Source: Bugula neritina (taxonomy: Eukaryota; Bryozoa; Gymnolaemata; Cheilostomatida; Bugulidae). From it: a DNA stretch of 64,000 bases. Position 1 is the stretch's first letter. Every line of letters begins with the position of its first letter. Under the pieces are notes generated by a model. That model saw only the letters and a program-made list of their open reading frames with translations. It searched no databases and was not told where the DNA came from. The stretch spans positions 5,419,733-5,483,732 of the forward strand of contig OZ037772.1 in assembly GCA_964035545.1 (NCBI GenBank), given 5' to 3'. The position numbers were made by a program, and so were the translations under genes. Positions 1 to 64,000 of this stretch are shown here, one piece after another.

Positions 1-1415
1 ATTCCATATAAGTAGCCTATATTTCATATAGCAGCTATAATTTATAATCTAAAAACTCAGACTGAAATCATAAAACTGTTGCTGCTACTTGGAACAGTTT
101 TTGAATGCTGTGCTGTATTTATTGTAGCATCTTTGATAATAATAATAAAATTTCATAAATTTAGTTCCGTTACCTAGTTAGCTTACTGACACTTGGCTGC
201 CAATTTATTGATAGCAACAAAGGTAACCACAGAGCAATTCAACCTGTTGTTATAATATTTCATTTAGGTCAATCATCATTTGCAAAAGCCATTATAAAAT
301 TTTACAAACATTGCCACACTAAGTATAAAACCACCCCTGCCTTTGTGTTGTCACACATATCAACAGCGATGAGTCACCAAATTTTCTAATATTTTTAGCA
401 CTTGTTTTGTCACTTTTTACATAAAAATGCTACTGTTTTTTATCCTCATAGCCATTCTAGTAAACATAACCAAGGTGGATTGCGTGTATGTGAAAGAGTA
501 AAATGTTTTATTCTGCACTGACTGCACTCACTATGACAACTAGCTGACTGCTTTACAATCAAGCACATTCTATCTAATATTGCACTCAAAATGATGACTA
601 AGAAAACAAATACCTTAACTTTTCACATAATGAGTAAAACAGATATAGACACTTAACCAGGTCACAACAGTAAGAACCCTTAGGTGGCAGGGTTCTATTC
701 AGATATTCACATCTACTTTCATATATATTAGCTATTCTCACAATTGCATGGTGTAAAATATTTCTTACTTATATCAACTCTCTCTTAGAAAAGGTCAAAG
801 AGTTTCACGGTGTAAATGGTGTGAACAACTTTGGTAGGAAACAAACTACACTAAAAAATACACCTGTATGAAACTTCATGTCAATCTAGGCGGGCAGTTA
901 CACTTACGAAACCTGATAAAATCGACTGGCAACTCATAATTTAATAATGGTTTGTGAAAATAACCAACTGCTAACTTTAGTATTTTGGCATTGAATTGAA
1001 AAGCAAATATTTAGCTTGTCAGCTATTTATTTGATAATATTTTTTACCTACAATTATCTGTAAACTGCTAGGCTGCATTTGAACACCACTTATATAAATG
1101 TGAGCAATTCTATCTCAAACTAGAAGTTTAAAGCAAACTCTATTCTGTTTGAATAGTTATAGGAACTCGAAAGCCCAACCAATCTGTAAATTTGCAAAGG
1201 GTGATTTAGCTTAACAGTTAATATCGAGATAAGAATCTAGCTGGTATAAGTTGTTCACTCCTAAACTGATACTTATGAATGAAAAATGGCTAACTAAACC
1301 TAGGCACCCACCCAGCATTTATTATTACTCTTGGTGTCATTGCAGTTATCAAATCAGATTTTATAAATGGGGTGTAGCTTAGTTGCGTGACACGAATAGA
1401 CTGGCATATACTCAA
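1..1415. other. Gene-free AT-rich stretch
   Basis: I see no credible exon, RNA gene or recognisable repeat here. The left TRIM-like gene (propeller exon from 2778) should have its 5' exons upstream. No RING, B-box or coiled-coil exon was recognised in this interval, so they probably lie outside the window or are missing. Confidence 0.5.
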
Positions 1416-1478
1416 CTATTGTGACGTGTACACAAGTTCTAGTGAGTCAGAATCAGGCGCAAAAGCAAGACAGTAATA

Positions 1479-1760
1479 GGGGTATGAGAGAGAATAATAA
1501 GCATAAGAGAATGAATAATGTCTATAACAGAGCAAATAATAGGGGTATGAGAGTGCATAATGGAGGTATGGGACTGAATAATGAGCATAAAAGAAAGAGA
1601 AATAAGGGTATGGGAACGAATAATGACAGTATGAGACCAAATAATAGACCTAAGAGCACAAATAATAAGGGTATGAGAGCAAATTATAGACCAATGAGAG
1701 CGTTTTGTGAGCATATGAGAGAGAATAATGGTTAGATACTTTATTATAAGCATATGAGAT
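1479..1760. repeat. Degenerate minisatellite, about 15-bp period
   Basis: Imperfect tandem units built on 'gagaataataag' and 'ggtatgagag' recur about every 15 bp. Open reading frames across it on both strands are low-complexity by-products of the repeat, not genes. Confidence 0.75.
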
Positions 1761-2293
1761 GCAATAATAAGCAATTTTTGACCATTTGGCACTCCATATA
1801 TTCACTGCTATTCATCTGTTATTTTGCTGCTTCTATTTCTTTAGAAGTTTCTTTTCTTTGTATTTAAAAAATACATATTGTATTTCAATTTATATGTTGA
1901 AGACATTCATCCACTAAAGAATATTATTAAAAATTAGGGATTGTTTTAATGTCGTATAAACTACTACTATATTTACTAAAATTACCAGTAGTGATAATTC
2001 TTAGTGTCTGGTAATTTACACTAATCTGTGGACTTTTTGCAAGCATATAATATATTTACATACCTTTACATTAGCTGTGCCGATTCTTGCTGTATAATTA
2101 CCAGCTTTAATATCAAAAGTATCTTGCTATATATATTGATACCACTGAAATAGAATATTAATAGAATTGATATTAATTTTCCATTCACATGAATTCAATT
2201 GTTTTTCTTAGTATTTTGCTTGGCATAGACATGAAATAATAATCTTTAAATCATATAATCAGTATAGTGTTGCTCACACTGTGTTTACTATAG

Positions 2294-2297
<4 letters not shown>

Positions 2298-2375
<78 letters not shown>
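2298..2375. repeat. (TA)n microsatellite
   Basis: Uninterrupted TA dinucleotides that run directly into the hammerhead motif at 2376. The last TA units supply the 5' strand of ribozyme helix I. Confidence 0.95.
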
Positions 2376-2377
<2 letters not shown>

Positions 2378-2424
2378 GACGAGGGCACATCGTTCTTGTG
2401 TACGAAACTACTAGTAATAAATGC
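2368..2424 (+). ncRNA. Hammerhead ribozyme, Penelope-like type (plus strand)
   Basis: The conserved hammerhead core is readable: C-TGACGA (2376-2382), helix II with a TCGTTCT loop, then GAAA (2404-2407). Helix II (2383-2389 with 2397-2403) has seven positions: five Watson-Crick pairs, one G-U and one G-A mismatch. Helix III is ACT/AGT closed by a three-base ACT loop, followed by the cleavage nucleotide A2416, giving a GUA site. Helix I pairs the end of the (TA)n tract with ATA after the cleavage site and is interrupted by one mismatch. The very short helix III and the trailing AATAAA resemble hammerheads known from Penelope-like retroelements. No reverse transcriptase was seen nearby, so this is probably a solo terminal fragment. 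Activity is inferred, not shown. Confidence 0.7.
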
Positions 2425-2521
2425 CATTATATTAATCAAATCTCATTTTATTTCTTCTAATGTTTACGCTCTAGATTTATTTCTATAGAGCACTCTAGTA
2501 ACGTTTTATAAACACTCATTT

Positions 2522-2525
<4 letters not shown>

Positions 2526-2586
<61 letters not shown>
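2526..2586. repeat. (TA)n microsatellite
   Basis: About 60 bp of pure TA repeat in the intron upstream of the propeller exon at 2778. The paralogous intron in the right-hand gene has a similar tract at 62288-62390. Confidence 0.95.
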
Positions 2587-2592
<6 letters not shown>

Positions 2593-2777
2593 TGTAACAT
2601 ATGTATATATGGCTGTCTGTTTATTTATGATGCATCATTTGTATTTCTGTTATCTCACACTGTTGTTATTGTAGCTATACATGATAATGTATTATTGTAC
2701 ATAGACCTGTCTGCTTAAAGTATCAGCTTTATTTACACCATGATAAAATGTTATATACGTCAATATTCTCATTACAG

Positions 2778-3780
2778 AAAAAAAAAGAGATACAGAAATT
2801 GAACTGACCAATAAAAGAACTGCAAGTATACATCCTGAACAAGGACCGGTTCTTTCACCTCCACCACCCGAGTCTGTGAAGCTACTTCACAGACCTATTG
2901 AAGTTTCTCCAATTTGCAAATCTGTTCAAACTTATGAAGGTGTAACATATGCTGGGTGTGACAATGGCGTTATAGACAGGATAGATGAAAACTACAAAGT
3001 AATTAAGTCATTCATCACCATTAAGGGTGAAGATGTGTGGAGTATTTCAGCACATAATGATAGGATATATACTTTGTCTTCTAACTCAACTGTAAGAGTT
3101 CATGACCTTGAAGGGAGGTTCATCACCAGCTGGACTCATGCAGATAACACAAGCTATATAAATCAGCTCGCCATCGTGAACAACCAGATAGCTATTCCTG
3201 ATAGGCTAAATGAGACTCTAGTACTCTACTCTCTAAATGGGGAGGTAGTAAACACTCTACCCTGTCCTCTACTTACTAATACTCTTGTACGTATGTCTGC
3301 TGCAGATAACAACTCAGTTATTATATCTCAGTGTGACTCATCTCTAGTATACAAAGTAGACACACCATCAGGTGACATCGTCTGGCAGTGTAATGAAGTG
3401 GCTGAACCTTGTGGAGTGACCTGCTATAGAGATGACTTTGTACTTGTGGCTGATAATACCTCACTCTGTGCACTATCATTACATACAGGTTAGTTGCTGT
3501 GTATTAAGAGAACATGTATATTATATCCATGCACATTACAAGTCAGTGCATGCAGTGAGTTTATTTACTTTTCTCCATTTGGTACCATTAAATCCCATTA
3601 TTTTTTATTTGCACCATTTTTTATTTCTACATTGCATCTCTTATCATATTTACAGGGAACTTGCTAACCAGGATATCTATGGGACCCATTGACATATCTG
3701 ACTTACACCTCACTGACTTTATCCTAGTGATGTCAGAATGTTTTTCTAAGTCATCTATTCACTTCTATCAGCCAAAGTGA
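2778..3780 (+). CDS. TRIM-like protein, C-terminal propeller-like region (5' part missing)
   Basis: Two exons are supported: 2778-3488 and 3656-3780. The first follows an acceptor (ATTACAG) and enters with two bases of a split codon. It ends at CAG|GTTAGT in phase 1. The second follows TTTACAG, restores the frame and ends at TGA 3778-3780, giving about 278 residues. Repeated blade-like segments are visible, such as VYKVDTPSGDIVWQC, TYEGVTYAGC and SSNSTVRVHDLEG, as expected for an NHL/WD-like propeller at the end of TRIM proteins. The region matches the end of the RING/B-box gene at 56.3-63.5 kb at most positions, with the same exon boundaries and phases. This copy is free of frame lesions. 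It could be the 3' end of a working gene that starts before the window, or a 3' fragment, because no coiled-coil exon was found in the 2.7 kb upstream. Ligand unknown. Confidence 0.75.
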
Positions 3781-5050
3781 ACAGTAGACTAATAAGCTGA
3801 GATATTCCAATAATGATCAGTAATTATTGTAGGGACTAGCTACCTTCCTACCTATCTACTGTAACAAGCTTTGAATTGTTTTTCCTCTACTCACACACTC
3901 ATTACGCCACATTCAATGCCATTATGTCATATCTGATGTTTTATTCTAGTAAAACCTATCCTATTAAGTGAACATCACATCTAAACCCTGTGAATGTCTA
4001 TAAGCCATCCAATGTTAAATTTATTTTCAACTTACTCAGATTTCTTCAAAATTCAGTTTTCCTGATACTTAAAAGTATTGCAAGCAAATTGTAACATATG
4101 GAGAAATGATTATTTCCAGTATTGTATTGATGCAAACACCATATTAATGGCATGCTTTTTAATGTCTAAATAATTGATTTTTCCTAAAACTATGAAAGGT
4201 CGAGGCCCTCCCTACCTCTAGTCAGATGTGTGGTAGAATTTGGTGCACATATGTATTATGTATCATTTCTACACATCGCAGGCTTCATATATTGATTTAC
4301 ACAAATTAGTTTATTTTGTTAAATGTATATTGTTAAAACTTTTAATGTACAATTTATAGGATATGCTAAAGGGATTTTCATCTCTACAAACTATCTATAG
4401 TTATAGACCATTAGCTGAATTTATCCCTTCACTACATAATAACTGCTCATTTCAACCTCTTGTTCACCAATTGACTTGGAACTCAGACTATAATTTAATT
4501 GCTTCTAACAGAATATTATGCAGCATGTTGTGTCTCATTAATTCCTAATTTCACACTTCTTTATTCTGGCACATTGCGTATAATCAAAGAATTTAGTCTA
4601 TTTTGTGAGCTACATATTTCCAGTGTGAATGGCACTTTTTAATTATACAAAATTTTGTTGATTTACATAATTTACTAGTATAGTACATGTTTCCGGGTGT
4701 TGCTTAGGAAATAGATGTAGCAATCTGCATGCCTATTACTATTGATCAAATAAAAGTGTTATGGTGTGAACTCAAAATAATAGTCTCTTTATTTTCTTCT
4801 TAATGTATTTTGGACGTAGTCAACTGAACAACACAGTGAGCTCACTCTCTAATATACTAGCAAAAAATTCCCACCAAAAGTTCATCTGATATTCGACCGA
4901 AATTCAGAGGAAATGGCAGAGTTCCAGTGCCAAAATTGTCCGATGTTCGGCTCGCATAAAGTATGCTATAAACAAACAGAAAATAGGAAGGGCAATGCAC
5001 AAATCACCACCTTATTCACTACGCTAAGAGCTTAGCTATAATTATACATT
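3781..5050. other. Intergenic, nothing recognised
   Basis: No exon or repeat could be supported. A slightly less AT-rich patch lies at about 4800-4990 but has no long frame or recognisable motif. Confidence 0.5.
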
Positions 5051-5056
5051 TTAAGT

Positions 5057-5367
<311 letters not shown>

Positions 5368-5408
5368 AGCAGGATGGAATCAGGCTGAAATGGCTATTAT
5401 TCACTTAC

Positions 5409-5582
5409 TGGTGGTTAAAGATAACTTCATGAAGTAAATCGTCTCCTCAAAGTTTCCTTCTTTCAGCTCTACTACAGGTTCATCAAAGAGTCTGCAGGTC
5501 CTGTTTTTAAATTCAAAAGCACCAGGCAGATACTGACTGTAGAAATCACTGCATTGAGTCATACATTCTAGACTAGACCGAG
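5409..5582 (-). CDS. Orphan PAN/apple-like exon of the lectin family
   Basis: A 174-bp open exon lies between a TTGCAG acceptor and a GTAAGT donor, phase 1 at both ends. It encodes a Cys-patterned segment beginning [15 protein letters not shown] and containing [17 protein letters not shown]. It is exactly as long as, and highly similar to, the exon at 9155-9328 of the longer lectin-like gene. It lies downstream of that gene's stop codon at 7606, and no partner exons were recognised between 5408 and 3781. It may be the start of another family member cut down by rearrangement, a duplicated orphan exon, or an alternative 3' exon. Coding potential is clear; membership of a functional gene is not. 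Confidence 0.6.
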
Positions 5583-7605
5583 CTGCAATAAAATCAAGGC
5601 TCATTTAGCTGATGGGTTGTTATTTCTAATATTGGATGAACTTTATGATAATTATTTCATAACCAAAGCTCACGTTGAACATATTATTATTACACCAACC
5701 ACCTTTTTTAACACAATGACCCAATAGTCAACATAAATAGCATTCTGGAAATTGCCTAACACAACATAGAGTAAATTTAGATGTGACGGAATATTTAATG
5801 AAATACTTTGTCTAAAATTATAACTTGCATAGACTTTGAATTCTGACAATCAGTTTAAAGCAACATATTGCATCATTTGGCAGACTATTAATTTTTTTTT
5901 TGTAATACAGTCATAGTTACAAGATATACTTGTTAGAAAATACATGGAGTTTGTTTTTCAAGTTATAAGCTCGCTCTCAAATAGGCTATGTAAATTCGCT
6001 GCAAAACGACTCTAAAATGTGTTACATAGAGAGACAACTCCATTAAATAGCAGATAGAAAAATTTCTAAAATGTGTTACATAGAAAGACAACTCCATTAA
6101 ATAGTAGATAGAAAACAACTTTAAAATATTATGTTACATAGAATTAAAGCCAAAGCACTTATGAATTTGTATACTTGTATACTACTAAATAAATTACAGT
6201 CTGTCCTTTTGACACTTTCTATTCCTTAAGAGAGTTGAAGCTATTATATTTACTTCACAAATTTTACTATATAAGGCTGGAAATATCAATCAAAGTATTT
6301 CTTTCAATAAATAATAGCAAAAACGTTAGCTGGGGATTGAAAGCCAATTGTAACATATACTTTAAAAATGTATAGCAAGCTTTCAAGATTCAACCTTTAT
6401 ATTTCTCTTATTATATTTGTATAACTTTCAACAAATGTAGATAATGCAGACTTTGCAAGTTACAAATCTTGTCATAATAAAAGCAAGCATTACCAAAGTG
6501 TATGTGTTTTAAAACATAGGATAAGTAGTTTTAAACTTTAAAAAATTTTTCCTCACAGTTTTAGATTGCTAAACTTAAAGACTGTATGTAAAAAATAAAC
6601 ATTGACATTAACATAAGCACTTCTTATTACTGACTATTTATGTAGATTATTCTATGTTATAAATTCAGTGCAAACTCTGTTATTTAGAAATTCAATTATT
6701 ATATAACTTTAATAAATGAAATGCTTCCAAAACCTGTATACTTGAAACATCTTTAATTGCAAAACTCACTTTCTTAAGTCAAACCTAACTGTCTCTCATA
6801 TAAGATCAGAACCTGTTAAATATATATAGGTTGCAGTTATCCTATTATGGTATTTTAATTTGACAATTCAAAATTTGAATTCAAAGCTTAATTTCAATAA
6901 CCAGTTTTTTTTCAGTTTGGTATTGATTAATGACCCAACTTGTACCTTTATGAGTGTTCTTCAAACCTCATGTTTGTAAGTGATGGACTTCTTCACCTCT
7001 ATAAGCAAGGTTATTAGAGTTGTCAAAACAAAGACAAAATATAAAAAACAGTTTTTCTATCTATCACTAAAGTCCGTTCACTTTCACGCACTGTATAATT
7101 GCTACCAGATGATGGTATTTTATAATGCTGCATGTATATAGAAATGCTTTTAATCCTAAAATCAATTAGAATTTCATAGCATTGTATCACCAGACTTTAT
7201 TTGTAGAGAGCACTTCACTATTTGCCACAAAATAATGATAAATAATTTTAACCTATTGAATCAAAAACATTGAAAAAACTTTGTGCATGAAAATAAAATA
7301 TCAGATCGCTGAATCATAAATAAAAAAAATTGTTTTGTATGAAGCAGTGACTGAACATTACCTATAGTACCCTTCCTTGGCTAAAAACAATATCAGCCCA
7401 GGGTTTGCTTCAGATCTGAAATATAATATAATAGCCATGCAGACGGTGAAACTAATATTCGAGTAATACCAAAGAGTGAAATGCGTAATGGTTATATTGA
7501 GTTAACTATGTTTGGACATCTAAACAATTTATTCAAAAATATTTAATATTGTCTCGCAGACTAACATTTTAAACATTGTACTACTGTTTGTTTATTATTC
7601 CAAGT
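5583..7605. other. Gene-free stretch with a short tandem duplication
   Basis: No exon was recognised. A 56-bp unit containing 'aaatgtgttacatag' and 'acaactccattaaatag' is repeated about 2.3 times at 6012-6142 with few differences. A minus-strand AATAAA at 7596-7591 lies just beyond the stop codon of the gene at 7606 and is its probable polyadenylation signal. Confidence 0.5.
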
Positions 7606-9915
7606 TTAGAAAATGTACAGTCCGTGAATCTCTAACTCATAGATGTTGAGAGCTTCATCCACTTCCACAGCTGTTACTCTCACGTATCTACCGTACATTC
7701 TAGTAGGACATGTAACCAGAAATATATCTGCAGGCGGTTGTCCAGGAAGGTAGTCACATATCTCATCTTCTGGTGGATTATCAAAGTTAGTGTCAGTTTC
7801 ACCAACTGCTACCCTCACATTCGCCAGTCTGTCATTGACTGCTATAATACAAGGCAAGTTATTAAACTAACTGTATTATTGAGCTAACTTCTGCATGTAA
7901 TACAACTATATGAAGTAAAGTAAAACCGTTATAGAAGTTTGATTTTTTCTGGCAAATACTAGACACCAGTTCCAACAATTTTTGGGTCTGTATAGCCCTA
8001 TTTAGCAAAAAACTTTCTACAGACGTTTCAGCACAAAGATAGTGACTATAAATGAGCGTAAGAGTTAGAGTTCAAACAGTTGTTGGATTAGTGCCAAACC
8101 ATTTTACTTATTAAAATAAAAGAGATTTTATGCAACATTTTACATGATAGAGACAAATATGTTGGATAGTTATACCAGTGTTGTCTTTTTTAGATCTGTC
8201 CCAGATCTTGACACCCTCAACATAGTGGTTGGTGGTCAGATCCACTTGTATCCATGGAGACAGTTCTTGTTCCGTATGTGCCAAACTTTCAATATGGTCC
8301 TTTTGAATGTTAGAAGGAACATAAATACCATCGATAGCTTTAGATACTGAGTATAATTCAGAGTTGCGAACGCTACTTAAAGCAGCTTGTTTGTCTGCAA
8401 TTCAAGCATTAAAACACAATTTTTTTAGTTGTTAAGACTAATGATAAAAAGTTGCTTGTAAATAGTACATGATATTTTGTTCAAAAACCTTGCTTTTTTA
8501 TTTTAGCGACAAAAAAAAATTTGACGTATATTTTTATAAAATAAAATGTTCAGTTTAGAACAGTGCCGAAAAATGATTTATCTTTACTATTAGCAAGATC
8601 AGTAGAGAATCCATAAACTACCATCTTATCAGAGACCACCTTCTAAACAGAACACAGTCTACTAGTCTGCTCTGTGTTGATTATCACTTCTGGTTTATCA
8701 GACAGGAAACAGGTTGATATATTCTTGTCATATGACACAGCAACACATGATTGGTTACAGGAGCAGAGAGACAGACAGAACTCATGACTGGACGTTATTC
8801 TCTGCTGGTAATGTATTAGCACATCAGAAAATGTCTGGTTCAAAAGTAGTCTTTCATCTAAGAAATTGTTTTTAAACAGATGCTTGTAATCAACTAGCAT
8901 ATTATTGTTATATATAGTTTTGCTTAAACCTGATTTCGTTTAATAACTTAATAGGTTTATATGCAGGTTTTTTCTGATCAATAATTATATGAATTTACAT
9001 GTAAGTAAAAAAATGAGATAAAAGTTTTTTGTAGCAAAAATAAAATGTTTAAACCAATGACTTGCTGGACCTAGCTATTGCCAATTTTTTTCCGCATTTA
9101 TACCAAGCTTACGGCTTTTGACTAATTGCATGGATGATAGTCATTTGTACTTACAGGCCACGTAAGATATCTTCATGAAGTAAACCATCTCCTCCGAGTT
9201 TCCTTCTTTCAGCTCTACTAGAGGTTCATCAAATAGTCTACAAGTTCTGTTTGCTGATTCAAAGACACCAGACAGACACTGACTGTGGAGATCACTGCAC
9301 TGAGTCATACACTCGAGAGTCGAGCTAGCTAAAACCAATTTGTTTCATAATGTATTTATAAATGGTATTTCGCTGTTCTAATTAAAGGTTAAGTTTATAA
9401 TGAGCATTTTATAAAGTCACAATATCAATAGCCTATATTATCACATTGATCAAAATGTTAAATGTCAAAATGATTATAGGTAATCGAAAGCAGCATGCGC
9501 TGTCAGCTGTGAATACACCCTGATCAAATCACTTTGGATATATAACTGTGTGTTTACAGTATATTGTATTATCTATGTATTTCTAAGGTGTGCATGAACT
9601 TCACATTCCTTACAAGAATCCACTATGAGGCATTGCACATTACACCGGAGAGTCACCTAAAAAACTGTTGCAGTTGCAGTGTTCTTTTAAATGTCTTTTC
9701 TATTTGTGTCATCTTGTAATGTGCTGCGGCAAAAATATTCACACTTCCTTACCTTTCCCAGCTTGTGTTGGTTCAGTCTCTTGAAGCTGCGAATAGTTCT
9801 GTACGTTGGATATATCTTGCATGCAGTACATGCTTTGAATTTCATTTTCTATAGCTGAGATTAGAGCCAAATACAAATTAACAAGAGGAATTATTTTATC
9901 AAGATGCAGCGCCAT
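7606..9915 (-). CDS. Secreted two-PAN plus F5/8-type-C lectin-like protein
   Basis: Five exons, all joined in phase 1: 9753-9915, 9155-9328, 8663-8893, 8176-8394 and 7606-7841, giving 340 aa. The proposed start (ATG 9915) opens a hydrophobic signal-like segment, MALHLDKIIPLVNLYLALIS. Exons 2 and 3 are PAN/apple-like Cys modules ([30 protein letters not shown]). Exons 4 and 5 form an F5/8C (fucolectin-like) domain: AIDGIYVPS, SLAHTEQELSPWIQVDL, VKIWDRS, then RLANVRVAVGETDTNF, CDYLPGQPP and MYGRYVRVTAVEV. The His of AHT and the Arg residues of DRS and RLAN sit where fucolectin sugar-binding residues lie; fucose binding is inference. Exon 3 uses donor GTAGAC, shortly before an in-frame stop. Exon 1 could instead be internal (acceptor CTCAG, start 9854) and join the Ig-like exons at 14.2-16.1 kb. 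Confidence 0.7.
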
Positions 9916-11671
9916 GTTTACATGAGAAATGGTGTGTAATAACTGAAAATGTATGCACATACTATTTACTCCTAGAAAACATAATATGGCATATCCTGAT
10001 GTTGTATGCCACTATTTTTATAGATCAATAATACCCTGGGGACATGGAATGGAATTGATTGAACTGTTCAAATGATGGTACTAACTTCACATTCAACTAA
10101 GTTTATTTTAGCTAACTTATTAACAAAACATCATAACATATGCCAATTGAGTAAACATACAGCAAATTAATCTTTGCAATTATTTTCTTTTCCCTACGTT
10201 TTGTAATTTGATATGTTTAATTCTTTAAACAGTTCCAATAAATATCACTTGGCTTTTTTGTTTGAGCCAACTTTATTAATTAAACAAATCGCTGCTGACT
10301 TTATGTTACAATTGATCAGCAACATTACTGTAGTCAAATGCTATTCTTGGTACTGTAAAGAATTATTGATTAAAATCTTTGAAAAATATTCTGTCAGCAG
10401 AGCAAACTAAAATACTACTTTAACTGAGCTGAGTATCTGAAAGTCTGGAACCGTAAAACAATTATTAGAACTTTTTACTGAGCAAAGTTTCTATAATAAA
10501 CTGAGCTTTAAACGATGAATTGAAAAAACACTTCAAATATGAAACATTGCATGTAGAGGCATTTTCATGACTTGAAGTTTAAAATGCAATGGCCATACAA
10601 AAGCAATTTTTAATGCATCAGCTTTATTTGCTATCATTGCCTATTCCGTTAAACTAATTGAAACACTGGCACATGTACAGTTGTGGTGACTCACTCAATA
10701 TAAGGAACTTGAATGAATTAGAAAAGAGATGCAATGTTTATAAGATTACAAGGTACTGAATTACAACTTTTTATTAAAAGTGAACAAGTGTTACACCAGT
10801 TGGCATCTAGCAGTAAATCACTTTGTGTGTACTTCCTTTTAAAAGTTTGTCACATTATGCAAAGAACACTATGATCTAGGATACAGTTATTAATGGCATT
10901 GATCAATATAAATAATGTAATTGTAGAAATGCTAAAATATAGAATATAAAATGAAAACTAAGATGCCATGCTGCATGTTCCTAAACAAGCTAATTATATT
11001 ACTACACAGATTGATTTGCATATAATGAACTGAAACATGAAACATTAGTATGCTCATAACTCTGTATTTTCATGATTTCTTGTCTTCTGATATCAAAAAC
11101 AAACATCAATTATATTTTAGTCATTCACCAATCTATTACAGTGCATTACCATACAAGCACTAGAGATCAGCATTGATTAGCGGAAATTCCAATTTGCAAA
11201 CTTTAGATTAAATTTCTGAAAGCGTATACTAAGCATCATTTAAAATGTTTGCTATGTACTTCATTACACAAGATCGCAGTTATATATTTACGAATGATTG
11301 ATTTATGAAATGAGACAGTCAAATAATACCAGAATAATAGTAGCCTATATAGAAGCCGCTTAGTAAAACCATGCAATAAGAGCAAAGTTTTTATCTGGTA
11401 TTGTTGAGTCTGAAGAACTTAGGTATACCGAAACACATACATATTGACTAATATATACTGAATTAATGTTTTATACTTAAGTTTAATATATATTCTAAAA
11501 ATAGTAGTGCCATGAAGCAGTGCTCAATGTATGTTATCTATCATAATATAATATTTTAGATTTCGATTTGCATGTCGTCACTGATAGTAAAATGAAAACA
11601 ATTAGACCTAGAAGTTCCTGCTGAGTAAGTGAAAACCCAATTTGCAACTACGATAAAGTATTTAAAAAAAG

Positions 11672-11884
11672 GAGCAGTTGTAGTCCAGGGATTAAAGCGT
11701 TTGCCTAGTAAACATGAAGTCATGGCTTCAAACCCGGACAAAGGCTATTGGTGATGTTAGGAAGAGCATCCAGTCATAATTAATCCTGTGCCTCATTTAA
11801 ATAAGTACTCAACTCCCTTTAACAAAAACCCTTCCCGTCAGAAGTTTTTTCACAGGGATAGCAACCATACACTTGCATGAAACA
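11672..11884 (+). mobile_element. tRNA-derived SINE copy
   Basis: The tRNA-like head is readable: A-box-like 'gtagtccagggattaaagcg' and B-box-like 'gcttcaaacccgg'. The family body follows ('aggaagagcatccagtcat' ... 'ctcatttaaataagta' ... 'cacagggatagc'). The same order of blocks recurs at 12768 (+) and 50907 (-), defining a multi-copy family. Confidence 0.8.
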
Positions 11885-12220
11885 AAATATTGAACAGATG
11901 CTAAACATCATCTGCAATGGTTTGGCAGCTAACCACATAAGATGCATCTGTTTGCAATTGAGGGACTAAATGTATTTTTTTTGAAGACTATAAAAACAAT
12001 TTGCCGTCCATGCAAAATAATTGGAGTCACATAAACAAATCAAGTTTGTTTAGTGTTTTCTTTTATATTAAATTAATACTTTTTAGGATATGTTCTGTTG
12101 AATATGCATTTCATGTCATACAATTGTTTAATTTTTTTTACAACATTAGTCTTCTATTATTGTTGTAAATAGTTTTTTCTATTACATATTTAGAATAGCA
12201 ATTTTTACTAATCCATGTTG

Positions 12221-12399
<179 letters not shown>

Positions 12400-12767
12400 C
12401 TCACCTTTTTGTATTGCATAATATAATAACAAATTATAGAGTATTGAGTTATAATGTACAACCTAATAGGTATACTATATATATTCCAATGTGCATCATT
12501 ATAATTAACCCTATTATTTTGTTAAAATATATAGTGTACAATGGTAATAGAATAGAGTGAATAATAATTAACATAATATTATTTCTGTCTTAATATTAAA
12601 ATGTTATGCATATTACACATTTAAAAGTTCAACAGTTTATGTTAAATTTTGAAGTATGATTAACACATAAAATTATTATAAAACTTTTACAGCATGAAAA
12701 TATATGTTGAAACAATATTACAGTGTTGCTACAGTGCTAAAAGTAAACTATAATAAACTACTACAGA

Positions 12768-12978
12768 GAGCAACCGTTGTCTAGGGGTTAGAGTGTTTGC
12801 GTAGTAAGCTTAAAGCCATGGGTTTGAGCCCAGACAAAGGCCATTGGTGACGTTTGAAAGGGTATCCAGTCACAATTGCTTCTCTGCCTTATTTCAATAA
12901 GTTCTTGGCACAGTTTTACAAAAACCCTTTTCATTAGGGGTTTTCTCACAGGAATGGTGACTATAAACTTGCATGAGT
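12768..12978 (+). mobile_element. tRNA-derived SINE copy
   Basis: Same family as 11672: 'gttgtctaggggttagagtg' head, B-box-like 'gggtttgagcccag', 'ccattggtgacgtt', 'ggtatccagtcacaattgc' and a 'ttctcacaggaatggtgac' tail. It is about as long as the first copy and in the same orientation, 1.1 kb away. Confidence 0.8.
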
Positions 12979-13535
12979 TTTTGATGATAAACTACTACAT
13001 TGCAAACTGAATGAGGAAACATATATAACTGCTACAAATGTCAGTGATAAAAATACACGTTGATATAGGTTTACTGTAAGACCTTGCCTGCAATTTTTTT
13101 TAATTACAGAAAATATATGCTGCTCAAATAGAAAAAGACTACTATATAATAACATTTAGTTTTTCAATTCAGCTTAATATTAGTTCTTTGATTTTGTACA
13201 TATAATATACAATATTACATTAGGTCACAAAAATTAAAGATGTTCTAATTCTGTTTAAAAAAGATGACAACTGATTTACATTTATTCTCCAAGTGTTTGA
13301 AATTAGTCATATTTTTTCAAAACTATCCACACTTTTGCGCAATTACTAAATACTGCCAAAATGATTTAGGTATTTTGATAGCTTTTAGTAATCTTCAATA
13401 AATGAATTTCTACAAAAAAGAAGATTACATAACAAGACACTTAATAATTATTTCTTTATAAAAATTTTTACTTCTTTGAGATTTTTGCATTTGTTGTAAT
13501 AATCTTTATTTTCTAGCTGAAACGAATGCAAAATA

Positions 13536-13589
13536 AAAATTTTTGAAATCGGACCAATATTATAATATTGGTCCGATTTCAAAAATTTT
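13536..13589. repeat. Perfect 54-bp palindrome (27-bp arms, no spacer)
   Basis: The arm 13536-13562 is the exact reverse complement of 13563-13589, centred on TTA|TAA with no loop. The inner part contains ATCGGACCAATATT. It may be a tiny foldback element or the remnant of inverted-repeat termini. It ends about 65 bp before the LINE fragment. Confidence 0.9.
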
Positions 13590-13652
13590 AACTGCAAATC
13601 AATCAGTATAGAGAAGCAAATAAGATTAAAGCATTAACTAAAAATGTGAATT

Positions 13653-14205
13653 TTGTCACAAAGTGCTTTTCTGACTGCCTGGGTCACATATTATCCAAGC
13701 AGCACGCTCAGATCAAAGATCAGACTGATGCGATCACTGGTCATCTCCATATTCCTGTACGCCTGTGAGTCATGGACACTGAAAGCAGATTTGGAGAGAA
13801 GAATACAGGCAACTAAAATGAGATGCTACCGCAGGCTCCTAGGCATCTCCTACAAAGAACACGTCACAAATGTTGAGGTACCGAACAGAGTCACAAACGC
13901 ATCGAAAAGATCTTTTGACTACTGTGAAGAGATAGAAACTGAAGTAGTCTGGGCATGTCACAAGATCCACAGAACTTGCCAAGACATTCCTACAAGGAAC
14001 TGTTCAAAGAGGGAGAAGGAGAGGCAGGCAGAGATAGAATGGGAGGACAACATCACAGACTGAACCGGAAAGACACTGAGCGACAACTTGATGAGGACAG
14101 AGAACAGAACGGGATAGAGAGAGCTGGTTGCAAAGATCAACAGCGGTGCCCCAACAATCGTTCCGACCAAGGGATAGATACAGGTACAGGTACAGTTGAA
14201 GAAAA
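13653..14205 (+). mobile_element. Non-LTR retrotransposon (LINE) 3' fragment
   Basis: The translated frame contains a typical LINE reverse-transcriptase C-terminal block: FLYACESWTLKADLERRIQ, RCYRRLLGISYKEHVTN, WEDNITD. After a frameshift at about 13930 the match continues in other frames (WTGKTLSDNLMR..., ELVAKINSGAPT...). The copy is 5'-truncated and not functional. Its 3' end has a short GGTACA-type simple tail. The fragment ends within about 20 bp of the exon donor at 14222 on the opposite strand. Confidence 0.8.
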
Positions 14206-14221
14206 CATGACATTTGCTTAC

Positions 14222-16122
14222 TTTTAGATTTTGTATCATCTTCATTTTCTGACAAGCTGTTGGATGTCGAGTTGATTCTAAAATGAAGCAAGCTGAGACC
14301 ATTAAATGTAGAAGTTTCGGTAATATGAGTTGAAGGTTTTGTTGTCTGATGACCAGCTGCCACTGCAGTAGAAGGAGTTTCTTGAGTCGAGTCAATCCAT
14401 ATAACTGTGACCGTGTTTGAAGGAAACTCTTGAGAATCTAAAGCAAGAGAGAGTTGCAAAATGTCTTTAGAAAGTCTAAAGCAGCTAGCTTCAGTTTACA
14501 AACATGCTGGAAGAAAAGATTCTCTTTGTCCTAAAGTGATCATGTTTGACATGCTATAGTAGGTGGGTAGCATCTTACTTATTTACCATTTTTATTGGCT
14601 CTCTTAACTCCACACCTTAAAGTTGATAGGTCAGAATGACCTTGAGTTGTGTCGAGGTCATATTCATTGCCAAGAACCACTTCTTGGCTAAGTCCAATCC
14701 AATACATCTGCACATTGTCTGGGAATAGCTCAGAGCGCATGTTGCAGTACAACTTTCTAATGATTGAGTTCTTTCTGACTTTTATTTTTGGGTTATACCT
14801 CCCAGATGGCTGGAAGTCTGGAATAAAACACGTCATTCAGTTTTTTCAACACATCAATTTGAAAAGTTTAACAATAGAGTTTTTAAAAAATAAAACTCTT
14901 TTAAACCATTTAAAATAGTACGACAGATTATTTTTTATAATTTTTAATAGGAAAACCCAACAATAACAAAAATAGCACTGTGCAATATTTGACATTATAA
15001 CTATTTTATTAACAGAATGCTGAGGCATAAAAAGTTTTATGATTATTACGATTTATAGTTGAATAACTATCAACTCCTAAGCAAATAACTTCAATATTGC
15101 ACTCACACACAGTGGGAGGAAGAGAGAGAAAGGCAGAGTCATAGATGCCTCTGGAAGAAGAATCTTTGCACGTTATATTCAAGCCTAGCCTGTGTTTCTG
15201 AGTCAGAGTATATATAAGTAGAGTCCCACCAACGTGATGCATTACATCAGGAGTTGCGATGCCTTCACTCTCAATTACTATTCAACATTATTTTTGATGA
15301 CATTTTTTTTTCGATATGTTGGCTTGATTTTAGAAATTTATCTGTAATATGTGTTAGCTACGCAGACTTGTAAAACAAGCAAGACTCACTTTTAGTATTA
15401 TGGGTATATTCGAGAACAAAATTTTGTTAAGGATTTGAACTGAATTCAATTAAAGTTTACAAAAAGTCAGCAATAATATGAAAAGACCACATCAACTTAG
15501 CTGGTTTCATTCAAATTGCTGCACATCACATGCACATCATATTTTTTCAATACTTTATGTATTAATGTTGTAGATGGTATTACCATCACTCTTAATTAAT
15601 TAAAAAAGGTGTAATAAAGTGTCCTATATATGCACTTGTTTAAACAGTATTATTTTCAAACTAATAAGTTGCTACTGATATATTTTTAATTTATAGCTTA
15701 CTAAGTGACACATGTATAGCCACCCTCAAAGCAAAACATTAGACTCTAGTTGAAGCAACTATATGCACAATAAAAAATGTAGATGTAAATACATTAAAAA
15801 ATTATATATAGGTATATGGTATAAAACAAATAACCAATTTTATCATAACAGTTTCAGACTGCATGAAATTTAGGCATTGGTTTGGCTAGTTAGAAGCTAT
15901 GTTATGTTATGAAATTACCACAAACACTATGATTACTATTCACCCTTTAACAATTATCTGCGTCTAGCTGTATTATTGGCTTGAACATTTTCATTGAAAA
16001 CATTTTATACTCACTGATGTCAGCATAAAAGTTTGACTTGTTTGCTGCCAATGGCTTACAGCTGATCTCCAGTTTTTCTCCTTCAAACAAGAAATTGCTG
16101 AAGTTTGTTGAAAGATTCAGGG
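14222..16122 (-). CDS. Ig-like extracellular region with Ser/Thr-rich linker (partial gene)
   Basis: Four phase-1 exons chain in frame: 16015-16122, 15107-15262, 14587-14817 and 14222-14437. Exons 1-2 contain an Ig-like pair of cysteines (EGEKLEISCK ... LGLNITCKD ... SAFLSLPPTV). Exon 3 holds a second Ig-like module (KLYCNMRSEL ... VQMYWIGLS ... STLRCGVKRAN). Exon 4 is Thr/Ser-rich (TPSTAVAAGHQTTKPSTH) with possible N-glycosylation sites, like an extracellular stalk. No stop codon or 3' exon was found; the last donor (GTAAGC) fits phase 1. The simplest continuation is the exon at 9753-9854 and then the PAN/PAN/F5-8C exons. That would make a chimeric Ig-PAN-lectin receptor or secreted protein. 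A weak first-exon candidate starts at about ATG 16355 and ends at a phase-1 donor near 16287. No transmembrane segment was recognised. Confidence 0.55.
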
Positions 16123-16570
16123 CTGGTGAGTTTAGAAATTAAAAATTGTTATTATATTTTATAAAATACTTTACTAGTCACTAGCTCAATGTTTGGCAGA
16201 AGTTTTTTACTTTATAAAATGTTCTTGACACAAAGTTGCATATAATAATGTTAGTAATTATGTTAGTAAACAGTATTATTCGTACCAAGTGTGAGGTGTT
16301 TTTGTATATTTAAAAGTGTAAATATTCGTATCGCCTGTTGTATTTGCATTGCCATTAGAATCTAGAGAGATTACTTTCAAGGTTTTGCAATGAGAGTGAC
16401 ATTATGCTTTAATGAAATTCCAAAAATGTTGCAGAACAATGAGCAGAAAAGAAGACCTCTTTTTTAATTGTTTTACATTTAAGTTGACATAACACACATT
16501 GACTCTGGGTTATGTTGCCTAATCAGTCGTATGGTTACATTTTAATACAAAGTAGTTAGTACTAATTAGA

Positions 16571-16667
16571 CACACACACACACACAATCACACACACACA
16601 CGCACACGCACACGCACGCACGAACGCACGCACGAACGCACGAACGCACGCATGCACGCACGCACAT
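16571..16667. repeat. (CA)n / (CGCA)n microsatellite
   Basis: Short (CA)n tract that grades into CGCA/CGAACGCA tetranucleotides. Confidence 0.9.
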
Positions 16668-16954
16668 GTAATTTTCTAATATTAGTGTATATATACCCTA
16701 TGTCTGATGAAACCTAATGCGAGTAAAAAAAATTAATGCTTTTAAATACCAATTCAGAGAATATGGTTAAATTAGCCCATTTGTTTGTTAGAAACTATAT
16801 ATACTTATAGAATGTGACATAGCAAAACATTTTAGTGCTTTAGAAGTTGAGTGTTTTATTTAGAAATTAAAGCTTTTGTCATGATAAAATGCAGCTACAT
16901 TTATATAATATACATAGAAATACAAGTATGAATACGAATAATAATATATTCCTT

Positions 16955-16990
16955 TTCTTATTCATATTCATATATGAATATGAATAAGAA
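16955..16990. repeat. Perfect 36-bp palindrome
   Basis: Arms of 18 bp (TTCTTATTCATATTCATA and its exact complement) meet without a spacer. It is built of simple TTCATA units, so it may have arisen from a small microsatellite inversion. Confidence 0.85.
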
Positions 16991-17377
16991 ACTAAACATA
17001 AATATACAGCAAATATATATATCAGCATAAGTATAAATATAAATATTCAGAAGCAAGGTTAAACTTTGTATATAAATTTAACTAATGATAATGATGCTTT
17101 TAGACATTATTGCATAAATATTGGAAACTTTCAAGTATATATTTTATTCATCATCTGCCTGGTTCTATCAATAAAATATCTGACCTTTTCTGTGTTTCAA
17201 AAGAATAAAGCACGTGCATTAGCGACAGTTTAACTCTATGATAAAGATTGAAGCAATAGTAAATTAAAAGCTCAGTATCATTAATTTTAATTTTTTAAAG
17301 TTACATTTGAAGCCAATTTTTCTAAGCCAATTTTTTATAAATAAATAAAGGTGTTCTGACTGTATAAAAAGTGTTTT

Positions 17378-19984
17378 TCAAGTAAGTTGTATCAGTATCT
17401 CCAGTCCATGAATCTCTAACTCATAGATATTGAGCACGTCATTTACTCCTACAGCTGTTACTCTCACGTATCTACCATACATTCTAGTACGACATGTAGC
17501 CAAAAATATATCTGCAGGTGGTCGTCCAGGAAGGTAGTCACAGATCTCATTTTCTGGTGGATCATCAAAGTTAGCGTCAGTTTCACCAACTGTTACTCTC
17601 ACGTTTGCCAATCGTTCAATAGCAGCTGTAAAAAGATTATTTTAGTTTCCATAACTCTAAGTTTCTTAGATCTGCTGGAATAAAAATTTTTCTAGATTTA
17701 CGATATAGTATTTTTATATACTGTCTAAGTGCAGCCTTTCATTAATTAAATATTAATTCAAATCATCTTATAAAAGTTAGCAAAAAGTACATCTTAATTA
17801 TGACAAAAAGGAGCTTCACAATCTTCACTCCTAGATTCTGTATTAATGACAAATTTGCTAGCTGTAGTTGTATTAGTCTAAAGATAGGTTTTGAGTAGTT
17901 CAGTTGGAAGAATACATGCAAGTAAATTTGCAAATAAAACTTTGAATTGAGTTTGTTGGAAAATATACTCGAAATAAACTTAATTCAAATCATTGGGCCT
18001 CCCAAGTGCATCTGTACGGTCCTCATGTCATGTGTCATATGTCATGTGTCATATGTCATGTGACATATGTCATGTGTCATATGTCATGTGTCATATGTCA
18101 TGTGACATATGTCATGTGTCATATGTCACGTGTCAGAGATGATGTGTCATATGTCATGTGTCATATGTCATGTGTCATATGTCATATGTCATGTGTCAGA
18201 GATGATGTGTCATATGTCATGTGTCATATGTCATGTGTCAGAGATGATGTGTCATATGCCATGTGTCATATGTCATGTGTCAGAGATGATGTGCAATATA
18301 TGTGACATGCATTCTAGTGGCTATATGTGACGAATATCACTTGCAACATGACATGTTCTACAAGTATTTTGTGGCCATTCACAAAACTATTTTTTTTAAG
18401 AATACAATGTTTTTTCAATTTACTGCAATATAGATGTTTAGATTACTAGTTGATGTTTATATTTTATATATACGTCATTTGCCACTAGAAAGACAATTGT
18501 TTTTTTAAATTATATAATCATTTCTTTTTCAAATTTAAAAGACCTTGAGTTGAAGTTTCTGATCTGTTCCAGATTTTGACACCATAAACAAAGTGCTTAG
18601 TGAGAAGATCAATCTGTATCCATGGAGACCGTTCCCATTTTGTGTGGGCAAGGCTATTGTCCTCAGGTATGTTCCACTGAGAAGGAAGATAAATTCCATC
18701 AATGGCATGATCACCAGCGTACTTTGAGTGTGTTGAGGATAACTTGGCAAACTTTCCTGCCAAAAAACATAGCACGATGACAAAATACTTTCCATAATTT
18801 TAAAACATTCTAATTTTTTTTGAAACAAGTTTTTACACTTACTGAAAAGCTTTAGTTTTAAAATTCATTATATTTTGATGTCGATAACTACTTATAAAAA
18901 ACATATAATTGAAGTCGACCATGCTTATATAACTGAACTCATTTAGATTTTCAAGTAGCACAAATACTGTTAAACTTTTTAGTCGCCTCACAATATTTTG
19001 TGCCTTGGGTCACCAATTCTTTTTTAAATTTACATAGTAAATAATTTCGAAAGCCTCTTACAGTTTTCCAGTTGTAAGGATACAACATATCTCGTACCTC
19101 TTGTGAGTGAAGTTGAGAATGCATAAACCTGAATGTCTTCAAAGTGAATCCGTTTGACAGATGTTTGTTTCTCAATGTCAATTGAGTTGTCAATTACTGT
19201 CGGTGTTTCTGACATCTTGCAGGTGCTCGTGACTTCATCATATGACACAGCAGCACATGATTGGTTGACTGCACAAACAGACAGACAGTGTTTGTGAGTG
19301 GGAAGGTATTTTACGTTGTGTGTCTCCAAGATAGAAGAGTAGTTTTGGTTGGTGTACACACCTGTTGCTAAAACATGTGTGACATGTGATATCCAATATG
19401 CACACTTTTTTTAAGATTTAGACTCAAGCAGACAGAAGGTTCAAGTATATCAAGTATCTTATGATAACAATATTTCAAACACTGTATGTATACAATTCAA
19501 CCCAATATATAGTTTCCAAAAGTATTTTATCTCACTTTAATGTTTGTAATAAAGATCCGCTATTTATACATATAAAACTGTATGACCAGAAAAAATTATT
19601 ATATTATTTATTTTGTAGCTATCTAAATTTGCCCCAGAAAGGAGGGATTGTATGTTTAAAATAAGAAATATGCAATGTATGCATACAAAACAAATCCTTG
19701 AACTCAGTTGTCTAGGAGCACCAACTTAAGAATGTTTAATTGAAATCTATTTAATTCTTGCTGCGCAAGCTTTGAGAGTTTTAAAAAAAACTTTGATACA
19801 GCTAGTCATGCACAGGTGACAATCTGCTAAATACACATGTATACAGTTTTCAAATATAAATCTTATCTATTTTTCAAAAGTTTACTTTACATTCCATGAT
19901 ATATTAAACAAACTTACAGCATGAGCAGTCCACCTGAACGACTACAGAAAATAAAACTAGAATTACATTTGTCCGAACCATCAT
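17378..19984 (-). CDS. Secreted PAN plus F5/8-type-C (fucolectin-like) protein, copy 1
   Basis: Four exons, all phase 1: 19918-19984, 19098-19367, 18544-18756 and 17378-17625, giving 265 aa. Exon 1 starts at ATG 19984 (a second ATG follows directly) and encodes a signal peptide ending near VVQVDCSC. Exon 2 is a 90-residue PAN/apple-like module (YTNQNYSSILETHN, HCLSVCAVNQSCAAVSYD, TSTCKMSET). Exons 3-4 are the lectin-like fold: HAIDGIYLPSQWN, SLAHTKWERSPWIQIDLL, FVYGVKIWNRS, RLANVRVTVGET, CDYLPGRPP, CRTRMYGRYVRV, LNIYELEIHGLE. The H, R and R positions of fucolectin sugar binding appear conserved; the specificity is inference. The exon 3 donor is a weak GTCTTT, but its place and phase match the paralogs. 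The copy has a C-terminal extension (ILIQLT) and lacks the stop-overlapping AATAAA seen in three paralogs. Likely soluble pattern-recognition lectin. Confidence 0.8.
18020..18310. repeat. GTCATRT minisatellite in lectin-like intron 3
   Basis: Units of 'atgtcatgtgtcat' (about 14 bp) are mixed with a longer unit containing 'cagagatgatgtgtcat'. ORFs reading MSCVICHVS are artefacts of the repeat. The same motif lies in the same intron of three other lectin-like paralogs (about 24.41, 46.50 and 51.19 kb). Confidence 0.9.
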
Positions 19985-20556
19985 TGTGTAGCTCTAGTGA
20001 TGATATGGCAACTGCATGGTACATCTGCTCACTATGAAGTATAAACAGATTTGTAACACAGCTGCTATAGTTAGTTCAATGACGTTAATATTTTATAGAT
20101 AATTTTTAAACTAGATTCAGTGGTTGCCAAAACATGCTTAAAATCAATAGTAGGGTGATTGAAAACATTCACACTGTAACAGTAACAAATGGAGTGATAT
20201 TTTGACAAAACTTATAAGACTTTATCAATTACTGATGAGACTGTCGTTTATTATGATTCTCAATTGGCCATTTGATAACCCAAGGCTGATTTATAAACCA
20301 ATAAAATAGAAACTGTTTCAAACCAAACAAATTGCATGTCTCCCTGGGATATACATTGAAGCATCGGAGAGCAAGCAATCTTTGTTTGAAAAAAAAAACC
20401 AATAACTTGTTTTCTAATATTATTAAAAATAAGTCAACATTTTATTGAATATAAAATTGTGCAGTGTAGCAACTAACATATCTTTGCACTAGATGACATT
20501 GCCTTGCACTCATTGTGATAAATGCATTAACTGCTGGTCTAAGTGCAATCTACTTG

Positions 20557-20703
<147 letters not shown>

Positions 20704-20732
20704 AAAGTAATGAACGATAAAATTTGGTTTAA

Positions 20733-20793
20733 AACACTTTATTACTACTAGTTTCATGTGCATTGAATGTACACAATCTTCAGATAAAATGTT
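20733..20793 (-). ncRNA. Hammerhead ribozyme, Penelope-like type (minus strand)
   Basis: Reading the minus strand gives CTGAAGA (20783-20777), helix II, GAAA (20755-20752), then helix III ACT/AGT with an AGT loop and cleavage nucleotide A20743. Helix I is long: AACATTTTAT before the core pairs with ATAAAGTGTT after the cleavage site over ten base pairs with one G-U. Helix II has six pairs; its first position is a U-U mismatch rather than the usual G-C, which could weaken activity. Geometry and the AATAAA trailer match the hammerhead at 2368 (+). Both resemble the terminal hammerheads of Penelope-like retroelements. It sits between two (TA)n tracts and next to the retrozyme-like array. Confidence 0.75.
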
Positions 20794-20796
20794 AAG

Positions 20797-20800
<4 letters not shown>

Positions 20801-20884
<84 letters not shown>
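20801..20884. repeat. (TA)n microsatellite
   Basis: Pure TA tract separating the minus-strand hammerhead at 20733 from the 272-bp tandem array. Confidence 0.95.
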
Positions 20885-20888
<4 letters not shown>

Positions 20889-20892
20889 CTCA

Positions 20893-20941
20893 ATCTGTGG
20901 ACAGCAGCTGTCTCGGGGTTTGTCCCCTCATCAGCACAGAA
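20893..20941 (-). ncRNA. Hammerhead ribozyme, array copy 1 (core mutated)
   Basis: Same fold as the other two copies, but the conserved GAAA box reads GAGA (20914-20911, minus strand). The change hits an invariant core adenosine, so this copy is expected to be inactive or very slow. Confidence 0.75.
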
Positions 20942-21164
20942 CAGAGTACCATGGCCCACACCTTGGCAATAGTAGAAACTTATGTTTCTACTAAAGCATA
21001 TTTAAAAGGTGTGTAAACTCAAGCCAGAGAACTCAAGTGACTCTAGGGGTCACCTAGGAATCACGAGCCTTGCAAAATGCTAGCAGCTTGAGTTTGTGAC
21101 CATGGTGAGAGAGCTCAATCACTGAATGTCATTGCTGAGCATTAAGTGAGAGCATAATACCTCA

Positions 21165-21213
21165 ATCTGTGGACAGCAGCTGTTTCGGGGTTTGTCCCCT
21201 CATCAGCACAGAA
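21165..21213 (-). ncRNA. Hammerhead ribozyme, array copy 2 (intact core)
   Basis: Minus strand: helix I TCTGTG, core CTGATGA, helix II GGGG-ACAAA-CCCC, GAAA, helix III ACAG-CTG-CTGT, cleavage after C of GUC, then CACAGA closing helix I over six pairs. Every invariant core position is present and all helices are fully Watson-Crick. The tiny helix III is typical of retrozymes that work best as dimers. Confidence 0.85.
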
Positions 21214-21436
21214 CAGAGTACCATGGCCCACACCTTGGCAATAGTAGAAACTTATGTTTCTACTAAAGCATATTTAAAAGGTGTGTAAACTCAAGCCAGA
21301 GAACTCAAGTGACTCTAGGGGTCACCTAGGAATCACGAGCCTTGCAAAATGCTAGGAGCTTGAGTTTGTGACCATGGTGAGAGAGCTCAATCACTGAATG
21401 TCATTGCTGAGCATTAAGTGAGAGCATAATACCTCA

Positions 21437-21485
21437 ATCTGTGGACAGCAGCTGTTTCGGGGTTTGTCCCCTCATCAGCACAGAA
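21437..21485 (-). ncRNA. Hammerhead ribozyme, array copy 3 (intact core)
   Basis: Identical to copy 2 through core and helices, with GAAA intact. The last unit is truncated downstream of the ribozyme, so cleavage here and at copy 2 would release exactly one 272-nt monomer. Confidence 0.85.
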
Positions 21486-21944
21486 CAGAGTACCATGGCC
21501 CACACCTTGGCAATAGTAGAAACTTATGTTTCTACTAAAGCATATTTAAAAGGTGTGTAAACTCAAGCCATATATATATGTGTGTGAGTAATTATTATGA
21601 TAAACAATATATTACTCATAACTGTTTTATATTCTGTCATTAGATGAAAAATAGTATTGTTGAGATAAAAATTGAATGTTTTGCTTCTAATCAAATAATA
21701 ACAGGAATTGCTGCATAGAAGCTAAGTATCTTATCTGAGTAAACTAGCTATACACATTGTACTTCAAACCTGAAATTGCTAGTGAAAAATAAATGAAAAA
21801 TATACTACGCCTTCTGAGATGAATGCTGTCCTATCCTACTATATACTGTGTTTACTTTACTATACAACACTAAACTGCACTAGGCCATACTCCGCTACAC
21901 TAAACTATGTTATACGATAATAATTATGTGTAGCTATGCATTGC

Positions 21945-22081
21945 ACTGCATTGCACTGCACTGCACCGCACCGCACCGCACCGCACCGCACCGCACCGCA
22001 CCGCACCGCACCGCACCGCACCGCACCGCACCGCACCGCACCGCACCGCACCGCACCGCACCGCACTGCACCGCACTGCAC
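21945..22081. repeat. (CACCG)n pentanucleotide array
   Basis: More than 20 units of 'caccg' flanked by 'cactg' variants. Open frames on both strands are artefacts. The paralogous position upstream of the next lectin-like copy holds a CTATA-type pentamer array (27778-28390). Confidence 0.95.
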
Positions 22082-23538
22082 TATACCATACTGTAATACA
22101 TACTGCACCATGCTAGAATTATGCTGTTGTAAATTGAGTAAACTACCTGACAAACATCATGTCCTAACCAACTGCCCTGTGAAAGTGTTGCTGTAATTGC
22201 TTATCTGACAAAAAATGAGTCAGCCACCAACAAGTTGGTCTGAATGCATTAGCCGTTAGATCCTAAACCTTTTCTTCAATAAGTCATTAGTGTTGCCGTG
22301 TTGTTGTGATTCTTATATATATTAAAATTTTGTCCGCTTTGTTTATAGTCAAAGAGTTCTGCTTTGCAATATTATCAAATGCCTTAGAACATCCGATGAC
22401 TCAAAATGTTTCTATGCAACCACTTGATGGCGAGACTGCATACGTTATAGCAAAACCATAAAGTAATTTGATATAACATATGTCACCAAAGTCATATACA
22501 TGTAGAGAAAGCTCCAAATATTTTCTAGCACTGATTTACCAGTTGTAAGTTGAAAATATTTCAGTCAAGCTAGTAGTCAGTCAACATTATTTATGAAGAC
22601 TTCAGGGAAAGAGAGTAACAGAAATCCATTTGTCTTGCAAAATTATTTTAATGCTAACCATAAAAATGACAAAAAAAATCAACTATCTATTATTAAAGCA
22701 GTTCTGGCTCTTGCACTGGCCTCTTTATTTAATGCTAGGTAGATGTCAGAACTTATATTATTTGATGTGTTTTTGAAATACACATTTATTTAATAACTCT
22801 TTTGACTAAATAACATAAGGGAAGCTGCTAATGCCAGCAACGCGTTACTGTTTTAACTTATAACTAAAAGTTTTCTAAATAAAAAGTTGCAGTTATAAAG
22901 GTGAAGTGATTATTTAAATTAAAAGCAAAAACTTACAAAGAAAGTTTACCAATCAGCATGACACCTTTACTTGTTCTTCAATAACAAAAAATCAGTGAAC
23001 CTCAATAACCTCTGACCTAATAAATTCAATCTGGTCACACTGGAACAGAAATTTATCTTCATCTTGTTATTTACAAGCTAAAAGCTTTTTGTGCACTCAA
23101 AGCAGGTTTTCAGAGTTGAAAAGCATATTGCTGATAAAGAAGCAGTTGCTGCATTATTTACATTACAAAGAGCATTTGAAATGGAAAATAATTATTTTTC
23201 TACATTCAAAGTTATGAGTATTTTTTATGACAGAGAAACAGGTTAACTGATAACTGGTAACAAACTTTAAAACAATATTTAAACTGGAACTTTGCAAATG
23301 TTAGAAAGGTTAAAAACCAGAAGTAGAGACTTTAGTCTTTAATTCTTCATTTTTCTGCGATTAAAGTATGTACTTCAAAGATTTGTTCAGCATTTGGTCA
23401 ATTCTAACAGTGACAAGCTTTATCCCTTGAATTCGCCTAACAGAAAAGTTTAATAGCTTATCTTCCAAAGCAGCTCCATCTAACATAAAACAGTAAATAT
23501 CCTGTTTTACATAGCTGTAAAAAGCATTGTCGATAAAT
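22082..23538. other. Intergenic spacer between lectin-like copies 1 and 2
   Basis: No exon recognised. Parts at about 22980-23130 match spacer sequence near 26580-26680 and more loosely 45180-45330, so the tandem duplication units include intergenic DNA. Confidence 0.5.
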
Positions 23539-24011
23539 TCATTCCAATAATTCGAGTCCATGAACTTCAAGCTCATAGATATTTAGGTTGGTATTCACTT
23601 CTACAGCTGTTACTCTCACATATCTACCATACATTCTAGTATGACATGTAACCAGAAATATACCTGCAGGTGGTTGTCCAGGAAGGTAGTCACAGATCTC
23701 ATCTTCTGGTGGATTATCAAAGTTAGTGTCAGTTTCACCAACTGCTACTCTCACATTGGCCAGTCTGTCATTGACCGCTGTAAAATAATTTATTCTTTTC
23801 ATAAATTCTTATTAAACAACCAGAGTAAACTGTTGGCTGTATGCTGTTTTATATTGCTTTAATGCAGAAATATGATATGACTATTCATCTAGATAACTTG
23901 GTAGCATGCTGGAATAAAGTGTATTAGCGCTACAGACTTTTCGCTTGCCACAAACCTTTTTATGATTTCCATTTTATAAGTATTTATTTATTTCAATCGA
24001 CTTTGCGTTGC

Positions 24012-24270
24012 AATGGCACAGGTTATAGTAATGGCACAGGCAACAATTTGACACAGGTAACAATCGCAAGGTGACAATAGGACAGATAATAATGGCACAG
24101 GTGATAATAGCACAGGCAACAATGACACAGGTAATGTGGGTAAGGCGACAATTGAACAGGTTTTAATTGAACAGTTAACAATGACATGGATAACAATGAC
24201 AGAGGTAACAATAGGAAGGTTACAATGGCACAGATAGTAATGGCACATGTGATAAAAGCACAAATGGAAA
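24012..24270. repeat. Minisatellite of 'ggcacaggtaacaat' type
   Basis: Degenerate units of about 15 bp built on 'ggcacaggtaacaat'. A related short stretch occurs at about 44560-44640. No coding value. Confidence 0.75.
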
Positions 24271-24409
24271 AGTAGGTAAACCTATAACAGTGCCACTTTC
24301 ACCTGTGCCATAATCGCCTGTGCCAATATTGCCTGGCAGCAGCTCAATCAAAGCCTGCAGCGGCCTTCACATATGAAAATCGGCTAATATTCTGTGTGTT
24401 GCCATAAGT

Positions 24410-24565
24410 GAAATGTGCTATATATGTAGCATGCAATACATGCTATGTATATGTGTAATAGACATTGTGACACGGGTGACATGTGTCATATATGTCACAT
24501 GTCACTACACCGGATTATGTGACATATGTCATTATAAGTGACAGATCTCACATATGTAACATGTA
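24410..24565. repeat. GTCATRT-type degenerate repeat in lectin-like intron 3 (copy 2)
   Basis: Units such as 'gacatgtgtcatatatgtca' and 'gtgacatatgtcattata' match the GTCATRT family found in the same intron of copies 1, 4 and 5, here short and decayed. Confidence 0.65.
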
Positions 24566-27017
24566 ATACTTGTGCCATGAATATAGTGAGTCAAGTAAAA
24601 ACACATTTTGCCAATCATGAGACTTGTTCTCGCACTAACAATTTTTTCTCAAATAATAACAATCAGACGATCTCATGGTTTCTAGTTCTACTAAACTGAA
24701 TGTTCATACAATTTACCCGAATTTGCATGTTCAGATCTATCCCAGATTTTGACACCATACACAAAGTGATTAGTGAAAAGATCAATTTGTATCCATGGAG
24801 ACAACTCTTTATCTGTGTGCGCAACGCTCTCTCTCTCTCTCAAGCATGCCTATAGCCAAGAAGGCACATAAATTCCACCAATAGCGCTGTTACCAGAGAA
24901 TGACTTATACTGTGAAGATAGCCTGACAGAGTTCCCTGTAATAAATAGTTCCTGTCACTCTAATTTTCAAAAAAACAGTTGTACTACGTCAGCCTATTTG
25001 CTTGCTGGGTAATCTCAATATCGTTTCATATCTATTCAAAAACACAGTTTATAATGTGTGACTGAATTCAAATATATTTATAAATACACATTCAAATATT
25101 GCAGACAAGAGAGCATATTAAAGATGTTCATTTTTTTCCGAACGTGTTGCCTTTGGTCTTGTTACATATTTCAAACTTATACATTAAAATTTTTTGTAGG
25201 AAAACTGTTGCAAATTACTATTCATGTAAAGTTGTGTCTCTTACCTCTAGCAAGCAACGCTGAGAACTCATATACATCAATTTTATCCGAGTGAATCAGT
25301 TTGACAGATGCTGTTTCCTCAGTGTCAGTTGAGTTGTCAATCACACTGGGTGTTTCTGACATCTCGCAGGTGCTTGTAACTCTATCATATGACACAGCAG
25401 CACATGATTGGTTGATAGCACAAACAGCCAAACAGTGCCTGTGAGTGGGAAGGTATTTTATGTTGTGTGTCTCCAAGATGGATGAATAGTTTTGGTTGGT
25501 GTACACATCAATTGCTGGAACAAGCAAAACATACAGTATAGTGTCCACCAAACACACTTTCCCAAAAAAACATGTTTAAACAGACATAATATATAATGAC
25601 ACGCAGTATAGCCCTATTTAAAGCACTGTACGTTTGTAGAAAATTTTGATTTATTCTTAAACAATTAATTCGTATCACTTTTCGGGTCTACAATAGATTA
25701 GATATAATAATTTTGTACAATAATGCGGATTTTATGACATTGTTATCATTGATTGTTTGAAAATGTACATACATTGAGAATATAAAAAACACATCAGACA
25801 CAAAAAATTAAGCAGTGCCTGCATTTTGTTATACTTAGAATAACCATACAAGTTATATATATATATATAAGTTCAATTACTCCTAACAGAAGTTCTTTAA
25901 GATGTTTTCCAACACGTTTTACAATGCAGTTAATTATACAGAGAATAGTCTGGTAAAGGTCAAGGGTAGTTTAAGAATGGAAAACTTATTTTTGGTTAAT
26001 TTTTGAGAAAAGAGACATAATAGATGAAACAAACTTACAGCATGAACAGTCAGCCTGAACAACTAAAAGAAATAAAACCGTAATAACATTTATCCACACC
26101 ATATTGTGTATATCTTTAGTAATAGTATGTCAATGTACAGCTACTGACTACAGAACATGAAAACAAATTTGTAACTCAGTTGCGCATAGTGGGCTCAATA
26201 ACATTATTAATTAGTTGAAGAAATTATGCAATTGCCAAGTTGTGTTTAGAAATCAATAACAGAGTTTTTGAAATGAAATGAAAATGAAAGAGCTGTGTGT
26301 ATTGGTTGTTATTTTGTGAGAATTCCACAGGGTATCAATAAAAACACATGAAGCTGATATTCATCAGAAAATCAAATAAAAGATGTTTTAAAACAATCTA
26401 AACCAACCAAACAAATTTTTTTTAAACAACACCAACTGTCCCCAAGAGCAGAATAGAATCAATAGATAACATGCTACAGCTAGTTTACAATCAATAATCT
26501 GAATATAAACTAAATCATGCCGTATAGCTATAGTATATCTAACCATCTGTAAACTACAATAACCTAGCTTTCACCTAAAATGCTTCAATGATCACAACTG
26601 AAACAAACATAAAACTTGTCCTTGTTGTTTACAAGCCAATATATTCTTCTTTTCATTCAAAGCAAGTTTTTTAGGCTTTCTATATACATATTACGCTAGT
26701 TGTTAAATTTATTTACCAATTGAGCATATAAAATTGAAAATAGTGTAAACATCTCTCAGAATTAGGATAAATACAATCAATAGATGACAAGCTGACACGG
26801 TTTTAGAATCAGCAGTCCAACTAAACCTTTATAGCATGTCATATAACTACTAGTAATTTTAAGCAATCTGGGAACCTCAATGAATTTTGACTTGATAGTT
26901 TTCATAACGTTACACACTGAAACAAACCTGAAACTTGCTCATTAAATTTATGAAAAGGCTATAATTGCCTGTTTTATATTTAGCAAAAAATCTTCTGTCC
27001 TTAACGACTGCATATAT

Positions 27018-27019
<2 letters not shown>

Positions 27020-27101
<82 letters not shown>

Positions 27102-27102
27102 A
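27020..27102. repeat. (TA)n microsatellite
   Basis: About 80 bp of TA repeat between lectin-like copy 2 and the paralogous empty site near 27.44 kb. Confidence 0.95.
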
Positions 27103-27777
27103 CAGTTAGCTCTTTGACTGAAATTCTCATAAGCTTGATTGAAAACCATCATGGTGATTATGGTCCGGCGATTAAGTCATATTTAGGCTTTTTACAACTT
27201 CAAGTGCTATTGCTCAAACATTTGACGCAAGCATATTTTATTATATAAAAGGTAAAAAAAAATCCGCTGTTGGGAAAATCTTGTTGAAATGAATTATTAT
27301 ATCATCAGTTTTGGGATTTTCCCCTTCATATGGAAGAAGGAATTTTAAAGTTGAGCGACTCACTTGATCTTGCATTCGATTCCATTGCTTTGCACTTATT
27401 ACTCTCACCACTATTATGGTTGAGTGTAATCTACTTGTGTATATGTAACAAATATAATAAACAACATATTACTCATAAGCAGTTTGCTATCCAATAATCT
27501 GATGAGTATAATACTGTTACCACATTGAAAATTACATGTCATGCTTTTGACGAAAGAATTATAATCAAAAATATCATGTAACTGCTGTACAGAAACTGGA
27601 TGTTTTATGTCAGTGAAATAGCTATGCCATCATGCTATAAGATGCTATATATAACATATGCTGTACTAAGCTGTGGTGCTTTGAGCCAATTTAAACTGTG
27701 TTATGCAATCCTAAGCTGTGATACACTATGCTATGCATTACAATAAGCTATATATATACATTGTATTAGGCTATCTT

Positions 27778-28390
27778 CTGAACTACACTACACTGCACTA
27801 ATTACACTACACTACATTACAGTATACGCTATACTATGTACACTGCACTACATTACACTAAACTATGTACACCGTATACTACACTACACTCTACCATAAT
27901 GTACAATGCCATACTATACTATGCTATGCTATATGTTATGCTATGCTTTTCTATGCTATGTTTTATTATGCTATGCGATATTATGCTATGCTATATGATG
28001 TATTATATAATACTATACCATAAGAATACTATGCTATACTACAATATGCTGTATATGATACTATATATACTATATTCTACACTGTACTATACTATACTGC
28101 ACTATGATATGCTATGCTGTGCTATACTATAACAAAATATACTATACTATACTATAAGCTATACTTTTCTATACTATACCATGCGATACGATACTATATA
28201 TAATATAGTGTATACTATACTACACTACACAACACTATACATATAACATAAGATACTTTACTATATTATCCCATACTATTCTATACTATGCTATACTAGA
28301 TACTGATCTACGCTATACTCTTCTATACTCTTCTATACTACAGTATACTATACTATGCTACACTATAACACCATACTATAATATCTATCC
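27778..28390. repeat. Degenerate pentamer array (CTATA/CTACA/TATGC)
   Basis: About 600 bp of five-base units (ctata, ctaca, ctatg). It lies at the same relative place as the (CACCG)n array upstream of copy 1, so both may descend from one pentamer satellite that diverged in sequence. Confidence 0.85.
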
Positions 28391-29283
28391 TTGAATAATG
28401 CTTTCAACTATAATGCTTGGTAAACAGTCAGTTTGCAGCAACATAGCATGAAGCTATTGCTGTTGAGAAACAATCAATAGTAAAAAATGCAAACTATATA
28501 CAAAAAGAGATCTTTCACTCCTGCCAAATTGTCTTCCTTCCCATAGGATAAAAAGCTCCTATATGTGTTTTGTATACATTAAAAATTAACTCCTTAATCA
28601 TTTGTATTCACTGCATCTTTCATCTTTTCATTTTGTTGTTGCTTAGTTCTTGTGCAAACACTTTTTCTAATTTAATATTGATTACCAACTTTCCCTTAGC
28701 AATGCAAGCAAACTTTTTGAAAATTTCCAATGACTCAACACCGTCAGTTGACAAAGGAAATATATATCTAGATCAATAAAGTATTTCTGACACATCAGTA
28801 ATGTGACGGTTACTAGAAACTTCTATTTAAACTCTTATAACCGTAACTGCTCAGTTCTTTACTGAACATTTTCTGGACAGAGCAAAGCTCATAATATTCT
28901 ACATCGTGGCTTCACCAAATGTAAGTTGCACAGACTTATTAATATTTTGAAACCCATTTTGACACCACTGGTTGCTGGCAGAAACGGATAGAAACGAAAA
29001 AGGTAATTTTCACAAAATTCACAAAATTGTTCAGTTTATTTGGGTGTACTTTAATGCACCAGTATTTGCATGCTATGGGCTAAAGTAGATCTAAGAACTT
29101 AGTTTATAAGCATAACAGATACACAATAATATAAGTGTCTTTGTGCTGAAAATAAATTTTTGAGCTAATTATATAGAGTGATCTGTTAATGTTATTATGA
29201 TTTACAATTACTGAAGGCAATATAATATTTTTAACTTTTCAAATATTTTCAAATGGTGAGCTGTTATAATAGCTATGGTTGTT

Positions 29284-29575
29284 AGGGTGGGTACAGGTGT
29301 ATTATAGGGGTGGGTACAGGTGTATTATAGGGGTGGGTAAAAGTGTATTATAGGGGTGGGTACAGGTGTATTATAGGAGTGGGTACAGGCGTATTATAGG
29401 GGTGGATACAGGTGCATTATAGGGGCGGGTACAGGTGTATTATAGGAGTGGGTACAGGTGTATTATAGGGGTAGGTACAGGCGTATTATAGGGGTGGATA
29501 AAGGTGTATTATAGGGGTGGGTGCAGGTGTATTATAGGGGTGGATACAGGTGTCTTATAGGGGTGGATATGGATG
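29284..29575. repeat. 23-bp minisatellite, about 12 copies
   Basis: Unit 'ggggtgggtacaggtgtat' + 'tata' repeats about 12 times with single-base variants (for example 'gggtggataca', 'ggagtgggtac'). Confidence 0.95.
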
Positions 29576-30704
29576 TAGACTAAGGTAAGAGTGGGGATGT
29601 GTATAAAGCTGGAGTAAGTTTTTGTGAGCTGTATGAGAGTGAGAAACAATGTAAATGAGAAGAGGGATGGGTGAAAGTGTAGGTAAGGGCACAAATGAGA
29701 ACATGACTTTCGGTGTCATATATAGTGAACTTGGTGGCTATAAACTATCTCTGCATATACACTATCATCTCATATACTGAAGATATTCTAATTATAGATT
29801 TAGTTTTACATTAAATCACTGCGTGTTATTAGCAAAAATGTGATTGTATGAAAATACTGCTGCGCTTAAGTTTTTTATTTCTGTAGGTAGGTCCAAAAAA
29901 TCTTTCTATAAACTAACATAAAAAAATAGCACTTTTCTTGAAAAATGTTTCTTTTAAACCCACAAATTTACGCTTTCAACATCTCCTCTTTGTACTATTG
30001 TATGTCTCCCATAAAACATAAGTAGTTGAGTTGTAAAGTTTGTATAGCAATCTTTATCATTTTGATAACTGTGCATTTTTGTTTTTTGACATTGGATGTC
30101 CTAGCTTTTGAAATAAGTTGTCTATTTTGTAACTATTGGAATTCTGGTTTGTTATGACAATATATTGATTGTTATCTAGCAACTGCTAACTCTATAATAT
30201 TCACATTTCATAATGCATTTACATTTGCATAATGCATTAGATAACGTGACGTGAAAACTTGAAACCAGAATTTCAATTGTTAGTATATTTACATACAATA
30301 AATGATAATTCCAACAGCTTTCAATTACCTTTATCGCATTCGTATAGTTATTTGAGAAAATTATTACCTAAAAACTGTAAGCACATGTAATTCTTGTAAG
30401 TTAGTGGCCAGAGAGCAGATCAACTATAAAATGTTGTGATTTTAAGGAATTGTATAATAAATATCTCCAGTTTACAGATATGCAGCAGAACTACTATATT
30501 ACTTTTTGATCTAGTTGATTCTCTGATTATTATCTCTCAATCTTCATCTACTTTGATATTATAACAATGACCTATTCAACGCTGAATCTTGCTATTCAAA
30601 ATACTGGCGCTAGAATGTGGTCGAGTTTTTATAATTGTATTGCTGTAAGGAACCGTATTATAGCAAAAAATAAATATGTTGTGTGGTGGTATAGTTGAGG
30701 CATG

Positions 30705-30712
30705 TGACGTCA
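30705..30712. promoter_or_regulatory. CRE-like palindrome TGACGTCA
   Basis: An exact 8-bp TGACGTCA lies about 0.9 kb upstream of the first recognised IAP exon. It fits a CREB/ATF site in a promoter, but such an octamer can occur by chance and no transcription start was identified. Confidence 0.3.
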
Positions 30713-31638
30713 CTATTGCATTTTACAAAAGAATTCTACTCCCATGACATGTTAAACCAGATCCATGTTACTTTTTCGAATTCTTGAGTTCCTCATTTTG
30801 TGCTTTCAGCTATGTAAGAAATGGTAGCTTGGCTCCATACAACTAGGTAAATTGCATAGGAAACTGAAATCTTATCAGAGAACATTGATAACCCACTGAC
30901 ACCGGTTCTTCAACATTACTTGATACAAGAAACTGATTGTAACGCTGTTAAAGCGATTATTTCAATGATATAGTCTACCAGTGCAAAATAAAGGCTTGTG
31001 TATTTTACATCTATAGAGTTTTGACTATTGTAGTGATTTTAATAAATAGCTTAGGCTGTGAATTGGAGTATAAAGAGTTTTGAGCTGGGCTAAATGAATT
31101 TGGGAAAACTGCAATCTAATCTATGCATTCCATGATCTAATTGTATAACTTGCACAATCACAACACATTATATTTAGGAAAATAAGTTCAACATAGTGAC
31201 TGAGTAGGTGAGTCATCATATCATGCACGTGCCTGAGAATGTTTTCTTCACTGGATTTATAACATAGTAACTTTTCATTTAATCAGATTTAGAAAACTCT
31301 GTGATGTTTTGTCTTGACTTGACAATCATGAAAGAAAAAAACTTTGCATGACATATATATGAACAAATTATCTTTCTATTTGATTTTATTTTAAACATTA
31401 TTACATAACTATATATATATTTTTTCTCCTGCTGAAAAGACATTAAACTGTAATCTTGATGCGGTTGCAGTTTTGCGAGATGTAAGGAGTAAATGTCACT
31501 ACGTGACTGTGAGAATAATATTAAATCTGTTGTGTTTTATAGATTCCGCAGACAAGCATCAGTAAGAAGAAAATACTCTTGAAAAAAAGTCAAAAGTCCA
31601 AATACAAGACTAGCCACTTCTAATGCTCAAGCTTTGGC

Positions 31639-34600
31639 ATGAGTAATAACCAATCGGATAAAGCTAATCCAACTTTAACCAACCAGATGTGTGCCTTAGT
31701 GAGTGAAAAAAGTCGAAGAAGTACCCATGACAAAAGTTTCTTAGGAGATCAAAGAAAATGTGGACTGAGTCATGATGGAGTAACAGCAGCCTCTATTGAG
31801 ATGTTACCAGCTGTTGGAGTTTCAACTTCTACAGTTGGAGTCTCTATGGCAGTCTTTGACCCAAGGTTAAATACCAACACCACTCCTTTTGCTAACACAT
31901 CCGAAAACAGTATTGCTCTTGCACATAGGCATACGGAAAAAGAAATTAAAGCTCCATTTTTAGAAATTGGGGACAAATATGCCTCTGGTTCATTTGGAAC
32001 TAGCTTTGAGCTTAATTTTGAGCAGGCAGTCAGGGCTTCAGAGCTAATATATTTAGAGTCAGACGTAAATTTGTACATAAAAGTTTTAGGTTTAGTAAAT
32101 TTACCATCTTTGCTAGCAGAAAACTCGCGCACCTTCAGTGCAGTCTCTATGGCTAGCAGCGGCTTTGTCATATGTAATAGTCCAAGCAGCGCAAGCTGCC
32201 CAACCTGTAAGTTAGAAATAGAGTTACCTTTACAGTATACAAATTTGCTTGCTGCTCATTTAGTATTGAGTCCTTTATGTCGCTTAGCCTCAGCTCTCTA
32301 TGATGAACAAACAATGATATCTTCACTCTCAGGCAGCCGAAACTCAGCAGGAAGTGGTAAGTCATACGTTTGCTAAAGTTTGCGTGCCTTAACTTGAAAG
32401 GTTTAAGCCTTTTGCCTCCACTGCAGTTATAACCCAATACTTTTAGCTTACACCCAGGCGCACTGTAACCTACTCAATCATACATCCGACCCAGATCTCT
32501 ATAACTCTTTTGCATGTTCCCTTCTTACTCCTTTAATCTTCAGTTTTGGGTGCTTTAACTTTAAGGGTTTAAACCATTTTGCCCCATGGGATTCAAACTC
32601 AATACCCTTTTTTTGTCAACTGGCAAGCTATACCCACTACACTACACTACTGGGTGAACTCAACACTCAATCTCACCCAGGTCCCTAGAGCTTCTTTGGC
32701 CCCTTTACTACTCCTACCCTCCCCCAACACCGGTGAAGTAACACTATTACACTGCATTAATTGCCAAAATAAAACTTTTACCCTTTACCGAGATTACATA
32801 GAAGAGGGAGTTTAAAGAAATTACAGCCCACGAATAAATTGAATCGTTATTACTATTACTATTTTAAGGCAATAATTATGTGCTTTGTGTTTATCCAACC
32901 AGAAGCTGGCAAGGATGACATCTCAGAATATGTGGTACGAGCTATGTCGGAAGAAACAGGAAATAGAAGGAACAGAAGTTGCTACACTGACGAAATGCAT
33001 GAAAAAGTTCAGCTGATGCATCTGATAGAAAAACTGTATGCTTATACTTTAATAAATACAACTATTCTAAATAGAATTACCCTATACATTGTCATTGATA
33101 ATTTTTTCGTATATAATCTGTTCTTTCAAATGGATAATGTGTAGCTGTAATTAATTATATAACTTGTTTCTTAAATATGTTGATAGCTGTTTACACTCGT
33201 TGCATCTCACACACCATGTATGGCAACAAATACATAAAATATCAAAGAGTACTTTTACACTACAACTGACTGCATTGTTGATTTATCACTGCAACTGACA
33301 GGCCTATTTATTTTTCTCTAACTTTTTGTTGCAGAGAAACGGGCAATATCGAGTCTCTTCAATTTCCAACTAATAAAAACCGAATGGAAAACCCTTACTT
33401 CAGTGAAAGTTTCAGGAAACAGAGTTTCATTGAGAACGGTTTTTCTAATAGTCCAAGATTACAGCTGCTTGTATCAAGGGGACTGTATTTGAGTGGTGAG
33501 TTTCAGGATCTCAGCATATGATTGCTTTGAAAATATATTTTAAATTAGATATAACTGTGTATTACTCTGAATAATTATCAAAAAAATTGAACCGTTGTGT
33601 TTTTGAAAACAAATAATTTTCTAATTTTCTTGTATTTAATTTGCAATCCTATAAAGATTACTAATATTTAGGTTTACTCTATGATTGAAGGTCATTCATT
33701 GCCTTGCACTGTATATAGGCATTGTCAGAAAACTGATTCTTCCTATCAGTTTACCCAAAAGAACTTTTCAGTGTTTTATATTTATCAACAAGTTTTATAG
33801 AAACAGTATTATTTTTTTGAGAACCAGATTTTTTATTCACCTGCGAAGTTTTATATTTAGTGCAATTTGCTGTATTTATTAGCTAATGAAAAGAAACAAG
33901 AAATTAGGTGCTTTCATTGTAACCTCCGAAAAGACTTCAGACCAGAAATGTTGCTTGAAGTTGAAGCAGCCTCTTCTCTAGACAAAAATCACTTCAACAA
34001 CAACTGTGGTCACATTATTGGTGAGCTGTGCTTCTTTATTAAACCTGAGTTTTTCAAACACTGCTAATTTTATTGACACATAATACTTTACTTGTAACTC
34101 ATACAAATGCTTTAAGTGAATATAGCACACCCTTTTGTCTATACCTGTAGGGTCTCTATTGACAGGCAACATACCAGACGTCTGCATCCTACTAGCTTAC
34201 AAATACGACAGACAAACAGATGCCAGCAATCTGCTGACACAGGCAGACACACTGAAAGAATTCCAAGGTCTTGGAATCAACATGATTCTGTCAAAACACC
34301 CAGAAATGGCTGTGATATCAAGGAGAATGGCTTCTTTTCTGACCTACCCATACAAGTCAGCAAAACACCCTGAGCAGCTAGCAGAAGGGGGTTACTTCTA
34401 TTTTGGTATCTGATCAGCCCTAACTCTATAAATTGTGTGCAATGTTTATGAAAGAGCAGACTAGCACTTTACAATATGTGCTCAGGTTTATCATTTCCTG
34501 AAGTCGTGAATGTTTTTAATGTAATAGTTGCCAATATAGTTTTTCCTGACCCTTGATATGTTGTAATTAGCTTGTGTCAACAGAAATGCAACCTTTGGCA

Positions 34601-37600
34601 TATTGTGGCATTCAATTCAGTAGAATGCTTGTCAGTTGGGTGTTATTTGACTTCCGACTGCCAAAATTTTAGCTAAACACCAAGCACATAGGCTTGTGAC
34701 TAATATGAATGTTTATGAGGAAGTAGTGGGTCTGAAGACTCCATCTAGAGAATGACATATATTCATAGTTTGAAATGATGATGCTCACATGTGCTGAGTC
34801 TAGTACAGTAATTAAAGTTATTTATGGATGATTGCATAGTGTATATCTAGAAGTTAAATTGAAAATTTTCCCATTGGATAGTTTGAGTAGTAACTCATGT
34901 AATGTCAATATAAGTCATTTAATCAATTTCATTTTAATAGTGCTTTTTCTCATTGTTTCTCACCGTATCAGTTTTAATCCCTGCGGTAAAAACGTGGTTC
35001 TGCATAGCCAACGCAATTAGTGATTTCTATCTGATACTATCATTCTTGTCTTTGCTATTTAATCTCTACGGGTTCACATCAAATATGTTGGTGTCCATCC
35101 ATCAATGTTTACGTTTTCCTCTCTTTCTCTTGCCTTTAGTCAGTGTAATAATGTTAGGATTGCTAGCCTCAGTTTTGTGGTTTGCGTTGAACCTAAGCTG
35201 CCGCTGTGCGTTGATTTTACAGGGTGTTGTCCTATTTATCACTGATTGTGTGTTGGTTGTCCGCATGATTGTCTATGATACAGGGTTTTTAAGGCCGGAT
35301 GCTCTTCCTGACATCAAGCCCTCTGTTATTTTTGGGCTTAAAACCCTCTGCAAGATTTGGTAGCTTGTCCAGGTCCAAGTTACGTTGCTGCTTTTTCTTA
35401 GCATGCAAGTTAAATTAAAACATGTTAGAACTGAGGAGCCAAAATATTTATGTTTTTTTTTTAATTAAAAATATGAGTTATATACTGAAAAAACTTTTTG
35501 TTCTCACAGGAAATGGTGAAAGTGTGACATGTTACTCCTGCGGAATAGTGTCATCTAATTGGACACGCAGATGTGATGTGTTTACGCGTCACGCCAGAAG
35601 TTATCCCACCTGTCCTTACGTCATCTCTACTAGAGGGCAGCAGTTTGTTGATGACGTCTTGGCAGAGTTTGGTTCTTACCATTCCATACCACCGGAAAAC
35701 AAAATCACTGTGGGTGTTAGATACTGTATGATGTTTTATTGCAAGCTAGTATATATATTATACTATATTATATTAAATTCTTAAATCATGTTTTTTATAA
35801 TATTATTAAAAAGGCATAATTTAAAAGTTTAATATAATATAGTATAATATATATACTGCAATAAAACACCATACAGTATATTGTAGCGTAATACAGTATA
35901 TAACGAACTGTAGTGTAGTAAAATATAGCATGTAACATGAAATACTGCTATATAGCACAGTAATATGTAATAAAATGTAAACAAATATAGTGAAATGTAA
36001 TATAATGCAATCAAATATAATAAACCCACACTTTTTAAGCTATATAAAAAACACTGAAGGTATTTAATGCAGCTAAGAAGTTTTGTAATTGTGACAGTAA
36101 AGTAATTGTGATCAATGGCCTTTACTAGGAATAGAACCACTAATAAGCTTGTACTCAACAACGAGTCAGTGCTCTAACCACTACACCACGGCTGCACTTC
36201 CTATACCATGATATGAGAGAATATTAATTGTTAGATAATCATAGTTATATTCCTTGTTTTAGGTGGTTTCAAATAGAATGCTCAGGCCTCGAATGGACTC
36301 AATACCACTTCAGAAAGCACTGGATATGGGAATGCCAAGTCAGGCACTCAAAACCGTAGTTCAGCGAAGAATTATGGTTGGTTTTACTCAGAAGCTTGGT
36401 GTTGTTTTATTCTAGTCATAGCTGTTGAGCTTTATGTCCAATCTATTTCTCACTGATCAAATAAATTTGTAAAATAGAGCTACGCTTTACCAGTATGCTA
36501 CACAAATTGTTGCAAATCACTATAGTATATTTATCTTTACTGAGCATTTAATGATCTGTCTGGTTTTCTCAGAAAGGAGCGCCAGATTTCAAGTACATCT
36601 CTGAGATAGCAAAGGAAGTACAAGAATTGAACGTTCCAGAAGTCCAGTTGCAAGAAGCCAATGCTACATCTATTGTGTTACCTAAAGTAATAAATCTACC
36701 AGAATCTGAGAGTAACATGGAAGAGGAAGTGATGTCATCAGCGGAGGGTCAGATAGATGACACAGTAGAACAGAGCAGTGGCCATGTTGAAAACAGAACA
36801 AATCTCTCTCTAGAGACGAATAAGATAGAAGGTACTAATAGTTTTCAAAATATTTTAATTGAATTCAAACATACATTAGATCCCTATTGTATCTTTTTTA
36901 AAATTGTTTGTATGTTTTATATAATATTTTGTTGTATACCTAATAGAATAGAAATATATGTTACGAAACGCACGGCGCTACATGCATTAAAAAAACAAGT
37001 TTCTGCTCTTATATAATAAAAATCAATTGGAGTTTATTTGTGTGCTGACCACAAACATCGCACCCATACAGTATGATAAATTCTTATACTGTACTTTTAT
37101 ACTTTATTTATTTAGTATTCACGTTTTGATCCTGAGATAAAACATGATGACTTATTTAGGTAAGGATTTAGCTGTTCCAGGTAGCCCAGTGTTTCCACAG
37201 CACTAACAAGATTATTTGAATTTTAGTTGTTGCAGACGTCAGAACTGAGGCGACTGAACTCAAGTCCGAACTTCTCTGTAAAGTTTGTATGACAGAACCT
37301 GTGTCTATGATATTCCTGCCTTGCTCACATCTCAGTAAGCTTTTAGACATCTTTGAGTTTTATCCATTTTTCTAGCAATAGCTTTGTAATACAATATGTG
37401 AATACCGGTTTGTTGTCCCAAAGTCATTACAAAACATTTTCTCAACTATTTATTGCAAAGTGTAACTTGGTTACAGCAAAACGAAACTGAAAATTAGCAA
37501 TGAGTTTTGTTATATCTCAAAGCACCTGTTGATTGGATTATTTAGATCTATAGGTCCAGTCACATGACTTTATGTTTACATTCTCTATACACTGTTGTGC

Positions 37601-38430
37601 GTTCCCATAATCTATGAATCAAGTTTTATGGCTTGATATTTACATTCTTGTACACAATAATGTGTTCCCATGGCATAGGGTAACCGTAGAGTAATATAAA
37701 CAATTGTGCAAACTATGATCACCTGAAAAATGTCGCATTGCAACAAGATATAAACAGGTCTACAAATAAAGAGATGTTTGTTTTGCCAATTCTTTGCTTT
37801 TTCTGGATGACAAATATAAAATAAATGCAAAAATATAATTGTTTTAAATGCTATGTCACCTATAGTAACTATTATTTCATGGTCTACCTCATTCCATGAG
37901 TCTTTCGTTTTTATTATTTTGCTTTATTTTTTTATTATAGTATAGCAACTGGATCTTTTTCAATATGAAGTTGCTTGAATAAATAGTATTATGAGATTAT
38001 TTATAGACATATTATTCTTCATAAAAAAGTAATTTGCATTTTAACTCAATGTTTTTCTTCTATCTATACAATTGATTCGTAATTGTAAACCTTCCTTGAT
38101 ATAAGCATTCAATTTCGTACCTGCTCTTTTTACTGACATTCTACTAAGTTTTTTTCTAGCCTAAAGATGGGGCTTAGTAAAACTTTCTTCCATATAAAAC
38201 TACAAAAGAAATATGTGCATGAGTATTGAATAATTTAAAATTTTTGCTTTTCAAAAACTCGACCAACGTCTGCAATAGCATAGAGTTGTGTTGAGTCAAT
38301 GAATTGATTTTAAATCATGATTCCTTTGTTTACAGCCTGCTGCTCTGTTTGCTCGGCTGTCATGGTGAACTGCCCGCTGTGTAGAAAGGATGTAGTGGGA
38401 ACCATCAAGATCAAGTTTTGTACTGGATGA
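31639..38430 (+). CDS. Inhibitor of apoptosis protein (two BIR, UBA-like, RING E3)
   Basis: Eleven exons join without a frame error: 31639-32356, 32903-33035, 33335-33495, 33883-34020, 34151-34405, 35510-35709, 36263-36376, 36573-36831, 37160-37180, 37227-37334 and 38336-38430, giving 733 aa. Start ATG 31639 is preceded by an in-frame TAA, and an acceptor at about 31541 implies a non-coding first exon. Residues 1-239 are a Ser/Thr-rich tail of unknown role. BIR1 (about 300-383; GLYLSG, CFHC) is divergent. BIR2 (about 438-505) is classical: EQLAEGGYFYFG, CYSCG, W, H-x6-C. A UBA-like helix pair (LQKALDMGMPSQALKTVV) follows. The RING (about 682-728) reads LCKVCMTEP, LPCSHLTCCSVC, CPLCRK and ends TIKIKF. 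The family binds caspases or signalling complexes and ubiquitinates targets. The gene lies antiparallel inside the lectin-like array. Confidence 0.9.
32382..32720 (-). mobile_element. Two SINE-like copies in IAP intron 1
   Basis: Two diverged copies in tandem (about 32382-32540 and 32545-32720) share the 'ctttaactttaagggtttaa' type motif. On the minus strand the younger copy has tRNA-like boxes, 'agtgtagtgggtatagc' and 'gagtttgaatccc'. Related to the copy at 58398. Confidence 0.6.
34937..35363 (+). other. Intronic hydrophobic ORF of unknown origin
   Basis: Within IAP intron 5 a 136-codon frame (34953-35363) predicts at least three hydrophobic segments (DFYLILSFLSLLFNLYGF; PLFLLPLVSVIMLGLLASV; GVVLFITDCVLVVRM). 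It is less AT-rich than its surroundings and ends at TAG. It cannot be an IAP exon because of the stop. The text 'ggccggatgctcttcctgac' in it resembles a block common in SINE/LINE families. It may be a repeat remnant rather than a gene. Confidence 0.3.
36105..36198 (-). mobile_element. SINE head fragment in IAP intron 6
   Basis: The minus strand reads 'gccgtggtgtagtggttaga' then 'gtggttctattcctagtaaa' and 'ggccattg', the tRNA-like head of the family seen at 11672. The body is missing. Confidence 0.6.
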
Positions 38431-40570
38431 CCTTAATATAATCAATGAATATCAATTATTTCAACAAGCTGAGTGAATATGAATGTTGGCAGGAAAGGAT
38501 GTCAGATATATTACAACATCAGTAAGAGTGAATGGATTATGAAAGTTGACACATCTGCCAATCAACTTAAATTAATTTTGCCTAACTGCCTTATTATTTC
38601 AAAATTAGAAGTTATTGTCTTGACTCACAATCATCACCCAACAATATTGTATTATTACAAAAAAAATCTTGATGATATATTTTGAGAAATTACTTACATC
38701 TTGCAACCCACAGTTTTGAAATGGCAAAGGTTTCACAAAATGAAGCTTCATACAAACAGAATGTTGTATTAAAAGCTATATAAAAAGTACAAAATACTAT
38801 GTAATCTAAATTCCATCGAGACACTGTGCTAAGGGTTTTGGGGACATTAGACTAAACTTGTTGTTTTGCTGATGCTTAGGCTATTAGTACTGCAACTGAT
38901 CTACATCCTCACGTTTTTGGCAGAGTCCATAAGTTGAGAATACTTTGAACAAATAGCTTTAGTAATTTTGCTACAGAGTGTTTATGATTTTATACTTTGA
39001 TGGACAAAAATTTAGGTTTAGTTCAGTGAGCAATAAAATAAATATATGTGCTGTGTGGTAAAAAAATTTTCATGAAGTAATCTTGTCTTATTGTATTGCT
39101 CATATTCTACATGTTATAATAATATCATATTCATATTATATTAGTTTCTGAACTGCTCAGACATTTATTATATGTTAGAAAATCTTTGAATACCTCTATT
39201 AAATTCTTTCAAGTGCTCCTTAAGTACCTTTCATGAACGCTGATGCAAGAGCATAAAGCCTTTTTGTTAATATAGTACTTTACTTTCAAGTTTAGTCTTA
39301 TCAATGAAATATATTTGTTATCTGTATCTATATTGAACCTACAAACTCTATAGATAGATAATAATAGCTTTATTACATCTTTGCATGGTGGGTTAGATGA
39401 TATGCATATTCAAGGGAAGATAATAACTACTCAATAAAATATCACATATTATAATGATACCTACTGGACTTTGTAACATTTTAAAGAATGCCAGTTAAAT
39501 TAGTTGATAATTCTTAAATTGCAGTTTTATCAGTTTTATTTTGCTTCATATTATTTATGGTTAAAATAGGAGCCTAATTAAAAAGAGCAATGAAAGGAAA
39601 TTATTCAACAAGGTTCTGGGAATTAATCTTTCAAGTCTGATTCTTGAATCATGCAGTCATTAGCTAACTAAAAGAAATGTTAAGAGGTGCCTTCTGAAGA
39701 GCATGCATGTGTTGTTTTATTGTGAACATTTTGTATAGTTAGCAGTTAATTGCACGCTGAAGGATCGGATTTTGTGTATTTCTCTAAGTATTTGAGAGTG
39801 AATAATGTATAGCCATGTAGAAACGTATGACACTTTAAGTATTCATGTGCTATAGAATGAGTTTACTTCAATCAGCTGCCCAAGTGATTCTCCCCATAGA
39901 GCTATATTTGCTACAACAATCAACTTCACATTTATGTTAGACTCAGATACAGCTGTGTTTTATTTCAGCGTTATTTATTTTGTACAATTGGTAACATTTT
40001 GTCCTTAATAATAACAATAATTACTAAAAAGTATGGTTCAATTAAGATAGACAACAAGTTTAAAGCTTAAAGAAATGTATTAGAATGCAGGAAATTACAT
40101 AATTACAATGAAGAACATTTTAAAATAAAAACAAACCAGTTAAAATGCAAGAAAGTGTGATACTGAAAGAGTCAAGAAATTATATAGTATGTTGATTAAA
40201 ATCTATATTGCACAGAGTTGCAGACGTGTGCAAAAGTATAATCATGATTAAAAAGGACTGTCGACACGGCTGCCTTAACGTTTATTAAAACAGTGACGGT
40301 TGAATTTTATTATAACCATATTTGTTGATTAATCAACATTTCAATAATTTTCCTTCATTCAATTTTTTAACAATCCGTTCTTTGTTTGAATACTTGTTTA
40401 AATTTTATAAACTAAAAACTAAAGATAACTATGTTTATATGCAAAAGGTGTCATCATTAAACATACTATTTTATCATCTATTTCTAAAAGTTATAGCTAA
40501 ACAAATTTTAAACCAAGTTATACCATGACAATTTATTTGCAAATTTGTCTTAAAAAATTCTATCAGAAAT
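38431..40570. other. IAP 3' UTR and intergenic spacer
   Basis: No further exon recognised. The IAP 3' UTR begins at 38431. A possible polyadenylation signal AATAAA occurs near 39030. The remainder shows nothing identifiable. Confidence 0.45.
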
Positions 40571-43154
40571 TTATTCTGATAATTCGAGTCCATGAACTTC
40601 CAACTCATAAATATTGAGAGATTTACCCACTTCTACAGCCGTTACTCTCACATATCTACCATACATTCTAATATGACATGTAACTAGAAATATATCTGCA
40701 GGTGGTTGTCCAGGAAGGTAGTCACAGATCTCATCTTCTGGCGGATTACCAAAGTTAGTGTAAGTTTCACCAACTGTTACTCTCACATTGGCCAGGCGTT
40801 TAATTACACCTGCAAAAAACATGAATGCAGTTATTAATCAATGAAGTCATTAATGAAAATAATCATTAAAAGTTAATGCAAACAACATTAAAAAAGGACT
40901 CAATATCTTTTACTATATTTAGCACTTCCGGATCCCTTCTACTTGAGGGTTACCCTAGTTCAGTCACGATTAGGATGTATTTCTATAAATCTATTGTATT
41001 TCTACATGAAAAGATATTAAAGATACAAATTGTAAAATAAAGATTTACTAAACAATACAATTAGACCAGTGGTTCCCAACCTGAGGGGAATTCCTCCCTA
41101 GGGAAGAATTTGGACATTTTAGGGGGAGTGGGATTTTGAAAAATTCACGCAATTTGTTGACGGTTTTTGAGCTTTTGCAAGTTACATGTATATGCATATC
41201 TATAAATCTTCAGCTTAGTTCATCTATATTTAACCAAACCATATTTTGCAATCTCGGTTTACTTGTACATGAATTTGTTTATTAATTGCTATACTCTAAC
41301 TGCTCTTTACACTAATTGAAATAAAAGGCAAAAATATGCAAAAACCAGGTAAGATTCTCATTAATTCAAAGAGAAGAGAAACTAACTGCCTTTACTTGCA
41401 AAGTAATTTAAGTTGGGCCTGGGTAAACACAGAGACAGGCTTAAGCATGCTGGCACAAAAGCACCAACTGAAGCCATAACATTATTAACTGAACTGCTCT
41501 GTGTCTTGTAATATAAAAATAACGGCATTATTACTATTTTAATAATTGCATTATATGCAAATATATTAGAACAAATTGTATTGCATTGTATCATATATTC
41601 CCATTCAGTAAATCATAAAATATTTTCGCTCTTCGAAAGGGGGAATTTAATAATCATCATTTATGAAGGGGAGGAATAGTATGAACAAGGTTGGGAACCA
41701 CTGAGTTAGACCATGGCAAAATCAAAATCTCTTTTCTCAAATGTTTAGGATAAGACTGTTGAAGTGTTCTAGTCCTACTATGAGGAAGGTTAACAGAACC
41801 TGAATTTGGATGTTCAGATCTGTTCCAGATTTTGATACCATACACAAAGTGATTAGTGAGAAGATCAATCTGTATCCATGGAGACAGTTCTGTTTTTGTG
41901 TGGGCAAGGCTATCATGCTCAGATATGTTCCACTGAGAAGGAAGATAAATCCCATCAATAGCCTTGACACCAGCACGGTCCTTATACATGGTGGATAGGT
42001 CGGCAGATTTTCCTGTAATAAAACTTCATGATGTACAGAAGATATATTTTACATGATTGCAGATCTTTAATAGTTTTAGAGAAAATTTTTAAAACGGATT
42101 CTATCTTTACTTACAAATATCTAATTTGGAGACTTTTAATTAAGCAGGTAACAAAGTATAACAAAGATCTACTATTTCAGCAGATTATAGCATTAGCAAT
42201 AAAAAAACCATAATAAAGTGCTTCTGTCATTAAAGACATTATCGGCATTTTTTTGAAGCTGCAAATTTCAAACTTATATAATAGCAAATAAGTTTGTTGT
42301 TAAAAGATATCCCATAAAAAACATAATTGGAAACAAAACTTCCCTTACCTCTAGCAAGCAATTTTGAAAACTGGTACATTTGAATGTAATCAGAGTGAAT
42401 TAGTTTGAGGGATGTGGTTTTCTCAGTGTCAGTTGAGTTGTCAATCACACTTGGAGTTTCTGACATCTTGCAGGTGCTTGTAACTCTATCATATGACACA
42501 GCAACACATGATTGGTTGATAGCACAAACAGCCAGACAGTGTCTGTGAGTGGGAAGGTATTTCATGTTGTGTGTCTCCAAGATATGAGAATAGTTTTGGT
42601 TGGTGTACACATCTTTTGCTGGAACAGACATTATGTACAGATGGTTATGGCGAGGATATTAACTACTTTCTATATTTAGGGTATTTAAAAACTAATGTGA
42701 TATAGCATAATAACCAATTTCATCACAGAGTTAACTGTCTGCAATTAATGTACGAAAATTATATAGCATTGCAACTTTGATGACCCATATATGGCACAGT
42801 TTAGTATTTCATATCTTTAGGTTTTATCCCAGTTGCATTAGAAAAAGGGTTTTCACATGCATATAGAAGAGCAATCAACTATATAACACTATCTGTATTA
42901 CTCTAAAGCATGTCTAACAAGCCAAGAATTTATTTAATTTTTGTTTGCATGGGTGAATAAATTTAAATAGAGATTTCAATTGTATTAAGTAACCTGATTA
43001 AAATAAAATCATTTCATTTTAAAGATATTAAACTTATCTACTTAATGAGTAAATTTTGGCATTGCATAATAAATGAAACAAACTACTTACTGCATGAACA
43101 GCCAGCTGGAACAACCAAGTGAAGCAAAACCAGAATCACATTTATCCAAACCAT
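40571..43154 (-). CDS. Secreted PAN plus F5/8-type-C (fucolectin-like) protein, copy 3
   Basis: Exons 43091-43154, 42349-42618, 41800-42012 and 40571-40809, all phase 1, give 261 aa. The signal peptide starts MVWINVILVLLHLVVPA. The PAN module has ETHNMKYLPTHRHCLAVC and QSCVAVSYDRVTSTCKMSET. The lectin-like fold shows KAIDGIYLPSQWN, SLAHTKTELSPWIQIDLL, FVYGIKIWNRSEH, then RLANVRVTVGETYTNFGN, CDYLPGQPP, CHIRMYGRYVRV and LNIYELEVHGLE. The H/R/R sugar-contact positions are kept. It differs from relatives by TYTNFGN in place of TDTNFDD, in the loop that may bind metal or sugar. The stop TAA overlaps AATAAA (40575-40570), so the 3' UTR is probably very short. Intron 3 contains a 637-bp hAT-type element and lacks the GTCATRT minisatellite of other copies. 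Confidence 0.8.
41067..41703. mobile_element. hAT-type non-autonomous DNA transposon (637 bp)
   Basis: Perfect 16-bp terminal inverted repeats: CAGTGGTTCCCAACCT at the left and its complement at the right end. The flanking 8-bp duplications are AATTAGAC (41059-41066) and AGTTAGAC (41704-41711), with one mismatch. This TIR sequence and 8-bp target duplication are classic for hAT elements. No transposase frame was found. It lies in intron 3 of lectin-like copy 3. Confidence 0.9.
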
Positions 43155-44234
43155 CTTTGTCTAGTTCTAGTAATCATGTGTCCAGGTACAACTGCTGATC
43201 ATTGTATCACAAAGGGTCTCTAGGCTTAGCAACATTAATATTTAAGAGCCTGTTTTTAATTTGTAATGCATGCTTAAAAATTAATAGCAGAGCTTTGGAG
43301 AAAATATATAAACGAATTAATATATTAATGACTGCCATTTTGTAAGAAGTATATATGAAACTTCAATAATTACTGATTAACCTGTGGTCCAATATTACTC
43401 TCACACACTTATTTGACACTAAAGGGTTTGGTTCATAAGATCTTTCATTAAAACTTTCTTTTATCATCAATTTTTTTGATAAATATAACTTAATAAATAA
43501 GTGAGCAGAAGTTCTTTAATAATAAACTTTTCTTGTATAGCATACTATAGGTTAAATTATCATTCACTGTGAGTTCATCATATTGTCTTTTAAACTGAAC
43601 ATTTGTTCCCAGGTGATGAATCTAATTAATAAATTATATCAAGCGGTAATCAGGTGCTAAGCTGAAACTCAAACCTGAACAATCAATAACCCTACTGCAT
43701 GACTGCCATGGTGTGCATTCTTCACGATTGAAACATTGCATCGAGTTTGTATGATAATATATATGGTTTATTTTAATGTTAGTTGAGCAATGAATGCATG
43801 GGTAGTTTTTTTTCATTTATTATATAAGTTTAAATAATTTTAAAAACTTTTTATTGTTTCTCTGCATTATATGTGAATTTTTGTTAAATAGATTCTTCAA
43901 ATGTTTGTGCCGATAAATAATTATGCCTCTTATATATAGATCTCTATAATTACAATCCCAATAATTTGCATGGCATATATTACTTTCAAAAATTGCCCAT
44001 TTCTCTGAATCATCATCAAAAACTATTTTTTTCAACATGATTATATAGATTTCAATCTTACTAGAATAGGATTTTAACATTATTGGTAGTCTTCCTGGAT
44101 TTCTCAAAATTCTCAAGAGTGACAGCCAAGTCCAAACTCATCTAGAAGCATTTATCTGAACCATCAAGATCAATAATCAGGAAAGAAAAGAGTTTATCTA
44201 TGACTGCAAACCTAGCCCCAAATTCTGCCAGACT

Positions 44235-44410
44235 ATATAAATGATTGGACAAAATCTTTTAAAATTGGCCAAGAGCCTAATTATTTATATGTGGCACAAG
44301 GGCAATTGTGACTAGATGTTTTTACTAGGATCACTGCTGGGGTTAAACTCAAACTACTGATTTATTGTTATACCTCTAATCATTACAAAACAAATGCTTC
44401 ATCACTAATT
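44235..44410 (-). mobile_element. Decayed SINE copy
   Basis: On the minus strand 'taatgattagaggtataac', B-box-like 'gtttgagtttaacccc' and 'ctagtcacaattgcccttgt' follow the order of the SINE at 12768, with many substitutions. Confidence 0.55.
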
Positions 44411-45432
44411 TTCTTTTGCTGTACATACAAATGAATTCATTAAGAAAGTTGCGTTGAGTACAACCAAAACATTAGGCTAATGTAAAACACAACTACAAAT
44501 CTTTTTGTGCAAATAGAATGAAATGCATGCCATGCACTCGGCAAACTATAATGGTGTCGTGTAAAAATGGCACAGCTAGAAATAGCACAGGTAAAAGAAC
44601 CACGGCAAAAATGACAAGGGTAAAAGGACTAAATCGGTAGAGCAGATCAAAGTTTCAATATTATGTATGGCTTGAGGTGGAGCTGGGTTCTTAGGATGAA
44701 GGGTTTAGGTTAGGGACTGGGGATTTTAGTTTGGGTTTGAGGTTCAAGAGTTGAGGATTTAAGTTTGGAGTTTTTGAAAAACTTAGAATTTTTTCCTAAT
44801 TTTCTAATTGTTCCCTCATTACCTGTGCCATTCTTATACTGGTATCATTTTTACCTAAAACAGTAAACTACAGCATGCAAAACATAGATCTTTAGAAGCC
44901 ATCACATTTACAGCTTCTTGGCTTTTCTTGACATCAAAGAATAAATTAGAACTGAATATGTATGCTCTAATACATAGCATTATTTTGTACAGGAAATTAT
45001 TGGTAGCTAAAAATCGTATGCACTCACTAATCATATGTTTAAATTAACCAAATAATAAATGAGACAAAGTAACCTGTGTCCCAAGAGATACATTGAATTA
45101 TTAGATAATATAACTAGAAAAGTTGAAACATCTTTGAAATCAATAACTTGACTGCTGAAGCACAAATCAGGTTGTATATAGCTACTGATTCTAAACATCA
45201 GTAAACTGCAATAGCCTTTCATTTACAAATAATAGTTTTATTGAAATACACATAAAGCATAGTTTGTTATAACAGACAACAAAAAAATTTCGTACCATTT
45301 TTTGCTTTCAAAGATAGCATTGCTGAAAAGGGAAATGTTGTTGTACTTATTTACTATGACATCGATTAGTGGTAAACAATAAATTGTTTAAAAAAAATTC
45401 AAGCAAATTTATAGTTGTTATCCTTGTTTGAA

Positions 45433-45515
45433 ACCCCTGACAGAAAGGGTTTTGGTAAAAAGCGGGCTATGAACCTATTTAAAAGAGGAGTAAGAAAAAT
45501 TATGACTGGATGTTT
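45433..45515 (-). mobile_element. SINE body fragment
   Basis: Matches the 3' body of the family (minus-strand reading: 'cagtcataatttttcttact', then 'accctttctgtcaggggtt'). The tRNA-like head is missing. Confidence 0.5.
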
Positions 45516-45687
45516 TTTAAATGCAGTATTTGTGCAATGCTAACTATAATATAATTGCAAATAATGAAAAGGTGTATTTTCTTCTAGCAAGGTATTTCCC
45601 TGCTTAACTTGGAATAAACAAATATCTAGTTTCACAAAGCAAATAAAGTTTTAAACCTGAAGTAGCTACGCAACATGTTCAAAACTT

Positions 45688-48665
45688 CTAATTTATTCCA
45701 ACAATTTCTAATCCATGAATTTCCAACTCATAGATGTTGAGAAAATCGTTTACTTCAACAGCTGTTACTCTCACATATCTACCATACATTCTAGTTCGAC
45801 ATGTAACCAGAAATATATCTGCAGGTGGTCGTCCAGGAAGGTAGTTACAGATCTCATCTTCTGGTGGATCATCAAAGTTAGTGTCAGTTTCAACAACTGT
45901 TACTCTCACATTAGCCAGTCTGTCATTGACAACTACAAGATAAATAACTTTTACATTTGCTAGTCTTTGGACTGAAACTGCAAGCAAACACTCATGTTAT
46001 TATTTTTCTAGTTTCATAGTGAAATATGTAACATTATTTCAATGAGAACATAGCACCTTCCGTATAATATAAAGTCTGAAAGTAAAGCAACAAATTCATG
46101 TTTCAGAAACATTTATTTTTTACAATCACATTATAAAGAAATAATTTTTGCTGACTTTTCCACTGAATTAAACTTTAAAAATCCTATAGCATTTGATATA
46201 TTTGCTCTACATATATTATATGTAATTCAAATATTTGTTCCTTTACTCTCAGACTTCATTTGAAGTAAATTTAATGTTTGCATATAGCTCAGTAAAATAT
46301 TTAGGTGTCTTTTGAGCACTCAAAAGATTTTTTACTTTTTCTTTTTGTGGACTGAGCTTATATACAGATCGGACTTACTATGACAAACTGTTGTAACTTG
46401 CATTTACAATCTTATGCTAGTGAGATATGCCATGTTTCAAAAAACGAATGAATCATAATCATTCATGATATATCATGTGCATGTTTGGTGTTGTAATATC
46501 TCACTTGCATGTGACATGGATCACATGGCTAGGTCAAGTGTCATGTATCATGCGATAGGGATAATATGACATGCGTCAAGTGTCTTGTAACATGTGTAAG
46601 GTGACACATGTGACAAGTGTGTGTGTGCGTGTGTGTGTGTGCGTGTGCGCGTGCGTGTGCGTGTGCGTGTGTGTGTGTGTGTTTTATTTCATCATAATAT
46701 AGTGTTTTACAACTAGCATAAGTTACAAGAGCAGACAAACAATTAGAAATGCAATATAGTAACAAATAACGGTATATAAAAATATAGCTGTCGGAAGTGA
46801 TGATGAGGCCTGCAGTGCGAAATAGCATGGCTAGTGGTACGCGGGCCCAATGTTGGCATAACCATACAAGGCACCACAGATCACTCAACAGAGTGGAGGT
46901 GATGCCTCAATTCCGTTTTAAATTTACCAAGTGGCTGTACAATCTTTAAAAGTTTAGGCAACTTAATCCACAGTGCAGATATTACAAAGTTGGAGGTGCG
47001 TTGACCAGCAAATGAGGAATAAAATGGAACAGGAAGAGATTGCAACTGATGACGTGTAGTAGAGTGAGAGTGTGTGGAAAAGCTTCCTGAATAGTAGATT
47101 TTATGAGCTTTAATAAACAGTTTGTACTTGTGACATTAGCACCTTTAATGCTCCAGATGTGAGTAATGATATATATATATATACATATATATTTTATTGT
47201 TTACAGTATTATACTGAGATCCTAAAAACCTGAAATAGATTATTTACATCTGTTCCAGATTTTGACACCGTATACAAAGTGATGAGTATCGAGATCCACT
47301 TGTATCCATGGAGATAACTCTCTGTCTGTGTGAGCTATGCTTCTGTGTTCAGGAAGATTATGCTGAGATGGCAGATAAAAGCCGTCAATAGCTTTCTCAC
47401 CAAGGTAGTAAGCTCTATATTCAGTGGACAGATCAACTTTGTTACCTGAAATGCAGCCATAAGCAAGTCTAGTAAAAAATTAGTTTTGTAATTTATTGCA
47501 TTATCAAACTCTTGAATCATTATTAAAAACTGTTATAGCTTTTCTCTGAAAAAAAAAACTTTATTTACTTTTCTTATTTCAGCTAAATGTTGTGTATTCT
47601 AAGGTAGCTATTTTTATCTTCCTTAGCCTTCAAATAGCTGAGGAAGATAACAAACTTTGAAAGTATTTTGATTGACTTGCTAATTAATAATGTGTGCAGG
47701 CAAAAATTTTTTTGCAATTCAACATTTTGTAGTATGCCCTAAAGCACCCTGCATGTTTTTAGAGTTAGTCTGGCTATCAACCCTTGAACCTATGTAAGCT
47801 TTTTTATGTTGTTTTAGATAGCAGCAAATATAATAAAGACTTTCAAGCATCAATTTTTTTTACAAACTCACAGCATATATATATTTGTTTTTAAAATGAG
47901 TCTGTAAACTCATTGTCTATAGATTTCCTGTCTCTCACCTCTAGCAAGCAACATTGAGAACTCATAAATCTGAATGTCATCAGAGTGAATCAGTTTGACA
48001 GATGCTATTTCCTTAGTGTCAGTTGAGTTTACAATCACACTTGATGTTCTTGACATCTTGCAGGTGCTTGTAGCTCTCTCATATGACACAGCAGCACACG
48101 ATGTGTTAATTGCACAAACAGAGAGACAGTGTAGGTGTGTGGGAAGGTATTTCATGTTGTGTATTTCCAGTAAGGACGAATAGTTCTGGTTAGTGTACAC
48201 ACCTATTGCTGAAAAAGATGCAACATAATTATGTATGCTCTTATCACATCTTATAATGATCAAAATTCAAAATAAAACTTATAAGTAAAGCTAAATATAA
48301 CAGTGCAAACTCAATAAAGAAACAGTATGTCTTGCAGGTATTTTAATATAACTCTGTGCAAACAAAGAATCAGAAATTATAATCTGGCAACCAACATAAA
48401 CAAATAAAAATACCTCAAACTGTAAACTGCTTTGTGTGCAGGAAACTAGCATTAAATAGAGTGACCGAGTTATGTCGGTCATAGAATTTGACACAGCTAA
48501 GCCCGACAAATATTACCTGACGTTATGTAGTTAAATAGTAAATTTCATTTATTGTCTAGTTTGTTTCTTTACAGTATTATTAAATTAAACAAACTTACTG
48601 CATGAACAATCAGCTTGTAAAACTGTGAGAAGCAAGCACAGAATCTTATCTATCCAACCTAACAT
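45688..48665 (-). CDS. Secreted PAN plus F5/8-type-C (fucolectin-like) protein, copy 4
   Basis: Exons 48599-48665, 47939-48208, 47248-47445 and 45688-45932, all phase 1, give 259 aa. The signal peptide (MLGWIDKILCLLLTVLQA) is the most divergent of the set. The PAN module reads EIHNMKYLPTHLHCLSVC, NTSCAAVSYERATSTCKM. The lectin-like part shows KAIDGFYLPSQHN, SIAHTDRELSPWIQVDL, FVYGVKIWNR, then NDRLANVRVTVVETDTNF, CNYLPGRPP and MYGRYVRV. Exon 3 is 15 bp shorter than in copies 1, 3 and 5, so the EHPNSG-type loop between the two sugar-contact Arg positions is missing; this may change specificity. AATAAA (45697-45692) precedes the TAG by one base. Intron 3 (1.3 kb) contains a LINE 3' fragment, a (TG)n tract and a decayed GTCATRT repeat. 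Confidence 0.8.
46500..46617. repeat. GTCATRT-type degenerate repeat in lectin-like intron 3 (copy 4)
   Basis: Diverged units 'gtcaagtgtcatgtatcatg', 'gacatgcgtcaagtgtct' and 'ggtgacacatgtgac' match the minisatellite in the same intron of copies 1, 2 and 5. Confidence 0.6.
46618..46682. repeat. (TG)n/(CG TG)n microsatellite
   Basis: TG dinucleotides with CG interruptions. In the minus orientation it directly follows AAATAAAACACACAC, so it is probably the 3' tail of the adjacent LINE fragment. Confidence 0.9.
46680..47165 (-). mobile_element. LINE 3'-end fragment in lectin-like copy 4 intron
   Basis: On the minus strand, degenerate coding with the usual LINE C-terminal ending is visible: FPHTLTLLHVISCNLF, LLVNAPPTL, KLLKIVQPLGKFKTELRHH. 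It is followed by a 3' UTR, AAATAAA and a (CA)n tail. Frames are broken, so it is a dead copy. Confidence 0.65.
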
Positions 48666-49362
48666 TGTCTAGCTCTAGTAATCATGTGTCCAGGTAATCT
48701 GTTTAATGCAGAATGTATGAACTGTCTCGCTTTACAGCTGCAACTTAATTAGCCACCATCAATATTTAAAAATTTGTTCCCACTGGGTAAGTTCACAGTT
48801 TTTTGTATTATCTTTTACAATAGGTATAATGAGGTTTTAAGATTTTCATCAAAATGGATTTAGTATAATTTTATTGATTTTCCTTTATATAGTGATAATT
48901 ATATGTAACTTTATTAATTACTTATGAAACTACACTGCATGCAGACAAAAAAAAATTCACCCATAATCTAAATGCAGCTGTATGACATTACTAGTGGTGA
49001 ACACTTATTCAATCTTAGAAGTGAGATTACTCCTAAATAGTTCTGGTCATTTTTTTATTAGATTTCAATAACCTTTGCACCATATCTAACACATTGTCTT
49101 TGTCTTGCATGTAAATATAGTAAACTTGGTATTCAAAGGATTATCAGATGCTGAAGCTGCAGTTCCTTTAGTATAATATATTCAACTTTTCAATAAAGCA
49201 GTATGCTATCACAAAAAAGCACTCGTGTCAAAGTCAAGGGCTCCTGCAGTCATAGATTAGCTGTGAAACTAGTTCTCTCATATATAAAAACTTAATTAAT
49301 TTTTACTATTGTTCACTGCATCTCACAGCAACTTATTTCATTTCACGCTGAGGGCTACAGTT

Positions 49363-49568
49363 TCTTTCTCGTCAATTTGGCTGTCATGGCAAACACATAT
49401 GCAGCTGTGTTGTATTTCTGTATTATTTATGTTGTTTATGGCAACACGACATTTTTCTGTACAAGGATTTTCAAAAAGTATAGTTCAATTACATCGCAGC
49501 ACCCGCAAACGGCAATTTTCAAGCACCATGATGAAATGTTATATAATGATGTAATACTCAATGAGTGA
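49363..49568 (+). other. Possible orphan exon with a membrane segment
   Basis: After an acceptor-like GGCTACAG a frame runs to TGA 49566-49568. It encodes FFLVNLAVMANTYAAVLYFC, IIYVVYG and a polar tail. The FLVNLAV text recalls the second helix of rhodopsin-like receptors, but no neighbouring exons were found on the plus strand. A relic or chance frame is as likely as a gene. Confidence 0.2.
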
Positions 49569-50429
49569 ACAAGGTATATTCTCTATTACATCTATTCAGC
49601 TCCATTTGGAAGGATTAGATTTTTTGGTTTGCCTGCTGCTCGGCATCCTGCATGTGACATTTGAACAGACATATTTACACAACCACTTATAGACTCTTTT
49701 CAGAGGTCCCTAATGTCCCCCCCTTTTACAGTTAAGAGTTTTGGTCTTCCAAAATAAAATCTGTTAGGCAAAATGGACTAATTGAACTCATTGTTGGAGT
49801 ATTAGTTACAGAGCAACACTCAGTGCCACTTTAACATGGCTTAGTAACCAAAATAGGATAAATGCTTTCAAGTTTATTTCAATCAAAATTATTCACGAGA
49901 AATTATTTTAAAAAGAGTGTTTATACCAAAATATCTATCTCCTAAAATGACAATTATATTGTATATAATTAAATTTTCAAGTACCAGCCAAATTGCAAAT
50001 TTTTAAAAAGTTTGCTCTTCATATACAAAAGTTCAACCTATTTACATTGAGAGGAAACAACTCGCTATTATATAGAGGATGCCAAAGACCTCTGAAACAT
50101 TATCATGTGCAGCTAAATAGTCTAAATATGTTGATAAAAAATTAATTTAGTTTTGTGCAGCCAATGAACTAGTAATGGACATGCATGTCCTAGAATTTGC
50201 ATACTTGCTAATTACGAATTGTGTGTTAGTATAATTATTAGTAGTGTGAAGGTCGGTAGTAACTTTTACTGTGTTATTAAATGTTATAAATAAACTATTA
50301 ACAGTGACTGAGAAAACACAAAAATGTTTCAACTGTCAATATATTTTATTATCTATCCGCAAATGATAATTAAACTATATTTATATAAAAGATTACTTGA
50401 CTAAATTATGATGAATACATTTTAGAACT

Positions 50430-52838
50430 TTATTCCAATAATTTGAGCCCAGAAATTTCTAACTCATAGATATTGAGAGACTTATTCACTTCAACAGCTG
50501 TTACTCTTACATATCTACCATACATTCTGGTACGACATGTAACCAGAAATATATCTGCAGGCTGTGGCTGTCCAGGAAGATAGTCACAGATCTCATCTTC
50601 TGGTGGATCATCAAAGTTAGTGTCAGTTTCACCAACTGTTACTCTTACATTAGCCAGTCTTCTAATAACCCCTTTTAAAATTATTGAATGCGGTTGAATG
50701 ATCATCAACAAGTACCTCAAACAAAATAATAAAAGAAACTCAATGTCTTTTACTCCTTATCACATTTATATTACTTATATTTGACAGTTACTTTATTACT
50801 CAGACATCTCAAACTGGCATTTTCTGTCATGTATGTTATGCCACGTCATAACATGTGATTACCTTTGGTCACATTTCACCGCCACAGTAGCAGAAAAACC
50901 CACACTTAAGTTTATAGTCGCTCTCCCTGTGAGAAACCTCTGATGGAAATAATTTTGTTAAAGCAGGCTAAAGAATTATTTAAACGAGGCACGGGAGCAA
51001 TTATAACTGCATGAATGCTCCTTCTAACGTTACCAATGGCCTATGTCAGGGCTTGAAGCATGATCTCGTATTTAGTATAGTAAGGCATACAAATGCCCTA
51101 ACCTCTAGACCACAGCTGCTCGATCTATGTGTCATGTTTAAAATGTGACATGAGTGAGTTATAAAACATTCCCTCTGGGACCAGTCAGATGTGCCATATG
51201 TGTCATATATCATGTGTCATGTGTCATATATCATGTGTCATGGGTCATGTGTCATGTGTCATATATCATGTGTCATGTGTCATGTTTCAAACAAGATGTG
51301 TCACATGTCATGTGTCATATGTCATGTGTCACATTATATGACGTGTCATGTCACATGTGTCATGGTGGCCAATATAATATCCTTTACACATGCCATATTT
51401 TTTATGTGTAATACTCATGTAAAAGTGACAAAACTATTTTCTCACACTTTAATAATTATAAGACATTTATAGTTTTCTAATTCTGTAACACAGCAATTCT
51501 CAAAGAACCTGGATTCGGGTGTTCAGATCTGTTCCAGATTTTGACACCATACACAAAGTGATCAGTGAGAAGATCTACTTGTATCCATGGAGACGGTTCC
51601 CATTTTGTGTGGACCATACTATCATACTCAGAAATATCCCATTGAGATGGAAGATAAATCCCATCAATAGCCTGACCACCGTCAAAGTTTCTAAGCTTAG
51701 TAGATAGAGCGACGGATTTTCCTGTAGTAAACATTCATAGCAACAAACATTGACATCACTTGACATTTTTAATAAATTTTAAGAGTTTCAACTATAATTG
51801 TTAAACAGCTTGAGCTATATTTGCTAATATTTTTAGTTTTGGAATTTTCAGGAATCATGCAGGCCATAAAGTACATAACTAAATTAAACTTTTCAACACT
51901 TTTTACTATTGTAGCAAACCAGTTTTTAGCCTTTATCATATTCAAAATGTTACCTTTAAAGTTGAAGCAAATATTTTTTTAAACAAATTTAACAAACTGC
52001 ATAGAACAAAGCTTCTCTCACCTCTAGCAAGCAGTGTTGAGAACTCATAAACCCGAGTGTCGTCAGAGTGAATCTGTTTGACAGATGTCGTGTTCTCGGT
52101 GTCAGTGGAGTTGACAATCACACTCGGTGTTTCTGACATCTTGCAGGTGCTTGTAGCTCTATCATATGACACAGCAGCACATGATTGGTTGATTGCACAA
52201 ACAACCAAGCAGTGCCTGTGAGTGGGAAGGTATTTTATGGTGTGCATCTCCAAGATGGATGAATAGTTTTGGTTGGTATACACATCAGTTGCTGGAACAG
52301 ACATAGCCAATAATGTTTATATATTTAGTGTTACCAATTTTTCTAATAATCAGACAAGTACTAACTTGATATAGTAAAATATAGTTTAATCTTACCCAGA
52401 GCAACAATTTGCAAACAAAATAAAAAATTGCTATGCAATATGGCAAACCCGATGCCTTTAAAAAATTTATAATTCTATGTTTTAAAATTATATCAGAATT
52501 ATGCAGTATCAAAAAAAAACTCTGCATGCATAATATATAAAATATATGATATAATATAAAAACAGTTTTTGTATTACTTAAAAGCATCAACTAAACAAGT
52601 TTGAAATACAATGAATTATTCAGCAAAGATGCTAGTAGAGCTTTGAACACTTGTCAGTGGTATACACATTAAATGACTTGGTAAATATATAGGGCGACAG
52701 TTTTTTTTTTAGTTTTTATAAAAGTTTGATTTTGACTATATTTTTACATTACAAAATGAAGTAAACAAACTTACAGCATAAACAGTCAGCTTGAGCAACT
52801 AAAAGAACTAAAACCAGAATTACATTTATCCAAACCAT
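50430..52838 (-). CDS. Secreted PAN plus F5/8-type-C (fucolectin-like) protein, copy 5
   Basis: Exons 52775-52838, 52022-52291, 51509-51721 and 50430-50671, all phase 1, give 262 aa. The signal peptide is MVWINVILVLVLLVAQADC. The PAN module shows EMHTIKYLPTHRHCLVVC, NQSCAAVSYDRATSTCKM. The lectin-like fold has QAIDGIYLPSQWDISEYD, MVHTKWEPSPWIQVDLL, FVYGVKIWNRSEHPNPG, then RLANVRVTVGETDTNFDD, CDYLPGQPQPADIF (a two-residue insertion), CRTRMYGRYVRV and LNIYELEISGLK. The H/R/R sugar-contact positions are kept. The stop TAA lies inside AATAAA (50434-50429). This is the most upstream gene of the minus-strand array; about 3 kb separates it from the start of the TRIM-like gene on the other strand. 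Confidence 0.82.
50907..51122 (-). mobile_element. tRNA-derived SINE copy in lectin-like copy 5 intron 3
   Basis: Minus-strand reading: head 'gcagctgtggtctagaggtt', 'caagccctgacataggccat', 'ggtaacgttagaaggagcat' and 'cctcgtttaaataattcttt', ending near 'tcacagggagagcgactata'. It matches the copies at 11672 and 12768 end to end. Confidence 0.8.
51190..51366. repeat. GTCATRT minisatellite in lectin-like intron 3 (copy 5)
   Basis: Units of 'tcatatatcatgtgtcatgt' type over about 175 bp, as in copy 1 intron 3. Confidence 0.85.
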
Positions 52839-53599
52839 TATAACTGCGTAGCTCTAGTAGCAGTGTTGATCGGAAACTATTTAGACTTACATCTATCATC
52901 ATGGCTGTTTTGATAGCTTTATAAGCAACATTATTATTTATTTAATTTCAACAGTCAATGAATACTTGAGAATCAGCAGTAGAATGTTTGAGGACGTAAT
53001 ATTTGAATGCATCAAGGGATTATTGACTTTTACCTTCTACAAATTCTGTGAATCCTCATGAATCACTGAGTAAACTGTGGTTCAACGTTACTCCCAGTTG
53101 AGTATTTGATAGTTCTATAGGTTCATGAACTCATGAATTAAACATCATAACTTTGATAATGAAATAGAGTCTTTTAACATATTAGTAAAGCAGCAAATAA
53201 CTAAAAGCTATGAGGAGAGGTCCAACAGCAACATAGTTTATTATCCCCCCAGCACATGTGTAGATAGTTTGTTTGCGATTTGCTCTTTATCAATGTTAAA
53301 AAAAGTTTATATAAGATCTATGTTCTGCACATAAAGATTTAATATTTATTATCCAACATAATGCATAACCTACATGTAGACTAAAGACTTGTGCTCGTTG
53401 ACTTGGTTTTTTTTATAAATATTTGGTTCAACTGACAGATGTTATCAAATTTGTTGCTACAGCTAGACAATGATTAGGCAAGTAAACTTTCTTAACTCAT
53501 TATATTGTTATAGCAGGTACAACTATATATAGATGTTTAAATGACTTTGGAAATCTTACAGTTATTCAATTAGATACAATTAAAGGCTGTTCTTTTGTG

Positions 53600-53710
53600 T
53601 ATAGTAGCCTTGATATATCTTCAGATGATGGGTCTTTTAGTGATAATGTGGTGGTTACACCAGTTCACACCTATAAAGGTATCACATATGCTGGGAGTAA
53701 AATAATATAG
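53600..53710 (+). pseudogene. Fragment of a third TRIM-like propeller exon
   Basis: The frame reads VHTYKGITYAGSKII and then TAG. VHTYKGVTYAG is the first blade motif of both TRIM-like genes in the window (2.9 and 62.6 kb). The DNA match covers about 40 bp well and then ends. Upstream codons (SSDDGSFSDNVVVTP) look like the linker. It is a broken remnant between the lectin-like array and the intact-length TRIM-like locus. Confidence 0.6.
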
Positions 53711-55860
53711 TTTTTGAAGAACCAAATCAAATAAGAATGCTAGCTAGTAGCATATACGTGAAATAAAAAAAGCATTCAACTATTCAGGGTTTAGTTGCCA
53801 GTCAGTGATTGGATGATAGCTGGACGCAAAATGAACACATCACAAAAATAGACCCCTGCTTTCAGAAATCAGACAGTTGGAGCGCATCACACTACTATTC
53901 TTTATTCAGTCGACAAAATCAATTACTCTGCTATGTGAACTTCTACATGTTTTAATTTTCTACTTGACAGTGGACAGTGGACAGACTATAACCACGACAT
54001 CTGCCATAACTTTACAAGCACTATTTTTTATTTATTATTAACAAACCGATTCTTGAACTGCTGAATTATATACCGGAATATCCAATCTATTGTGCTTTGT
54101 ATCAAATATATACAATATACTTCTATTTACATTATTCTGTAAGCTTTATATAAAACTTTTTATTGGTGCATGGTGGCTAGATAGATATTATGGACATTTA
54201 AATTTGCAAAATTTTCTTTAAATTTCTTAATATTTTCTATCTTGACTAAACTTTTGTTATTTGCAATAATCAAATTAATTGTATGTGTTTGCTGCTTTAA
54301 ACATTACTAATGCATCAAATTTTCTTAATAGTTATTATATGAAGAAATTGCGGTGTTATATGCAGTGAGTTGCGTTTGATATGAAGCCGCATGTTTCCAG
54401 TTATGATATGATATGATATTATGCATGATGTAATTTTCATAATGAGAAATGGCACATTATTTCCTTACATTATTCTTTTACAATAAGCAGATCCTTCGTT
54501 AAACATATGATTACTTTTTCTTAAATAGCTTATTTTTCGTCTAATAAGTTCAAGTTCAAAATTTCAATCAGTTTTTTTTAAATATTTTCAAACTTTAAGG
54601 CTTTTTTATATAAATATCAAATACCTATTGTATATAGTATATAAGCTAAAAAGCTCTTGCTAAAAAATATCTGGCGGCTGTTGAGTATTTTCCTGAATAT
54701 TGCTGATATTTCTACAAAACCAAATTACTCTCAACACGCAAAAAAGCAAAGAACTTTCTACAAAGCATTTTTGCTCAGAAATATTCTTTTTCAGTAAATC
54801 ATTATTTGAAATTTGACTGCAAGATATTAAAGGAAAAAATCAAACCTAAACATGGCTCTGCTGCATGCAACAAATTAACTTTTGCCTGAAATTTGGTCAA
54901 CCATCACATTCTGCTTACCAAAACTTCTTTATATAACTCTACAACTTCAAATTTGTTTTATGATGTATGAAAACTATCAAATTGACATGGTATATATCAA
55001 TATATTACTTTAGTAAGTTATTTATATTTTGGTTCAAAATATTAGTCATTATTTGAAATTTAAATGTATTTTATTAAAAAAGAGAAGCCAACACAGGATC
55101 TTGCTGTATGCAAGAAGTTACATTTTAGTAAAGTTTTGCCGACCATCACAAAAGTTCTTAACAATTTTTTACAAAGTTAACTTGAAATTGCTAGAATGTT
55201 ATAACTCAAGCTCTGCATACCATATTATACAGTATATAATGTATTGCTTTATTATAGCTTATTGCATGCCTCTTGCAACCTTCCGTCTTTACTAGTATAA
55301 ACATATTGTACGCAATATGGTTACTATAGTAATTAGATTTATAGAATGTGATTAGTTATCTATCATATTATTGTAGGTCAGAGTGGTTTAAGCAACGTGT
55401 GAAGGACTATATTTAGTCTGAGTAGTTATGGCAATACCAGGAGACATGTTCTGTCTTTAATAGTCAACACTATTACATGCCACATCAGCTACAATATTCA
55501 TGTATTTTAACTCAACATATATAAGCAACACTTTATGGAGCTGGTCACATGTTGTAATACTAAACAACAGTAGAAATAATAAATGTATGTGAGTGAGCGT
55601 TACTAGTAAGTCTCTCTCTCTTTCATTGGTAAAATAAATCAATAGTAATCAATAGTTAGCAAACAATGAATTTCCATGTATACAATAATCTATGATTGCT
55701 ACGAATAAACCTATAGAATATATCTACTACTATGATTGGACACACAAAAACGAAGTTAATAACTCCATTCTAATTGGAATTTTCAGTTCCTTACAATTAG
55801 TCATGAGCTGTTTATTAAGGCGCAGTTTTGTTTAAAAATAAATTGTTGTAGCGTTCAGAG
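53711..55860. other. Intergenic, nothing recognised
   Basis: AT-rich sequence with no supported exon or repeat family. The TRIM-like promoter should lie near its 3' edge. Confidence 0.45.
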
Positions 55861-58397
55861 CAGTGTGTGTACGCAGCAGAACAATTATTGATCACAAGAT
55901 ACAGGTAATCAGTCTATAACTATTTTATTAATTTGAATTGTCACTTTTCATTTACACTGATTGCTAATTTATTTAAAACTAAATACATTTATCCTATTCC
56001 AAGTATTATTGTTCATGCAGTTGAATAACAAAACAATTTTAGTTTTTATACATTTTATCATACGGGCAGCTAGCTACTTCAAATACTCTGGGTGACATGT
56101 AGTACCTGTTAGGGATTTTCATATGTGTATTGTTGTAAGAGCTGCAGTTACAGTAAAGAAGTTTGCACTATATAGTAGTATAATATGTTACATAATATGT
56201 ATAATGTGCATTGGATACTATGCTTCTCATGTATAATATGTTATTCGATAATAAATGCATGCTATTGCACTTGTGTTCTAATATGAAATAATAATAGCAC
56301 ATTCACTATTTTCTTTGTAGGACGAAATGGCATCTAAAACACAAAAAATGGTGAGATGTACTATTTGTTTATCTAAACTCAAGTTAGAGGAATGTAAGGC
56401 ACTACCTTGTACCCACCCACACTGTGACAAGTGTTTGAATGAATTCTACGGAAGGCTAAAAGCTCTTAAATGTGGAATATGTCGGTAGGTGAATAATATC
56501 ATAATAACTTAATAATATAATTATATGTTTTATAGTATTATATATTTTATAATAATGTTTATCAATCATATCATGGTTCATGCTATGTACAGTAGATATC
56601 CCAATTTATATAATATTAACAAGTAGAATAAGCCGATATTGGCATATTTGTATTGCAAGATGTTGTATTATACAAATTTTAATATTCAGTATATATAATT
56701 ATACAATCAGGTGCTTTACGTAGATATGGTATTGTAACATTTGTTTTTAAAGTGACCACCATTGTATTTGAGGTCATTGGAGTAGTGTTCCAATGATTTC
56801 AGTGCTTAATACAGAAAGCAATCTTTTCTATCACAACGCCCAATGAAGATTTGTTACATTTGAGTTCATGATTTAGCAAGAAAAGCGGGTCTCGGCTTTT
56901 ATTTTGTTGTAAATTTTAATTATTGCTCAAGTTCACTTGTTCACAGTGTAATAAAGTCATCAGTAAGGAGATTAGGTTGAAAATTAAATTTATTGTTTGG
57001 ATATGGAGATAGTTTATTGTCGGTTTTTCAAAACCTGCCATATTTTCAGGTGGTCAATAATTTAGATTCAGGACAATTGATGAATGTAATGATATGAGGA
57101 ATTTTTAAAAAAATAGCTTTGTTTTCAATGTTTTTAAAACTAGTTAAGCTTTTGTGTTTTGGTGAAGTGGCAAAATACAAGACACAAGAAGCACAAGGAA
57201 ATTGCACCCAATAAATTTATTGATACATATCATATAACTCTTTTATCTCTTGATTTTATTGCTTTAAGTTTTGATTGCATAACCAAGCTCGACAACCCAG
57301 TATAGCTATGGTTTGAGTCAAGTATGTTTTATAATCAGCTAGAGCAGAACCACAACAATAATAGTTTGAGTTGCCACATAATTTATTATATACAGTCTGC
57401 TATGTAATATAATATATCTTATAATCAGGTGCTACAAATAGATTCGTAAAATTTGTGTTACTGTGACATAATATGTAGGAATTGAGTGACAGTACGGCAG
57501 CTTTCAGATGAGTTGTAATATATCCTATACAGAAACCTATAGTTTGTTTTACTGTGAAGTCAACCAGGATAGTGTATGTCACTATGACATGATACTATGA
57601 TCAAAGTGTAGGGATAGATACAGATATAAGCTGTATATCATAAATTATTTATAAAAAAAAGAGGAAACACAGTTAGATAATTGACTGAATGTTGAGCAGC
57701 AAGCTTTATTATTAAATGCTGAAGTCAAAGTATTTACATATATTCAGGTTGTCAATGGAGACATTTAAATCAAAAGTTAGTGAGTTCAAGTTCCCCAGTG
57801 TAATATATTAGATATCATTGGTGCATATCAATGAGATGTAATGCCTAACTAAACATGCTTTGTTATTAAACTGTGTGAATGCTTTTTAGAATTAACTTAG
57901 CATTTATAGTTATAGAAAGTTGTGAGAATAGAGAAGAACTAAAAAATAAAGCACTGAGATTTGTACACAATTGTTTAATTGTTTTTGTACAATTGAGTTC
58001 CTCTGTTTTTTTACTCTATTATTTTTGTAAATAGATTGGACAATAAAACCTTTTTTCAGTAATTATGTATAGATCGAGTCAAATCGATTTTATCAAAATA
58101 ACTTAAAACAATAAAAAGACGTATTTTGCAAAGCTAAGACTGAGTGCTGGTAGTGTTCAATAAATGCACTCCGTATTGATTCTATTTTATAATGATGTAT
58201 AAATTCAAGTTTACATGATCAGCAATTATAATATATCATGGTGCCAGTATTATAAAAAGATGCATGCCATTTATTATGTTGAGATGTGCAAAATTGGGAG
58301 TGACCATTGTTTTCAAAAGACGTTGAGAAATTTTTGTTCAGTCGTCAGCTATAGTTATTCTACAGTGACTTATAGATTGCAGCATTGTTTCCCCTTT

Positions 58398-58500
58398 AAT
58401 ATACATAATAAAAAAACTTTGCCCCTACTGCAATCTTGCAAGCAGGGACGCTAACCAGTTACAACACAGGGGTCACTGGGTAAACTCAACTCTGCAACAT
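58398..58500 (-). mobile_element. SINE-like copy in TRIM-like intron
   Basis: Minus strand: 'ctgtgttgtaactggttagc' as A-box-like head and 'tgcaagattgcagtaggggc'. It shares 'gttgagtttacccagtgac' with the copies in IAP intron 1. Confidence 0.5.
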
Positions 58501-58867
58501 AATCAAAAGAGATTGCACACAGTTAATATGTAAAGATCCAGCATCATATTTTTTTCCTCATAAACACTTGATGACACATTGTGTATCCCATATTAAAATA
58601 TTCAAATACATCTTAGCTGTTATATATTATATTCTAAAGAATATTTGAAAGTTTTTAGGCACAGGGGGGATTGTTTTAAAAACAATTTTGAATTAATTCA
58701 AAATTTTTGATTGCATGCTGATAAAAATTTTGGTAGGCTGTTGAGGCAGTGCAGTATTTTAGAGATATAATATTAAATATTAGTTTTATGATTTCATTGC
58801 ATGCTATTCATAGCGGCTGCAACACACAGCCAGAGTTTTGTTGAGTAAGTGGTATTGAATAACTATA

Positions 58868-58935
58868 AGAGTAGCCATGGTCTAGTGTTTGGAGTTTTGC
58901 CCTAGTGTGTAGTAGGTCTCGAATCATGGGTCTAA
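58868..58935 (+). mobile_element. SINE tRNA-like head fragment
   Basis: 'gtagccatggtctagtgttt' followed by 'ggtctcgaatcatgggtct' is the head of the 11672 family. It ends in a poly(A)-like run. Confidence 0.55.
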
Positions 58936-59663
58936 TTAAAAAAAAATTGTAAACACAAGGGCAGATATTTCAAGACAAGCAGGAATTTTAATCATCAATA
59001 ATAAAACTAACAACATGCAGATGGTAATTTACTATACCTTGTTGTACCATAACAAAACTTATACAGCATATAATGTGTATTCACCATGAGTGTTACAGAC
59101 AAGTGTTCAATACAACACCTGATAAGTTGCCAACAGCAGACCAGATGAAACAGATAGACAAGTCTATACTCTGTGAAGTCTGTACAAAGTCAGGAGTAAA
59201 TAATACACCTGCTCTGGTGTATTGTTTAGTTTGTTCCAAATTGTACTGTGCTAAACATGTCATTGTAAGTTAACACTCTGTAATTTTTAGCTGTTCGTTT
59301 GCATGCACTCTTGTGCATATAGTTTCATTTTTCTTGAGTAAATTAACCATCAATATTAGGCTAAAATATTTTAAAGCCAAATTCTTTGGGGCTTTGACAA
59401 TATTGTTTAAAAATATCTTTTTAGTTTCGCAACAAAAATTCTATTTAGGCTAATAATATATTTTAGAATATTTAATTGAGCCTTACCAATTTTGCTTTAT
59501 TTCCTTACTTGAAACTGTTTTTTGCACTGAAATCCTCACATATTATGCTGATCAAGGATTGATGCATCATCCCATAATTGTTTATATACTCGGTGAAATC
59601 TATGATCAGAGACAAACTTTGAAGAACACTTGTTACGCTATGATTCTTATTGCATTAGATTGT

Positions 59664-59706
59664 GAGAAATAAATAAATAAATAAATCAATCAATCAATCA
59701 ATCAAT
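59664..59706. repeat. (AAAT)n/(CAAT)n microsatellite
   Basis: Tetranucleotide 'aaat' units pass into 'caat' units inside a TRIM-like intron. Confidence 0.9.
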
Positions 59707-60779
59707 CATGGACTATTATTACATTTGTACTCTAAATATTAATAGATTGTGAAAAATTAGCTGCTGTAATGTATACATGAAACTTTATATATAATAGGCT
59801 ATCATTACTAAACCAGAAAATCTTTATATATATGTGTTATAGGATCATGATCTTGAGTCATTCTAGACTTAGCGTGACAGAGTACAAAGCTTGTGCTGCT
59901 AAGTTAGAGAAGAGAATGTGTGAGACACATGCAGACGTAGAGTATACTTTGGGTTGTGAAGTCTGTCTCAAACTAATGTGTAATCAGTGTGTATGTGAAG
60001 ATGTTGCATGTACCGATGGTAAGTGCTGGTTTGTCTTCATTACTTATATACTGTGTATATTATGTGATTCAGGTAAACCACAGTTTTTACATTACTTGCT
60101 AACTGTTTCAGGTACATCACAACATACATTACTTACATTGAAAGATTTGACAACGCAGCTGGTAGAAGTCTCAAAGTTGAAGACCCGAGAAAACGCCTTT
60201 TTCAATTATTACAAACAGATTGCTGAAAGCATTGATGCATTCAGAACTGAAACCAAGAATTTGCTGGTTTTGCTATGGACACAGCGTGATGCATGATCAG
60301 GTGATTACATCGAGTGTTTTAATTTGATAGTAATGAAGAAGATATAGTAACTGTGAGAGTTTATTTATATTTCCTTTTATAGACCCATCTAAATTTAAGA
60401 CACTCAGAAACTGCTTAAACCGTTACATCTTATTTTACATTTTTTATAAATGTATATTTAGCTAGCAGATATTAAGCGGAAGTATGACCAACTGGAGAAA
60501 GTCCTGGTGGAGAAGAGAGAAAAAACTGAGAGTCAAGCAGTGAACTTCATGTTAGAGGAAGTTTGGGTTAAATACTGTGAGCTGTATAACCACAGAACAG
60601 GAATAGAGGCTAAGTTAGACCAAAGTCATGAGGTTAGTTGTAGATTATAGATAGTATAAATGTTATGCTGTGTGCATCTGTGGCAGGTTGGCTATGTAAT
60701 GTGATTTGGTGTTTATAAAACATCTATAGATCATGTGCATGTAAGTTGAAGATGGAGAGTGAAACGAACAAGAATGGGA

Positions 60780-61000
60780 CAAATATAACATACCACACGA
60801 TATAATACCATAGGACACTGTATAGCACCATAGGACACTGTATATTACCATAGGACACTGCATAATACCATAGAACACTGTATAATACCATAGGACACTG
60901 TATAATACCATAGGACACTGTATAATATCATAGGACACTGTATAATACCATAGAACACTGTATAATACCATAGAACACTGTTAAATATCATAGGGTACAG
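60780..61000. repeat. 20-bp minisatellite in TRIM-like intron
   Basis: Unit 'ataccataggacactgtata' repeats about ten times with few changes. ORFs such as the MVLYSVLWYYT type are artefacts. Confidence 0.95.
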
Positions 61001-61920
61001 TATAATATTGTCTAAGACACTCTTTAAAATTATCAAAAATGCACTAATCTATAGAGCTGTCACATTGTCGGTATATATAATGATATTGTTAGGTTGACAT
61101 CATCAAGTCACATCATGACATGAAGAAGGAGATTGATAGACTGTTGACAGAAGAAATTCCTAAGTTGCTGGAGTTTGATGATATAACATCTCTGCGGGTC
61201 AAAGGTTAGTTTTATATGCTATCCAGGTTAGCTCCATATAATACTTCAAATGGAAAATAATATAAAACATATCCTTGAATGAGTGACATCATAATGTCAA
61301 TCTATATTACACCTTGTTCCTAGCCAATTTTGAGCAAAATTTTCAAATAAGTAAATTTTATCTTATTTCTTAGGTTCATACTAAATGCATTTAAACTACA
61401 TACCACATTATAATTATGACAATATCTTCATCTAGTTTTGCATTGTATGTCTTTCATCACAGGAGCTATTCTCTGTGTTATAACATATACTATATTTTTA
61501 ATGTAACAATACGTTGAATGTACTGAATAACTAAAGTATGTTCTTGAAAACAAAGTTTATGTTAATATTAATTAATATCTGCATTGTTAACACCGCATTA
61601 CACTGTGTATCCCAGTGTAGGATGAAGTCTTTTTTACTATAAGCCCAGCTTGTGAGATAAATAGTATCAGATTGATAATTCTCAGTGTCTGGCTTAAAAC
61701 AGCAAGTTGTTTATACCCGTAAGCTAAAATTAGGACTTTTCTCAACTATCTATAGACATGCAGACGTATACATTAGTTGTGCTCACTCTTGCTTTATAAT
61801 CACCAGCTTTAATGATAAGCATATCTTGATATATTATTACAGTGATATCACTGGAATAATATCTTAGATAATTATTTATTAATTGTATATAGTGAAGTAA
61901 ACTAACACTGTGTTTACTGT

Positions 61921-62056
61921 ATTGGTGCATGATGTATTTATGTGTGCGCATGTATGTGCAAATGTGTGCATAAGTGTGTATATGTCTGCATAAGTGAGTG
62001 CGTGTTTGTGTATGCACGCGTGCAGGCACATGTGTCTGTCTGTCTGTCTGTTTTAC
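61921..62056. repeat. TG/TGTGCA-rich low-complexity tract
   Basis: Mixed 'tgtgtgca', 'tgcataagtg' and (TCTG)n units. Non-coding. Confidence 0.8.
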
Positions 62057-62287
62057 AGCAAGAGGGGTGGTCACCTGCACCTGCCCTATAAACTTCCCTC
62101 AGCTATGTAGATTCATACAATTGTAAATTTGTTCTGCTTACTCATGTTGCAAATTCATAACATTTTATGGTGAATGTTCTGATATATGTAGTCATAGCTG
62201 AATTCAACTGCAACACCTTTTTTGGTTCAACTTTGTCTCCATTAAAAGTAAACTAAAAAAAGCAACTAATGATATCTGGTTTGTACA

Positions 62288-62306
62288 CATATATATATAT
62301 ATATAT

Positions 62307-62390
<84 letters not shown>
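62288..62390. repeat. (TA)n microsatellite
   Basis: TA tract in the intron before the propeller exon at 62462, the same relative position as the tract at 2526 in the left paralog. Confidence 0.95.
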
Positions 62391-62392
<2 letters not shown>

Positions 62393-63941
62393 GTCTGTTA
62401 TTCCAAATGCATGTATTTATATTACATTACAGTGTTATACATGTCAATATTTCCATAATAGAAAAAAGAAGAGTTACAGAGATTAACCTGACGAGTAAAG
62501 GAACTGCAAGAATAACATATGAAAAAGGTCTAGCTATCTCGCCTTCACCACCCAAGTCTGGAAAACTGATAAACACTGTTAGAGTTTCTTCATATCTCAG
62601 GTCTGTTCACACGTATAAAGGTGTCACATATGCCGGGTGTAAGGGAAGCGTAGACAGCATAGATGATAACAATAAAGTAAAAAAATCATTCATCTATATT
62701 GAAGACGGAGATGTGTTCAGCATCTCAGTACACAATGATAAGATATATACTTTGTCTTCTGCTTCAACTGTAAGAGTTCATGACCTTGAAGGGAGGTTCA
62801 TCACCAGCTGGACTCATGCAGACCGATCAAAGTGGATAAATCAGTTTGTCAACATAAACAATCAGATAGCTATTCCTGACAGGCTGAAGAAAACTCTAGT
62901 CATTTACTCACTGTATGGAAAAGTAGTAAACACTCTATACCCTGTCCTCTACTTCATAATACTTCTGTACGTATGTCTGCTGCAGATAACAACTCAATTA
63001 TTATATCTCAGCGTACGCCATCTCTAGTGTACAAAGTAGACACCTCATCAGGTGACATCATCTGGCAGTGTAAGGATGTGGCTACACCTCGTGGAGTGAC
63101 CTGCTATAGAGATGAGTTTGTACTTGTGGCTAACGGTACTAAGTCTACAACATTCTGTGTACTATCATTACATACTGGTTAGATACTACGTACATATTGT
63201 ATAACATATACGCGTTATAATTTAAAGAAATGAGTTGATTTGCATATATTTACATAGTACTAATAAACTGCAATGCCTATAATATAACTTTGATTCCTAA
63301 AAAATAGTGCTATGTATTTTATCTCTGCAGGCAAGTTGTTAAATAAGATATCTACCAAACACTCCTACATAGCAGATCTACACTGTACTGGCTCTACTCT
63401 AATAGTTCCAGTAAGCTTTTCTAATGGACAAGTTCAGTTCTATCAGCTCAAGTGAAAGTGAACTGATAGATTGAGATACTCTAGCAAAGGTAAGTGAATG
63501 TTGTTGAAGGCGCTCTAAGTGCCTTTCTATAAATATATGTTCTTAATGTTGCTTTTCTTTGAGTAGTTTTACTTCGCGTCTTGTCGTATAATACATCTTG
63601 CTGCATGGAAATATTTTGTCTATGGTATTAAATTAAATAAATGATGGTAAACCAGCCGTGTGTACATTACTAGCAGTTATCTCTCCTGATATTTTATTAC
63701 CTAATTATAGTCAACTTATAAAGCAGCTGTTTACCATACATATAATGTATAATAATATGTCATTTTACTATATTATAACCTGTCAGATATTATATATACT
63801 AGACAGCTCTGTTATATGCTTTGTAGAAAGCCTCATGCTGAGTCATACATAAGGAGTTACCTTCCCACTACACCACACACCACATACACATTTTATATTT
63901 ACAAATCTGTACACTTTGTATATAACAATTTTGTGTTAGTG

Positions 63942-63943
<2 letters not shown>

Positions 63944-64000
<57 letters not shown>
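63944..64000. repeat. (TA)n microsatellite at window end
   Basis: TA tract running to the end of the window. Confidence 0.95.

Follow-up and report, generated by a model that had tools for sequence, protein, structure and literature searches.

A hammerhead retrozyme of Bugula neritina with a fixed start in TA microsatellites, probably copied by Penelope-type reverse transcription

Within a 64-kb stretch of the Bugula neritina genome (the window), we describe a tandem array of short units with hammerhead ribozymes that is, as far as sequence can settle a family, a non-autonomous, non-coding metazoan non-LTR retrozyme. Nearly all of the copies sampled across the genome lie at TA microsatellites and begin at one fixed position beside the ribozyme. 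We consider it probable that the retrozyme is copied by Penelope-type target-primed reverse transcription at nicked TA repeats, with a circular RNA as template.

Tandem Repeats Finder places the array at 20886-21570 (period 272, 2.5 copies, 99% matches, score 1356), which bears out the 272-bp unit repeated 2.5 times of an earlier note made from the sequence alone; the limits of that note, 20887..21569, are one base narrower on each side. The array and its junctions are composed as follows.

20887..21570, minus strand: retrozyme array; the RNA sense is the minus strand, and unit 3 would be transcribed first
20887-21158, minus strand: unit 1, complete
21159-21430, minus strand: unit 2, complete
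21431-21570, minus strand: unit 3, partial
21439..21483, minus strand: unit 3 hammerhead, intact; cleavage predicted at 21444|21443
21167..21211, minus strand: unit 2 hammerhead, intact; cleavage predicted at 21172|21171
20895..20939, minus strand: hammerhead of unit 1, A14 to G at 20912, predicted dead
20886..20887, minus strand: fixed junction where the TA tract meets the 3' end (RNA sense) of the element; reverse transcription would begin here, 13 nt to the 3' side of the cut
20804..20885, no strand: TA tract at the fixed junction, putative target
21571..21579, no strand: short TA run at the ragged (RNA 5') end

The unit has a G+C content of 44.9% and is predicted to be strongly self-paired, with 71% of its bases paired in the circular fold and a fold energy z of -6.85. 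In the ORF list of the window, no ORF of at least 90 aa overlaps the array, and no LTR-like repeat was seen to flank its ends besides TA. Target-site duplications were not recognised by eye at the few non-TA sites, and inside (TA)n they are indistinguishable from the repeat itself. A short noncoding self-paired unit of 45% G+C, a type I hammerhead, and dispersed truncated, monomeric and arrayed copies all support the designation of the array as retrozyme-like. The description "RNA-only mobile element" has to be taken to mean an element that borrows a reverse transcriptase. As the unit has no ORF for a reverse transcriptase or a GIY-YIG domain, the array is not itself a Penelope-like element (PLE), and the retrozyme could at most use a PLE protein in trans.

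The proposal that the array lies inside a lectin-like gene cluster draws weak support from ten window ORFs, among which two PAN_1 domains, one BIR and one beta-propeller pass their cut-offs, whilst an F5/8-type-C domain and a second BIR fall below them. The exons that pass belong to host genes:

19030-19356 and 52000-52307: PAN_1 exons
35422-35781: BIR exon
2876-3490: beta-propeller exon

Several more similar PAN-like ORFs lie on the minus strand of the window, which suggests a local gene family. Other tandem arrays in the window are (GCACC)n at 21953-22081, a 23-bp unit at 29285-29566 and a 20-bp unit at 60801-61007.

On the minus strand, units 2 and 3 read CTGTG-CTGATGA-GGGG-ACAAA-CCCC-GAAA-CAG-CTG-CTG-TC^CACAG, a complete type I hammerhead motif with a helix I of UCUGUG/CACAGA, a CUGAUGA core, a helix II of GGGG/CCCC closed by the loop ACAAA and followed by GAAA, a helix III of ACAG/CUGU with a 3-base loop, and the cut site GUC. 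Beyond an internal loop of helix I, CUC/GAG forms a second paired stretch, a feature that canonical animal hammerheads also have. Unit 1 carries GAGA in place of GAAA at window position 20912, which we take to be core base A14 by hammerhead numbering, so that the earlier claim of a hammerhead in every unit, correct as to type and to all named helices in units 2 and 3, applies to two of the three ribozymes. The spacing of the hammerheads implies a 272-nt monomer, one of which would be released by cleavage in units 2 and 3. In the hammerheads at 21167-21211 and 21439-21483 (minus strand), the strand ACAGCUGCUGU of helix III is self-complementary except for a single U-U mismatch, with a predicted duplex of -14.1 kcal/mol; a dimeric hammerhead, as in newts, may therefore be possible.

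We also scanned with a structural descriptor that called for the core, a cleavable site, 5 bp in helix I and a minimum of 3 bp in each of helices II and III. Its only two matches in the window fall inside the array, and 150 random 64-kb sequences from a first-order Markov model gave no match. The covariance-model check suggested by the earlier note failed: no Rfam family reached its gathering score across the 64-kb window, and a relaxed search of 701 bases returned seven rows at E up to 10, with RF00163 absent from them and RAGATH-1-hammerhead alone aligned over the right bases in units 2 and 3 (16.4 bits against a threshold of 56.3, E 6.5). A genome-wide search with RF00163 was empty and equally silent in all 14 control genomes, and is hence uninformative. 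In our judgement, formed with no known animal retrozyme as positive control, the motif is present and the Rfam miss reflects a narrow model. RNAfold, given the 66-nt ribozyme alone, prefers another fold (-18.7 kcal/mol versus -14.5 for the hammerhead fold), and 47 of 200 shuffles fold as well.

The genome (215.8 Mb in 295 contigs) holds many relatives of this array. The 272-bp unit gave 79 BLAST pieces, with 40 of 695 candidates scored; the exact core with its spacing occurs 340 times genome-wide (reversed-pattern control, 0), and the terminal 12-mer 463 times (control, 9). Copies are dispersed on contigs C1-C9 as truncated pieces, monomers and arrays of up to five units, and the ribozyme core was found in none of the viral contigs scanned. 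Among 119 unit copies, 81 belong to a subfamily A of 272 bp with CCCC in helix II and 37 to a subfamily B of about 271 bp with UCCC, one unit falling in neither. Core and helices are intact in 91 of the 107 complete ribozymes of these copies, and in 61 of 72 when counting is limited to arrays chosen by BLAST and not picked by ribozyme pattern. In these BLAST-chosen arrays the core varies about as much as the rest of the unit (6/784 versus 91/12333). Covariation was considered as proof of the ribozyme and rejected as weak: a two-sided helix change occurs in one unit only, with A-U where most have G-C or G-U, perhaps having arisen by way of the G-U of subfamily B, and the remaining helix variation is one-sided or breaks pairs. 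Such variation looks like that of recent copies under no selection, and is neutral on catalysis.

We characterised the ends of the element in 81 arrays, obtained from 89 loci that collapse into 73 patches: the 30 best and 20 weaker BLAST loci, the 30 first-listed exact-core sites on C1 and nine exact-core sites on C3, leaving out pieces below 30 nt and an internal palindrome match (84-107). The RNA 3' end lies at query position 1-4 in 77 of the 81 arrays; of the others, two start at position 5, one runs into the end of its locus and one is degenerate. This fixed start is 10-13 nt 3' of the cleavage site and reads AATA|CC in subfamily A and AATAT|C in subfamily B, which would give a 2-4 nt match to a TA primer. 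Scored as a run of 10 nt or more no further than 50 nt away, TA accompanies the fixed junction in 75 of 80 arrays and the other (5') end in 58 of 80; by this criterion TA is present on both sides in 56 of 79 arrays and on neither in four. A second measure on 79 arrays counted 59 with TA on both sides, 13 on the 3' side only, five on the 5' side only and two on neither. As background, 24 of 1256 50-mers of the window outside 20500-21600 contain such TA.

Places containing the terminal 12-mer, a sample chosen by neither length nor ribozyme, behave in the same way: 58 of them on C1 comprised 41 direct joins to TA, ten inner array units and seven others, of which two are inner-unit sequence and one an interrupted TA. 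Genome-wide on the reverse strand, where each place is listed once, 165 TA joins stand beside 230 12-mer places, inner units included; the forward count (259) is inflated, as one place can match twice. The (TA)n tracts noted earlier around the array are real, being read in the sequence and by Tandem Repeats Finder, and very probably they are the target of insertion rather than incidental flanks. A synthesised tail would also give the pattern of the 13 of 79 arrays in which TA is confined to the 3' side.

The opposite end is ragged. Array lengths run from 50 to 1373 nt, up to five turns (81 arrays), and in the positional set the distance of the end from a multiple of 272 falls between -4 and +22 nt for 11 of 38 arrays, a range picked after the data were seen (expected 3.8, P 0.0009); counting one segmental duplication once leaves 10 of 37 (expected 3.7, P 0.003). 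The ends of 13 of the 81 arrays form a second cluster within the ribozyme, 32-59 nt beyond a full turn, which perhaps marks a pause at the folded hammerhead. Sampled inserts extend at least 50 nt from the fixed start, in a sample picked by ribozyme core or whole unit, to which short inserts stopping before the cleavage site are invisible. Because a cleaved linear monomer allows only 10-13 nt from that start, these longer copies would need an RNA closed or uncut at the cleavage site. Among the 5' flanks of the 81 arrays, the sole colinear shared one belongs to a segmental duplication in which the 3' flank is shared too, so no copied donor 5' flank is seen. Subfamily A units diverge by 0.58% within arrays (27 pairs) versus 1.40% between them (2053 pairs), and a single variant is common to all three window units; we count both as pointing to one template per array.

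We searched the same genome for PLEs. A strict PLE motif was found nowhere in it, and a relaxed one at 41 places (control, 5), of which 34 form one near-identical family, PLE-1. The Pfam GIY-YIG model (PF01541) matched a single place in the genome, which by eye reads as an SLX1-like host gene and was rejected as a candidate. All 150 scored candidates for Pfam RVT_1 match that model (150 of 2124, ranked by LINE- and LTR-type sequences). One PLE-1 locus, L086, contains the 3' part of the gene: 333 aa with a stop at 1998, covering the end of a reverse transcriptase and a GIY-YIG-like stretch. Its protein has a DVVSLFTSVP motif, which we take to be the PLE-typical reverse transcriptase motif, and matches RVT_1 at E 5.6e-05 with 23.4 bits, below the cut-off of 29.6; the GIY-YIG-like stretch VYKI...TYVGESGRRLSHRIHEH was read by eye, the Pfam GIY-YIG model giving no match to this protein, and no solved structure matched it. 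After the stop, again by eye, comes a minimal hammerhead-like motif, CTGAAGATGGGTAC...GTACCCGAAA, and then TA. The PLE-1 3' region gave 47 pieces, 43 of them reaching the TA-like query end; 20 sampled 3' ends chosen among these 43 all meet TA (20/20), some being inverted partners at one place and three (L097, L099, L106) having a TA run that hardly extends beyond the matched end. An informal look noticed no sequence shared between PLE-1 and the retrozyme, and the two differ in how far the start site is from the ribozyme.

A second family, PLE-2, is present in the window itself, where a fragment lies 80 bp from the retrozyme array, in the same orientation and between two TA tracts:

20703..20805, minus strand: PLE-2 3'-terminal fragment with a minimal hammerhead-like motif, CTGAAGA...GAAAC, at 20783-20751, read by eye
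20557..20702, no strand: TA tract adjoining the 3' end (RNA sense) of the PLE-2 fragment

Hammerhead-like motifs thus occur in PLEs of the same genome, in PLE-1 and in this fragment. PLE-2 has at least 40 genomic copies, often in inverted pairs, and we read it as Penelope-type because of the motif, the inverted pairs and two alternative 3' ends. It ends in TA at the shorter end, CTTTTAT, in 7 of 19 sampled copies; the other 12 run on to the longer end, where TA follows in the single readable copy (L063). That locus also carries a truncated retrozyme (C1:14584583-14584790), whose outer flanks are PLE-2 sequence and reverse complements of each other, so that the retrozyme looks to have inserted within an inverted PLE-2 pair. 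In a segmental duplication at C3:6990411 and C3:7005751, both copies have a retrozyme with an inverted PLE-2 pair about 3 kb away. For comparison, we took one LINE family, in which at least 31 copies share an identical 3' end: its tails are (CAAA)n, and none of seven ends adjoins TA.

These observations can be joined in one mechanism. Minus-strand transcripts of genomic copies would cut themselves at the hammerhead, and a host RNA ligase would close the monomers into 272-nt circles. A Penelope-like protein of the same genome, with reverse transcriptase and GIY-YIG domains, would nick a TA microsatellite, and the TA end would anneal by 2-4 nt to AUA/AUAU at the base of the outer stem of the ribozyme, 10-13 nt to the 3' side of the cut. 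Products of reverse transcription would start at ACCTCAATC, and the circle would be copied for anything from a partial turn to about five turns, yielding tandem arrays. Of these steps we infer four: that the RNA cleaves itself, that the monomer is closed into a circle, that this circle and not an uncleaved multimer serves as template, and that the Penelope protein is the enzyme; the TA site shared by the retrozyme and PLE-1 probably points to the enzyme. More tentatively, and with rather less than even confidence, we propose that the closed circular RNA is the direct template, that the Penelope-type enzyme goes round it as many as five times with a preference for stopping on completed turns, and that the ribozyme both makes the circle and presents the start site.

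An alternative keeps the same target-primed start and takes as template an uncleaved linear multimer transcribed from genomic arrays, circles being a by-product or absent. RNA of this kind would likewise span the cleavage site, arrays often hold variants confined to some of their units (61 sites, versus 12 at which every unit has the variant), and a lizard PLE copied unprocessed RNA in vitro with its hammerhead dispensable, according to the accessible text of PMC11167929. Against this, donor arrays are mostly near one unit in length whilst inserts reach 1373 nt, none of the 81 arrays has brought along a donor 5' flank, and endings near whole turns are in excess, although an AT-rich start site could promote the other junction there. 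On this balance we regard the uncleaved multimer as unlikely.

Mobilisation by a LINE or other reverse transcriptase, with the TA tract being partly a 3' tail made by slippage, would draw on the abundance of LINE reverse transcriptases (150 of 150 scored RVT_1 candidates match) and on the 13 of 79 arrays with TA at the 3' side only. Against it, TA lies on both sides in 56 or 59 of 79 arrays by our two measures, the single LINE family tested ends in (CAAA)n with TA in 0 of 7, and it is PLE-1 that has the TA site (20/20); this account therefore seems improbable to us. That the array is an ordinary tandem satellite spread by unequal crossing-over, its ribozyme fossil or fortuitous, would suit the tandem arrangement, the Rfam miss and a core no more conserved than the rest of the unit, yet short arrays and truncated copies are dispersed on C1-C9 with one end fixed and one ragged, the descriptor match is absent from 150 random sequences, and 61 of 72 complete ribozymes in BLAST-chosen arrays are intact, which makes a satellite origin very improbable. 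Copying from a circle by a Penelope-type enzyme remains our preferred reading.

Animal retrozymes have been known since 2020, and the present family adds three clues on their copying: a narrow landing site, TA microsatellites, that Penelope-like copies share, a fixed internal cDNA start beside the ribozyme, and up to five turns with an excess near whole ones. With them, the hypothesis of copying by PLEs is open to a direct test that needs a single purified protein, an RNA circle and a target of TA repeats. If it is true, retrozymes and Penelope elements would have one microsatellite-targeted machine in common. Landing in TA tracts would also account for the build-up of such elements with genes left intact. 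We found no report of TA-microsatellite targeting by retrozymes in the literature searched, which had most subscription papers outside its reach, directly relevant work on PLEs and hammerheads included; likewise, the accessible portions of PMC7229834, PMC11167929, PMC7761336, PMC8490949 and PMC12477314 do not describe TA targeting from a fixed start next to the ribozyme.

Metazoan non-LTR retrozymes, as set out in the available text of Cervera & de la Pena 2020 (PMC7229834), are built of non-coding units of roughly 170-400 nt, with a type I hammerhead and a G+C below 50%, occur as dispersed monomers to multimers with self-paired RNA, and share their genomes with PLEs; all these features are common to the array described here. 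Two features here, the TA microsatellites and the single start 10-13 nt 3' of the cleavage site, are not described for metazoan retrozymes in that text, whereas circular RNA, demonstrated there, would here be read from sequence alone. The copying enzyme and RNA form of animal retrozymes are left there as a hypothesis, with PLEs named as a strong candidate. Plant LTR retrozymes, going by the same text (PMC7229834), are likewise a non-autonomous, hammerhead-bearing and circle-producing class, but differ in their type III hammerhead, LTRs, PBS/PPT and circles of 600-800 nt.

The Poseidon element of Anolis (Frangieh et al. 2024, as far as the accessible text of PMC11167929 goes) begins reverse transcription, as here, at an internal site close to a hammerhead and not at the 3' terminus, and its AT-rich nick sites compare with the TA site of the retrozyme; AT-rich nicking by PLEs was thus already known. 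Its two alternative 3' ends (the "tail") are matched by those of PLE-2. The retrozyme, unlike Poseidon, codes for nothing and has a canonical rather than a minimal ribozyme, and its start lies 10-13 nt from the cleavage site, compared with 85-92 nt in Poseidon as computed from the figures of that paper. Terminons (Arkhipova et al. 2017, as presented in the accessible part of the review PMC12477314) have an RNA template complementary to the target right beside a hammerhead, as does the retrozyme; they address telomeric G-rich overhangs and can exceed 40 kb, whereas the retrozyme addresses TA microsatellites with 272 nt. On that account, Terminons are the nearest parallel to TA targeting with a fixed start.
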